Of a stretch of 53,948 nucleotides of DNA, positions 1-53,948 are shown piece by piece. Under the pieces are notes generated by a model. It worked only from the letters and a program-made list of their open reading frames with translations, did no database searches and had not been told where the DNA came from. Where the stretch lies: the NCBI GenBank assembly GCA_944358675.1, contig CALVRN010000007.1, positions 1-53,948 of the forward strand, written 5' to 3'. The position numbers and the translations under genes were made by a program. Source of the stretch: an uncultured Bacilli bacterium. GTDB lineage: Bacteria > Bacillota_I > Bacilli_A > RF39 > UBA660. Within the stretch, counting starts at the first letter, position 1, and each line of letters opens with the position of its first letter.

Positions 1-13
1 AACACATTATTTT

Positions 14-151
14 TTAACATAAGATATCAACATACAACATATTTACAAACATTCTATCACCATACCTTGTTTTACCATGCAACGCATAAAAGTCACAAAT
101 TCTATGTTTCCATCTTATATTATTTAGTTTTTTTGGTATTTTTTTGTACAT
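14..151 (-). other. unassigned 45-codon reading frame
   Basis: A short open frame runs toward the left edge (starts MYKKIPKKLNN, ends YVDILC). I do not recognise it. It lies just downstream of the broken uvrB remnant and has no clear ribosome binding site, so it may be decayed sequence. Otherwise I see nothing in bases 1-203 beyond AT-rich sequence. Confidence 0.15.
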
Positions 152-203
152 TTTTATAGATTTAATAACATCAAAAAGCCTTATTATTCAACGTTTTTTT
201 ATT

Positions 204-479
204 TTAATCATAATAACTAACGAAATAGCACACGTGATTATTTGGGAATAATTCTTTAAGTTCTCCATATAACTGTCCAGCTAGTGTCTTATTGTGAGCT
301 AAAACAAGTGTTGGCTTTTGTGTTTTTTGAATAACATTAGCTATCGTAAAAGTCTTACCAGTACCCGTTGCCCCCAATAATACTTGGAATTTTTTTCCTT
401 CTTCTACTCCTTTAACAAGTTCATCTATTGCCTCTGGTTGATCACCACTCGGATCAAATTTAGATACTAAATCGAACAC
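204..479 (-). pseudogene. uvrB: UvrB N-terminal remnant, truncated in the YYDYYQPEAY motif
   Basis: The 91-residue frame matches the start of excinuclease subunit B: a [17 protein letters not shown] segment, the Walker A stretch [17 protein letters not shown], then [14 protein letters not shown] and YFVSYYD. A TAA stop follows immediately where full-length UvrB (about 660 residues) continues with YYQPEAY and the beta-hairpin. The following 200 bases do not resume the helicase in any frame I read. A GTG start with AGGAGG six bases upstream is preserved. Without the rest of the ATPase and DNA-binding domains it cannot work in nucleotide excision repair. It is probably a duplicated or rearranged fragment, with an intact copy expected elsewhere. 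Confidence 0.8.
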
Positions 480-514
480 AAAATTCCTCCTCACTATAAT
501 AATGTCATCTTTAT

Positions 515-955
515 TTATTTATTCTTATATGTTAAACTTTTTCCTTTTTCACAAAGAAAAATTGTTTTATCATCTATCTCTCCATTATAAAATTTTTCTA
601 AAACATCAATAAAAATATCTTCATCAGAAACATAATTAAATAAAGTCATACAAGATTTTAACTTAATCGTATCAATTGTTCCAAAAATATCAAAAGGATT
701 ATTTTCATTAAGTTTTAAAAGTTCACCAGTTATTTCACGTAATCTAGCACCTAATATTTCATTATCCAAATATGCTCTAGCCTCTATAACACCATCTATT
801 CCATAAAATCTAGAAGCATCACTCATACCAAGACCTTTTATCTGTGGAAAAATGTACCACATCCAATGTGACCTCTTTCTACCATTCTTTATTTCATTTA
901 AAGCTATATAATATGTATTTTCCTGTGCTTTAATAAATCTATCTAATTTATCCAT
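515..955 (-). CDS. DUF1810 family protein
   Basis: The protein of 146 residues has the DUF1810 hallmarks: an N-terminal [19 protein letters not shown] helix, the conserved [19 protein letters not shown] block near residue 30, an [15 protein letters not shown] segment and a C-terminal [10 protein letters not shown]. The family is small and cytosolic; its biochemical role is not established to my knowledge. I chose the ATG at 955 because GAGGTG lies 9 bases upstream; the in-frame GTG four codons earlier is part of that ribosome binding site. It stands alone between the uvrB remnant and a lipoprotein gene. Confidence 0.8.
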
Positions 956-1010
956 TTTATTTTTCACCTCGAAATAATATTATTTTACCACATTTATTAG
1001 AAAAATATTT

Positions 1011-1532
1011 TTATTTTTTCAACATTACAACACCATCATCAGTCATATATAACTTACCATCTTTATACATATAATAAACTGCTTGATATCCATTATAAAT
1101 AATCCAATTTCCATACACTTCAACATTATTATTAGTAAAACTTATTTCATTTTTATTATTTAAATATTTCCAATTTCCAACTAATTGATTTTTAGAAATA
1201 GTATAATTATTAATAGATACAACTTTTGTACTATTAGTATTACTATTTTTTAATTCTTGATATTTTTTATTAATATCATCATTAATTGATTCATCACTTT
1301 TTTCTAACAAAGAAATTTTTTCATTAAGTTGACTATTCTCTTTATTTAAATTTTCAACTTTTTGTTCTAATTCTTTATTTTTTTGTAATAACTCTTTTAT
1401 AGAATTCTCATTTTCTTTTAAAGTTTTTTCAATTTCTTTTAAAGATAAATCTTCCGTTTTAACTTCTTCTTTATTTGAACAACCAACAAAAAATAAAATT
1501 AACCCCAAAAATAATATACTTACCTTTTTCAT
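1011..1532 (-). CDS. coiled-coil lipoprotein
   Basis: The 173-residue product starts MKKVSILFLGLILFF and has a lipobox VGC at about residues 16-18, so it should be lipidated and held on the outer face of the membrane. Residues of about 30-90 are K/E/N-rich heptad sequence (ENENSIKELLQKNKELEQ and on) that should form a coiled coil. A small C-terminal beta-rich domain follows (NQLVGNWKYL, GNWIIYNGYQAVYYMY, GKLYMTDDGV), resembling lipocalin/META-type domains that start with a GNW motif, but I cannot assign a family. The start follows a G-rich site 7 bases upstream. It is divergent from the collagen-like gene. Confidence 0.75.
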   Translation of the reverse strand: MKKVSILFLGLILFFVGCSNKEEVKTEDLSLKEIEKTLKENENSIKELLQKNKELEQKVENLNKENSQLNEKISLLEKSDESINDDINKKYQELKNSNTNSTKVVSINNYTISKNQLVGNWKYLNNKNEISFTNNNVEVYGNWIIYNGYQAVYYMYKDGKLYMTDDGVVMLKK

Positions 1533-1540
1533 AATCTTAA

Positions 1541-2518
<978 letters not shown>

Positions 2519-2526
2519 TTACCATT

Positions 2527-2558
2527 AAGTAGTATGCATAAAATTGCATACTACTTTT
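2527..2558 (+). terminator. rho-independent terminator of the collagen-like gene
   Basis: An 11-bp stem (AGTAGTATGCA with its complement TGCATACTACT) and a 6-base loop are followed by TTTT, 9 bases after the stop codon. Confidence 0.85.
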
Positions 2559-2646
2559 AGTATACTAAAAGTAAAATTTAAAATATTTTTAAATTTTTTT
2601 ATTCTTCACAATTTAACAAATGTTATAATTATAATGGAGGGATATA

Positions 2647-3672
2647 ATGAAAGCTGCAATATTAGAAGATATAAAGAAATTTAAAATAGCCGATGTAGAT
2701 GCTCCAAAACCAGATAATAACAAAGTAATAATCGACATAATAAAAACCGGAATATGTGGTTCAGATATTCATAACTGGGATGCTGGAGAACCTAAAGGTT
2801 TAATAATGGGACATGAATTTACAGGTAAAGTTGTAAATCCTGGTAGTAGAACAGATTTAAAAATTGGAGATAGAGTAACTGCTCTACCTATTTCACCATG
2901 CGGGAACTGTGAAGCATGTGAAACAGGAAATCCACAGTATTGTTCAGAAACTTGGACTCATGCCATTGGACTATCACTAGATAATCCAGGCGGATTAACA
3001 AGCACAATAGCAATAAGACCAGACATGGTATTAAAATTGCCAGATAATGTTACAGATGAAGAGGGTGCAATGGTTGAACCAACAGCAGTTGGCTTACATG
3101 CTGTTCATTTAGCTGATATTAGAGTCGGAGATAAAGTTTTAATTGTTGGTGGTGGAATTATTGGTTTAGTCTCAGCTATGTTTGCTAAACTAGAAGGTGC
3201 TGAATTTGTTGCCGTAAGTGAAACAAATGAAGCTAGGGGCAAAAAATCAGTAAAACTAAATGTTGCTGATGATTGGTTTAATGCTAAAGATGAAAACTTT
3301 TTAAATAACATTTTTACTAAAATTCCTAACGGATTTGATGTTGTAATAGACTGTTCTGGTACTACTAAAGCTGTAGAAAGTGAATTAATGACAGTTAAAC
3401 CAGGGGGAACCATTGTCTTAGTTGGTGTATCACCTAAACCAATAGAATTTGCATCTGTAATTGCGGTTATGAAAGAATTAACAATTAAAGGAGCAATCGC
3501 ATATACAAAAGAAGAATTTAAAAACTGTATAAGTTTAATGGCAAATAAAAAAATAGATGTTATGAAATTTGTTGATGATATTGTACCACTTGAAGAAACC
3601 CAAAAAGCTTATGAAAGATTAACAAGTGGAACAGATGATGCAGTAAAAATTATGATTGATCCAAAAAAATAA
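2647..3672 (+). CDS. zinc-dependent alcohol/polyol dehydrogenase (MDR family)
   Basis: The 341-residue protein has the medium-chain dehydrogenase layout: a GroES-like domain with catalytic zinc ligands in GICGSDIH (Cys37) and GHEFTGKV (His-Glu near 56), a structural zinc loop CGNCEACETGNPQYC, then a Rossmann fold with VGGGIIGLVSA near residue 166. It resembles threonine, sorbitol and butanediol dehydrogenases; it should oxidise a secondary alcohol or polyol with NAD(P), but the substrate cannot be read from sequence. GGAGG lies upstream of the ATG. It is a single-gene unit closed by a strong terminator, on the lagging strand, between genes of unrelated function. Confidence 0.9.
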   Translation: MKAAILEDIKKFKIADVDAPKPDNNKVIIDIIKTGICGSDIHNWDAGEPKGLIMGHEFTGKVVNPGSRTDLKIGDRVTALPISPCGNCEACETGNPQYCSETWTHAIGLSLDNPGGLTSTIAIRPDMVLKLPDNVTDEEGAMVEPTAVGLHAVHLADIRVGDKVLIVGGGIIGLVSAMFAKLEGAEFVAVSETNEARGKKSVKLNVADDWFNAKDENFLNNIFTKIPNGFDVVIDCSGTTKAVESELMTVKPGGTIVLVGVSPKPIEFASVIAVMKELTIKGAIAYTKEEFKNCISLMANKKIDVMKFVDDIVPLEETQKAYERLTSGTDDAVKIMIDPKK

Positions 3673-3700
3673 AAATGGGCTTAGAAAAGTCCATTTTTAT
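3671..3700. terminator. bidirectional terminator
   Basis: AAAAATGGGCTT, loop AGAA, AAGTCCATTTTT lies between the converging dehydrogenase and the next minus-strand gene. The A and T runs on either side of the stem let it act in both directions. Confidence 0.85.
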
Positions 3701-4158
3701 TTTAATTTTTTGTTCTTCGTATCATAAATTACTTCTTGAGTAAAATCATTTTCCACAACAATTTTATTAGAAGATATCCACATACATAAATCACTAGGTA
3801 AACATATTAGTGGTAAATTACAATTTTTCATAATTTCTGGTAAATAAGCATCTGTCCCAACATCTTCAAAATGAGTTCCATCAGAAGTCCAAAGCATAAT
3901 ACTACCTTCATTCGGAAAAATCTTTGAAACATAATTAATAAAAGACTTTTTAAACCTATCTATTTCTTTATCAGATAAAGTTATCACTCCATTACCCATT
4001 TGATAACTAATTTGATTATCTTCAGCATTTTCTATAGCATCTGCCCAATAATCTGCCGCAAAAGAAACAATTTCATTTTTAACTGAATTTTTTTTAGAAT
4101 TTGATTCAAATATACCAAAAGCCTTTTTACCTTGTAAATGTATATTATTAAAAGTCAT
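3697..4158 (-). CDS. hypothetical protein
   Basis: The 153-residue product is not recognised. It is soluble by appearance, with no signal peptide or membrane segment. Visible features are a Trp/Asp-rich early part (SFAADYWADAIENAED), a DKEIDRFKKSFINYV helix and a C-terminal hydrophobic core (LPLICLPSDLCMWISSNKIVV). The start has a GGGGG ribosome binding site. Codon use matches the neighbours. It converges with the dehydrogenase and precedes no partner in the same operon. Confidence 0.6.
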   Translation of the reverse strand: MTFNNIHLQGKKAFGIFESNSKKNSVKNEIVSFAADYWADAIENAEDNQISYQMGNGVITLSDKEIDRFKKSFINYVSKIFPNEGSIMLWTSDGTHFEDVGTDAYLPEIMKNCNLPLICLPSDLCMWISSNKIVVENDFTQEVIYDTKNKKLK

Positions 4159-4215
4159 AATATTCCCCCTTTAAATACGGAAAATATTATATAACATCAA
4201 AAATTTTTGTCAAAT

Positions 4216-5358
4216 TTAACTTTTAAACAAATTTTTAAAATTATTTTTAATAAACACTTCATCATTCATAAGGTTTTCAACATACTTATTAAAATTATTC
4301 TTATTTATTTTGTCATCAACAAAAACTTTAAAATAATTAGGATAATTATTTTCTAAATCATCTCTATTCACATAATAAGAAGACCCACTAAAATTATATG
4401 TAATACTTTCTAAATTATCAATTAAAGCAAATAAAGAAACACTATTATATATTAAAGCTTTATTTACATATAAATCATCATTCAAATACCAATCTGTCAT
4501 ATGATAATCTACTATCAACTTATTATCATCAATCTCAAAAACATAACCATAATCAGCAAGTGGTAAAGAATTAATTAAATTACCAGTATTACTATTATCA
4601 CCTATATATTTACTTTTATATTTTATAATATTATCAATACCACTCAAATTTCTATTAAATGGACTTCTAGGTACTGTGGAAAAATCATATTTCTTTAAAT
4701 TATCCACAATATAATATTCGTTTAAAGTATCATGGTTTATTCTAAAAACATTATAAAATAAAGTTTCATATTTTATTATATCATCACTAGTATAAGTAAC
4801 AGTTAGCCTAAATCTAGGAACACTTTTATTTTCTATAACATTTAAATAATCAAAAAATAACAAACAACCTAAACATAATAAAGTAACACCCAAAGTCAAA
4901 ATCCACTGCCAAATAACTTTATAATTTTTTAAACATCTATTAAAACCAGCTATAAACACACATAAACCAATAGCTGTATAAATTGCCCCCCAGCTACTTT
5001 CTGGAGAAGTAACAATTAAAGCCGAAATAATTAAAAATAAACCCAAAAACATAATAAATATATAAATATTTTTAAAAATCTTTTTAATTACCAAGTTAGA
5101 ATAATTAGTAATGTTAGAAATATTTTCATCAGCTTTTTGAACATCCACATCATCTTCACCACTTAAAAGTGCATTTAAACTAACACCCAAAGTTTCACTC
5201 AAAGGTTTTAGTAAAGATAAATCTGGCATATAATTTCCATTTTCCCACCTTGATACAGTCTTATTTGTAACTCCTAAAATTCTAGCAAGTTCTTCTTGAG
5301 TCATATTTTTTTCTTTTCTCTTTTTCGCAATAAACTTTCCGATTTTCAAAGTATCCAT
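4216..5358 (-). CDS. membrane-anchored XRE-family regulator
   Basis: The 380-residue protein starts with a Cro/C1-type helix-turn-helix (residues ~3-65: MTQEELARILGVTNKTVSRW and ENGNYMPDLSLLKPLSETLG). Three hydrophobic segments follow at roughly residues 97-165 (IFIMFLGLFLIISALIV, an AIYTAIGLCVFIAGF segment, WILTLGVTLLCLGCLLFF). A ~200-residue extracytoplasmic domain forms the C-terminus. This one-component layout suggests a sensor that binds DNA while held in the membrane. Ligand and target are unknown. The ATG at 5358 is preferred over the in-frame GTG three codons upstream because GAGGTG serves as ribosome binding site. Confidence 0.8.
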   Translation of the reverse strand: MDTLKIGKFIAKKRKEKNMTQEELARILGVTNKTVSRWENGNYMPDLSLLKPLSETLGVSLNALLSGEDDVDVQKADENISNITNYSNLVIKKIFKNIYIFIMFLGLFLIISALIVTSPESSWGAIYTAIGLCVFIAGFNRCLKNYKVIWQWILTLGVTLLCLGCLLFFDYLNVIENKSVPRFRLTVTYTSDDIIKYETLFYNVFRINHDTLNEYYIVDNLKKYDFSTVPRSPFNRNLSGIDNIIKYKSKYIGDNSNTGNLINSLPLADYGYVFEIDDNKLIVDYHMTDWYLNDDLYVNKALIYNSVSLFALIDNLESITYNFSGSSYYVNRDDLENNYPNYFKVFVDDKINKNNFNKYVENLMNDEVFIKNNFKNLFKS

Positions 5359-5581
5359 TTTTCTCACCTCAAAAAAAGAATATCAAAACCCTTAAAATTT
5401 TAATACCCCATAAACAGCGAATAACTAATTTAACATAACATTTTTTTACCTTTTATATCATTTTATTCAAAAATATAAAGCAAATGTTAATAAAATTAAA
5501 TACTTATTTTAAAATAGTGAAAAGTAATATTATTGAAAAATTATATAAAAACACAACAATGTGTAAATAAAATGTAAATTA
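5359..5581. other. intergenic AT-rich spacer
   Basis: No open frame or RNA recognised. It contains the upstream region of the XRE regulator and the 3' end of the DUF1848 gene. Confidence 0.4.
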
Positions 5582-6457
5582 TTACTTACGAATTTTAATT
5601 TCATCATCTTTATTTAAATATCCAATCAAAAGTGAAGAATTATCATCATGCTTTTTCACATTTTCAATTACCTTTTTCTCATCAAAGTTTGCATAACAAT
5701 ACTTACAAAAATGCTTACATGTATTATAAACACCAATATCCACCATTTCAGCGCAACCACAGTTACGTGCCTTCCACTTAGGAAACTTCTTCCCAGTTAA
5801 AGAAAATGCAAATTCTTTAGAAACACAAGGACTAGAAATAAATCCATACTCTGATAAATCTTTTTTTTCAAAGCACGTCTGTACAGTCATTCCATTATTG
5901 CTAGCAATCTTACTAAAATTTTCACCAATAATTTTATAAATATTATCATCAAATTTTATTAATTTTAAAACTTCCATATTATTTCTAACATTTTTATAAT
6001 CATCTACAAATGATACAATAATATGTTTAATATATCCATTTAACTTTTCACATAAGCTTTTAAAAGATTTTATATGAAAATTAATATCATATTTTTCGTT
6101 AATTAATATAGGATCATATCTAACATATACATTATCCACACCAATCATATTAGATAATTTTTTTATAGCTTCTATAATTTTTCCTTTTGGAATAACATTA
6201 GGTTCTATATCCTTTCCATAAGGAGTTAAAGTTACATGAAAAATAATTGGTTTATTAATCTTGTTTAAATTATCTAAAATAGGTAAAGGATTCTTTGTAC
6301 AAAAAACAATCAAATCAACATCATCAAAATATATTCTACTAACTAGTTTAGGATAAAAAGGATTACGCACATCAACATAACCCTCATTATACCTATTCAT
6401 AAACCACTTACTATAAAAAGCTACAATATCTGTTCTTCCACTAACATTTAATATCAT
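5582..6457 (-). CDS. DUF1848 family protein (cysteine-cluster, possible Fe-S)
   Basis: The 291-residue protein begins MILNVSGRTDIVAFYSKWF, the typical DUF1848 opening, has the VFCTKNPLPIL segment near residue 53 and ends with the conserved cysteine cluster RNCGCAEMVDIG / CKHFCKYCYAN. A TIM-barrel-like pattern (HVTLTPYGKDIEP, VYVRYDPILI, HIIVSF) and the CxxxCxxCY motif recall radical-SAM-related proteins, but the function is not established. There is no ribosome binding site: an extended -10 (TGGTATAAT, minus strand, 6464-6472) lies six bases before the ATG, so the mRNA may be leaderless. Confidence 0.8.
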   Translation of the reverse strand: MILNVSGRTDIVAFYSKWFMNRYNEGYVDVRNPFYPKLVSRIYFDDVDLIVFCTKNPLPILDNLNKINKPIIFHVTLTPYGKDIEPNVIPKGKIIEAIKKLSNMIGVDNVYVRYDPILINEKYDINFHIKSFKSLCEKLNGYIKHIIVSFVDDYKNVRNNMEVLKLIKFDDNIYKIIGENFSKIASNNGMTVQTCFEKKDLSEYGFISSPCVSKEFAFSLTGKKFPKWKARNCGCAEMVDIGVYNTCKHFCKYCYANFDEKKVIENVKKHDDNSSLLIGYLNKDDEIKIRK

Positions 6458-6510
6458 AATAAAATTATACCAAAAAATAAGGTATTAACCTAATTTTCAA
6501 AATTAAATTA

Positions 6511-7023
6511 TCATTTAGTACTATAAACCTTTTTAATATTAAATTTATAAAAAGCTATCATTGCCCCTAACATTTCTATAACTGTCGCAACTAATCCAGT
6601 AATCGCTCCAACATATATATTATAAACAATATATAATAAACAAGATACAATTTCAGTAAGTCTAATAACTTTTAAATTTCCGTTCCATAAAGCAATACTA
6701 TAAAATACCACTGCAAACATTGGTAATAAACTTATAAAGCCATTAAATGTTGACATAGATAAAATTATCATTAAAAATACAATAAATAAAAGCAGGTACA
6801 ATGGTACTTTTTGAAATTTTTTAAAAATAAAATTTCTAAACATGCACACTAAATTCATAAAACATCCAGATAATGCTCCTAAAAAAGCATATTGAACTGA
6901 ATACAATAAACTTGAAAACATTTGATATTTTAATAAATTAACCTTATTATTTTTTTGAAAGCTAATTATTAAAATAATTAAAGCAATACCACCAATAATC
7001 TGAGCTATTATAAAATTTAACAT
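6511..7023 (-). CDS. YgjV family inner membrane protein
   Basis: The 170-residue protein has about five hydrophobic segments. It starts with LNFIIAQIIGGIALIILII followed by SFQ and an early KYQMFSSLLYSVQYAFLGA block, which is characteristic of the YgjV family. No catalytic residues are evident and the family's role is unknown. An AGGGATG site precedes the ATG. It is a single gene between the DUF1848 gene and the MerR operon. Confidence 0.75.
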   Translation of the reverse strand: MLNFIIAQIIGGIALIILIISFQKNNKVNLLKYQMFSSLLYSVQYAFLGALSGCFMNLVCMFRNFIFKKFQKVPLYLLLFIVFLMIILSMSTFNGFISLLPMFAVVFYSIALWNGNLKVIRLTEIVSCLLYIVYNIYVGAITGLVATVIEMLGAMIAFYKFNIKKVYSTK

Positions 7024-7115
7024 TTTTCATCCCTTCAAAACTCTAAAAATTAAATATCTATATTAATTTTAACACATTTTAAAATTTAAAAATAGTAAAG
7101 ACTATATCTTTACTA

Positions 7116-7544
7116 TTAAACCAATTTATTATATTCACCATCATTAACCGGTTCACACCACTCATTAGAAGTATTTTCACCAGGAACCTCAATAGCAATA
7201 TGACTAAACCATGAATCTTTTTTAGCACCGTGCCAATGCTTAACATTAGCTGGAATCGTAATAACCTTACCAGGCTCTAAACTAATAGCTTCTTTACCTT
7301 CTTCCTGATACCATCCATATCCAGCTGTACATATTAATAACTGTCCACCACCATTAGATGCATGATGAATATGCCAGTTATTTCTGCATCCTGGTTCAAA
7401 AGTAACATTTGCTAAAAATAAACTTGTTTTATTTAAATCAGTCAAAGGATTTAAATAACTTTGTCCTATAAAATACTGTGCAAAAGCATCATTAGGATTA
7501 CCTAAACCAAAAAAATTTACCTTTTCAAATTCTTCTTTATTCAT
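7116..7544 (-). CDS. cupin domain protein
   Basis: The 142-residue protein has the cupin signature: WHIHHASNGGGQLLIC gives the first metal-binding motif (His-x-His plus Gly/Gln) and PGKVITIPANVKHWHGAK gives the second (His near residue 105). It is a small metal-binding beta barrel. AAGGAGG lies before the ATG at 7544, and the start overlaps the end of the carboxymuconolactone-decarboxylase-like gene by 8 bases. This pair is common in bacteria, often with flavodoxin-like and MerR genes, and is thought to act on aldehydes, quinones or peroxides. Substrate is unknown. It is the last gene of the MerR operon. Confidence 0.88.
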   Translation of the reverse strand: MNKEEFEKVNFFGLGNPNDAFAQYFIGQSYLNPLTDLNKTSLFLANVTFEPGCRNNWHIHHASNGGGQLLICTAGYGWYQEEGKEAISLEPGKVITIPANVKHWHGAKKDSWFSHIAIEVPGENTSNEWCEPVNDGEYNKLV

Positions 7545-7860
7545 CTTTATAAACCTCCTTAGCCATTCTAAATGCAGCCCAAGCATTTGGCCATCCAGCA
7601 TAAAAAGCCGCATGGGTTAAAATTTCAGCCATCTCATCTTTAGTAATACCATTTTTCTTCGCATTAATTAAATGACTTTGAAAACTTGAATCTAAAATTC
7701 CTTTACTCATTAAAGCCACTACTGTAACAAGAGAACGATCTCTTAAAGAAAGTTTATCTTCTCTAGACCATACTTCACCAAATAAAACATCATCATTAAG
7801 TTCAGCAAATTTAGGAGCAAAATTCCCTAAAATATCTCTTCCTGCAGTTTGTTTAACCAT
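7537..7860 (-). CDS. carboxymuconolactone decarboxylase family protein
   Basis: The 107-residue all-helical protein has the family core: WSREDKLSLRDRSLVTVVAL, SFQSHLINAKKNGITKDE and AEILTHAAFYAGWPNAWAAF. It lacks the CxxC of AhpD peroxidase partners, which places it with the YurZ/CMD type. It overlaps the flavodoxin stop and the cupin start, so the three are translationally coupled. The pairing with a cupin suggests a shared step in detoxification or electrophile handling; this is inference from context. Confidence 0.88.
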   Translation of the reverse strand: MVKQTAGRDILGNFAPKFAELNDDVLFGEVWSREDKLSLRDRSLVTVVALMSKGILDSSFQSHLINAKKNGITKDEMAEILTHAAFYAGWPNAWAAFRMAKEVYKDE

Positions 7861-8327
7861 TATTTACCAATCATTTCTAAAAAACTATTAAACTTATCTT
7901 CCTCTAATAATTCATCATTATTATATTTTAAACTAACTTTATCTTTAATACTTACCTTACACACTCTTTCAATATCTTCAAAAGTATGTCCTAACCAACC
8001 TCCATTAGTAGCAACAGCATAAATCACTTTTTCGGATAAATCATATTTATGTAAAAATGTATTAACCGGTGAAGCAAATGTATACCACCAAACTGGCATC
8101 ATCAATATTATTGTGTCATAATTATCTAAACTAACATCCAAATCTTGTATCTCTGGTTGATAATTCATATTAACTTCCTCTCGAGCTTCATTAACTACCT
8201 TATCGTAATCATCACTATAAGGTTTTACCGGTTTAATTTCACATATATCATAACCATATTTTTCTTTAATTTTATAAGCTAAAGCTCTTGTATTTCCAGT
8301 ATAAGAATAATAACAAATTAATTTCAT
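7860..8327 (-). CDS. flavodoxin-like protein
   Basis: The 155-residue protein has an FMN phosphate-binding loop SYTGNTRA at residues 8-15 and a flavin-stacking region with MPVWWYTFASPV near residue 77 and VATNGGWLGHTFED near 106. This resembles the flavodoxin_4 type of short-chain electron carriers. It shares 4 bases with the upstream MerR gene and 1 base with the downstream gene. It likely supplies electrons for the reaction carried out by the operon. Confidence 0.85.
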   Translation of the reverse strand: MKLICYYSYTGNTRALAYKIKEKYGYDICEIKPVKPYSDDYDKVVNEAREEVNMNYQPEIQDLDVSLDNYDTIILMMPVWWYTFASPVNTFLHKYDLSEKVIYAVATNGGWLGHTFEDIERVCKVSIKDKVSLKYNNDELLEEDKFNSFLEMIGK

Positions 8328-8683
8328 TCTTTATCACCCTTTCTTTTTTTATATAAATCAATCTTATAATTTAAATAATCTAAAGTATCCTGTTTCTCCT
8401 TAATTTCTTTTTCTAACACTATCTTCTGATTTTTAAGCATATCTATCCTTAAATCTAATGTTTCATTACCTTCCTCATAATATTTTAAAAACTTCTTAAT
8501 ATCCATTAAAGAAAGTCCAGCAGATTTCATACATAAAATAAACTTTAAATCTTTAATATTTTCATCAGTATATTCTCGTTTTCCATTAATTTTATTAATG
8601 TTTTTAACAAGTCCTATTTTTTCATAATATCTTAAAGTATCAATTGACAAATCAAGTTCTCTAGCAACCTCACCAATACTCAT
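8324..8683 (-). CDS. MerR-family transcriptional regulator
   Basis: The 119-residue protein has the MerR winged helix (MSIGEVARELDLSIDTLRYY then EKIGLV and GKREYTDENIKDLKFI) and a C-terminal coiled coil (residues ~80-115). There is no cysteine set for metal binding, so it is closer to the AdhR/YhdM type that senses reactive electrophiles. It is the first gene of a four-gene overlapping operon with flavodoxin, CMD-like protein and cupin, and probably controls its own promoter. Confidence 0.9.
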   Translation of the reverse strand: MSIGEVARELDLSIDTLRYYEKIGLVKNINKINGKREYTDENIKDLKFILCMKSAGLSLMDIKKFLKYYEEGNETLDLRIDMLKNQKIVLEKEIKEKQDTLDYLNYKIDLYKKRKGDKE

Positions 8684-8703
8684 TAGACCACCATCCTAAA
8701 GTA

Positions 8704-8734
8704 ATTATATAACCTAGAGCTTGCTCCATGTCAA
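8704..8734 (-). promoter_or_regulatory. MerR-type promoter with 19-bp spacer
   Basis: On the minus strand TTGACA (8734-8729) and TATAAT (8709-8704) are separated by 19 bp, two more than optimal. The spacer carries the dyad GGAGCAAGCTCTAGG. Over-long spacers holding a dyad are the hallmark of promoters that MerR proteins activate by DNA distortion. The first gene downstream is the merR gene itself. Confidence 0.88.
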
Positions 8735-8757
8735 GAAAAAAGAAATATTTAATATTT

Positions 8758-9036
8758 CTAATCACCGAACATATCAAATATTTCTCCAAAGATAGATTCT
8801 TTTTTTTTCTTTGTATGTTTTCCATTTTTAATATATTTAGAATCTTTATCATATTTTTCATCATGCTTATCATAATCATTATAACAAGAACATAAAGTTT
8901 CATTCTCTTTTTCTACTAATTTTTCAAGTTCTCCCCTATCAAGCCAAATTCCACGGCATTCAGGACAATAATCAATTTCAATTCCTTTCTTTTCGCTCAT
9001 AAGTAAAGTAACATCTTTACAAACTGGGCATTTCAT
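8758..9036 (-). CDS. TFIIB-type zinc-ribbon protein
   Basis: The 92-residue protein has a zf-TFIIB domain at residues 1-43: CPVCKDVTLLM, then YCPECRGIWLDRGELEKLV. Two CPxC pairs bind one zinc. The remaining half is charged and low in complexity (D/K/E-rich with HKKKK runs). Such proteins are common and of unknown role. GGAGG precedes the ATG. It is transcribed leftward, on its own. Confidence 0.85.
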   Translation of the reverse strand: MKCPVCKDVTLLMSEKKGIEIDYCPECRGIWLDRGELEKLVEKENETLCSCYNDYDKHDEKYDKDSKYIKNGKHTKKKKESIFGEIFDMFGD

Positions 9037-9094
9037 ACAATTCCTCCAATCTAAATAAAGTATATCATATTTATGTGAAATAATCTTGAAAGAT

Positions 9095-9724
9095 TTATTT
9101 TCCTAATAAATCATTAACCTTTATATCACTACTAACATTTAATATAAATTGTTTCAAATCCTTTTCATCACCAACCACCATACCATAATGAATAGGAACT
9201 ACTTCTTTGGGTTTAATGTTATTAACATAACCAGCAGCTTCTAAAGCATCCATAGTATAAACACCACCAATAGGAATAAAAGCAACATCTATGTTTTTTA
9301 AAACAGATAAATTATCCATAATAACATCCGTATCACCCGCAATATAATATTTCTTACCTTCAAATTCAAGTACATAACCAACCCAATTACTTTCTTTTAA
9401 ATGAAAAGTTTTATTTAAATTATATGCATAAACCGTTTTAAATCTAATAACACCATAATCATATTCTTCACAAGGTTTTACTTTAATAACCTTATCTTTA
9501 CTAAATCCCATTTCTAAACACTTATCATATATATCATAAGGACCAATAATAACTGTATTATCATTTTTAATATTTAAAATATCTTCTTTTGAAAAATGAT
9601 CATAATGACTATGGGTTATAAAAATATAATCTGCATCATACTTTCTATCCATCTTTATCGGATCAAAATATATTTTAATATTTCCACTAATTAAAATACT
9701 ACTTTGAATATTAACTGAAATCAT
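9095..9724 (-). CDS. metallo-beta-lactamase-fold hydrolase
   Basis: The 209-residue protein shows the MBL signature THSHYDHFSKEDI near residue 33 and a second metal site in IAGDTDVIMD near residue 128, with a final histidine in VPIHYGM. Its length and pattern fit the small UPF0173-like group of metal-dependent hydrolases. Substrate is unknown. It lies 9 bases after the OpuC permease/binding protein and has AGGAGG, so it is probably co-transcribed with the osmolyte transporter, though a functional link is not evident. Confidence 0.85.
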   Translation of the reverse strand: MISVNIQSSILISGNIKIYFDPIKMDRKYDADYIFITHSHYDHFSKEDILNIKNDNTVIIGPYDIYDKCLEMGFSKDKVIKVKPCEEYDYGVIRFKTVYAYNLNKTFHLKESNWVGYVLEFEGKKYYIAGDTDVIMDNLSVLKNIDVAFIPIGGVYTMDALEAAGYVNNIKPKEVVPIHYGMVVGDEKDLKQFILNVSSDIKVNDLLGK

Positions 9725-9733
9725 AAAAACCTC

Positions 9734-11299
9734 CTAAATTAAATTATTTTCTTTTAAAAACTCATTTGCCACAACTTCTGGATTTTTACCTAATTCATCA
9801 ACTTCATAATTTAACTCTTGAACACTATCATTAGTTAAATAAGAACCTAATTTATTTAATAAATTTTCTAGTTCAGGATACTCATCTAAAACTTCATTTC
9901 TAATAACTGGAACTGCATAATAAGGGGGAAAGAAATTCTTGTCATCCTCTAAAACCACCAAACCAAACTTTCTAAGTAATCCATCAGTTGTAAAAGCATC
10001 AATAACCTGACTATTATCATTCATTAAAGCTGTATATCTAGGACTACCATCAATCGCAATAACATCTGCAAAATCAAGTCCATAAGTTTTATTTAGACCA
10101 GCTAAACCATCCTCTCTATTAACAAATTCTAAAGTTGGAGAAATCTTTAACTCTCTAGCATAAGGAACAATATCAGATATTGTTTTCAAATTATATTTTA
10201 AAGCAGTATCTTGCCTAACTGCCAAAGCATAAGTATTATTAAAATTCATTTGTTTTAAAACAGATAAATTATATTTACTATTAAACTCTGATTTAACTGT
10301 TTGATACACCTTATTAACATCACTAATAGGTGAATATTTCAAAATATCTGTATAATCAGTTCCTAAATAATCAATATATAAATCTATATCTCCTCTTTGA
10401 ATGGCTGAAAATACAACCTGAGCACCACCTAAATTACATTTTCTATTAACTGTAATATCCGTATTAGCTTCAATATAATCAGAAACCATTTCACACAAAA
10501 TATTTTGTTCTGTAAAATCCTTACCACTTACCGTAATTGTTTTTTCATTATTATCATTAAATTTAACTTGACTTAAAAACACACCACCAATACTTAATAA
10601 AATTAAAAATAATATAACCTTTTGTATTTTACGTTTTCTTAATACTTCCTCTCTAGATAGATCTTTCATTTGTATACTAACAGGTGTTACTAACTTTTCT
10701 ATTAAACTAAAGAAATAATCAACAAATAAAGCTAAAATACAAGCTGGAATTGCCCCAGCTAAAATTTGATAATTATTAACCGTTCTAATACCAGAAAATA
10801 TCAAATAACCAAGACCGCCACCACCAATAAATGCTGACATAGTCATTAAACCTACTGCTGATACAGCAGAAATTCTAATACCAGCCATAATAACTGGTAA
10901 TGTTTGAGGAATCTGAATTTTAAACAAAATTTGACTTTTAGTAAGACCAATTCCCTTAGCCGATTCAATCATCGACTCACTAATACCATTAATACCAGTA
11001 TATGTATTTTTAATAATTGGTAGTAATGAATAAAGTATAACCACAATAATAGCAGGAATAGTTCCAATTCCGACAAACGGAATCATAAATCCCAGTAAAG
11101 CCATTGAAGGAACTGCTTGAATAACTGAAGAAAGTCCCAAAATAGGTTTATCCAATTTTCTAACATAACTAATTAAAATTCCAATAGGAACACCTATTAA
11201 AATAGAAAGACCAACAGCAATAAAAGTAAGCTCAATATGTTCTAAAAAAAGTGAAATAATTTGTTCATGATTTTGAATTACATAATCTATAAACTCCAT
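9734..11299 (-). CDS. OpuC-type osmolyte ABC transporter, permease fused to substrate-binding domain
   Basis: Residues 1-~215 form a binding-protein-dependent permease with six hydrophobic segments and the EAA-loop region (SMIESAKGIGLTKSQILFKI). A further membrane segment (VILFLILLSIGGVFL, ~228-243) links it to a periplasmic-type binding domain (residues ~250-521: ITVSGKDFTEQNILCEM, GGAQVVFSAIQRGDIDLYID, YALAVRQDT) of the glycine betaine/carnitine/choline class. OpuCB and OpuCC are thus one polypeptide, a known arrangement in some Firmicutes. It should import compatible solutes under osmotic stress, partnered by the ATPase immediately upstream. Confidence 0.9.
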   Translation of the reverse strand: MEFIDYVIQNHEQIISLFLEHIELTFIAVGLSILIGVPIGILISYVRKLDKPILGLSSVIQAVPSMALLGFMIPFVGIGTIPAIIVVILYSLLPIIKNTYTGINGISESMIESAKGIGLTKSQILFKIQIPQTLPVIMAGIRISAVSAVGLMTMSAFIGGGGLGYLIFSGIRTVNNYQILAGAIPACILALFVDYFFSLIEKLVTPVSIQMKDLSREEVLRKRKIQKVILFLILLSIGGVFLSQVKFNDNNEKTITVSGKDFTEQNILCEMVSDYIEANTDITVNRKCNLGGAQVVFSAIQRGDIDLYIDYLGTDYTDILKYSPISDVNKVYQTVKSEFNSKYNLSVLKQMNFNNTYALAVRQDTALKYNLKTISDIVPYARELKISPTLEFVNREDGLAGLNKTYGLDFADVIAIDGSPRYTALMNDNSQVIDAFTTDGLLRKFGLVVLEDDKNFFPPYYAVPVIRNEVLDEYPELENLLNKLGSYLTNDSVQELNYEVDELGKNPEVVANEFLKENNLI

Positions 11300-11300
11300 A

Positions 11301-12416
11301 TTATTCCTCCTCCAAGAACTGTTGACTTAAAGCCATAATTAAACTACTTCTAGTAATAAGACCACATAAATGATTTTCTTCATCTAAAACTGGAATATTA
11401 GAAAGTCTACTTTCTGTAACTAACTTAGCTAAAGTACTAATAGAATCACCTTTTTTAACAGTAGGAATATCTTTAAGCATATATTCACTAGCTTCTTTAT
11501 TCATTGCCTCTTTATCTGTAACACTTTCTGCATACAAAACTCCAAGAAAATTCTTTTTATCATCAACAACCATTAAACTATCAACCTTCATCATCTTCAT
11601 TTTATTAAGACAATAAAATACTGTATAATTTGGAAAACAAGTAACTGGTTTATCAATCATAATATCCTCAACTTTAATATACTTAGGACTTGTCCAAATT
11701 CTTTTTTTACCAACAAAATTTTTAACAAAATCATTTGCCGGATGTTTTAAAATATTTTCTGGAACATCATACTGAACTAACTCACCATTATCAAAAATTG
11801 CTATTTTATCAGCTAATTTTATAGCCTCATCCATATCATGAGTTACAAACACAATCGTTTTATGTAATTTTTCTTGTAATTTAAGTAATTCATCCTGTAA
11901 AGCAACTCTACTCATTGGATCTAAAGCACTAAAAGGCTCATCCATTAAAATAATATTAGGATTAGTAATAAAAGCTCTCGCAATTCCAATACGTTGCCCT
12001 TGCCCACCAGAAAGCTCACTAGGATATCTATCAAGTAAAGATTCATCTAATCCTATCATATTCATCATTTCTAACGAATCTTTATTTATTTTATTTTCAT
12101 CTACCTTTAATATTTTAGGAATAATTGTTATATTTTCTCTAACAGTCATATGCGGAAATAAACCAGTTTGTTGAATAACATATCCCATACTTCTTCGAAG
12201 TTTAATATCATCAATTTCTTTAATATCTTTTCCATCAATAAAAATATCACCTTTAGTCGGAACTATTAACTTATTAATCATTTTAAGTAAAGTTGTCTTA
12301 CCACAACCTGATTCACCAATTAAAACAGTAAATTTTCCCTTCTCAATATTAAAAGAAATATCTTTTAAAATCATATTATTTTTATAAGCTTTCGATACCT
12401 TTCTAAATTCAATCAT
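11301..12416 (-). CDS. opuCA: OpuC-type osmolyte ABC transporter ATP-binding protein with CBS domains
   Basis: The 371-residue ATPase has Walker A GESGCGKT at residues 34-41, a Q-loop near 82, the signature LSGGQGQR at 135-142, Walker B IILMDEPFSALDP and a His switch in FVTHDMDEA. Two CBS domains fill residues ~255-370 and in this family sense ionic strength or nucleotides. Position 140 of the signature is Gly where most relatives have Gln. I start at the ATG at 12416, where MIEFRKVSKAY matches family starts; AAAGG lies upstream. One base separates its stop from the next start. Confidence 0.92.
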   Translation of the reverse strand: MIEFRKVSKAYKNNMILKDISFNIEKGKFTVLIGESGCGKTTLLKMINKLIVPTKGDIFIDGKDIKEIDDIKLRRSMGYVIQQTGLFPHMTVRENITIIPKILKVDENKINKDSLEMMNMIGLDESLLDRYPSELSGGQGQRIGIARAFITNPNIILMDEPFSALDPMSRVALQDELLKLQEKLHKTIVFVTHDMDEAIKLADKIAIFDNGELVQYDVPENILKHPANDFVKNFVGKKRIWTSPKYIKVEDIMIDKPVTCFPNYTVFYCLNKMKMMKVDSLMVVDDKKNFLGVLYAESVTDKEAMNKEASEYMLKDIPTVKKGDSISTLAKLVTESRLSNIPVLDEENHLCGLITRSSLIMALSQQFLEEE

Positions 12417-12477
12417 CAAATCATCTACCTTTAATATAATTATATCATGTTCAAAAAAAAACAAAGCAAAAAAGAAA

Positions 12478-12503
12478 AAATTAGACACCTATTAGTGTCT
12501 AAT
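12478..12503 (-). terminator. terminator after dapF
   Basis: Reading leftward, TTAGACAC, loop TAATAG and GTGTCTAA are followed by a T-run. The stop codon of dapF lies within the left arm. Confidence 0.8.
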
Positions 12504-13341
12504 CAATTTCACCTTCATAAACAGTTCTAGCTGGACCTTTCATATAAACATGATTATCTTCTTTACTCCAAAGAATTTCCAACTTTCCACCAAGTAAATT
12601 AACGGTAACTTTTCTATCAGTATACCCATTTAAAATACTCGCTATAACCGAAGCGCATGCTCCAGTCCCACAAGCTAATGTCTCCCCAGTACCACGTTCC
12701 CAAACTCGCATATTAATTTCATTCTTACTAATAATTTCTATAAATTCAACATTTGTTTTATTAGGAAAACATTTGTCGTTTTCAATAATTGGTCCAATTT
12801 TAGCTATATCAATATTATTAATGTTATCAATAAAACATATTGCATGAGGATTTCCCATTGACACACAAGTAAATTTTTTAAATTCAACTTTAACATTAAT
12901 AAAATCAATACCATTCAAAGATTTTTCTTTAAAACCATTAATAACAGGTATTCTATCGGCATCAAGTATTGGTTCACCCATATCAACAGTAACTAAAGAA
13001 ACTTTTCCTTTTTCTATCTTTAAATCTAATGTTTTAATTCCAGACAAAGTTTCAACTGTAATAGATGTTTTATTAGTCATTTTTTTATCATAAACAAATT
13101 TAGCTAAACATCTTATTCCATTACCACACATCTCAGCTTCTGATCCATCAGGATTATATATATTCATTTTAAAATCGGCTATATCACTTTTACTAATTAA
13201 TATTAATCCATCAGAACCGATTCCAAAATGTCTATCACTAACCTTTTTTGAAAGTTCACTTGGATTTTCTATTGTTTGATTAATTGCATCTACATAAACA
13301 TAATCATTTCCAAGCCCTTCCATCTTTGTAAATTTAAGCAT
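12499..13341 (-). CDS. dapF: diaminopimelate epimerase
   Basis: The enzyme converts LL- to meso-diaminopimelate for lysine and peptidoglycan. The 280-residue protein has both catalytic cysteine motifs, [13 protein letters not shown] near residue 72 and [15 protein letters not shown] near residue 216, and the substrate-binding [13 protein letters not shown] at the start. Meso-DAP synthesis implies a walled cell, unlike mycoplasmas. The ATG at 13341 is preferred since the GTG three codons upstream is part of GAGGTG. It lies downstream of the GltD-like gene in the same direction. Confidence 0.95.
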
Positions 13342-13374
13342 ATCTATCACCTCAAGTGCTTTTTAATTTTATAT

Positions 13375-14592
13375 TTATTTAGACTTTTTGTCAAACTTTT
13401 TTAAATAATTATCGATATTATATGCGGCATTTCTTCCAGAAACAGAAGCATATGCTACTGTATTTTCTTCTTTAATTAAATCTCCTCCTGCAAATACACC
13501 AGAAATTGAAGTCATTTGCCTCTTATCAGTTTTAATATATCCATCCATATCTAATTTAATTCCAAGTTTTTTAGTAATTTTTTCATCAGTTTTAGCTCCT
13601 ATTGCAAAAAACACATAATCACAAGGATAAATAAATTTATAACCATCATTTGTCATTAAATAAGCTTTATAAATATCTTTATTCTGAATTATTTGTTTAA
13701 CATTTGTATTAAATAAAAATTCAATGTTTTCATTTTTTGCATTTACTATCTCACAATTTGAAGCCTTCATCCTTTTTTCATCACCGCGGTAAACAACTAA
13801 AACATTAGCACCCCAATGTTTAGCTACTCTAGCCATATCCATAGCAGTATCACCACCACCGACTACAATTACATTCTTACCATTTAAATCAAGTTTTTGT
13901 TTACTTTCTAAAAATTCATTAGCTCCATAAACATTACATAAATTTTTACCTTTAATATTTGGTATTTTAGACTTATTAGCTCCAAATCCTAAAAATACTG
14001 CATCATAATTCTTTTTAAGTTCCTTAAGAGATATATCAACACCAAGTTCTTTGTTAAATTTAACTTCTATACCTAAATCTAAAATACGTTTAAATGTTTG
14101 ATCACAAATTTTTTTATCTAATCTAAAATCAGGAATTCCATGACTTATAATTCCCCCAACATAATCATATTTTTCATATATTGTTACATTATAACCTAAT
14201 TTCTTTAAAAAAGAGGCGCATGTAAGACCAGCTGGGCCCGCTCCGACTACTGCTACTGTTTTACCATTAAATTCTTCCATAGTATCAAAAACAGGATAAT
14301 TATCTTTTATAGCTCTATCTCCAATAACAGATTCAATATATCCTATTTGTACAGGTTCACCTTTTAATCTTCTAACACAATTACCCTCACATTGCCTTTC
14401 AAAAGGACAAATTCTACCACAAATAGAAGATAATACCGTAGTTTCACTAAGCACACTAAAAGCCTTTAAAAAATTTTCTTCCTTAGCTAACTTAATAAAA
14501 TTAGGAATATCATTTTTTAAAGGACAACCTTTTGTACAAGGTTTAACAGGACAATTTAAACAATAATTAACTAAATCTTTAAATTTATTCAT
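13375..14592 (-). CDS. GltD-like FAD/NAD(P) oxidoreductase with N-terminal Fe-S domain
   Basis: The 405-residue protein has an N-terminal double Fe-S domain (CLNCPVKPCTKGCPL, CGRICPFERQCEGNC), then FAD-binding VVGAGPAGLTCASFL near residue 115, NAD(P)-binding VVGGGDTAMDMARV near 243 and a final GVFAGGDL. This is the glutamate-synthase small-subunit fold, also used by NfnB/SudA and dihydropyrimidine dehydrogenase. No large GltA subunit is in the window, so it may be a stand-alone electron-transfer subunit. Its ribosome binding site AAGGA is in the end of noc, 3 bases upstream, so the two are coupled. Confidence 0.85.
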   Translation of the reverse strand: MNKFKDLVNYCLNCPVKPCTKGCPLKNDIPNFIKLAKEENFLKAFSVLSETTVLSSICGRICPFERQCEGNCVRRLKGEPVQIGYIESVIGDRAIKDNYPVFDTMEEFNGKTVAVVGAGPAGLTCASFLKKLGYNVTIYEKYDYVGGIISHGIPDFRLDKKICDQTFKRILDLGIEVKFNKELGVDISLKELKKNYDAVFLGFGANKSKIPNIKGKNLCNVYGANEFLESKQKLDLNGKNVIVVGGGDTAMDMARVAKHWGANVLVVYRGDEKRMKASNCEIVNAKNENIEFLFNTNVKQIIQNKDIYKAYLMTNDGYKFIYPCDYVFFAIGAKTDEKITKKLGIKLDMDGYIKTDKRQMTSISGVFAGGDLIKEENTVAYASVSGRNAAYNIDNYLKKFDKKSK

Positions 14593-14595
14593 AAA

Positions 14596-16329
14596 CTATT
14601 CCTTATTAATTGTAAATGTAACTTTATATTGATTACCTAAATCCAGCTCATCCATACTTACAAAATATCCATTCTGTTCAATTTTATCCGCACAATCCCT
14701 AAGAAGTTTTACAATCTGAGCAAAATGAGCTTGATTATTAACTGGTTTTACATTTTGTGTCACAGTACTAGCCATTGTGCCAACAGGATTAGCATTTGGA
14801 TGAACTGCATATTCATTTAAAGTATTATCCGCAATAATATCAGTACTTGGAATAGATGGTTGTGAAGCATTATCAATTGAAATATCACTTATTGGTTGAT
14901 TAACTATAGGTGTTACCTCTGGAGTTGTTTTTAATGGTGTAGGTTCAGTATTTAAATTAGGACTTACTGGTGCAACTCCTGATACTAAATTATTTGTTGA
15001 AACAACATTTTGAGAAGATTTTTTAGCATTAAATCTTCTTAAAGCATCAGCAACTGCTGATGAAATAACCTTTTTTGTATCTTCAGTAACATCATTTTCT
15101 ACAACTTGATTACTTATTTCAGGAACTCCTGTTTGAGCAATATTATTTTCATTACCATGTGTAACTGTCAAATTAGGATCTACAACAGGCTGAACATTTT
15201 GTTGAACAAAAGTATCTTCATTTAAACTAGGTGCTGGTGATGAAACTGGAACTGAACTAACACTTGGTTGAACATTAGAATTAGCCACTGATGCAGAATT
15301 CTGATTATTACTAGATTGTTCAATATCCACATGTTGATTAAACATACTATCAAACGTAACTCCTCCACTAACTGGTTGTGACTGAACAACTTTAGTTTTT
15401 TCTGGTTGAGGTGCCACATTTATAAATTTATTATTTTCTAGATTAACTGAATTTGAAACTTCTTCTCTTACTATTGGTTCACTTTGAACATCATTTCCCG
15501 GTTGCATTAAACCTGAAATATCTTTTTGTGGTTGTTCTTGTGGCACATTAATATCTTTAGCTTCCCTCATTATTTTGTCTATATCCATAATATTACCTCC
15601 CCTTTTTTCTTCTTCATCAAATAAACTTTCTATTTCTTCTGATACTGGTATATTATTTACTTCTTCTGTAGCAGTTTTTATATTAATTGTTTCAGATTTT
15701 GCTGGTCTATTATTAATTTGAGTTTTCTCTTTTAATTTTTCAATTTCTCTATCAGTTTGTTTAACAGTGAGTCTCTCTTCCACAATTCTATGAAGCATTT
15801 CTACCTGTTTTTCTTTATCAGGTATTCTAAGTAAACTTCTTGCATGTCTTTCAGAAATTTTATTATTAAGTAAATAATTTTGAACCTCATCATCTAAATT
15901 CAATAATCTTATTTTATTTGCAATTGTTGATTGAGCCTTACCAATCTTTTTAGCAAGCTCCTCTTGTGTAATATATCCCATATCTAAAATTCTTTTATAA
16001 GAAACAGCTTCTTCAATAGGACTTAATTGTTGTCTTTGAATATTTTCAAGTAACGCAATCTCTTCACTATCTTTATCCGATAAATTCACGATAATAGCAG
16101 GAATGGTAGATTTATTCGCAAGTTTACTAGCTTTATAACGTCTTTCGCCAGCAATAATCTCATATTTATTACTTACTGGTCTTACAACAATTGGCTGAAT
16201 AACACCATATTTACCAATAGATTCTGCAAGTTCTTCCAACTTTTCTTCATCAAACCTAATTCTAGGTTGAAATCTATTTGGTAAAATATCATTAATATTT
16301 AAAACAGTTAATTGACCGTTTTCGAACAC
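14596..16329 (-). CDS. noc: Noc-type ParB-family nucleoid occlusion protein with long linker
   Basis: The 577-residue protein holds an N-terminal ParB CTPase domain (PNRFQPRIRFDEEKLEELA, IAGERRYKA, LLENIQRQQLSPIEEA), a helix-turn-helix (GKAQSTIANKIRLL, then ISERHARSLL) and a C-terminal dimer domain (ending QYKVTFTINKE). The helix-turn-helix carries the Gln and Lys of GKxQSTIANK and the ERHAR of Bacillus Noc, not the GKSRPHIAN / MGHGR of Spo0J. Location beside rsmG is also the noc position. A 270-residue linker rich in N/S/P/Q/V (about 240-515) separates the domains, so it is twice the length of usual Noc (~280). The N-terminal amphipathic membrane helix of Noc is absent. No parA follows. GTG start with GGAGGGG six bases before. 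Confidence 0.88.
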   Translation of the reverse strand: MFENGQLTVLNINDILPNRFQPRIRFDEEKLEELAESIGKYGVIQPIVVRPVSNKYEIIAGERRYKASKLANKSTIPAIIVNLSDKDSEEIALLENIQRQQLSPIEEAVSYKRILDMGYITQEELAKKIGKAQSTIANKIRLLNLDDEVQNYLLNNKISERHARSLLRIPDKEKQVEMLHRIVEERLTVKQTDREIEKLKEKTQINNRPAKSETINIKTATEEVNNIPVSEEIESLFDEEEKRGGNIMDIDKIMREAKDINVPQEQPQKDISGLMQPGNDVQSEPIVREEVSNSVNLENNKFINVAPQPEKTKVVQSQPVSGGVTFDSMFNQHVDIEQSSNNQNSASVANSNVQPSVSSVPVSSPAPSLNEDTFVQQNVQPVVDPNLTVTHGNENNIAQTGVPEISNQVVENDVTEDTKKVISSAVADALRRFNAKKSSQNVVSTNNLVSGVAPVSPNLNTEPTPLKTTPEVTPIVNQPISDISIDNASQPSIPSTDIIADNTLNEYAVHPNANPVGTMASTVTQNVKPVNNQAHFAQIVKLLRDCADKIEQNGYFVSMDELDLGNQYKVTFTINKE

Positions 16330-16360
16330 AATCCACCCCTCCCTTCTATTCTTTTATTTT

Positions 16361-16389
16361 ATCATACTATTTTTCGGGAAATAATTCAA
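16361..16389 (-). promoter_or_regulatory. noc promoter with NBS-like operator in the spacer
   Basis: On the minus strand TTGAAT (16389-16384), a 17-bp spacer and TATGAT (16366-16361) form a good vegetative promoter. The spacer contains ATTTCCCGAAAAAT (16382-16369), which differs from the Noc binding site ATTTCCCGGGAAAT at two of 14 positions. A Noc dimer here would block RNA polymerase, so autorepression is likely. Confidence 0.6.
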
Positions 16390-16444
16390 CTAAAATGACA
16401 TAAAAAAACAATATTAAACTAATATTTAATACTGTTTTACAAAA

Positions 16445-17143
16445 TTATAAAGTTTTCTTTTTAATTTCTGCATATCTTCTAGGAAATTTTTGTGGTGTCT
16501 TATCTACTTTAACAACATCAACTAAAGTTCTATTACTTTCTTCAAAAGGTAATTTAAACTCTAACACCTTATTAATTTTTAAATTTAATACCTTTAATGC
16601 GTTAATTCCATCAGAGCTATCATCAAGTCCTCTCATCGCAATTAAATGACCATGAACTTTAAGTAAAGAAGCACTATACTCAAGTAAAATAGGAAAGCTT
16701 GATAAAGCTCTAGCTGTCACAATATCAAAACATTCTCTATGTTCTTTTCCATATTCTTCTGCTCTTGAATGCACTAAAGTAACATTTTCCAAATTTAACT
16801 TCTTAACTACAATATCTAAAAAATTAATTCTCTTATTTAAAGCATCAACCAAAGTTAATTTTAAATTAGGAAAAAATATTTTAAGTACAACTCCTGGAAA
16901 ACCAGCTCCTGTTCCTAAATCACATAAACTATCAACTTTATTTAAATCAATTACTTTAACTAAAGTTAAACTATCGTAGAAATGTTTTAAAAACACTTGC
17001 TCTTTTTCAGTTATAGCTGTTAAATTAATCTTTTCATTCCATTCTTTTAACAAATCCGCATACTTTTCTAATTTACTTATCTCTTCATCAGTAACTTCAA
17101 TACCTAATTTTTTTACTTCAATTTTAAATTCTTCTATATTCAT
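16445..17143 (-). CDS. rsmG: 16S rRNA m7G527 methyltransferase
   Basis: RsmG (GidB) methylates G527 of 16S rRNA. The 232-residue protein has the family opening (KYADLLKEWNEKINLTAIT), SAM motif I DLGTGAGFPGVVLKI near residue 73 and VTARALSSFPILLEY. It begins one base after the mnmG stop in the same direction, within the conserved mnmE-mnmG-rsmG-noc cluster. Confidence 0.95.
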   Translation of the reverse strand: MNIEEFKIEVKKLGIEVTDEEISKLEKYADLLKEWNEKINLTAITEKEQVFLKHFYDSLTLVKVIDLNKVDSLCDLGTGAGFPGVVLKIFFPNLKLTLVDALNKRINFLDIVVKKLNLENVTLVHSRAEEYGKEHRECFDIVTARALSSFPILLEYSASLLKVHGHLIAMRGLDDSSDGINALKVLNLKINKVLEFKLPFEESNRTLVDVVKVDKTPQKFPRRYAEIKKKTL

Positions 17144-17144
17144 A

Positions 17145-18995
17145 TTAACCTCGCTTCATATACATCGTTAAAATAGAAATATCCGCTGGATTTACCCCAC
17201 TAATTCGCATTGCTTGTCCAATTGTAAGTGGCCTAACTTCTTTTAACTTTTGTTTAGCCTCACTAGCTAAATTATGCATCGCATCATAATCTATATCTTC
17301 AGGTATTTTTTTATCTTCTAAACTTTTTAACTTTTCAGCTTCGCGAAGAGCTTTATTAATATAACCTTCATATTTAGCTGAAATAGAAACTTGTTCCAAA
17401 ACCTCATTTTTATATTTATTATCTAAAAATTCAGTTAAATCCTCTATCTTAATTTCTGGTCTTCTAAGTAAATCATATAAAGAAACACCATCTTTTAAAG
17501 GTTTTGTACCCAATTTTTCTAAATAATCATTGTTCTTAGGAGTTAATCTTTTATCTTTAAATTCCAAAGTTGCCTTTTCAATATTCCTTTTTTTATTTAA
17601 AAATCTTTCATACTTTTCATCAGAAACAAGTCCAAATTTATGACCATATTCACGAAGTCTTAAATCCGCATTATCAGTTCTAAGAAGTAATCTATATTCA
17701 GCTCTAGAAGTAAGCAATCTATATGGATCTCTTATTCCTTTAGTAATTAAATCATCAATTAATACCCCAATATAAGCCTCATCCCTTCTTAAAATAAATG
17801 GCTCTTTTCCTTCTAATTTCAAACAAGCATTAATACCAGCCATTAATCCCTGACAAGCCGCCTCTTCATATCCACTCGTACCATTAATCTGACCTGCTGT
17901 AAATAAATTTTCGATTAATTTAGTTTCCAAATTAAACTTTAACTGTGTTGGATAAATTGCATCATATTCTATCGCATAAGCATATTTTAAAATTTTCGCA
18001 TTTTCTAAACCTGTCAAACTATGAACCATCTTCTCTTGCACATCATAAGGCATACTAGTTGAAAAACCTTGTAAGTAAATATCATCATAATATAAACTTT
18101 CCGGCTCTAAAAATAATTGATGTCTTTCTTTATCACTAAATCTAACTATTTTATCTTCAATAGATGGACAGTACCTAGGTCCAACACCTTTAATATCAGA
18201 TAAACCTCCATACATACTAGATTTATTCAAATTATCTCTAATAATTTTATGTGTTTCATCATTAGTATAAATTAAATAACAAGGTACTTGTTTATCAATA
18301 TCATACATCGGTTCATTATCAAAACTAAAAGTGTGATAAACACTATCTCCATCTTCTCTTTTTGCCTTCGAAAAATCAATACTATCGCGAGCAATCCTAG
18401 GTGGTGTTCCTGTTTTTAATCTTTTAATAATAAATCCTTTTTTAGCTAAATTATCACTTAAATAATTAGAAGGCTTCTCACCATGAGGTCCCTCTCTATG
18501 ATGATTATCACCAACCATAATATCCGCATTCATATAAGTACCTGTTGTCAAAATTACCGCTTTCGCATTAATCTCTTCGCCATCTTCAAGTAATACCCCA
18601 CTTACTTTATTATTTGGGGTTATTACATCTTTAACTAAAGCTTCTTTAATATCTAAATTATCCGTACTTTCCAAGGTTTTAAGCATATTTTTAGGATAAG
18701 TAATTTTATCTGCTTGCGCCCTTAAACTACGAACAGCTGGACCTTTAGCCGTATTAAGCATCTTTATTTGTAATAAACTTTTATCCGCATTATTTCCCAT
18801 CTCTCCGCCTAAGGCATCTATTTCTCTAACAACTATACCTTTCGCACTTCCACCAATCGATGGATTACAAGGCATATCCGCAATATTATTAATATTTCCT
18901 GTAACAAGTAATGTTTTGTGTCCCATGCGTGCACATGCTAAAGCTGCTTCACATCCCGCATGACCACCACCTACTACAATTACTTCATATTCCAT
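17145..18995 (-). CDS. mnmG: tRNA uridine-5-carboxymethylaminomethyl modification FAD enzyme
   Basis: MnmG works with MnmE to install cmnm5 at wobble U34. The 616-residue protein has the FAD motif VVGGGHAGCEAALACARMG, the signature GPRYCPSIEDKIVRFSDKERH, the QGFSTSMP segment, ESLYYDDIYLQG and a GTSGYEEAACQGLMAGINA block. The C-terminal helical domain for MnmE binding is complete. The ATG at 18995 matches the family start MEYEVIVVGG. About 430 bp of non-coding sequence with a small RNA-like locus separate it from mnmE, unusual for this pair. Confidence 0.96.
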   Translation of the reverse strand: MEYEVIVVGGGHAGCEAALACARMGHKTLLVTGNINNIADMPCNPSIGGSAKGIVVREIDALGGEMGNNADKSLLQIKMLNTAKGPAVRSLRAQADKITYPKNMLKTLESTDNLDIKEALVKDVITPNNKVSGVLLEDGEEINAKAVILTTGTYMNADIMVGDNHHREGPHGEKPSNYLSDNLAKKGFIIKRLKTGTPPRIARDSIDFSKAKREDGDSVYHTFSFDNEPMYDIDKQVPCYLIYTNDETHKIIRDNLNKSSMYGGLSDIKGVGPRYCPSIEDKIVRFSDKERHQLFLEPESLYYDDIYLQGFSTSMPYDVQEKMVHSLTGLENAKILKYAYAIEYDAIYPTQLKFNLETKLIENLFTAGQINGTSGYEEAACQGLMAGINACLKLEGKEPFILRRDEAYIGVLIDDLITKGIRDPYRLLTSRAEYRLLLRTDNADLRLREYGHKFGLVSDEKYERFLNKKRNIEKATLEFKDKRLTPKNNDYLEKLGTKPLKDGVSLYDLLRRPEIKIEDLTEFLDNKYKNEVLEQVSISAKYEGYINKALREAEKLKSLEDKKIPEDIDYDAMHNLASEAKQKLKEVRPLTIGQAMRISGVNPADISILTMYMKRG

Positions 18996-19087
18996 ACAAA
19001 TCACCACCAAATACTAGAGATAATTTTACAACATCAAAAAAAGATAGTCAAATAAATTAAATCTTTATTTAAAAATAATAAATTATA

Positions 19088-19116
19088 TTGTATTTTATAT
19101 AACCATTTGTTATAAT
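19088..19116 (+). promoter_or_regulatory. promoter of the small-peptide mRNA
   Basis: TTGTAT (19088-19093), 17-bp spacer, TATAAT (19111-19116). Predicted transcription begins near 19124, exactly at the 5' arm of the long-range stem. Confidence 0.7.
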
Positions 19117-19123
19117 TTATACA

Positions 19124-19356
19124 AGGAATATTCAATAGTTGGGTGCGACCTTCAGTCTTTTATAAAGAATGGAGGTGATGCTTATGACAAAAAGAGAAAA
19201 CTCTTTCTTTGTTATAATTATCCTCCTATTTATTTTAGTATTTTTAATACTATTTAAATAAAAAAAGCACCTAACTCATTTTCCTCAATGATTTAGGTGC
19301 GAACCCAAAATTGGTCGTGCTCAACATTGGAGTATTGAACATTCCTTTTTTATTTT
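19124..19356 (+). ncRNA. structured toxin-type mRNA with 5'-3' long-range stem
   Basis: The 5' end GGAATATTCAATA (19125-19137) and the adjoining GTTGGGTGCGACC (19138-19150) can pair with GGTCGTGCTCAAC (19313-19325) and TATTGAACATTCC (19333-19345). That is 12 of 13 plus 13 of 13 pairs counting three G-U, with a 7-base bulge on the 3' side. TTTTTTATTTT follows, so the long stem doubles as terminator. Closing an mRNA on itself in this way is typical of type I toxin transcripts, where it delays translation. Confidence 0.65.
19184..19261 (+). CDS. 25-residue hydrophobic peptide, putative type I toxin
   Basis: The peptide starts MTKRENSFF and continues as one unbroken hydrophobic helix ending LFK. 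GGAGGT lies 7 bases before the ATG; a second in-frame ATG at 19178 overlaps that site. Small peptides with a polar start, one membrane helix and a lysine at the end are the usual type I toxins of Firmicutes (Fst, TxpA, BsrG classes), but I see no clear sequence match to a named family. The convergent antisense gene and mRNA structure support the assignment. Function is inferred. Confidence 0.6.
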   Translation: MTKRENSFFVIIILLFILVFLILFK

Positions 19357-19374
19357 ATGAAGTTTCCTTCATCT
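19260..19374 (-). ncRNA. antisense RNA, putative type I antitoxin
   Basis: About 115 nt, running leftward. Its terminator hairpin is GCACCTAA (19300-19293) with TTAGGTGC (19274-19267) followed by a seven-base T-run. It overlaps the 3' untranslated region of the peptide mRNA and its stop codon, including the 3' arm of the long-range stem, so pairing would disrupt the mRNA or target it for cleavage by RNase III. It does not match a named RNA family I know. Confidence 0.6.
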
Positions 19375-19380
19375 ATATAC

Positions 19381-19409
19381 ATTTTATCATAAATTTAACT
19401 TTATGACAA
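19381..19409 (-). promoter_or_regulatory. promoter of the antisense RNA
   Basis: On the minus strand TTGTCA (19409-19404), 17-bp spacer, TAAAAT (19386-19381). This is the best-matching promoter in the mnmE-mnmG gap, stronger by consensus than the toxin promoter, as expected for an antitoxin. It would also help transcribe mnmG if the terminator leaks. Confidence 0.7.
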
Positions 19410-19423
19410 ATTAAATATAAATT

Positions 19424-20773
19424 TTATTTTCCAACACAAAATCTACTAAATAATTGATCTAATAACTCTTCATCATAACTTTCACCAATTATCTCACCTA
19501 GTAAATTCCATATATTCTTTAAATCAATTTCCACCATATCAATAGGATAATTTTCTTCAATCCCTTTTCGAACCGCTTTAACACTCTCTAAAACTTTTCT
19601 AAGTATAGCCCCACTTCTCGCACTAGTCAAATAAGTTAAATCAGTCATTTCTATTTTTTCTAAATTAAATAACTTCTTAATCTTATTACCTATTTCATCA
19701 ATATTCTCATCATTTAAAGCACTAACATAAACCACATTAGAAAGTTTATCATCATCAATTTTTTTATCTAAATCTGTCTTATTAACTATCGTAATATAAT
19801 TTTTATCCTTTAATTTATCTAAAATCACTAAATCATCATGACTTAATTTCTCATTATAATTAACTACAAATAAAATCAAATCAGCTTCATCGATTAATTT
19901 TAAACTTTTATCTACTCCAATACTTTCAACAACATCATCTGTTTTTCTAATGCCCGCTGTATCAATTAAATTCAAAATTAAATTATCTATACGCAAAGTA
20001 GCTTCGACACTATCGCGTGTTGTTCCCTGAATATCTGTAACAATAGCCTTTTCTTCACCAATTAATCTATTAAGTAAACTACTTTTTCCAACATTAGGTT
20101 TCCCAACAATAGCTGTTTTAATACCATTAGTCAAAATTTCACCATTTTTACTTTCTTTCAAAATTTTATCAATTTTACTTTCAAGTTCACTTAAATTAGA
20201 ATTGATCTTTTCAATTGTCATCTCTTCAATGTCCTCATACTCAGGATAATCGATATTAACTTCAATATTTGCAATTATTCCAGCAAGTTCATCTCGAAGT
20301 TTACTAATCATTGAAGAAACCTTGCCACCAACCTGATTCAAAGCTATTTTCCGGGAAATATCTGTTTTAGAATTAATTAAATCCATAACCCCTTCAGCTT
20401 CAGTCAAATCAATTCTACCATTCAAAAAGGCTCTTTTAGTAAACTCACCAGGCTCAGCTAATCTACATCCATTAACAAGTAATAACTCTAAAATCTTATC
20501 AGTTGTCATAATACCACCATGAGCATTAATTTCAACAACATCTTCTTTAGTAAAAGTCCTAGGAGCCCTCATAATACTAACTAATACTTCATCAACTTTT
20601 TCATTATTATCCAGTATATAACCATAATGAATAGTATGACTTGGTGCATCTAAAAAATTTTTATTAGAAAAAATTTTACTAACTATTTTAATAGCATCAA
20701 CACCACTAACTCTAATAATAGAAATAGCACCAACACCCTGAGCAGTTGAAATAGCTGCAATTGTATCATCCAT
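19424..20773 (-). CDS. mnmE: tRNA modification GTPase
   Basis: MnmE is the GTPase partner of MnmG. The 449-residue protein has the N-terminal formyl-THF-binding domain (AAISTAQGVGAISIIRVSG), the helical domain with the inserted Ras-like G domain (P-loop GKPNVGKSS at 224-232, DTAGIR, NKTD) and the invariant C-terminal FCVGK. GAGGTG precedes the ATG. The upstream HD-domain gene ends 4 bases before its start in the same direction. The NBS-like site ATTTTCCGGGAAAT lies inside it at 20346-20359. Confidence 0.96.
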   Translation of the reverse strand: MDDTIAAISTAQGVGAISIIRVSGVDAIKIVSKIFSNKNFLDAPSHTIHYGYILDNNEKVDEVLVSIMRAPRTFTKEDVVEINAHGGIMTTDKILELLLVNGCRLAEPGEFTKRAFLNGRIDLTEAEGVMDLINSKTDISRKIALNQVGGKVSSMISKLRDELAGIIANIEVNIDYPEYEDIEEMTIEKINSNLSELESKIDKILKESKNGEILTNGIKTAIVGKPNVGKSSLLNRLIGEEKAIVTDIQGTTRDSVEATLRIDNLILNLIDTAGIRKTDDVVESIGVDKSLKLIDEADLILFVVNYNEKLSHDDLVILDKLKDKNYITIVNKTDLDKKIDDDKLSNVVYVSALNDENIDEIGNKIKKLFNLEKIEMTDLTYLTSARSGAILRKVLESVKAVRKGIEENYPIDMVEIDLKNIWNLLGEIIGESYDEELLDQLFSRFCVGK

Positions 20774-20777
20774 TAAA

Positions 20778-21332
20778 TCACCTCTTTCTAAATTTAAAAA
20801 AAGTTTTTACCTTATGTATCATTCTAGCCAAACCAAAATATTTTGGTAAAGCTTTTATATTTATAACAACATCCATTGAAAGTCTTTTATCAGCATAAGT
20901 AACCACCCATCCCTCTTTATATCTTGGAGGAACTATATTAAGTGGAAACATATGCCTTTCTATTATATTAGCAACTCTTTCATTCATAAGCTCTGGAAAA
21001 AAACTATAAGCATTTTCCATCGCCTCATGAGCATGAGTAAACCCATGTTGTTTAAAAAAAGGTTTTTTCTCATAAATATGTTCTTGCCATGGTTTTTTAT
21101 AAAAATCATGTAATAACCCACCAATAGCCGCATCTTGATAATTCCAGTTTCTTTTTTTACATATTTTATAAGATAAATATGATACAGCTAAACAATGTTC
21201 ATAAAGTGAACAACTTTCATGATGAATCCATTCTTTTCTTTTTTGAAATTCCCTAGAGCCTAAAATAGGAGCCACTATATGTAAAAATTCTTCATCACTC
21301 GCAATCTCTTTAGTAATATCTTTTTTACGCAT
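20778..21332 (-). CDS. HD-domain phosphohydrolase-like protein
   Basis: The 184-residue protein has the HD metal site: His46 in YEHCLAV, His75-Asp76 in GGLLHDFYKK, then HAHEAMENA and IIERHMFPLN. Such proteins hydrolyse phosphomonoesters or phosphodiesters of nucleotides. The C-terminal stretch is basic (KVKTFFKFRKR). Relatives in this gene neighbourhood are annotated only as HD family proteins. Its start lacks a well-spaced ribosome binding site; AAGGAG lies 14 bases upstream. Confidence 0.8.
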   Translation of the reverse strand: MRKKDITKEIASDEEFLHIVAPILGSREFQKRKEWIHHESCSLYEHCLAVSYLSYKICKKRNWNYQDAAIGGLLHDFYKKPWQEHIYEKKPFFKQHGFTHAHEAMENAYSFFPELMNERVANIIERHMFPLNIVPPRYKEGWVVTYADKRLSMDVVINIKALPKYFGLARMIHKVKTFFKFRKR

Positions 21333-21406
21333 GCCTAAATTTCCAACTCCTTTTCATCACATGTATTATAGCACACAAACTGAAAAAACGATAAATAAAT
21401 TACCGT

Positions 21407-22888
21407 TTACTCATTCATAAATAAATTATTTGAATAAAATACTGGATTACAAGTTAAATTAATATTTAATCTTTTTAAAGTATTTAAATCGCCATTATAA
21501 ACCATAAACGAAGCATGAGCCTCTAAACTTGAAAGTTTATTCAAATTTTTAAGAGCTTCCTTAACTATAGGATTAGTTACTGAACAAATACTCAAAGCAA
21601 TTAAAACTTCTTCTAAATTTAATGACCTAGATACATGATTACTTAATGGTTTTAATTTCAATATTGGTTCTAATACAGCCTTAGAAAGTAAATCAACATC
21701 ATCTGGAATATTTGTTAACTCTTTAATAGCATTTAAAATTAAACTACTAGCTGGACTTAATATTTCTGTTTTCTTACCAGTAATAATTTTACCATTAGGT
21801 AACTCCAAAGCAATAACAGGAAGATCTTCTGCATTACTTTTTTCTTGAGCTACATTAATAACAGGTCTCTCTTTTAGAGGTTCAATTTCTAACTCATTCA
21901 TCAAAAGTTTGATTCTCTCACATACATATTCTTCACCAGTGCCAGTCTTATAATCACATAATGCTTTATAATATCTCCTAATTATCTCTTGCCTACTAGC
22001 TTCACAAATCACATCATCATTATCAATACAATAACCTATCATATTAACTCCCATATCAGTTGGTGAATAATAAATATTTTTACCAATAATTTTATATAAA
22101 ATTGATTTTAAAACAGGAAAAACTTCTAAATCACGGTTATAATTAACTGATGTAATTCCATACTTTTCTAAATGAAATGAATCAATCATATTAACATCTT
22201 TTAAATCAGCCGTAGCTGCCTCATAAGCCACATTAACGGGATGTTTTAATGGCAAATTCCAAACAGGAAATGTCTCATACTTCGCATATCCAGCTTTAAC
22301 ACCTCTTTTATATTCATGGTATAGTTGAGACAAACAAGTAGCTAATTTTCCACTAGATGGTCCAGGAGCTGTAACCACTACTAATTTTTTAGTTGTTTCA
22401 ATATAAGGATTAGCTCCATATCCTTCATCACTAACAATTACATCAACATCTGTTGGATAACCTTTTGTAGGTGTATGAACATAAGTTTTAATATTTCTTT
22501 TCTCAAGTTGATTTATAAACTTTTTACTACTTTCCTTACCAGTATATAAAGTAATAACCACACTGTTAACAGATAAACCCAAATTTTGAAATTCATCTAT
22601 TAATCTTAAAACTTCCATGTCATAAGTAATACCATAATCAGCACGTATTTTCTTTCTTTCAATGTCCTTCGCATTAATACACATAATTATTTCCGTAATA
22701 TCTTTTAATTCTAAAAGCATCTTTATTTTAGAATCAGGTTCAAACCCAGGTAAAACCCTACTAGCATGATAATCATCAAATAATTTACCACCAAACTCTA
22801 AATAAAGTTTATCAAACTCTTTTATTTTTTCCTTAATTCTTTTACTTTGAATTTCTACATATTTTTTATTATTAAAACCTTTTTTCAT
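21407..22888 (-). CDS. DUF1846 family protein
   Basis: The 493-residue protein belongs to DUF1846, a conserved Firmicutes family: early KGFNNKKYVEIQSKRIKE, then GGKLFDDYHASRVLPGF, VVTAPGPSSGKLATCLSQLY near residue 172 (a nucleotide-binding-like loop) and DMGVNMIGYCIDND. The family has solved structures but no settled activity to my knowledge. GAGGTGG lies before the ATG. It is co-directional with jag and the HD-domain gene. Confidence 0.88.
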   Translation of the reverse strand: MKKGFNNKKYVEIQSKRIKEKIKEFDKLYLEFGGKLFDDYHASRVLPGFEPDSKIKMLLELKDITEIIMCINAKDIERKKIRADYGITYDMEVLRLIDEFQNLGLSVNSVVITLYTGKESSKKFINQLEKRNIKTYVHTPTKGYPTDVDVIVSDEGYGANPYIETTKKLVVVTAPGPSSGKLATCLSQLYHEYKRGVKAGYAKYETFPVWNLPLKHPVNVAYEAATADLKDVNMIDSFHLEKYGITSVNYNRDLEVFPVLKSILYKIIGKNIYYSPTDMGVNMIGYCIDNDDVICEASRQEIIRRYYKALCDYKTGTGEEYVCERIKLLMNELEIEPLKERPVINVAQEKSNAEDLPVIALELPNGKIITGKKTEILSPASSLILNAIKELTNIPDDVDLLSKAVLEPILKLKPLSNHVSRSLNLEEVLIALSICSVTNPIVKEALKNLNKLSSLEAHASFMVYNGDLNTLKRLNINLTCNPVFYSNNLFMNE

Positions 22889-22950
22889 ACTCCACCTCTA
22901 TTATAAATAATAACATAGAAATTAAATTTTTCAAACAAAAAAAGAAGAAC

Positions 22951-23565
22951 TTAATCTTCCTTAATCTTAATAACTACATATCTATTAGGAGCTTCGCCTT
23001 CACTCTGAGTAACTAAACCATCATATTCAGCAATTATTGTATGAACAATTCTTCTCTCATATGAATTCATTGGATCAAGTTTAGCTTCGATTTTAGTTTT
23101 TAAAACTTCTTTTGCTATCTTTCTAACTTCTCTTTCGATATTTTTTTCTCTCTTAGCTTTATATCCAGAAATATCTAAATTAACCTTAATATCAAAATTT
23201 CCATATTTTCTAAGTGATTGTCTTAAAATAGTTTGAATAGCATTTAAATTTTTACCTTCTTTTCCAATCATCACTCCACTATCATCAGTAACAATAATAG
23301 CAGATATAACATCATCTTTTTCATTAACTTCAACATTAAATGATGTATTCATTTTAGAAGCAAGTTCATTTAAAAACTCTTTAACATATTCTTTAACATC
23401 ATATTTAGTAACAACATAAGCTATATATTTTTTTTTACCAAAAAGTCCTGCGGCCCCTTCTTCAATGTAAGAATAAACTTCATTCGAATTAACATTTAAT
23501 TCTTCCAAACATTTAGTTAGTGCTTCTTCTTGGTTTTTTGATTCGTGTTTTACTACCTTTAGCAT
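22951..23565 (-). CDS. jag: Jag/KhpB-type RNA-binding protein
   Basis: The 204-residue protein has a Jag-N domain (residues 1-50, ESKNQEEALTKCLEELNV), a KH domain with GVMIGKEGKNLNAIQTILR near residue 104 and an R3H domain (SYERRIVHTIIAEYDG, SEGEAPNRYVVI). It likely binds RNA with KhpA to regulate cell division and envelope genes. Its start lies inside the end of yidC (53-bp overlap), showing translational coupling. AGGAGG serves as ribosome binding site. Confidence 0.93.
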   Translation of the reverse strand: MLKVVKHESKNQEEALTKCLEELNVNSNEVYSYIEEGAAGLFGKKKYIAYVVTKYDVKEYVKEFLNELASKMNTSFNVEVNEKDDVISAIIVTDDSGVMIGKEGKNLNAIQTILRQSLRKYGNFDIKVNLDISGYKAKREKNIEREVRKIAKEVLKTKIEAKLDPMNSYERRIVHTIIAEYDGLVTQSEGEAPNRYVVIKIKED

Positions 23566-24529
23566 TTTCTTTCATCCTCCTAATCACTTCAGCCTGAACA
23601 ATGGTAAATAAACTACCAGTTATCCAATATATAATAATACTTGTTGGCATTGTAAATGAAGTAATAACAATAAATACAAGCATTACATTCATCATAGTTT
23701 TCATTTGGTGTTGTTGTTCTTCACTTCCACCACTAACACCAGAATTTAATCTGAATGAGAAGAATGTTGTAAGTCCTACTAAAACTGGTAATAATAAGTA
23801 AATCCAACCACCATTAGTAAAACTTTCTGCAAATACTGAAAAATCAAAATTTCCTCCAAACAACTTAACAAAAGGGCTCATACCTAAATGATAACTTAAA
23901 AATTTTCCTTCAAAAACAATTGGTAATCTATTTAAGCTTTCCAAAAATGCAAAGAAAAGTGGCATTTGAATAAAAGCAAACAAACAACCAGCCATAGGGT
24001 TAATATCATATTTTTTATATATTCCCATCATCTCTTGAGCTTTCATCATCTGATCTTCTTGACTTTCACGACCTCTATACTTATGTTCTAACTTTTCTAA
24101 ATCTTTTTGAGCAAATTTCATATTTTCAGACTGTAAAGCAGATTTTTTACTAATTGGAAAAATAATTAAACGAATAATTAAAGTTACTGCAATAATAGCC
24201 AAACCATAATTACCAAGAATTTCTCCAACTTTAACTATAAACCAACTTAAAGGTTTAATAAATACAGTTTCCCAAATTCCTCCATACTCTCCAGATGCTG
24301 GAGTAAAATCTGAACAATCAGGTAACTTATCAATATCAACATCATTTTTTTCATAAGTCTTAATAACATCTTTATTTGTCGGTTTACAAAGTATATTAGA
24401 AGCAAGTGTTTGTCCAGTAGTTACTTCCTTAACTGGATTTCCATCTTTATCTTTAACATAGGTTGTACATCCAGACAGCGAAAATGTTAATATTCCTATT
24501 ACAAAAAGTAATCCTATTTTCTTATGCAT
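23513..24529 (-). CDS. yidC: YidC/SpoIIIJ-type membrane protein insertase
   Basis: The 338-residue lipoprotein has a lipobox LSGC near residue 20 and five hydrophobic segments, including GLAIIAVTLIIRLIIFPI with the catalytic-groove arginine, a hairpin with EKLEHKYRGRESQEDQMMKA and GCLFAFIQMPLFFAFLESL. It inserts membrane proteins alone or with SecYEG. In Bacillus this rnpA-adjacent copy is spoIIIJ. The tail KTRIKKPRRSTN is basic for ribosome contact. It overlaps rnpA by 8 bp. Confidence 0.95.
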   Translation of the reverse strand: MHKKIGLLFVIGILTFSLSGCTTYVKDKDGNPVKEVTTGQTLASNILCKPTNKDVIKTYEKNDVDIDKLPDCSDFTPASGEYGGIWETVFIKPLSWFIVKVGEILGNYGLAIIAVTLIIRLIIFPISKKSALQSENMKFAQKDLEKLEHKYRGRESQEDQMMKAQEMMGIYKKYDINPMAGCLFAFIQMPLFFAFLESLNRLPIVFEGKFLSYHLGMSPFVKLFGGNFDFSVFAESFTNGGWIYLLLPVLVGLTTFFSFRLNSGVSGGSEEQQHQMKTMMNVMLVFIVITSFTMPTSIIIYWITGSLFTIVQAEVIRRMKENAKGSKTRIKKPRRSTN

Positions 24530-24866
24530 CTTTTCGCTCCTTTACTAAATTAAGTTTTTGTAAGGCAAAATTCAAATTATCACTCATTTCATTAAAACTA
24601 CGACTTAAAATGCCCTTACCAACTATTATAATACAATCAAAATTATTTTTATAGTCATTTTGCGAAACAATTTCTTTAATTTGTCTTTTAATATGATTAC
24701 GCACAACTGCATTTCCTATTTTTTTACCGACAGAAAAACCAAATCTATAAACAGAAGGCTCTCTTTTATCTATATATATAACATAATCCTTATATTTAAA
24801 AGGCCTATTTTCTTTAATAATACGATTGTAATCATTATTTTCTTTAACAATATTAATTTTTTTCAT
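24522..24866 (-). CDS. rnpA: ribonuclease P protein component
   Basis: The 114-residue basic protein helps the RNase P RNA cut tRNA leaders. It has the RNR signature in VGKKIGNAVVRNHIKRQIKE near residue 46, and a conserved GFSVGKKIG. ATAGGTGG is its ribosome binding site. It lies between rpmH and yidC as in most bacteria. Confidence 0.96.
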   Translation of the reverse strand: MKKINIVKENNDYNRIIKENRPFKYKDYVIYIDKREPSVYRFGFSVGKKIGNAVVRNHIKRQIKEIVSQNDYKNNFDCIIIVGKGILSRSFNEMSDNLNFALQKLNLVKERKDA

Positions 24867-24884
24867 AATCCCACCTATATATTA

Positions 24885-24911
24885 ATAAAACCACTGCATA
24901 GCCAGCAGTGG
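24885..24911 (-). terminator. hairpin between rpmH and rnpA
   Basis: On the minus strand CCACTGC, a 7-base loop and GCAGTGG are followed by TTTTATT. It sits 5 bases after the rpmH stop and probably lowers rnpA expression relative to L34. Confidence 0.75.
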
Positions 24912-24915
24912 CAAA

Positions 24916-25041
24916 TTAATGAGATAATACCTTGCGGCCTTTATTTCTTCTTCTATTTACAATACCGGCTTTCATACGCGCAAAAAATCCCATTTTTTTA
25001 CTTCTCTTACGAGTATTTGGTTGAAAAGTTCTTTTTGACAT
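24916..25041 (-). CDS. rpmH: 50S ribosomal protein L34, short form
   Basis: The 41-residue protein begins [20 protein letters not shown] and ends NKGRKVLSH. The family normally has 44-46 residues, with about ten residues between ARM and the RRR run; here only KAGIVN lies between them, so about four are missing. GGAGGTGTT precedes the ATG. Position next to rnpA and the origin is canonical. Confidence 0.93.
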
Positions 25042-25099
25042 TGATAACACCTCCTATACAAAACATATCGCTTAATAAATTATATAGATAAACAAATCA

Positions 25100-25473
25100 T
25101 TTGTCAATTTATTAAACAAAATTAATTACAAAAATTGGGCATATTATATCAAAAAATCCAAAAAAAATCAACAACTAAGTTTTCCACAGTAAAAAAAATT
25201 GTGTATTTTTTTCATTTTTAAATCCACATAAAATTTCTAATTATTATAAACTATTTTTCCTATTTTTCAACATATGTGTAAAAAAATAATTTATACACAA
25301 ATGTGCAAAAATAATTATCCACAATTTATGTGGAAATTAGACATATAATATTGTTTTTCGACAAAAAATGACATGTTAATAACTTTTTTTGATTTTTCCA
25401 CAGTTTTTATAGAAAAAAATGTAAATTTATTGTAAAATGTATATAGATTGTTTATAACTATGGGGGTAGTATT
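25100..25473 (+). other. oriC: origin region upstream of dnaA, DnaA-box cluster
   Basis: A very AT-rich block holds DnaA boxes: TTTTCCACA (25180-25188), TTATACACA (25291-25299), TTATCCACA (25315-25323) facing TGTGGAAAT (25329-25337), and TTTTCCACA (25394-25402). TTATNCACA is the consensus. With the cluster after dnaA it forms a bipartite origin like that of Bacillus. Genes diverge from this point, as expected at oriC. Confidence 0.85.
25430..25458 (+). promoter_or_regulatory. dnaA promoter
   Basis: TTGTAA (25430-25435), 17-bp spacer, TATAAC (25453-25458). The start of transcription is then only about 9 bases before the ATG, with GGGGG as ribosome binding site. The DnaA box at 25394 is just upstream, so DnaA may repress its own gene. 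Confidence 0.6.
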
Positions 25474-26817
25474 ATGGATTTAGAAAGTATGTGGTCCGTT
25501 TTTTTATCTAAAATTGAGATAAAATTAAAACCAGTTTTATTTCAAACTTGGTTTCAAGAAACAAAATTAATTGATTTAAATAATGAATATGCCATAGTTG
25601 AAGTTCCGCTTGATGTACACAAAAAACACCTTCAAGAAAACTATGGTGAAATAATTAAAGAAACATTTATGGAAGTTACAGGATCTATCTTCAAATTTAA
25701 ATACGTTACTCCTGATGAAGTAGCAGAAGATACACCAAAACAAGAAATAAAAGAAAATAATGAAGCTGTTTTTGAAAGTGGACTAGACAGCAAATACACT
25801 TTTGACAATTTTATATCAGGTGAAAGTAATAAATTTGCCAAAGCAATTGGTCTAGCTGTTGCTGAAAAACCTGGAGCTATGTATAATCCATTATTTATAT
25901 ATGGAAATAGTGGACTTGGAAAAACCCATCTAATGCATGCAATAGGAAATTACATTGTAGCAACATCAAATAAAAAAGTACTATATGTTACAAGCGAAAA
26001 ATTTGTTGATGACTTTCTTAATATATATAGAAAAAGTGAAACAAGCAACTTTAAAGCTGTGGATAACTTTAAAAGAAAATACCGAGACATAGATGTTTTA
26101 ATGATTGATGATATTCAATACTTAGAAATTGCCAGTAAAACACAGCAAGAATTTTTCAACACCTTTAATGAATTACACAATAAAAATAAACAAATAATTA
26201 TATCATCTGATAGATCACCTGATGACTTAAAAAAATTAGAAGAAAGATTAAGAACAAGATTCAATTGGGGATTAACAATAGATATATTACCACCAGATTT
26301 TAAATTAAGAATGGCAATACTAGATAAAAAAATAGAAGCTCAAGGAATTGGTAGCTTTGTACCTGAAGAAGTAAAAGAATATATTGCAAACAACTGTACA
26401 ACAGATATAAGAAAACTAGAAGGTGCTTTGACTAGAGTCTTTGCTTATGCTACTATAATGAATGGTTCAGAAATAACCATAGAACTAGCTATAGAAGCAT
26501 TAAAAGACTACATTGGAAAAAATATTATATCTAGAAACAAAATAGATCAAGTAATACAACTAGTTGCAAATAACTACAATATTACTGTAGAAGATATAAA
26601 ATCTAAAAAAAGACTTTCTAAAATAGCTGTTCCAAGACAAATTGGAATGTATATATGTAGAGTTCACTTAAAAGAATCTTTACCAAAAATAGGAAGCGAA
26701 TTTGGTGGAAAAGATCATACAACTGTTATGCATTCTGTTGCAAAAATAAAAAGAGAATTAAAAAAAGATAAAAACTTAGAAGTAGAAATTTCAAAAATAA
26801 TAAACCAAATAAAATAG
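25474..26817 (+). CDS. dnaA: chromosomal replication initiator DnaA
   Basis: The 447-residue protein has the N-terminal interaction domain (SMWSVFLSKIEIKLKPVLF), AAA+ Walker A GNSGLGKTHL near residue 145, Walker B VLMIDDIQYL and the domain IV DnaA signature GGKDHTTVMHSVAKI that contacts the box. It binds the boxes flanking its own gene and loads the replisome. Length is standard. It is followed by a 147-bp box-containing gap and dnaN. Confidence 0.98.
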   Translation: MDLESMWSVFLSKIEIKLKPVLFQTWFQETKLIDLNNEYAIVEVPLDVHKKHLQENYGEIIKETFMEVTGSIFKFKYVTPDEVAEDTPKQEIKENNEAVFESGLDSKYTFDNFISGESNKFAKAIGLAVAEKPGAMYNPLFIYGNSGLGKTHLMHAIGNYIVATSNKKVLYVTSEKFVDDFLNIYRKSETSNFKAVDNFKRKYRDIDVLMIDDIQYLEIASKTQQEFFNTFNELHNKNKQIIISSDRSPDDLKKLEERLRTRFNWGLTIDILPPDFKLRMAILDKKIEAQGIGSFVPEEVKEYIANNCTTDIRKLEGALTRVFAYATIMNGSEITIELAIEALKDYIGKNIISRNKIDQVIQLVANNYNITVEDIKSKKRLSKIAVPRQIGMYICRVHLKESLPKIGSEFGGKDHTTVMHSVAKIKRELKKDKNLEVEISKIINQIK

Positions 26818-26964
26818 TGGATAAAAAAATTTTTTACACAGTTTTCCACAAAGTGTAAACCACATAAAAAAGCATAATTCATAATGATAAATCAACTTTT
26901 CCACACTTATCCACATCAATAATAAAAGATAATATTAAAATAAATAATAAAAGGAGTGATTTAA
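26818..26964 (+). other. oriC: origin region between dnaA and dnaN
   Basis: Three boxes are present: TTTTCCACA (26842-26850), TTTTCCACA (26897-26905) and TTATCCACA (26907-26915), followed by a T/A-rich run. In Bacillus the duplex-unwinding element is in the equivalent gap. No open frame of note. Confidence 0.8.
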
Positions 26965-28086
26965 ATGAAATTTGAAATTAAACAAGATGTCTTATTAGAA
27001 CATTTAAATTATGTCATAAGAGGTATATCAACAAAAAACTTAAGACCAATATTAAATTGTATAAAATTTGAACTAAACGATGAAGGTTTATATTTAATGA
27101 GTACTGATGGAGAAATATCTATCAAAACTTTTATTGATAAAAAAGAAATTAGCAATATTGACACTAAAGGAGAAATAGTTGTATCAGGAAGATATATATA
27201 TGAGATAATAAGAAAACTTCCTGGTGAAATAATTAATCTAGAAGAAGTAATAGATTCAAAACTTTATATAACAACAAATAATTCTTCTTTCACATTAAAT
27301 TGTAGCAATGTTAATGAATTTCCAGATTTAGAATTAGAATTCAATCAAAACCCTATAATTTTAAATCAAAAATTATTTAAAACAATTATCAGTCAAACAT
27401 CTTTTGCTACATCAGTAAGTGAAACAAGACCAGTCCTAACAGGTATAAACTTTAAAATAGAAGGAACTACATTAGAATGTACTGCCACCGATTCATATAG
27501 ATTAGCTGTAAAAAGAATAAATTTAGAAAACAATGTTGTGGAAAAAGCAAATATTATCATTCCAACAAAGAATTTAAACGAATTAGTTAAACTAATGAAT
27601 GAAGATGAAGACAATGTAGAAATGCATATCTTTGCTAATAAAGTTGTATTCAAATTTAATCAAATAATAATGATGACAAGGTTAATAAGTGGTACTTATC
27701 CAGATACATCAAAATTAATTCCAGAAACATATGAATTAACAATGAAAGTAAAATATGATGATTTATATAGTGCAATTGATAGAGCATCTCTATTAACTAA
27801 TGAAAGTGATAAAAATACAATAAAATTTGAAACAACTGGAAATACAGCATTAATTTCATCAAATATTCCTGAAATAGGAAATGTTGAAGAAAAAATTACT
27901 GTGGAAAAAAATAATGAAAGTGAAATAAAAATAGCCTTCAACTCCAAATTTATGATGGATGCCGTTAAGTCATTAGAATCAGAAGAAATAGAACTAATGT
28001 TCAATGGTGAAATAAAACCAATAATATTAAAAAATGTTGAAACAAGTGACTTAATTCAATTAATTTTACCAATAAGAACTTACTAA
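26965..28086 (+). CDS. dnaN: DNA polymerase III beta sliding clamp
   Basis: The 373-residue clamp subunit has three similar domains (starts MKFEIKQDVLLEHLNYV, contains SETRPVLTGINFKIE and ends LILPIRTY). It encircles DNA and tethers the polymerase. AAGGAG precedes the ATG. A terminator follows its stop, so the downstream comK-like gene is a separate unit. Confidence 0.97.
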   Translation: MKFEIKQDVLLEHLNYVIRGISTKNLRPILNCIKFELNDEGLYLMSTDGEISIKTFIDKKEISNIDTKGEIVVSGRYIYEIIRKLPGEIINLEEVIDSKLYITTNNSSFTLNCSNVNEFPDLELEFNQNPIILNQKLFKTIISQTSFATSVSETRPVLTGINFKIEGTTLECTATDSYRLAVKRINLENNVVEKANIIIPTKNLNELVKLMNEDEDNVEMHIFANKVVFKFNQIIMMTRLISGTYPDTSKLIPETYELTMKVKYDDLYSAIDRASLLTNESDKNTIKFETTGNTALISSNIPEIGNVEEKITVEKNNESEIKIAFNSKFMMDAVKSLESEEIELMFNGEIKPIILKNVETSDLIQLILPIRTY

Positions 28087-28101
28087 AAAAGTTCTTTTTT
28101 T
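28074..28101 (+). terminator. terminator of dnaN
   Basis: AAGAACTT, 7-base loop and AAGTTCTT, then T-run. The dnaN stop codon lies in the loop. Confidence 0.7.
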
Positions 28102-28181
28102 AATTTTATGACAAAAACTAACATTTTTCGACATAAAAAAAGAGTATAAGAGAAACAGCCATTTAAAGGCGAGGAGGTTTT

Positions 28182-28643
28182 ATGATAAAAGAAGAATATG
28201 AAATTAACTCATCAACATGTGCACTTATCCCCAAAGATAACTTTTCCACAGTAATAATTGAAAAACAAGAAGAAATTTCAATTTTATTACCAATTCAAAA
28301 AGTTATAGAATATAGTTGTGCATATTATGGAAGCTCATATAATGGTAGGGTTGATGGTTCGAAAAATGCATTAGGAAGCAAATATAAATTACCTATAATC
28401 ATAGAAGAAACAAGAGAATTAATTTTTTTTCCTACTTTATCACCAGAAAATAATGAATGTATTTGGATTTCATTAAATAATCTTGCAAATTACAAAAAAG
28501 TAGAAAATAATGTTGTTGTACAATTCAAAGAGAACAAAGAAATAACTGTAAACATTTCTTATGAATCATTTGAAAACCAAGTTTTAAGAGCTACCAAATT
28601 GTTGTTAATTTTAAAAAATCGAAAAAACGAAGCAAAATTATGA
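28182..28643 (+). CDS. comK: ComK-like competence transcription factor
   Basis: The 153-residue protein aligns by eye with Bacillus ComK across its core: EYEINSSTCALIP, KVIEYSCAYYGSSYNGR (40-56), FFPTLSPENNECIWIS (82-97) and ISYESFENQV (125-134). ComK activates DNA-uptake genes by binding paired AAAA-N5-TTTT boxes. The last ~40 residues of Bacillus ComK (192 aa), involved in oligomerisation and regulated proteolysis, are missing. GAGGAGG lies before the ATG. It occupies the usual place of yaaA between dnaN and recF, with terminators on both sides, so it is its own transcription unit. Confidence 0.8.
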   Translation: MIKEEYEINSSTCALIPKDNFSTVIIEKQEEISILLPIQKVIEYSCAYYGSSYNGRVDGSKNALGSKYKLPIIIEETRELIFFPTLSPENNECIWISLNNLANYKKVENNVVVQFKENKEITVNISYESFENQVLRATKLLLILKNRKNEAKL

Positions 28644-28644
28644 T

Positions 28645-28672
28645 AAAAATAGGTTATATTTAACCTATTTTT
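28645..28672 (+). terminator. terminator of the comK-like gene
   Basis: AAAAATAGGTTA, short loop and TAACCTATTTTT, directly after the TGA stop. Confidence 0.85.
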
Positions 28673-28690
28673 GCGTTAAAGCCCTTATTT

Positions 28691-28701
28691 TGTGGTATAA
28701 T
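28691..28701 (+). promoter_or_regulatory. extended -10 promoter of recF-gyrB-gyrA
   Basis: TGG followed by TATAAT (28696-28701) gives an extended -10. No good -35 is visible. It is 77 bp before recF. Confidence 0.55.
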
Positions 28702-28777
28702 GGTTATGAGGTATAGGAGTATGCAAAAGGCTATAATTTTAAAAATAGTTGCTTAAAAATAGGTAGTGAGGTAAAAC

Positions 28778-29896
28778 ATGATTATTAAAACACTTGATAT
28801 TCAAAATTTTAGAAACTACACATCTCTGAAATTAGAACTTGATAATAAGTTAAATATAATTTATGGACAAAATGGACAAGGTAAAACCAATTTATTAGAG
28901 AGTATTTATTTATTAGGTTTTACTACATCTCACAGAACTTTTACCTCAGATAATTTAATTAAAACCGGTGAAGAAAAAGCTATAATTAAAGGAAAACTTA
29001 TAAAAGATATATCCTATAATTTAGAAATTGACCTTACAAAATCAAAAAAACAAGTAAAAATTGATGACAAAATCATAAACAAAATTACCGACTACATAGA
29101 AAAGATGAATGTCATAATTTTTTCATCTGAAGATTTAGATTTAATTAAAGGATCACCAGGAGAAAGAAGAAAATATTTTAATTTAGAATTATCTCAACTA
29201 TCAATTAACTATTATAGTGCCATAAATGATTTTAATAAACTTTTAAAAATTCGTAATGAATACTTAAAAGAATTAAATCAAAATATACCTATTGATTTAA
29301 ATTATTTTCATATTCTAAATGATTATTTAGTAAGTAAAAGTATTTTTATTTATCAAATGAGAAATAAATTTGTGGAAAAATTAAATAAAATTTGTCCACC
29401 TATCTTTGAAGAAATAGCTAATATAAAAGGATTTAATATTAAGTATCATCCTTCAATAGAATTAGAAAATTTTGACAAAGAAACACTAAAAAAAGCATTA
29501 GAAGCTGCCTATAATAATCATCTAGAAAAAGAAATACATCTAAAATCTACATTATATGGTCCTCACAGAGATGATTTTACTTTCAACATAGAAACACATA
29601 ACTTAAGAGAATTTGGCTCACAGGGGCAGCAAAAAATGGCTGTAATAGCCTTAAAACTATCTGAAATAGAAGTCTTTAAAGACTTTAAACAAACAAGCCC
29701 TATTATATTACTTGATGATGTATTTAGTGATTTAGATAATACTAAAAAAAATAATTTATTAAAACATATTCAGGGTGATATGCAAGTTATTATTACAACA
29801 ACAGATTTAGATAGTATTGATAAAAAACTCCTATCCAAAGCTAAACTTATCCATATAAAAAATGGACAATTAAATGAAACAGAGGTGGAAAAATGA
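28778..29896 (+). CDS. recF: DNA replication and repair protein RecF
   Basis: The 372-residue SMC-like ATPase has Walker [14 protein letters not shown] near residue 30, the signature [18 protein letters not shown] near 280 and Walker [14 protein letters not shown]. It loads RecA at gaps. GAGGT precedes the ATG. Its TGA overlaps the gyrB ATG (ATGA), so translation is coupled. Confidence 0.96.
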
Positions 29897-31818
29897 ACGA
29901 AAATACCGAACACTATGATGTATCCGATATTCAGGTCTTAGAAGGACTAGAAGCTGTTAGAAAACGACCAGGAATGTATATCGGAACAACAGATGTTAAA
30001 GGACTTCACCATCTAGTATGGGAAATAGTTGATAATAGTATTGATGAAGCATTAGCAGGTTATTGTAATGCTATTGAGATTGTTATTAATAAAGGTAATT
30101 CTATAACAGTCAAAGATAATGGCCGTGGAATTCCTGTGGGAATTCACCCTAAAACTGGTCTTTCAACCGTTGAAACTGTTTATACTGTCTTGCATGCAGG
30201 AGGAAAATTTGGTGGTGGAGGTTATAAAGTTTCTGGTGGACTCCACGGAGTTGGAGCATCAGTAGTAAATGCCTTATCAAGTTGGACAGTAGTAACTGTA
30301 TATCATGAAGGTAAGATATATGAAGCTAAATTTAAAAATGGTGGACACATTGAACAAAAACTAACTGTAATTGGTGAATGCGATCCAAATAGAACAGGTA
30401 CAACTGTAACATTCAAACCAGATGCTGAAATATTTGATACAGATATCTTTGATTATGAAACTTTAAGAATAAGGACTAGAGAATTAGCATTCTTAAATAA
30501 AGGTTTAAAAATAACCTTAAGAGATGATCGTGATGAGGAAGATACAACTGGCGAAACCTTCCATTATGAAGGTGGTATTAGTGAATATGTTAAATATTTA
30601 AATAAAAACAAAACCCCAATTCAAAACGACATTATTCACCTATCTGGAGAAGATGAAGGTGTTTTCTTTGAAGTAGCAATGCAATATACAAAAGATTATA
30701 AAAGTAATATATATTCTTTTGTAAACAATATAAATACTCATGATGGAGGAACACATGAAGAAGGAGTTAGAAGAGCTTTAACTAGAGTAATAAATAACTA
30801 CGCAAGAAAAACAGGAATGTTAAAAGACAAAGATGAATCATTAAGTGGTGATGATGTTAAAGAAGGATTAACAATGATTGTTTCTTGTAAACACCCAAAC
30901 CCTCAATTTGAAGGACAAACAAAAGGAAGATTAGGAAATTCAGAAGTAAGAAAATTAGCTGATAAAGTGTTTGCTGAAGGTTTTGAAAGGTATTTACTAG
31001 AAAATCCAGATGAAGCAAGAATTATTGTTGATAAAAGTATGACAGCGGCTCGTGCAAGAGTAGCTGCAAAAAAAGCAAGAGAATTAACTAGAAGAAAAAG
31101 TGACTTAGATGTAATTAACTTTGGTGGAAAACTGGTAGATTGTAAAGATAAAGACCCATCAAAATGTGAAATATTTTTAGTCGAGGGAGATTCAGCTGGA
31201 GGTTCAGCAATCAAAGGAAGAGATTCAATGACTCAAGCAATTTTGCCATTAAGAGGAAAGATTTTAAATGTTGAAAAAGCTAGATTAGATAGAGCTTTAT
31301 CTAATGAAGAAATAAGAACAATTATAACAGCTTTTGGTACAGGAATAGGTCAAGAATTTGATTTAAAGAAATTAAGGTATCATAAAATTGTTATCATGAC
31401 CGATGCCGATGTCGATGGATCACACATTAGAGTATTATTACTTACCCTATTCTATCGCTTCTTTAGACCAATTATTGAAGCTGGGCATGTTTATGCAGCG
31501 CAGCCACCATTATTCTGTATTAAACATGGAAAAACAATTAAATATGTTTTAAATGAGGAAGAAAGAGATACCTATCTCGCATCTTTAAACCCAAATACTA
31601 AATACGAAATAACTCGTATGAAAGGTTTAGGTGAAATGGATGCTGAAGAATTAAATGAAACAACAATGGATATAAATAAACGTGTACTTAGAAAAATAAC
31701 TTTAGATGATGTAATGGCAGCTGATGAAGCATTTTCTAAATTAATGGGTGAAGAAGTAGAACCTAGAAGAAAATTCATCGAAGAAAATGCAACATATGCT
31801 GAAACAATAGATGTATAG
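29893..31818 (+). CDS. gyrB: DNA gyrase subunit B
   Basis: The 641-residue protein has the GHKL ATPase ([41 protein letters not shown]), the transducer, and the Toprim domain ([11 protein letters not shown], then [12 protein letters not shown]), ending in a [12 protein letters not shown] block. With GyrA it introduces negative supercoils. AGGTGG ribosome binding site overlaps the end of recF. Confidence 0.97.
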
Positions 31819-31828
31819 GAGGTAAAAC

Positions 31829-34270
31829 ATGGATCACACAAGAGATAGATTACAAGAAAACAACATAGTAAATGAAATTGAAAGTTCTTTTATAGAATAT
31901 TCAATGAGTGTTATTAAATCACGTGCCCTACCCGATTTAAGAGATGGTTTAAAACCTGTACATCGTCGTATTTTATATTCAATGTTTGAATCAGGATACA
32001 CTCCAGATAAACCTCATAAGAAAAGTGCAAAAACAGTCGGAGAAGTTATGGGTAACTATCACCCACATGGTGACTCAAGTATTTATGAAGCCATGGTTCG
32101 TATGGCTCAAGATTTTAGTTATAGATATCCTTTAATTGATGGGCATGGAAACTTTGGTAATATCGAAGGTTATGGTGCAGCAGCTATGCGTTATACCGAA
32201 TCTAGATTAGCTAAAATATCCTTAGAATTATTGCGAGATATAAATAAAAACACAGTAGATTTCACTACTAACTATGATGAAACAAGAAAAGAACCTGTAG
32301 TGTTACCTTCTCGTTTTCCAAATATTTTAGTTAATGGAACAATGGGTATTGCCGTTGGTATGGCAACCAATATACCACCACATAATCTAGGTGAAGTAAT
32401 AGATGGTTGTATTGCATATATTGATAATCCAGACATTGATACTGATGGATTAATGCAATATATTAAAGGACCAGATTTTCCAACTGGAGCGACAATACTA
32501 GGTAATAGTGGTATTAAAAAAGCCTATGAAACAGGTCGTGGAACAATTACCATTAGAAGTAAAGCTACAATTGAAGAAAAAAATGGTCGTCATTATATTG
32601 TAATTGATGAAGTACCTTATGGAGTAAATACTTCAGAGTTAAAAAACAAAGTTGCTGAACTTGTCCACACCAAAGTAATTGATGGTATATCTGATTATCA
32701 TACAGATCTAAAAGATGGTATTAAAATAACTATTACATTAAAAAAAGATGCTAATCCTCAAGTTGTTTTAAATAACTTATATAAACACACACAATTTCAA
32801 ACAACCTATGGAATTATCTTATTAATGCTTGATAATAATACTCCAAGAACTTTAGGACTAAAAGATATTATTTCAAAATATGTAGATTATCAAAAAGAAG
32901 TTATTATTAGAAGAACAAGATTTGATTTAGATAAAGCCGAAAAAAGAGTTCATATTTTAGAAGGATATAAAATAGCTCTTGATAATATCGATGATTTTAT
33001 TCAAATAATAAAAGAAGCTCAAACAGATACTGAAGCTAAAACAAAATTAATCTCTAAATATAGTTTAACTGAAATTCAAGCCGAAGCTATTTTAGAATTA
33101 AAATTACGTCGTTTAACAGGATTAGAAAGAGATAAAATTGAAGCCGAATTAAACGATTTATTAGAAAAAATTAAATATTACAAAGAAATTCTTGCATCAG
33201 AAGCCAAAGTATTAGAAATTATCAAAACAGAAATGTTAGAAATCAAAAATAAATATGGTGATGAAAGACATACAAACATTGATATGACAGCAATTGATTA
33301 CATAGAGGATGAATCACTCATACCTGTGGAAAACATCGTTGTAACCTTAACTAATAAAGGTTATATCAAACGTATGACTAGTGAAACCTATAAAACTCAA
33401 AATCGTGGCGGTGTTGGAATAAAAGGTATGACTACAAATGAAAATGATTTTGTGGAAAAACTAATATCAATGACAACCCATGATTACTTGATGTTCTTTA
33501 CCAACAAAGGTAAAGCATATAGAGTTAAAGGTTATGAAATACCACAATATAGTCGTCAATCAAAAGGTATACCAATAGTTAATTTATTACCATTTGATAA
33601 AGAAGAAGAAGTTACAGCAATGCTTAAAATAGATCAAAATGAAGATAATAAGAATATTGTATTTTGTACACAAAATGGATTAATCAAACGTACAGCATTA
33701 ACAGAATTTGAAAATATTAGAAACAGTGGAAAAATAGCTATTTCTTTAAAAGAAAATGATCAATTAATATCAGTGAAAAAAACAACTGGGGAAAATGAAA
33801 TAATTATTGCTGCCTCAAACGGAAGAATGATTAGATTTAATGAACAAGAAATTAGAATTATGGGTAGAACTGCATCAGGAGTTAAAGGTATTGACCTCGG
33901 TGATGGTAAATGTGTAGGTTGCGAAATAGCTAATCCAGATCAACAAATTCTAGTTGTAACCGAAAAAGGATATGGAAAACGTACTAATATAAATGAATAT
34001 CGTATGACACACCGTGGTAGTAAAGGTGTTAAAGCCTTAAATATAACCGAAAAAAATGGTAACATAGTATCATTTAAAATAGTAAATAGTGATGAAGATC
34101 TAATGATAATCACAAATAGTGGTATTATTATAAGGTTATCTGTAGATCAAATTTCTACAACTGGAAGAGTTGCACAAGGTGTAAGATTAATTCATTTAAA
34201 AGACAATCAAACAGTAAGTAGTATTGCTTTACTTGATAAAGAAACAGCAGAAGAAATTCAAGAAGAATAA
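31829..34270 (+). CDS. gyrA: DNA gyrase subunit A
   Basis: The 813-residue protein has the winged-helix breakage domain with catalytic tyrosine in [10 protein letters not shown], the quinolone region [17 protein letters not shown] with Ser and Glu at the usual sensitive positions, the coiled coil and GyrA box ([10 protein letters not shown]), and six beta-pinwheel repeats. AGGAGG and 10 bases separate it from gyrB. Confidence 0.97.
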
Positions 34271-34308
34271 GAAAACTAACAAAATGTTTCACGTGAAACA
34301 TTAGAATA

Positions 34309-34335
34309 AAAGACGGAAAAACATCCGTTCTTTTT
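34309..34335 (+). terminator. terminator of gyrA
   Basis: ACGGA, a 7-base loop, TCCGT and TTCTTTTT, 39 bases after the stop and just after the first parS. Confidence 0.75.
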
Positions 34336-34462
34336 AATAAAAAAATCAATGTTTCACGTGAAACATATAGCGTTTCATTAATACTAATATTATAAATAAA
34401 AGAAAATTATCAATATCTAGAATAAGATATATATAATAAAAAATATTAAAATAATAAAAAAA

Positions 34463-34791
34463 ATATCCACAGTAATAATGTTTCACGTGAAACATTTTGA
34501 CAATTTCTAACAAATACTATTCGTATTTAACTATATTTAAAATGAAATATAATGTATATAAAAATTAGAAAGATATCCACAGTACTAATGTTTCACGTGA
34601 AACATTTTGGCAATTTCTAACAAATACTATTCGTATTTAACTATATTTAAAATGAAATATAATGTATATAAAAATTAAAAAGATATCCACAGCACTAATG
34701 TTTCACGTGAAACATTTTGGCAATTTCTAAAAATTATTGTTTATATTTAATTACGTTCAAAATAGGAATATAAGTATTTATAAAAATAAAA
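34463..34791 (+). repeat. 110-bp tandem repeat, each unit with DnaA-like box plus parS
   Basis: Three units begin at about 34463, 34573 and 34683, exactly 110 bp apart. Units 1 and 2 differ at only a few bases; unit 3 decays after about 50 bases. Each holds ATATCCACA, 7 bases, parS, then the common tail CAATTTCTAA and an AT-rich stretch ending near ATAATGTATATA. At the phase of a fourth unit a degraded palindrome TATTTCATGTAAATAT (34810) remains. Confidence 0.85.
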
Positions 34792-34958
34792 AACATTCGA
34801 AATTGTATATATTTCATGTAAATATATTAGAAATTTATTAATTTTAGTATTATAAATTAAATAAAATAATTCATTCGATTTAATCTATTTTAAAATAAAT
34901 CAATAATAAAAGCATTCATATTAAAAACAAAATTACATTACAATAATAAAGAAATAAA

Positions 34959-35004
34959 TTATCCACAGTACTAATGTTTCACGTGAAACATTAGTACTTT
35001 TTTT
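34959..35004 (+). promoter_or_regulatory. DnaA box next to parS inside a 32-bp perfect palindrome with T-run
   Basis: TTATCCACA (34959-34967) is followed 7 bases later by parS (34975). The palindrome extends from 34967 to 34998 without mismatch (arms AGTACTAATGTTTCAC) and is followed by six Ts, so the element could also act as a terminator. Its only short non-parS arms set it apart from the other copies. Confidence 0.6.
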
Positions 35005-35269
35005 ATAAATATAATTAATTCATCTCATACTATGTATATAAATTTATTATATTACACTAAATTTAATTAATTAAAGTTAAAAATAATATATTTTTCATAC
35101 ATTTATTAATTTAAAACAAATAAAATAATCAAAATGTTTCACGTGAAACATTGGTTAATATGTTTATATATTTATTATAAATTTGTTTAATCTATTTTTG
35201 ATAAAATGTTTCACGTGAAACATTAAATAAAAAAATACTGTGGAAAAACACTTTTTTTATCTACTTTTA

Positions 35270-35296
35270 TTGAAATTTTAATAAAAATATTATAAT
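35270..35296 (+). promoter_or_regulatory. promoter of SRP RNA
   Basis: TTGAAA (35270-35275), 15-bp spacer and TATAAT (35291-35296), about 9 bases before the RNA. The spacing is short but the hexamers are good. Confidence 0.5.
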
Positions 35297-35304
35297 ATAT
35301 TAAT

Positions 35305-35377
35305 GGTACAACATTTATAACTGAACCAGGTCAGAATCGGAAGATAGCAGCCTTAAGGTCCTCTAAATGTGTGTACC
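35305..35377 (+). ncRNA. ffs: SRP RNA (4.5S-like, short form)
   Basis: The core with the GGAA tetraloop (GGTCAGAATCGGAAGATAGC then AGCC) is the domain IV binding site for Ffh. Ends pair by GGTACA/TGTACC plus ACATTTA/TAAATGT, and T-run follows. At 73 nt it lacks the Alu domain of the ~270-nt Bacillus RNA. It sits just before tadA, whereas in Bacillus it follows tadA. Confidence 0.85.
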
Positions 35378-35396
35378 TTTTTATTTAGGTGATAAT

Positions 35397-35801
35397 ATGA
35401 ATAAATATATGGAAATAGCTCTCAAAGAAGCTCAAAAAAGTTTGAAAACAAATGATGTGCCAGTGGGCGCAGTTATTGTGGAAAATGATAAAATAATTGC
35501 AAAAGCTCATAATACAAGAGAAAAAAACTGTTCCATAATAGGACATGCCGAAATAAACGCAATTGAAAAAGCTTGTAAAGAGAAAAAAACATGGCATTTA
35601 GATACATGTACTTTATACGTAACCCTTGAGCCATGTCAAATGTGTATGGAAGCCGCAAAACAAGCACGAATTAAGTGTATAATATACGCAGCTGAACAAC
35701 AAAAACATCCTAATTTAAAAGAACCTCAAATGACTCAAATAAAAAATGTGGAAAACTCTAGTAATTTATTAAAACAATTCTTTCAAAGTAAAAGGAAATA
35801 A
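35397..35801 (+). CDS. tadA: tRNA adenosine-34 deaminase
   Basis: TadA makes inosine at tRNA-Arg A34. The 134-residue protein has the zinc/catalytic motif GHAEINAIEKA near residue 52 and the PCQMCMEA site near 83. I start at the ATG at 35397 (MNKYMEIALKEA): AGGTG is 6 bases upstream. An upstream in-frame ATG would lie within the SRP RNA. Confidence 0.95.
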   Translation: MNKYMEIALKEAQKSLKTNDVPVGAVIVENDKIIAKAHNTREKNCSIIGHAEINAIEKACKEKKTWHLDTCTLYVTLEPCQMCMEAAKQARIKCIIYAAEQQKHPNLKEPQMTQIKNVENSSNLLKQFFQSKRK

Positions 35802-35841
35802 GTATTTTAGCCTAAAAAAACAAAAACTTATTTTCTTTTAT

Positions 35842-35862
35842 TGTGGATAAATATGATATAAT
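35842..35862 (+). promoter_or_regulatory. dnaX promoter region with DnaA box
   Basis: TATAAT (35857-35862) lies 24 bp before the dnaX start. TGTGGATAA (35842-35850), the exact complement of TTATCCACA, sits just upstream in the spacer. DnaA may therefore repress or activate dnaX. Confidence 0.5.
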
Positions 35863-35885
35863 TATAACTAGTAGAGGTGATAAAA

Positions 35886-37655
35886 TTGTATCAAGCATTA
35901 TATAGAAAATACAGACCTAAAACTTTAGATGATATATTTGGGCAAGATGTAATTGTTCAAATAATAAAAAATTCAATATTAAACAATCAAATAAACCATG
36001 CTTATCTATTTGCTGGACCAAGAGGTACAGGTAAAACAAGTATCGCCAAAATATTTGCTAAAATAATAAATTGTGAGCACCCAATAGATTGTAAGCCATG
36101 TGGAAAATGTATAAGTTGTACTCAAGAAAACAACAGTGATATCATTGAAATTGATGCAGCAAGTAACAATGGTGTTGATGAAATCAGAGAATTAAGAAAT
36201 AAAGTAAATTTACTTCCCGCATACGGAAAATATAAAGTATATATAATTGATGAAGTTCATATGTTAACTCAAGGAGCCTTCAATGCTCTTTTAAAAACAT
36301 TAGAAGAACCCCCTGCTCATGTAATATTTATACTCGCAACTACTGATCCACATAAAGTTTTAGAAACAATTTTATCTAGATGCCAAAGATTAGATTTCAA
36401 AAAAATTAGTAATGAAGCAATTGTGAAAAACTTATCAAAAATAGCAAAAAAAGAACAAATTGATGTTGATAAAGAAGCATTATATGAAATTGCTAAATTA
36501 GCTGATGGTGGAATGAGAGACTCGGTTGGAATGTTAGATCAAGCAAGAGCATACACTGAAGGAAAAATAACAGTTAATGACATTCATGATATAAATGGAA
36601 CATTAACAGATACAAATTTAAAAAATTTATTAGAAAATATAATTGATAATAAATTAGATGAAATATTAGAAAAAATTGATACTTATAACGATAGAGGAAA
36701 AAATTTTGTAAAATTATTAGAAGAATTTATAGATTTTATTAGAAATATATTGTTATTTAAAGAAGCTCCAAAATATTTTAAAGAAAAAGTTCAAAATATT
36801 GCAATATACGAAGAAATAGCACCTAAAATAACAATAAATCAGCTATTTAATATAATAGAAACACTAAATAAGTACTCTTTTGAAATGAAGAACAACAATA
36901 ATAGCAAATTATTATTTGAATTAGCACTTATTAAAATAATTTCAGAAAAAAATAAAGAAATAGTGGAAAAAACTAATAATTATTCAATAAAAGATGAAAA
37001 AATTGATATAAAGCAAACAAAAAAAGAACAAAATACTGAAAAAATGAAAGAAAATGTGGAAAAATCAGTTCAAATTGTGGAAAATTCTACAAAAACGCCA
37101 GAAAATCACGAACAAACGAACGCTTTTAAACAAAAAGAAACCTCTTTACCATTAAAAAAAGTAGAAACACCTAAAAAATCCAATAATGAAAACTTGAGAA
37201 AGAATATTGAAAAAATAAAATCAATACGAATAGATAATACACTAGCAAAATTTAATAAAAAAGAAGTAAGAAGTATAACTCCTGCTTTAGAACTATTAAA
37301 TGATTTACTATTAAATCTAGACTATAGTAATGCTGCATCTATTCTTTTAGATGGAACATTAAAAGCCGCAAGTGATAAAAATTTAATTTTTGTTTATAAA
37401 ACAAAAAGATTATCAGATTTATTTAATGAAAATTTATTAATTCTTGAAGAAACTATTGAAAAAATATTAAATAAAAAATATAATTTAATTGCAACAGATA
37501 TAGATGAATGGGAAATAATTAAAAATGAATTTAATAATAAATTAAGACCATTCATTTATAAAGAAGAACAATTTAAATTAGAAGATATTTTCAAAGATGA
37601 TGAACCAGAAAATAATATACAATCAATGTTTGAAGATATCATAGAATATAATTAA
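35886..37655 (+). CDS. dnaX: DNA polymerase III tau/gamma subunit
   Basis: The 589-residue clamp-loader ATPase has Walker A GPRGTGKTS, zinc cysteines CEHPIDCKPCGKCISC, the DEVHMLTQGAFNALL Walker B stretch and SRCQRLDF. A K/E/N/T-rich linker (~360-470) leads to the tau C-terminal domain. TTG at 35886 is preferred because YQALYRKYRP then matches family starts, with GAGGTG six bases upstream. At codons 423-425 an A AAA AAA slippery run occurs with a -1 stop at 37172. Confidence 0.94.
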   Translation: MYQALYRKYRPKTLDDIFGQDVIVQIIKNSILNNQINHAYLFAGPRGTGKTSIAKIFAKIINCEHPIDCKPCGKCISCTQENNSDIIEIDAASNNGVDEIRELRNKVNLLPAYGKYKVYIIDEVHMLTQGAFNALLKTLEEPPAHVIFILATTDPHKVLETILSRCQRLDFKKISNEAIVKNLSKIAKKEQIDVDKEALYEIAKLADGGMRDSVGMLDQARAYTEGKITVNDIHDINGTLTDTNLKNLLENIIDNKLDEILEKIDTYNDRGKNFVKLLEEFIDFIRNILLFKEAPKYFKEKVQNIAIYEEIAPKITINQLFNIIETLNKYSFEMKNNNNSKLLFELALIKIISEKNKEIVEKTNNYSIKDEKIDIKQTKKEQNTEKMKENVEKSVQIVENSTKTPENHEQTNAFKQKETSLPLKKVETPKKSNNENLRKNIEKIKSIRIDNTLAKFNKKEVRSITPALELLNDLLLNLDYSNAASILLDGTLKAASDKNLIFVYKTKRLSDLFNENLLILEETIEKILNKKYNLIATDIDEWEIIKNEFNNKLRPFIYKEEQFKLEDIFKDDEPENNIQSMFEDIIEYN

Positions 37656-37673
37656 AAGAAAGAAGGAATGAAA

Positions 37674-37970
37674 ATGAATATTCAAGCTATGATGAAACAA
37701 GCTCAAAAATTACAAAATGATATGTTAAAAGAGAAAAGTCAAATTGATGAAAAAATATTTGAAGGAAAATCATCTTTTGTAACAGTAAAAGTAAAAGGAA
37801 CAAAAGAAGTTGTTGAAATAAAGATAGATGCTGAAAATTTAGAAAAAGATGATATAGAAATGTTACAAGATATGATATTAGTAGCAATAAATGATGCAAA
37901 TCATCAAGTAGATGAAGAAACAGAACAAAAAATGGGAAAATATACTAAAGGAATGCCAGGTCTTTTCTAA
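37674..37970 (+). CDS. ebfC: YbaB/EbfC nucleoid-associated protein
   Basis: The 98-residue DNA-binding protein has the family pattern (MNIQAMMKQAQKLQNDM, a FVTVKVKGTKEVVEIKID strand pair and MGKYTKGMPGLF). It lies between dnaX and recR as in most bacteria. The ATG at 37674 is chosen for spacing to AGAAGGA. Its stop overlaps the recR start by one base. Confidence 0.93.
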   Translation: MNIQAMMKQAQKLQNDMLKEKSQIDEKIFEGKSSFVTVKVKGTKEVVEIKIDAENLEKDDIEMLQDMILVAINDANHQVDEETEQKMGKYTKGMPGLF

Positions 37971-38569
37971 TGAATTATCCAAAAACAATTTTAAATTTAA
38001 TAGAATGCTTTAAAAAATTTCCAGGTATTGGTGAGAAAACAGCCGAACGATTAGCCCTATCCAGTATAAATATGGATGATGATATAATTAATTTGTTTAG
38101 TAAATCATTAAAAGATGGAAAAACAAAAATAAAAAAATGTTCTAGATGTGGAAGTTTAACTGAAGATGATTTATGTCAGATTTGCAAAGATGAAAATCGC
38201 GATAGAAAAACATTATGTGTAGTAGAAGAATGCAAAAATGTTATATTATTTGAAAAAATAGGTACTTTTAGAGGAATATACCATGTTTTAGGAGGATTAA
38301 TATCCCCTTTGGATGGAATAAATCCAGAAGATATTCATATAGACAAATTAATTAAAAGAATAAAAGATGAAAACATAAAAGAAGTTATTTTAGCCATTAA
38401 ACCAAGCGTTGAAGGAGAAACTACAACCCTTTATATAAGAAAAATGTTAGAAGGAACAGATGTTAAAATATCAAAAATTGCTCATGGAATTCCTATGGGA
38501 GCTGATATTGATTATATTGATCCACTAACTCTTGAAATGGCTATTGAAGATCGAACAACTATTTCATAA
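37970..38569 (+). CDS. recR: recombination mediator RecR
   Basis: The 199-residue protein has a helix-hairpin-helix (FPGIGEKTAERLAL), the zinc finger CSRCGSLTEDDLCQIC near residue 56, and a Toprim domain with CVVEECKNVILFE. It works with RecO and RecF in gap repair. Start overlaps the ebfC stop. Confidence 0.96.
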   Translation: MNYPKTILNLIECFKKFPGIGEKTAERLALSSINMDDDIINLFSKSLKDGKTKIKKCSRCGSLTEDDLCQICKDENRDRKTLCVVEECKNVILFEKIGTFRGIYHVLGGLISPLDGINPEDIHIDKLIKRIKDENIKEVILAIKPSVEGETTTLYIRKMLEGTDVKISKIAHGIPMGADIDYIDPLTLEMAIEDRTTIS

Positions 38570-38607
38570 TTTACAATCATAAACTATATAATTTATTGAG
38601 GTGTTTC

Positions 38608-38793
38608 ATGCTTAATAAATTATTTAAAACATTAAAAAAATTAATTATGAGTTTTTTTATGTTATATGGTTATAATGTAATTGTTCCTGCCACAGCAATA
38701 ATTCCTATTAATTTAATCACTGTATTATTAATAACAATATTTAGTATTCCTGCATTTATTTTTTTAATTATCATAAGACTTGTAGTATATTAG
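38608..38793 (+). CDS. bofA: BofA-family membrane protein
   Basis: The 61-residue protein has two hydrophobic segments, the second with the BofA core NLITVLLITIFSIPAFIFL. In Bacillus BofA sits after recR, as here, and inhibits the SpoIVFB protease that processes pro-sigma K. GAGGTG precedes the ATG at 38608. Presence alone does not prove sporulation. Length is close to that of small BofA members (~87 residues in Bacillus), so it is shorter. Confidence 0.7.
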   Translation: MLNKLFKTLKKLIMSFFMLYGYNVIVPATAIIPINLITVLLITIFSIPAFIFLIIIRLVVY

Positions 38794-38803
38794 GAGGAAA
38801 AAG

Positions 38804-39751
38804 ATGTTAGATGGTTATAAAACTTCTCAGCCAATTGTTTATCAAATATTAAAAAATGCCATTAAAGATGACAAATGTTCACACGCCTATTTAGTAGAAA
38901 CAGGCGGTTTTTATGATTCATTTAATTTTATAATGTCTTTTGTCAAATCACTTTTATGCCCTTTTAATAAACTAACTAAACAAGATTGTAACAACTGCCA
39001 CCAATGTGAAGTAATAGAATCAGGCAATTTCCCTGAAATAGAAATTATTGAGCCTGATGGTCTATGGATAAAAAAAGAGCAACTTCAAAATTTACAAAAA
39101 GAATTTAATACCAAAGCCTTAATTGGAAACAAAAGAGTATATATTATTAAAAAGGCTGATAGATTAAATAAATCAGCAGCAAATTCAATATTAAAATTTT
39201 TAGAAGAACCAGATAATAATATTGTTGCGATATTAATGACAGATAATATCTATAGTGTTTTATCAACAATTCGCTCGCGTTGTCAAATACTAAGGTTGAA
39301 AGCTACAAAAATAGTTGATGAAAGTAAATCACCAATTGAAAAATTAAAACAAATAATATCTTTAAATAATAATAGTATAAATTCAGAAGAAATTGATTTA
39401 AAAATAAATAAAGTAATAGAATTTGTTAATTATTATGAAAAAAACCATCTCAATACCATTCTTTATACAGAAAAACTTTGGAATGAATATATAACTTCTA
39501 AAGAAGAAACAGAAATAGCTTATGAAATAATAATTAACTATTATAAAGATATACTAAATTATAAATTAAATAAACCGCTAGAAATCTTTGAGGTTAATAA
39601 TGACATAAAAGATATTGATAAAAATAATACTCAAGAAGAAATTTGTGATAAAATTAATAAATTAGTTGAACTAAAAGAATTAATAAAATATAATATAAAC
39701 TTGAATTTACTAATGGATAAATTAATTACAAATTTGGAAGGAGCGATATAA
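38804..39751 (+). CDS. holB: DNA polymerase III delta' subunit
   Basis: The 315-residue AAA+ clamp-loader component has zinc cysteines CPFNKLTKQDCNNCHQC, KSAANSILKFLEEPDNN near residue 124 and IRSRCQILRL. It lacks an intact Walker A, as is usual for delta prime. GGAGG lies before the ATG. The stop abuts ricT. Confidence 0.93.
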   Translation: MLDGYKTSQPIVYQILKNAIKDDKCSHAYLVETGGFYDSFNFIMSFVKSLLCPFNKLTKQDCNNCHQCEVIESGNFPEIEIIEPDGLWIKKEQLQNLQKEFNTKALIGNKRVYIIKKADRLNKSAANSILKFLEEPDNNIVAILMTDNIYSVLSTIRSRCQILRLKATKIVDESKSPIEKLKQIISLNNNSINSEEIDLKINKVIEFVNYYEKNHLNTILYTEKLWNEYITSKEETEIAYEIIINYYKDILNYKLNKPLEIFEVNNDIKDIDKNNTQEEICDKINKLVELKELIKYNINLNLLMDKLITNLEGAI

Positions 39752-40543
39752 ATGAAGCAAGTCGTTGGTGTAAATTTTAAACCACATGGACAAGTATATT
39801 ACTTTAATCCAGGAAAATTAAATTTAAAACAAAATATTACAGTTATAGTTGAAACTGAACACGGTCTTCAATTTGGAACTGTGGTAAACCCTAAAATAGA
39901 AATAAATCCAGACAAAATTAATGGAGAATTGAAAAAAGTAATTAGAATAGCAAATAAAAATGATTATACAAAACATAGAAAAAACTTAAAAGATTCAGCT
40001 CTTGCTCTAAAAAAATGTCGCCAAATTGTTGAAAGAGATGATATGAAAATGCATATCATTGATGCAAGTTACACATTTGATCGTGACAAATTAATTTTTA
40101 GATTTTTAGCTGATAACAGAATTGATTTTAGAGAACTAGCCCGTGAACTCGCAGCCATCTATAAAGTAAGAATAGAACTTAGACAAATTGGAATTAGAGA
40201 TAAAGCTAAAGAAGTTGGTGGTTATGGACCTTGTGGTCAAAAATTATGTTGTGCCAGATTCTTACAAGATTTAAATGCTGTCTCAATAAACATGGCTAAA
40301 AATCAAAATATTGCGTTAAATCCAAGTAAAATTAATGGTGCTTGTGGTAGATTAATGTGTTGTCTAAAATATGAAGATGAATGTTATGAAGAGTGCCGAA
40401 AAGAAATGAAAAAAATAGGTGATAAAGTAAAAACTGAACACGGTGAAGGAACTATAACCGGTTTGGAAATCTTAAGACAAAAATACAAAGTTAATGTTCC
40501 AAACTATGGAATGGTAGAAGTTGATAAAAGTGAAAGTAACTAA
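39752..40543 (+). CDS. ricT: PSP1/RicT regulatory protein
   Basis: The 263-residue protein has the PSP1 domain and the cysteine sets GPCGQKLCCARFL and GACGRLMCCLKYEDEC, which in Bacillus RicT join RicA and RicF to bind Fe-S clusters and aid mRNA maturation by RNase Y. Its location after holB is the standard one. It overlaps the next gene by 23 bp. Confidence 0.93.
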   Translation: MKQVVGVNFKPHGQVYYFNPGKLNLKQNITVIVETEHGLQFGTVVNPKIEINPDKINGELKKVIRIANKNDYTKHRKNLKDSALALKKCRQIVERDDMKMHIIDASYTFDRDKLIFRFLADNRIDFRELARELAAIYKVRIELRQIGIRDKAKEVGGYGPCGQKLCCARFLQDLNAVSINMAKNQNIALNPSKINGACGRLMCCLKYEDECYEECRKEMKKIGDKVKTEHGEGTITGLEILRQKYKVNVPNYGMVEVDKSESN

Positions 40544-41249
40544 TTATTTACTCGGTTATGAAAACCTTAAAATAATTCAAGACAACGAAATGTTTAACTT
40601 TTCTTTAGATTCGGTCTTACTTCCAAACTTTATTTCAATAAATGAATCTACAAAAAACATATTAGATATTGGTACTGGTAATGCACCAATACCTTTAATT
40701 TTATCGAAAAAAACAAAAGCTAAAATAATAGGTTTAGAAATTCAAAAAGAAGTAAGCGAAATGGCTCAAGAAACAGTTAAAATGAATAATTTAGCAAACC
40801 AAATAACAATAATTAATGAAGATGCTAAAGAATATGCCAAAGCTACCACTCCAGAATTTTTTGATATAATAACTTGTAACCCACCATATTTTGAGGTTAA
40901 AAAAACATCAAGAATTAATAAAAATGATTATAAGACAATTGCTCGTCATGAAGTGACTTTAAATTTAAACGATATTCTTAAAATAGCAAGAAAACTTTTA
41001 AAAAATGGTGGAACTATTGGTTTAGTTCATAGACCAGAAAGACTAATTGATATTTTAACTATAATGCGAGAAAACAATATTGAGCCTAAAAAAATAAGAC
41101 TAATTTATCCTAGAAAAAATAAAGAAGCTAATATTTTATTAATTGAAGGAAAAAAGAACGGTAAAAAAGGTTTAAAAATTATGCCACCTTTATATAGTCA
41201 TAATCCAGATGGATCTTATACTGAAGAAATTCAAAAATACTTTAAGTGA
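40521..41249 (+). CDS. trmN6: tRNA1(Val) adenine-37 N6-methyltransferase-like protein
   Basis: The 242-residue protein has SAM motif DIGTGNAPIPLIL near residue 50 and the N6-adenine motif NPPYF near 120. Family members (YabB in Bacillus, YfiC in E. coli) methylate tRNA or similar. Start could be the TTG at 40521 or GTG at 40530; neither has a strong binding site and both lie inside ricT. Confidence 0.88.
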   Translation: MIKVKVTNYLLGYENLKIIQDNEMFNFSLDSVLLPNFISINESTKNILDIGTGNAPIPLILSKKTKAKIIGLEIQKEVSEMAQETVKMNNLANQITIINEDAKEYAKATTPEFFDIITCNPPYFEVKKTSRINKNDYKTIARHEVTLNLNDILKIARKLLKNGGTIGLVHRPERLIDILTIMRENNIEPKKIRLIYPRKNKEANILLIEGKKNGKKGLKIMPPLYSHNPDGSYTEEIQKYFK

Positions 41250-41259
41250 GATGATTTAA

Positions 41260-42096
41260 ATGATACAAAAAAGTTATGATGGCTCCCCTACTTTATATAT
41301 CGTACCAACTCCAATTGGTAACCTTGAAGATATAACAATAAGAGCCTTGAACATTTTAAAAGAAGTTGATGTTATATTTGCTGAAGACACAAGAACTACT
41401 AAACAATTACTAAATCATTTTGACATAAATAATAGATTAATTTCTAGTCATTTGTATAATGAAAATCAAAATGAAGAAAAAGAAATAGATTATTTAAAAG
41501 AAGGTAAAAACATTGCTATTGTAAGTGACAGAGGAACTCCAGTTATTAGTGATCCGGGATATATTCTAGTTAAAAATGCTATTAAACATGGCTATAATGT
41601 CGTTTGTCTTCCTGGTCCAACAGCTGTAATTCCCGCACTAGTCATGTCAGGTTTAAGTGGTGGACCATTTACCTTCTATGGTTTTTTAAATAGTAAAGAA
41701 AGCAAAAGAAAAAAGGAATTAGAATCTTTAAAAATGAATCCCTACCCTATTGCTTTTTATGAAGCTCCTCATAGGTTAATGAAAACTTTAAATAATATTT
41801 ATGAAATATTTGGTAACAGAAATGTTGCTATTGTTCGGGAAATAAGTAAACGATATGAAGAAGTTATTCGTGGAACTGTGGAAAACATTCTTAAAACTGT
41901 GGAAAACTTAAAAGGAGAAATAGTAATTATCGTTGAAGGTAATCATGAAAAACAGACCTTTGATAACTTATCTATTAAAGACCATGTTGATTTATATATT
42001 AAAGATGGTCTAACACCAAATGAAGCCATAAAAAAAGTCGCTAAAGAACGTAACGTTCCTAAAAGCGAAATCTATAATGAATATCATAATTTATAA
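41260..42096 (+). CDS. rsmI: 16S rRNA 2'-O-ribose C1402 methyltransferase
   Basis: The 278-residue tetrapyrrole-methylase-fold protein has VPTPIGNLEDITIRALN, FAEDTRTTKQLL and SDRGTPVISDPG near the start, and FYEAPHRLMKTL later. It modifies C1402 of 16S rRNA. It holds two TGTGGAAAA motifs in its C-terminal half. Its position after trmN6 is canonical. Confidence 0.95.
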   Translation: MIQKSYDGSPTLYIVPTPIGNLEDITIRALNILKEVDVIFAEDTRTTKQLLNHFDINNRLISSHLYNENQNEEKEIDYLKEGKNIAIVSDRGTPVISDPGYILVKNAIKHGYNVVCLPGPTAVIPALVMSGLSGGPFTFYGFLNSKESKRKKELESLKMNPYPIAFYEAPHRLMKTLNNIYEIFGNRNVAIVREISKRYEEVIRGTVENILKTVENLKGEIVIIVEGNHEKQTFDNLSIKDHVDLYIKDGLTPNEAIKKVAKERNVPKSEIYNEYHNL

Positions 42097-42119
42097 GGTT
42101 TATTAAACCTTATTTTTTG
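42093..42119 (+). terminator. terminator of the dnaX-rsmI operon
   Basis: ATAAGGTTTA pairs with TAAACCTTAT and is followed by TTTTT. The rsmI stop codon lies in the 5' arm. Confidence 0.75.
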
Positions 42120-42162
42120 TTCTATATAGTAATCATTTAAAAAGTACAAAAAACACAAAATG

Positions 42163-42171
42163 TGCTATAAT
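42163..42171 (+). promoter_or_regulatory. extended -10 promoter of pth-mfd
   Basis: TGC followed by TATAAT (42166-42171), 30 bp before the pth ATG, gives an extended -10. No clear -35 is seen. Confidence 0.5.
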
Positions 42172-42201
42172 ATTAACGTCAAAGAAAAAGAGGTGAGAAA
42201 A

Positions 42202-42774
42202 ATGAAGTTAATCGTTGGCTTAGGAAATCCAGGCAAAGAATATGAAAATACTAGACATAATGTTGGATTTAAATTCATAGATAAATTTGCTAAAGCAAAT
42301 AATCTTGATTTTAACAAAGAAAAATTTAATGGTTTATATACAGAATTTAATTATAAAGGTGAAAAAATAATTTTATTAAAACCTCAAAAATACATGAACC
42401 TATCAGGTGAAGTAGTAATAAAATTTAAAGACTTTTATAAAATAAATTTAGAAGATATATTAATAATTTGTGATGATTTAGATACTGAACTAGGTAAATT
42501 AAAATTAAAATACAAAGGTTCATCTGGTGGTCATAATGGTTTAAAAAATATTGAAAATCATCTTCATACAAAGGAATATAAGAGAATAAAAATTGGTATT
42601 TCTAATAATAAAGATAAAGATAGAATTGATTATGTCATCGGTAAAATGCCTAAAGATGAATTAGAAATATTAGAAAAAGTAACCGATAATGCTGAGAAAA
42701 TTCTTAAAGACTATTTAGAACTTTCATTTGATAATCTCATGAATAAATATAATTCTATGGAAGTGATAAAATGA
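42202..42774 (+). CDS. pth: peptidyl-tRNA hydrolase
   Basis: The 190-residue enzyme recycles stalled peptidyl-tRNA. It has GLGNPGKEYENTRHNVGF with the catalytic His, KPQKYMNLSGEVV and GSSGGHNGLKNI. GAGGTG lies before the ATG at 42202; an in-frame ATG 14 codons upstream is in the promoter. Its TGA overlaps the mfd ATG. Confidence 0.96.
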   Translation: MKLIVGLGNPGKEYENTRHNVGFKFIDKFAKANNLDFNKEKFNGLYTEFNYKGEKIILLKPQKYMNLSGEVVIKFKDFYKINLEDILIICDDLDTELGKLKLKYKGSSGGHNGLKNIENHLHTKEYKRIKIGISNNKDKDRIDYVIGKMPKDELEILEKVTDNAEKILKDYLELSFDNLMNKYNSMEVIK

Positions 42775-45700
42775 CCTTTATAGATAAAATATTTGATACT
42801 GTTGATACCAAAGAATTAATCGGTTTAAATAATGAATTAAAAAGTATCTACATCTATGAAAAATTCAAAAACAGTAATAGTTCAGTTATTCTAGTAACTT
42901 CAAATCTTCACGAAGCCGGATTAATTTATAATTCACTTACCCACTATACTGATAAAGTATGGTTTTTTCCCATGGACGATTTTATAACTAGTGAAGCAAT
43001 CGCCGTCTCACCAGAATTTAAAATCACTCGTTTAGAAGCATTGAATTCTTTAACCAAAGAAGACAAAGCCATTGTCGTAACTAACCTCATGGGATATTTA
43101 AGGTTTTTGCCCTCAAAAGAAAAATTTAAAGATAGTAAAATTAATTTAAAAGTTGGTGACATGATCAACTTAGATGAATTAATTGAAAAACTATTTAACC
43201 TAGGTTATAAAAGAGAAACAACCGTAAATATGACTGGTGAAATTGCTGTCAGAGGATATGTCATCGATATATTTCCAATCAATAGTGATAACCCAATCAG
43301 AATAGAATTCTGGGGTGATGAAATAGACTCCATTAGAACTTTCAACATCGATTCCCAGCTCACCTTATCTAAAATAAACGAAGTAACTATTTTTCCAAAC
43401 ACCGAAACCTTACTTGAAAAATATAACTTTGAAGCAAAACATCGTGAGATGCAATATGAAAAAAATATCACTAATATTACAGGTTATTTAAATAATCCTG
43501 TAACAATTTATAATAACTATCATTCTTTAATGGTTAATTATGATTTGCTTTTGGAAGAAATGCTAAACTATAGTATAAGTATTAACTTAGATTCTAATAC
43601 AAAATACATGTTTGAGTTTGAAAAAATTCAAGATAAAGATGCTATTATCTTTGAAGAATTTCATAACAGTTCAAAAAATAGTAAAGCCCAAATATTTAAT
43701 AAAGTAGATATAGAAGCTTTTCCTAAAGATCCAAAACAAATTAATGATAGATTAAACATCTATTTAAAATCAGGTAAACTAGTAATAATTTGCCTAGATA
43801 GTCGTTATCAAGTAAACAAATTAATTGAATTTTTAGATAATAAAAATCTAACTTATACTAATGAAAATGAATTATTTCCTGGGAAAATAAATTTAATTGT
43901 AAAAAAAATTAATGGTGGTTTTATAACCGATAATTATATAGTAATAACTGAAAAAGAACTATTTGATAAAAAAGAAGAAAATGGTTATAAAACAAAATTC
44001 AAGTATGGAACTAGAATAAAAGATATCACTAAATTAGAAATTGGTGACTATGTTGTTCACGGAATTCATGGTATTGGTAGATATGATGGACTAAAAACAA
44101 TTGTTAAAAATGGTCTAAAAAAAGATTATCTAACTATCACCTATCGTGACAACGATAAATTATATATTCCAGTCGAAAAATTAGATTTAATCACTAAATA
44201 CTCTTCTGGGGATGCATCCATTCCTAAATTAAATAAACTAGGCAGTCATGAATGGCAAAAAACAAAAGCCAGAGCTCGTAAAAAAGCAGAAGACATTGCC
44301 GAAGATTTACTTAAAATGTATGCTATTAGAGAATCTAAAAAAGGTTTTGCTTTTGAAAAAGATGGTCCAGAGCAAATTGCTTTTGAAAAAGAATTTGAAC
44401 ACGAGGAAACACCAGATCAATTAAGAGTTACTGAAGAGATAAAAAAAGACATGGAATCAGATAAACCAATGGATAGATTATTATGCGGTGATGTTGGATA
44501 TGGAAAAACCGAAGTTGCCTTTAGAGCTATATTTAAAGCAATAATATCAGGTAAACAAGCCGCAATTCTCTGTCCAACTACTATTCTCTCTTCTCAGCAC
44601 TTTCAAAATGCCATCGAAAGATTTAAGTCATTCCCAGTTGATATTGCATTGTTAAATAGGTTTGTCTCACCAAAAGAAACCAAAGAAACTTTAGAAAAAC
44701 TAGAAAAAGGACAAATTGACTTATTAATTGGAACTCATAGAATTTTAAGTGATGATGTAAAATTTAAAGACTTAGGTCTACTCGTTATCGACGAAGAACA
44801 ACGTTTCGGGGTTAAGCACAAAGAAAAAATCAAAGAATATAAAAATAACGTTGATGTCTTAACCTTATCCGCAACCCCTATTCCAAGAACCTTACAAATG
44901 TCGATAGCGGGAATTAGAAGTCTATCACTAATTGAAACCCCACCAGTTGACCGCTACCCTATTCAAACCTACGTCTTAGCCGAAAATAAACAAATTATTA
45001 AAGATGCCATATATAAAGAATTAGCTCGTGGCGGACAAGTATTTGTTTTATATAATCAGGTTGCTAATATAGATGTAGAAAAAATAGAATTACAACGATT
45101 AGTACCAGAAGCGAAAATAGGAGTAGCTCACGGTCAAATGAATAAAAATGAATTAGAAAAAGTCATGATGGACTTCACTGATAAAAAATATGATGTTCTA
45201 TTATGTACTACTATTATTGAAACAGGAATTGATATCGAATCCGCAAACACTTTAATCATTATAGATGCGGACCACTTTGGACTATCACAGCTTTATCAAA
45301 TAAGAGGAAGAATTGGCAGAAGCAACAAAATAGCCTATTGTTATTTAATGTATGCTCCAAATAAAATCTTATCAGAAGTAGCTACTAAAAGATTGAAAGT
45401 CATCAAAGACTTCACCGAATTAGGCAGTGGTTTTGCCATAGCCATGCGTGATTTATCAATCAGAGGTGCTGGTGATATTTTAGGTAGTGAGCAAGCTGGC
45501 TTCATCGACAGTATTGGTATTGAATTATTTATGCAAATGCTAAACGAAGAAGTTGCTAAATTAAAAGGTGAAAAACCAAAAGAAGAAGAAACTAAAGATA
45601 CCCCACCACTTATTGATGTCGCAACCTCAATTAATGATAGCTTTGTTAGTGATGAAGATTTAAAAATCGAAATCCACAAGAAAATTTGTAGTATTGATTC

Positions 45701-46070
45701 CTATGATTCCCTTAATACAATAAAACATGAATTAGAAGATAGATTCGGTAAACTATCAGAAGATTTAATTATCTATATGCATGAAGAATTATTTGAAAAA
45801 GAGGCTAAAGAATTAAATATTCAAAACATCAGACAAACTAAAAACTCTATAGAAATAACCTTAGATAAAGATTTGACAAACAAAATCGATGGTGAAACAC
45901 TATTCTTTGAAACATCAAATCTATCTAGAATGTTTAGATTCAGTATGAAATTTGGTAGATTAGTCATTACTTTAGATACCGTTAAATTAGATAAACATTT
46001 CATTTATTATTTATTAGATTTTATAAATATCTTAAAAAAATCAATTAAAAAGGAGATCAAAGATGAATAA
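42771..46070 (+). CDS. mfd: transcription-repair coupling factor
   Basis: The 1,099-residue translocase has a UvrB-like N-terminal part (residues ~10-170), the RNA polymerase-interaction domain VVHGIHGIGRYDGLKTI near 430, RecG-like helicase motifs (GDVGYGKTEVAF near 572, VIDEEQRFGVKHK near 673, LSATPIPRTLQ) and a C-terminal TRCF domain. It removes stalled RNA polymerase and recruits UvrA. It overlaps pth by 4 bp. Valine-Glu-Lys sites in it use GTA or GTC codons, unlike dnaN and rsmI. Confidence 0.97.
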   Translation: MTFIDKIFDTVDTKELIGLNNELKSIYIYEKFKNSNSSVILVTSNLHEAGLIYNSLTHYTDKVWFFPMDDFITSEAIAVSPEFKITRLEALNSLTKEDKAIVVTNLMGYLRFLPSKEKFKDSKINLKVGDMINLDELIEKLFNLGYKRETTVNMTGEIAVRGYVIDIFPINSDNPIRIEFWGDEIDSIRTFNIDSQLTLSKINEVTIFPNTETLLEKYNFEAKHREMQYEKNITNITGYLNNPVTIYNNYHSLMVNYDLLLEEMLNYSISINLDSNTKYMFEFEKIQDKDAIIFEEFHNSSKNSKAQIFNKVDIEAFPKDPKQINDRLNIYLKSGKLVIICLDSRYQVNKLIEFLDNKNLTYTNENELFPGKINLIVKKINGGFITDNYIVITEKELFDKKEENGYKTKFKYGTRIKDITKLEIGDYVVHGIHGIGRYDGLKTIVKNGLKKDYLTITYRDNDKLYIPVEKLDLITKYSSGDASIPKLNKLGSHEWQKTKARARKKAEDIAEDLLKMYAIRESKKGFAFEKDGPEQIAFEKEFEHEETPDQLRVTEEIKKDMESDKPMDRLLCGDVGYGKTEVAFRAIFKAIISGKQAAILCPTTILSSQHFQNAIERFKSFPVDIALLNRFVSPKETKETLEKLEKGQIDLLIGTHRILSDDVKFKDLGLLVIDEEQRFGVKHKEKIKEYKNNVDVLTLSATPIPRTLQMSIAGIRSLSLIETPPVDRYPIQTYVLAENKQIIKDAIYKELARGGQVFVLYNQVANIDVEKIELQRLVPEAKIGVAHGQMNKNELEKVMMDFTDKKYDVLLCTTIIETGIDIESANTLIIIDADHFGLSQLYQIRGRIGRSNKIAYCYLMYAPNKILSEVATKRLKVIKDFTELGSGFAIAMRDLSIRGAGDILGSEQAGFIDSIGIELFMQMLNEEVAKLKGEKPKEEETKDTPPLIDVATSINDSFVSDEDLKIEIHKKICSIDSYDSLNTIKHELEDRFGKLSEDLIIYMHEELFEKEAKELNIQNIRQTKNSIEITLDKDLTNKIDGETLFFETSNLSRMFRFSMKFGRLVITLDTVKLDKHFIYYLLDFINILKKSIKKEIKDE

Positions 46071-46128
46071 CTATCAAAAAAATAAAATGATATCAAGAAA
46101 TTTATGATAAACCAACACATTGGTATAA

Positions 46129-46524
46129 ATGCCAAATGAATACATTGACTACCAAGATACAAACTTTTGGCAACTATTTAATTTTATTGTTGAAAGATTA
46201 CGTATTGATCTAAAAGAGTCATATGAACAACTAGATGCGATAAATAACCTATCACAAATACCATTAGAATATCGCATCAAAGAACTATGTCTTCTTGCCC
46301 TAGCAACTAATCCTTCAACTACCTTAAAATACATCCCAGATGAAATAAAAACCGAAGAAATCTGTCAAATAGTTTTTATTGCAAACCTTAAAAGTAACTT
46401 TAAATATATTCCAGATAAATTTAAAACAGAGGAAATGTGTGAAGAAGCATTTAATGCCAATCCCAAAAATTATAAATTTATTCCAGCAATATATAGAAAA
46501 ATGTATATGCAAGAATTTATATAA
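46129..46524 (+). CDS. DUF4116-like repeat protein, 5' end uncertain
   Basis: The 131-residue product contains short repeats of the DUF4116 kind: IPLEYRIKELCLLALATNP, YIPDEIKTEEICQIVFIANL, YIPDKFKTEEMCEEAFNANP and FIPAIYRKMY. Each is about 30 residues. No binding site lies before the ATG, and an in-frame stop immediately precedes it. A well-placed AAGGAG with ATG at 46063 opens a 14-codon frame (MNNYQKNKMISRNL) in the same phase that ends in TGA TAA, so the gene may be degraded at its start. Function unknown. Confidence 0.5.
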   Translation: MPNEYIDYQDTNFWQLFNFIVERLRIDLKESYEQLDAINNLSQIPLEYRIKELCLLALATNPSTTLKYIPDEIKTEEICQIVFIANLKSNFKYIPDKFKTEEMCEEAFNANPKNYKFIPAIYRKMYMQEFI

Positions 46525-46552
46525 CAAAAAAATAATCATCATAAATAAAAAC

Positions 46553-46581
46553 TTGACATAAAGTAAGAAAATTGCTAATAT
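46553..46581 (+). promoter_or_regulatory. consensus promoter before the two-TM protein
   Basis: TTGACA (46553-46558), 17-bp spacer, TAATAT (46576-46581). Predicted start of transcription is near 46588, only about 6 bases before the ATG at 46594. Confidence 0.65.
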
Positions 46582-46593
46582 ATAGCAAAAAAA

Positions 46594-46887
46594 ATGAAAG
46601 AAGGGGTACCCATTAAACCTAAATATAGAAATGATGTTAATATTGATTTAATACCTCGTAAAGATGAATTTACCAAATATCAAACAGGAGTTAATATTAA
46701 ATTATTTACAAATGATGTTAAAGTGGCTATAGTTACAGCACCAACCGCCCTATTATTAGGAACACTTAATCAGTCAGAGCCAATTTCAACAGGACTATAT
46801 ATTATCAGTGGTTGTGCCCTAGCCTATGCTATAACTAATTTATATCTACATAAAAAAGAAAAACAAAAAAAGTTCACAATTAAGTGA
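46594..46887 (+). CDS. small membrane protein
   Basis: The 97-residue protein has a polar N-terminal half and two hydrophobic segments (VAIVTAPTALLLGTL, a YIISGCALAYAITNLYL helix), then a K-rich tail. I do not recognise it. With a promoter close upstream and no ribosome binding site before the ATG it may be leaderless. Alternatively GAAGGGG inside codons 4-6 could serve a non-standard start such as ATT. A terminator overlaps its stop codon. Confidence 0.55.
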   Translation: MKEGVPIKPKYRNDVNIDLIPRKDEFTKYQTGVNIKLFTNDVKVAIVTAPTALLLGTLNQSEPISTGLYIISGCALAYAITNLYLHKKEKQKKFTIK

Positions 46888-46896
46888 GCTTTTTAT
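46868..46896 (+). terminator. terminator of the small membrane protein gene
   Basis: AAAAAGTTCAC, loop AATTAA and GTGAGCTTTTT. The stop codon TGA is within the 3' arm. Confidence 0.8.
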
Positions 46897-46951
46897 TATG
46901 CAAAAACATTCCAAAAACATTCAACAGCTAAAGTAAAAATAAAAAAAATTA

Positions 46952-47194
46952 CTATTTTCGTTTAGTAATTAATTTATCAATAGGTACTTCTAATGCTACA
47001 CTTATTCTATATAAAGTAGGTACACTTATCCCTTGATTAGTTTTTTTACTTTCAAGCCCTCCTATTAAAGATGTAGAAACCCCTATTATTTCAGCCAATC
47101 TTTCCTGTGTCATCTTTTCTTTTTCTAAACTATATAATCTTCTATAATAACTAATGTTTTCACCAATAATATCAAACAATTCATTATCCGACAT
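46952..47194 (-). CDS. XRE-family transcriptional regulator
   Basis: The 80-residue protein is essentially a lone helix-turn-helix: KMTQERLAEIIGVSTSLIGG then LESKKTNQGISVPTLYRIS. The frame is open further upstream, but that part is hydrophobic with no binding site, so I start at the ATG at 47194. It is divergent from the surface-protein gene and could control it. Confidence 0.7.
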   Translation of the reverse strand: MSDNELFDIIGENISYYRRLYSLEKEKMTQERLAEIIGVSTSLIGGLESKKTNQGISVPTLYRISVALEVPIDKLITKRK

Positions 47195-47343
47195 AAAATC
47201 AACCCACAATTTTTTACTCTCTAAAATAAATTTTCTCATTAATACAAGCAACAAACAATACATTAAAAAAGATAAAATATCATTAACAATGTATAAAAAA
47301 ATAAATAAAATAATGTTATCCTTAAAATAAAGGAGTGAAAAAT

Positions 47344-48738
47344 ATGAGACAATCAAATAGAAGAAAACGTAATTATATAATAGCAGGACTATGTATGATA
47401 TTATTGATAATGGTTGCTGGGTATGCGGCATTTAGTAGTCAACTAAAAATAAGTGGTACATCAAGTATTAGTAGTAGTTGGAATATTCAAATTACTAATA
47501 TTGAAACAATGTTACCATCTGATTATGGTTCAGAGTATCCAGATGGATATAATATAAGTGAACCAACATATACACCAACTAGTGCGACATTTAATGCAGG
47601 ATTTGAACTACCAGGAAGTATAATAGGTTATATAGTAGAAATATCTAATTTAGGAAGTATAGATGGACAAGTTACAATAGGTAATTTAAGTTGTGGAGAT
47701 AATAGTGCAATTCTCTGTATGGTAGATGCATATGATAAAAATCCAATGCAGGAAGAACCAAACAATTCTTTTTCATTTAATAATGGAAATCAAGATTATT
47801 CTGACATAAATTTTGCCTTAAAAACAGGAGAAAAACATTATATTGTGGTAATGGTTGGATATGATGATGTAACAGAACAACCAGTAGATTTAAATACAAA
47901 TATAAAATTAGACTTAACATATGAGCAGTATGTAGACATCTTCTCACCTTCACCATCTGGAGAAACTACTTTAATAGGTGGTCAAGAAGTTAATATAATA
48001 AAGTATGGTGATGGATTATATAAAGATAAATATGAAAATGGTAGATACATTTATAAAGGTACAAATCCAAATAATTATATAATGTTTAATGATGAATTAT
48101 GGAGAATAATCGCAAAAGAAGCAGATGGAACATATAAAATTGTAAATATTTTAAACAAAAATAAAGAAAATGAAACAAATAGGTTTGATGATGACAGTAA
48201 TGATTGGTCTACATCAGAAGTAGCTAATTATTTAAATAATGATTATTATAATAGTATATCGACTGACTCACAAAAACACATTGTAAACCACAATTTTTAT
48301 GATGGAGCTGTATCCACTGATATTGCAACTACAATAAGTACAGTTGTATCAGAAGAAAAAAGTTCAACGTGGAATGGAAAAATTGGATTAATTAATGTAA
48401 GCGATTATATGAAAATTTATTTAGATAATAAACTCGTTGAAAATACCTTGGATTTATGGGATAATAGCGCAAAAAGGGCAAGCGATTCATATTTAACTGG
48501 TATTAGATCTTTTGAATACGAATATAATTGGACAATAAACAAGAAAAAGGATAGTAAAAATGAAGTAATAATAATTTTTGAATCATATGATATTATTTCA
48601 TCTTTAAAATATAAATTATGCACTAATTATACAGAATACCTTGGAAATTACAATATGAATGTGGTTCTTTACTTATCACCAGATATAATACTATCTGGAA
48701 GTGGAACTGAAGCTGATCCATACACAATTACAAATTAA
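47344..48738 (+). CDS. large secreted/surface protein with uncleaved-type signal anchor
   Basis: The 464-residue protein starts MRQSNRRKRNYIIAGLCMILL, a positively charged signal segment followed by VAGYAAFSSQLKISGTSSIS. This resembles the SipW/TasA-like signal of Firmicutes matrix proteins, whose start has an AAF(S)xxL stretch. A beta-rich first domain (residues ~45-200) and a FNDELWRIIAKEADGTYKI domain follow, ending in GSGTEADPYTI. That tail motif recurs in surface proteins of gut Firmicutes. No LPXTG. AAGGAG is before the ATG; divergent from the XRE gene. Confidence 0.7.
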   Translation: MRQSNRRKRNYIIAGLCMILLIMVAGYAAFSSQLKISGTSSISSSWNIQITNIETMLPSDYGSEYPDGYNISEPTYTPTSATFNAGFELPGSIIGYIVEISNLGSIDGQVTIGNLSCGDNSAILCMVDAYDKNPMQEEPNNSFSFNNGNQDYSDINFALKTGEKHYIVVMVGYDDVTEQPVDLNTNIKLDLTYEQYVDIFSPSPSGETTLIGGQEVNIIKYGDGLYKDKYENGRYIYKGTNPNNYIMFNDELWRIIAKEADGTYKIVNILNKNKENETNRFDDDSNDWSTSEVANYLNNDYYNSISTDSQKHIVNHNFYDGAVSTDIATTISTVVSEEKSSTWNGKIGLINVSDYMKIYLDNKLVENTLDLWDNSAKRASDSYLTGIRSFEYEYNWTINKKKDSKNEVIIIFESYDIISSLKYKLCTNYTEYLGNYNMNVVLYLSPDIILSGSGTEADPYTITN

Positions 48739-48741
48739 AAT

Positions 48742-48782
48742 TAAAACACATATAATAATTTTAAAACGTTATATGTGTTTTA
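48742..48782 (+). terminator. terminator of the surface-protein gene
   Basis: AAAACACATATAA pairs with TTATATGTGTTTT across a 13-base loop and a short T-run follows. Confidence 0.75.
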
Positions 48783-48986
48783 ATAATATAAACTATTTTC
48801 AACTAAAAAAAGTTAGTTATTCCCATAATAACAATTTTTTTTCAATCTATTAATATTATCTTTAACAAAAATAATTCTTAAAAAAAATCACATACCATTT
48901 TTTGTACATTTTTGCCCTAAATTCGGAATCAATAATATTTTATGTAATTATAAATAATTTATGTTAAAAACAGGTTTTTCCACAAT
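48783..48986. other. AT-rich spacer between converging genes
   Basis: No gene or RNA recognised. One DnaA-box-like TTTTCCACA is at 48976-48984. Confidence 0.4.
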
Positions 48987-49017
48987 AAAAGTGATTCTTA
49001 AAACTGAATCACTTTTT
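48987..49017 (-). terminator. terminator of the pyrophosphatase gene
   Basis: On the minus strand AAAAGTGATTC, an 8-base loop and GAATCACTTTT, then T-rich sequence. Confidence 0.8.
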
Positions 49018-49023
49018 AAATAA

Positions 49024-50640
49024 TTAATTATCCATATAATTCATTAATTTTGGAACAATTTGTTTTTTACGTGAAACAAGTCCTTCGAAGAAATGACCTT
49101 GCTCTATATTCTCTACTCCAAATGAATTTTCAAATATTTCTTTTGCTTTATCATTAAAGAAAATATAAGAACCATTTTTCAAAATATCAGTAACAAATAA
49201 AGCAATAGTAGTATATCCTTCTTCAGCTTCTTCATTTAATTCACTAATGAACTCATCTTGCTTACTCATTATTTCATCAGTACTCATAGTTGAAACTTGT
49301 CCAATTCCCACTTTTTGGTTATCCACCATAAAGTTTTTAAAGTCACCGTGAATAATTTCAGAAATAGTCTTACCTTTCATAGAAGATCCAGCTTTAAACA
49401 TTTCCATACCATACTCTCTAAAATTAACTCCTGCAATTTTAGAAAGATTTTCTAATGCTTCCCTATCTACATCAGTAGTTGTAGGTGAAGTTAAAAGTAA
49501 TGTATCAGATATAATACCAGACATCATTAATCCCGCATATTTTTTAGGAATTTTAATGTTGTGCTCCTTAAACATTAAATATAAAATAGTTTCAGTACAT
49601 CCTAAAGGCATGTTTCTAAAGTTAATAGGAATATTAGTGCCGATATTACCAATTTTGTGGTGATCAACAATCTCAATAATTTCTGCTTCATCTAAACCAA
49701 CAACACTTTGTTCTTTTTCATTATGATCAACTAAAATAACTTGTTTAGGATGACGACTATAAGCCATACTAACTCTAAATACACCCAAACATTTACCATC
49801 GTTGTCAACAACTGGATAGTTACTAAACTTTTTCTTATTAGCTAAATCTAAAATCTCACCCAAAGCATCATTTTCATTAATATAAACAATCTCTTTAGTT
49901 TTCATCTTAGTTTTAATATAGTTACTTAAAACAACTAAATTAGCGGTTGTTAAACCATCATATTTAGTACTAATAACATCTACATGATTCTTCTTCGCAA
50001 TCTCTAAGTGTTCTTTCTTCATTTTAACTCCATTAGTTAAAATAATAATAGATGCACAATTTTCAACAGCATATTCAATGATTGCATGTCTATCACCAGT
50101 AATTAAAACACTCTCTTTATCAATTTTAATATTTTCTTTAAAAGTTGTACTTCTATAACTTGGTGAGATAATATTACCGCGAATTTCCTTATCAAATCTT
50201 AAAATTTCTTTACCATTCAAAGCCTCAAGTAAATTATCATAAGAAGTATTAATTTTTCTTAAATCATTGTTAATCAAGTTACTAGCAACATCCTTCATCG
50301 TAACCGCACCTAAGTATTTTCCATCTTTATCAATAACAGGAATAGTACCAATACTAGTTTCATTCATATATTTATATCCTTTAAATATAGAATCATTTTC
50401 ATTTAAAAAACAATCTTTAGTATAATCGACATCCTTAACTTGAAGTCTTACATCGTTTAAAAACTTAGGTTCTTTAAAACCAAAATAATCTAAAGCAAAT
50501 TTAGTCTCATTATTAACATCACCTAAAATTCTAGGTTCAGTATCTAATCCTAATTGATTTTTCAAATAAGAAAGTACAATTGCAGATGTAACACTATCAG
50601 TATCAGGTTTCTGATGTCCAAAAATTAAAACTTTACTCAA
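49024..50640 (-). CDS. ppaC: Mn-dependent inorganic pyrophosphatase with CBS and DRTGG domains
   Basis: The 538-residue enzyme hydrolyses pyrophosphate. It has the family II DHH core (GHQKPDTDSVTSAIVLSYL at the start, VDHHKIGNIGT near 335, RNMPLGCTETI) split by two CBS domains (GTIPVIDKDGKYLGAVTMKD, SNYPVVDNDGKCLGVFRVSM) around a DRTGG domain. Such versions are regulated by adenine nucleotides. A TTG start at 50640 is preferred because AAGGAGGAG lies 5 bases upstream; the ATG at 50658 is before that site. Confidence 0.93.
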   Translation of the reverse strand: MSKVLIFGHQKPDTDSVTSAIVLSYLKNQLGLDTEPRILGDVNNETKFALDYFGFKEPKFLNDVRLQVKDVDYTKDCFLNENDSIFKGYKYMNETSIGTIPVIDKDGKYLGAVTMKDVASNLINNDLRKINTSYDNLLEALNGKEILRFDKEIRGNIISPSYRSTTFKENIKIDKESVLITGDRHAIIEYAVENCASIIILTNGVKMKKEHLEIAKKNHVDVISTKYDGLTTANLVVLSNYIKTKMKTKEIVYINENDALGEILDLANKKKFSNYPVVDNDGKCLGVFRVSMAYSRHPKQVILVDHNEKEQSVVGLDEAEIIEIVDHHKIGNIGTNIPINFRNMPLGCTETILYLMFKEHNIKIPKKYAGLMMSGIISDTLLLTSPTTTDVDREALENLSKIAGVNFREYGMEMFKAGSSMKGKTISEIIHGDFKNFMVDNQKVGIGQVSTMSTDEIMSKQDEFISELNEEAEEGYTTIALFVTDILKNGSYIFFNDKAKEIFENSFGVENIEQGHFFEGLVSRKKQIVPKLMNYMDN

Positions 50641-50745
50641 GTAAATCTCCTCCTTCATAAAGACAATTATATCATTATTTTCTTTATATTTAAAGTATAA
50701 ATAACATATTTAAGTACATACTAACACCTAGAAAGAGGGGAAAAA

Positions 50746-51270
50746 ATGAAATTAGCTGGAATAGTAAGAAGAATTGATGAACTAGGAAGAATAGTTGTTC
50801 CCAAAGAAATCAGAAAAACTCTTCACATTAAAAATGGTGAAAATTTAGAAATATTTATAGAAGATGATAAAATTGTTTTAAAAAAATACTCAGAACTAGG
50901 AAATATGCAAGAATTAAGTGACACAATTTCTGAAACTTTAAATAGTAATTTAAAAGCAAATGTATTAATATCAGATACCGATAACTTTATAAGCATCTCT
51001 GGACCATTAAAAAAGAAATACTTAAACGAAGAAATAAGTGAAACTATATTAAAATACATAAATGATAGAAAAAACGTTATTTTAAAAGATAAACAAGTAA
51101 ACATAACAAAAGATAAAACAGAAAATAAAAATATATTTATCTCTCCAATCATTTCAAGTGGTGATGCCATTGGATCAATTGTTGTCATAAGTGATAAAGA
51201 ACTCACAAGCTGTAACGTAGAATCTATAAATCTCCTTTCAAAAGTTTTAGCCAAACATATTGAATCATAA
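50746..51270 (+). CDS. spoVT: SpoVT-type AbrB/GAF regulator
   Basis: The 174-residue protein has the AbrB swapped-hairpin DNA-binding domain (GIVRRIDELGRIVVPKEIRK, residues 5-25; GENLEIFIEDDKIVLKKY) and a GAF-like C-terminal domain matching Bacillus SpoVT (178 residues). There SpoVT controls forespore genes and lies between pth and mfd; here it has moved beyond them. GAGGGG precedes the ATG. Confidence 0.88.
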   Translation: MKLAGIVRRIDELGRIVVPKEIRKTLHIKNGENLEIFIEDDKIVLKKYSELGNMQELSDTISETLNSNLKANVLISDTDNFISISGPLKKKYLNEEISETILKYINDRKNVILKDKQVNITKDKTENKNIFISPIISSGDAIGSIVVISDKELTSCNVESINLLSKVLAKHIES

Positions 51271-51289
51271 ATAAAAACATGCTATAATT
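51261..51289 (+). promoter_or_regulatory. promoter of the T-box operon
   Basis: TTGAAT (51261-51266), 17-bp spacer, TATAAT (51284-51289) preceded by TGC, an extended -10. The -35 is in the last codons of spoVT. Confidence 0.75.
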
Positions 51290-51295
51290 AAACCA

Positions 51296-51509
51296 TTAAA
51301 TGCGCTGAAAGAAAGAAAAGTAGGTAACTTTATAGAGAGTTTATGGTTGGTGGAAATAAACAAGGTGACTACTCCGAATGGTTCTGAAGCAGTCTAGTCG
51401 ATACGTAGGCTAGAACGGGTCACATCCGTTACATGTTTGAGGTAAGCTATGCTTATAAATTAAGGTGGTACCACGTCATAAACGTCCTTATTCTAAGGAT
51501 GTTTTTTTC
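51296..51509 (+). promoter_or_regulatory. T-box leader, probably methionine-specific
   Basis: The T-box itself AAGGTGGTACCACG (51462-51475) and the terminator ACGTCCTTA / TAAGGATGT plus T-run (51482-51508) are plain. Upstream AGAGAG, GGTTGGTG and the stem I region are present. The probable specifier is ATG at 51378-51380 within CCGAATGGTTC, which agrees with metG downstream. Uncharged tRNA-Met pairing at the specifier and T-box bulge would prevent the terminator. Confidence 0.85.
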
Positions 51510-51528
51510 ATAAAAAGGAGGTAAAATA

Positions 51529-52002
51529 ATGCGTAAATTTGAAAAAATATCTTTAAAACAATTTGTAAAAGATACAGGTTTAACAGAAAAAGAATATAAT
51601 GAAGTAACCCTGCCTCATAGGGCAACTTCAAATAGTGCAGGCTACGATTTTCATATTTTAAAAGACACTGTCTTAAAACCTGGTGAAATAAAAAAAATAC
51701 CAACAGCTATTAAAACTCAAATGAATAATGATGAAGTTTTAATGATTTATATTAGAAGTAGTCTAGGTTTTAAATATAACTTAAGATTATGCAACCAAAC
51801 TGGTATTATCGATAGTGACTACTATAACAATGAAAATAACGAAGGTCATATCTTTATTGCCATTCAAAATGAAGGCACTAATTATATTAATTTAAAAACT
51901 GGTGATAGATTTGCTCAAGGCATATTTATGAAATATTTAACAGCCGATGATGAAGAAGAAATAAATACAAGTCGCACTGGTGGTATGGGAAGTACCAATT
52001 AA
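51529..52002 (+). CDS. dut: dUTP diphosphatase
   Basis: The 157-residue trimeric-type dUTPase removes dUTP and makes dUMP. All five motifs are visible: ATSNSAGYDF, RSSLGFKYN, NQTGIIDSDYYN, GDRFAQGIF and RTGGMGSTN. An N-terminal ~30-residue extension is present. It lies after the T-box and 14 bp before metG, so it is controlled with methionyl-tRNA synthetase, an unusual coupling. AGGAGG ribosome binding site. Confidence 0.92.
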   Translation: MRKFEKISLKQFVKDTGLTEKEYNEVTLPHRATSNSAGYDFHILKDTVLKPGEIKKIPTAIKTQMNNDEVLMIYIRSSLGFKYNLRLCNQTGIIDSDYYNNENNEGHIFIAIQNEGTNYINLKTGDRFAQGIFMKYLTADDEEEINTSRTGGMGSTN

Positions 52003-52016
52003 AGGAGGAATAAATT

Positions 52017-53576
52017 ATGAAACCAAAATTCTATATTACAACATCTATTTTTTATGCAACATCAAAACCACATATTGGAAATACTTATGAAGGAATTTTA
52101 ACTGATTCTATTGCTAGATACAAAAGATTAATGGGTTATGATGTAATTTTTACAACCGGAACCGATGAGCACGGTGAAAAAGTTCAAAATAAAGCTAAAG
52201 AAGCTAATAAAACTGAACAAGAATATGTTGATGAAATATCATTAGAAGTAAGAAGAATTGATGATATTATGAATGTTAGCTATGATAAATTTGTCAGAAC
52301 AACTAATCCACATCATGAGGAAATAGTAGCTAAAATATTCAAAAAACTATATGACCAAGGTGATATCTATAAAGGTAAATATGAAGGATTATACTGCACG
52401 CCTTGTGAATCTTTCTTCACTGAAAAAGAATTAGTAGATGGTAAATGTCCAGATTGCGGAAGAGAAGTTCATAAAACAAGCGAAGAAGCTTATTTCTTAA
52501 AACTAAGCAAATATAGTAGTTGGCTAGAAGAATACATTGAAACTCATCCCAATTTCATAATACCCGAAAGTAGAAAAAATGAAATAATGAATAATTTTAT
52601 AAAACCAGGAGTTCAAGATTTATGTATTTCAAGAACATCATTTGATTGGGGTGTTAAAGTACCTTTTGATGAAAAACATGTTATCTATGTTTGGTTAGAT
52701 GCATTAATTAACTATATTACATTTATTGGTTATGATCCAGATGGAAGCACAGAAGAGTTTAAAAAATATTGGCCAGCCGATGTACACATTATCGGAAAAG
52801 ACATTTTAAGATTTCATACAATTTACTGGCCAGTCATTTTAAAAGCTCTAGACTTACCAATGCCAAAATGCATCTTTGGTCATCCATGGATCTTATCATC
52901 AGATAGTGATAAGATGAGTAAATCTAAAGGTAATGTTTTATATGCTGATGATTTAGCTAATTTATTTGGAACCGATGCTATAAGATATTATTGTCTTCAC
53001 GAAATTCCATATGGTTATGATGGAAACATTGGATATGAATTAATTATCGATAGAGTTAATTCTGACCTTGCCAATACTTTAGGTAACCTAGTAAATAGAA
53101 CCATTAGTATGTCACATAAATACTTTGATGGTGTAGTCTATAAACCCACAGCTTTTGAAGAAATTGACAAAGATTTAATTGAAAGTGCTAAAACGTTGGG
53201 AGATAGAATTGAAAATAAAATGAATGATTTAAAAGTAGCTGAAGCTATTGAAGAAATAATTGAATTATGCCGTAGAAGTAATAAATATATCGATGAAACA
53301 ACTCCATGGATTTTAGCTAAAGATGAAACTAAAAAAGAAAGATTACAAACTGTTTTATATAACTTACTTGAAAGTATTAGAATAGCATCCGTTTACTTAC
53401 AAGCTTTCTTACCAGAAACAGCTGATAAAATTTTCAAACAATTAAATACCCAAAACCGTTCAGTAGAATCTACTAAAACATTTGAAGGAATGGATCCAGG
53501 TATTATCTTAAACAAACCAGAAATATTATTTGCTAGAATAGATAAAGATGATTTTGCTAAAAAATTACAAAACTAA
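52017..53576 (+). CDS. metG: methionyl-tRNA synthetase
   Basis: The 519-residue class I synthetase has the HIGH motif as HIGN in YATSKPHIGNTYEG near residue 22, zinc cysteines in CTPCESFF and GKCPDCGREV, the KMSKSKGN loop near 300, and the anticodon-binding helices. It lacks the C-terminal tRNA-binding (Trbp111) domain found in Bacillus MetS (~660 residues). AGGAGG precedes the ATG. Confidence 0.96.
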   Translation: MKPKFYITTSIFYATSKPHIGNTYEGILTDSIARYKRLMGYDVIFTTGTDEHGEKVQNKAKEANKTEQEYVDEISLEVRRIDDIMNVSYDKFVRTTNPHHEEIVAKIFKKLYDQGDIYKGKYEGLYCTPCESFFTEKELVDGKCPDCGREVHKTSEEAYFLKLSKYSSWLEEYIETHPNFIIPESRKNEIMNNFIKPGVQDLCISRTSFDWGVKVPFDEKHVIYVWLDALINYITFIGYDPDGSTEEFKKYWPADVHIIGKDILRFHTIYWPVILKALDLPMPKCIFGHPWILSSDSDKMSKSKGNVLYADDLANLFGTDAIRYYCLHEIPYGYDGNIGYELIIDRVNSDLANTLGNLVNRTISMSHKYFDGVVYKPTAFEEIDKDLIESAKTLGDRIENKMNDLKVAEAIEEIIELCRRSNKYIDETTPWILAKDETKKERLQTVLYNLLESIRIASVYLQAFLPETADKIFKQLNTQNRSVESTKTFEGMDPGIILNKPEILFARIDKDDFAKKLQN

Positions 53577-53684
53577 CGTAAATTGTTGTAAATTGTCGTT
53601 AAAAAACTTTTATAAAAACTTGCTTATATAGTAAACCATGTGTTATCCTTAAAAAGGACGAATAAATATTAGAGAGGGATAAAC
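53577..53684 (+). other. spacer before the last small gene
   Basis: No gene seen. The 14-mer TGTTATCCTTAAAA at 53641 is also found before the surface-protein gene at 47314 and may be a shared promoter or leader element. Confidence 0.35.
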
Positions 53685-53855
53685 ATGACCAAACATATTA
53701 GTGGAATTGGTGTGATGTTTGCTTTAATAATAATTTACTTGAGTATAAATATTATAAATAAATTTAACTATCTAGATTTAGCCTATCTATTATTTATGAT
53801 TACTTGCTTCATTAGATTTATCTATATCAAGAAAATTGAACACAAGGAGAACTAA
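53685..53855 (+). CDS. small two-TM membrane protein
   Basis: The 56-residue product starts MTKHISGIGVMFALIIIYLS and has a second hydrophobic segment (LAYLLFMITCFIRFIYI), then a charged tail KKIEHKEN. AGAGAGGG lies 7 bases before the ATG. I do not recognise it. A terminator-like hairpin overlaps its end. Confidence 0.6.
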   Translation: MTKHISGIGVMFALIIIYLSINIINKFNYLDLAYLLFMITCFIRFIYIKKIEHKEN

Positions 53856-53872
53856 TTAAGTTCTTCTTTTTG
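53844..53872 (+). terminator. terminator of the small membrane protein gene
   Basis: GGAGAACT, loop AATT and AAGTTCTTC, then T-run. Confidence 0.65.
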
Positions 53873-53880
53873 TGTGATTC

Positions 53881-53934
53881 ATTAGTAAAAATGTTACACA
53901 AAATCACAAGTAATAATTAGTAAAAATGTTACAT
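53881..53934 (+). repeat. direct repeat of 18 bp, period 36 bp
   Basis: ATTAGTAAAAATGTTACA occurs at 53881-53898 and again at 53917-53934. It is the last sequence before the window ends; more copies may lie outside. Confidence 0.6.
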
Positions 53935-53948
53935 AAAAAACTAATTAA

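Follow-up and report, generated by a model that had tools for sequence, protein, structure and literature searches.

The ParABS system of Bacillus subtilis, Spo0J-Soj-parS, combines 16-bp parS sites located close to the origin with the ParB protein Spo0J, an adjacent ParA and SMC. At parS, ParB is loaded in the form of a CTP clamp, which then slides. Sets of 20-23 parS near the origin have been reported in Streptomyces and Listeria (PMC7333895), so that a high number of parS is not in itself unusual, and the reason for the clustering of parS and the variation in their number is considered an open question (PMC7333895). The closest precedent for replication initiator sites at an origin-near centromere is found in Caulobacter crescentus, with DnaA boxes and DnaA at the parS centromere (Mera et al. 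2014, reviewed in PMC6399470). In chromosome II of Vibrio cholerae, the initiator RctB binds at the centromere (PMC6399470), and in plasmid P1 bound RepA has been reported to hinder ParB spreading (PMC7333895). Neither a composite of DnaA boxes and parS in Bacilli nor any work on RF39-type bacteria was found in the literature searched, which under-represents subscription journals.

The locus described here lies in a stretch of 53,948 nucleotides (the window) from an uncultured Bacilli bacterium. It has in common with the B. subtilis system the 16-bp parS, a Spo0J-like ParB with an adjacent ParA, SMC and the origin-proximal position, but all the sites found are in a single intergenic gap, many of them with a phased DnaA box. 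An earlier, sequence-only reading had noticed eight exact copies of parS (TGTTTCACGTGAAACA) in the gap between gyrA and ffs, and all of them were confirmed as perfect, spanning 938 bp in all (34285-35222; Table 1). Not a single copy appeared in 100 dinucleotide shuffles of the window. A genome-wide search for the 16-mer rendered no exact copy outside the array, a result that applies to the draft assembly (1.21 Mb, 45 contigs, 85% complete), and the sole further match within two mismatches was located at window position 49063; the 16-mer is not common in this genome. The distance between parS sites ranges from 65 to 276 bp here and from 37 to 330 bp across the genus, and no signal of helical phasing between successive sites was observed over periods of 9.5-12 bp. 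The array is 8.8 kb from the start of dnaA, and the GC skew changes sign at ca. 25 kb, just ahead of dnaA, which locates the origin there; the 16-mer is thus found near the origin, as in a chromosomal ParABS centromere. The sets of Streptomyces and Listeria, known by site number, also comprise many chromosomal parS near the origin, whereas here eight sites are packed in 0.94 kb together with DnaA boxes. The called start of the tadA-like ORF overlaps the end of ffs, and its true start is therefore probably located further in.

Table 1. Coordinates in the window of the parS array, its predicted DnaA boxes and related genes
Feature	Position	Strand	Remarks
Noc-like ParB-family protein, 577 aa	14596..16329	-	Noc-type helix-turn-helix residues
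dnaA	25474..26817	+	gaps on both sides carry boxes of the array types (TTTTCCACA, TTATCCACA)
gyrA	31829..34270	+	left neighbour of the array in all genus genomes whose contig reaches that far
parS 1, exact TGTTTCACGTGAAACA	34285..34300	.	14 bp past the gyrA stop codon
parS 2, exact	34350..34365	.	
Three tandem 110-bp units, one DnaA box and one parS each	34447..34776	+	copies 94% and 77% like the first
DnaA box ATATCCACA, type L	34463..34471	+	7 bp from parS 3, pointing to it
parS 3, exact	34479..34494	.	
DnaA box ATATCCACA, type L	34573..34581	+	7 bp from parS 4
parS 4, exact	34589..34604	.	
DnaA box ATATCCACA, type L	34683..34691	+	7 bp from parS 5
parS 5, exact	34699..34714	.	
DnaA box TTATCCACA (consensus), type L	34959..34967	+	7 bp from parS 6
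parS 6, exact	34975..34990	.	within a longer palindrome with 8-bp arms, AGTACTAA-parS-TTAGTACT
parS 7, exact	35135..35150	.	
parS 8, exact	35207..35222	.	final parS ahead of ffs
DnaA box TTTTCCACA, type R	35239..35247	-	16 bp from parS 8, pointing to it from the ffs side
ffs, bacterial small SRP RNA	35295..35392	+	right neighbour of the array; RF00169, 59 bits
tadA-like tRNA deaminase ORF	35367..35801	+	from the ORF list

A ParB protein of 291 amino acids with a Spo0J-type helix-turn-helix is encoded in another contig of the genome, C9, and matches B. subtilis Spo0J (6sdk) with an E value of 1.8e-64. At the specificity positions 173, 179, 184 and 201 (Caulobacter numbering, from its own sequence and the 6sdk alignment) it carries R, M, R and G, and thus includes R173 and G201, which have been reported to be absolutely conserved in ParB (PMC7383237). 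Immediately upstream of it is an ORF of 261 amino acids (L007:8313-9098), named ParA from its own sequence, which provides the partner characteristic of a chromosomal ParABS centromere. SMC was also found in this genome, and strong ParB-type matches are present in nearly all of the 44 genomes of the genus. The 291-residue ParB is the protein expected to bind parS here. The proposal of a densely packed zone for ParB loading, some 9 kb away from dnaA, is supported by the existence of this Spo0J-type ParB and by the rarity of the 16-mer and, because a parS-type ParB, ParA and SMC are all present, the array very likely represents the centromere of the chromosome. The ParB of genome G028 (L179, G028:C10:23036-23908) is 100% identical to that of G000 while the GyrA proteins are only about 93% identical, which may reflect transfer or a misbinned contig.

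The window itself encodes a ParB-family paralogue of the Noc kind, known from nucleoid occlusion (Noc/NBS). Its best structural matches are Noc proteins and its specificity residues are Q, K, N and R, which are of the Noc type, so that it is unlikely to be the parS binder; judging from these helix-turn-helix residues it should prefer the Noc site over parS. It consists of ParB and helix-turn-helix domains followed by a disordered-looking linker of ca. 300 residues and a short C-terminal domain, and no N-terminal amphipathic helix of the B. subtilis Noc kind was seen in its sequence. The open frames of its homologues in the genus range from ca. 350 to 710 amino acids. The Noc binding site TATTTCCCGGGAAATA is absent from the array, and its best matches in the genome are located in the window at 20345-20360 (one mismatch) and 16368-16383 (two mismatches). 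The position of the latter, immediately ahead of the noc-like gene, is suggestive of autoregulation.

The most unusual feature of the array, and one that the earlier reading did not mention, is the presence of phased DnaA boxes. Five are predicted in the gap, so that DnaA boxes are found at the putative centromere as in the DnaA-linked centromere of the Caulobacter type; three of them are ATATCCACA, one base off the consensus. Their layout with respect to the eight parS can be written as ..LLLL.R, an arrangement that is frequent in the clade of the window, in which near-side boxes occupy the middle of the array and a single far-side box accompanies the parS closest to ffs. Both box types recur in the gaps flanking dnaA, where they also form a TTTTCCACA-C-TTATCCACA tandem ahead of dnaN. 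Compared by description, the Caulobacter centromere differs from this Bacilli locus, where many boxes occur in a repeated parS-box unit, at two fixed distances and with constant facing. As in the rctA/parS2 locus of V. cholerae chromosome II (PMC6399470), sites for an initiator and for ParB share one origin-adjacent locus, although that locus involves RctB instead of DnaA, another type of replicon and a different parS2 motif.

The geometry of boxes and parS was analysed in 33 gap pieces (29.7 kb, 20% G+C) from 30 genomes of the genus. With at most two mismatches allowed, these pieces contain 209 parS (177 exact), as well as 79 DnaA-box 9-mers; the box counts do not represent independent events, since the sites are partly tandem copies within genomes and the species share ancestry. 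The nearest parS is faced by 78 of the 79 boxes, and 75 fall into one of two distance classes, 6-8 bp (38 boxes) or 15-20 bp (37 boxes), with modes at 7 and 18 bp, about one helical turn apart. Among the 192 fully flanked sites, the close class is found exclusively on the gyrA side (37) and the far class exclusively on the ffs side (37), and no single parS carries both. Dinucleotide shuffles with the parS held in place rendered 1.9 boxes in all, 0.04 in the close and 0.12 in the far window. With parS as the anchor of the alignment, the boxes show invariant G and C positions and most flanking positions are near background, in gaps that share 57-85% of aligned bases between neighbouring species and contain many indels. 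On the other hand, ca. 60% of the parS sites have no phased box and several members of the genus with arrays have none at all, which indicates that an array can work without boxes.

Outside the genus this arrangement was not observed. A search of the genome collection for TTWTCCACAG-NNN-TAA-parS gave 13 contigs, each of them titled uncultured Bacilli bacterium. When 395 genomes of the class were sampled, TCCACA at 6-20 bp from parS turned up in just two other genomes, at distances of 14 and 11 bp. No box was present at the phased positions in 108 parS, mostly from other genera of the family and some from box-less members of the genus, or in 43 outgroup parS sites, and the box-parS arrangement is therefore confined to the genus among the parS examined. 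In a GyrA tree, in which several forks are weakly supported, far-side boxes are found in a clade of 22 species and in one species outside it, near-side boxes are restricted to 18 species forming an inner clade, and the basal species have box-less arrays. This different distribution of the two classes suggests that two box placements arose and were kept.

The parS arrays themselves have a wider distribution. Comparison of the gyrA-ffs gap in related genomes showed arrays throughout the genus at the same gyrA-ffs-tadA address. Exact parS are present in 32 of the 44 genomes of the genus, and seven of the remaining 12 carry variant sites (TGTTCCACGTGAAACA or TGTTTCACGTGAAACT, for example), in most cases arranged in similar arrays; every array examined in the genus sits between gyrA and tadA where the contig reaches the flanks, and the 20 gaps that are whole on one contig contain 4-12 parS (median 8) in a median of 1.2 kb. 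Of 117 genomes sampled across the family, almost all from separate genera, 95 carry 1-18 sites, and in the 30 loci inspected parS adjoins gyrA, tadA or dnaX. In the five genomes inspected from a more distant, probably spiroplasma-like family of the class, one or two sites are located just before tadA, with gyrA just upstream in four of them. That this address recurs at all three levels, genus, family and more distant relatives, indicates that the gyrA-tadA gap is very likely an old centromere address, with amplification in the family. An assembly artefact can be ruled out, as the arrays recur at the same address in separate assemblies; several contigs end within the array, as expected of repeats. 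In the basal members of the genus G006, G013, G011 and G061 (L107, L041, L108 and L106), tight tandem arrays with a spacing of 36-48 bp were seen, largely built of the variants mentioned above.

This distribution bears on two further ideas of the sequence-only reading, namely that the cluster is plasmid-centromere-like and that it is related to genome reduction. The many repeats in less than 1 kb do resemble, in appearance only, iteron-type plasmid centromeres. Nevertheless, the partition site of an integrated plasmid has next to no probability as an explanation and is refuted by the conserved position: the place between gyrA and tadA is shared from the genus through the family to distant members of the class, where a plasmid site would be mobile and linked to plasmid replication or partition genes, and the repeated motif is that of chromosomal parS. 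The contig with the chromosomal ParA/ParB pair also carries ychF-like and ftsH-like genes and no plasmid genes. As to genome reduction, a distantly related family within the class, whose genomes measure ca. 0.7-2.2 Mb, has only 0-3 exact sites. Since arrays are common to the genus and family and one or two sites occur in distant relatives, both ideas are left unsupported.

From what is directly established, that is, the sites, their spacing and orientation statistics, their conservation and phylogenetic distribution, and the presence of ParA, ParB, SMC and DnaA, we consider it reasonably probable that the array is a composite centromere in which, in this genus, DnaA binds beside ParB and couples the initiator to segregation. 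The eight sites after gyrA would be loading sites for ParB (Spo0J), served by the ParA-ParB pair of contig C9, and the array would probably load SMC. DnaA would bind the fixed boxes jointly with ParB, the two box classes, at 6-8 and about 16-18 bp, being on about the same face of the helix, and DnaA adjacent to parS may gate the loading or release of the ParB clamp, or form a one-sided barrier, so that segregation would track the state of the initiator. Docking of DnaA beside ParB is favoured because a bound protein could block or steer the clamp and because initiators are known at centromeres. The occupancy of the sites by ParB and DnaA, the direction of the coupling and its outcome are inferred from sequence. 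A stricter, stereospecific form, in which DnaA on a fixed helix face would control clamp loading or sliding direction, each parS unit would read the initiator state, and the system would have evolved within one genus from a plain parS array, is put forward tentatively, and we would not give it even chances.

The main rival to this composite centromere is a reservoir in which the boxes would bind DnaA to limit or time initiation, in a datA-like manner, and ParB clamps leaving parS would displace DnaA, so that the link would run from segregation to replication. YabA is a regulator of DnaA in B. subtilis. It had no match over the family cut-off in the 44 genomes of the genus, whereas the B. subtilis and Lactococcus lactis controls were detected, and another control of initiation may thus be needed; moreover, the parS2 locus rctA of V. 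cholerae chromosome II titrates the initiator RctB (PMC6399470). Nonetheless, a reservoir requires no facing to parS and no pair of distances that differ by about one helical turn, and the five boxes found here make a small store, so that we regard it as unlikely. It is also decidedly unlikely that the parS array alone matters and the boxes, caught once in an ancestral unit, were copied with parS without any function. The 110-bp tandem units do contain both elements, duplication keeps orientation and could explain why close boxes are never found on the ffs side, and the basal members of the genus lack boxes; against this, the box bases stay constant against drifting spacers and flanks, two distinct placements have the same facing and phase, and many units have little in common beyond parS and box.

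A role of the boxes or palindromes in the transcription of gyrA or ffs, as terminators or operators, with the proximity to parS being incidental, appears very improbable. Several parS lie within longer, hairpin-forming palindromes, in the case of parS 6 followed by a T-run, and the last box is upstream of ffs. However, a terminator-like hairpin of gyrA itself lies between parS 1 and 2, many species have boxes at inner parS, far from ffs, and T-runs after long-armed parS are rare (6 of 72), which disfavours the palindrome arms as terminators. If the boxes act on segregation, as the composite centromere would imply, their phasing suggests a direct physical link between the start of replication and the movement of the chromosome. 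The coupling of initiation and segregation is, like the clustering of parS, an open question, for which this genus offers a repeated and geometrically precise DnaA-box/parS unit, with the box-less sister species as natural controls, and which can be turned into a simple test on short DNA.

In the array (34283-35224) and the related gaps, many parS form part of longer perfect palindromes: arms of at least 5 bp beyond the 16-mer were found in 65 of 192 genus parS, as compared to about six expected. The arms vary in sequence from site to site and match left to right; such longer palindromes also occur at 26 of 90 sites in the family and, less markedly, in the outgroups. Template-switch repair, hairpins or terminators are candidate causes. 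Elsewhere in the window, ricT-like and trmN6-like genes overlap (39752-41249), with no yabA between them, and a collagen-like protein of 292 amino acids with long GATGAT-type repeats is encoded at 1640-2518. A T-box leader (RF00230) is located at 51296-51492, upstream of dUTPase-like and methionyl-tRNA synthetase-like genes.
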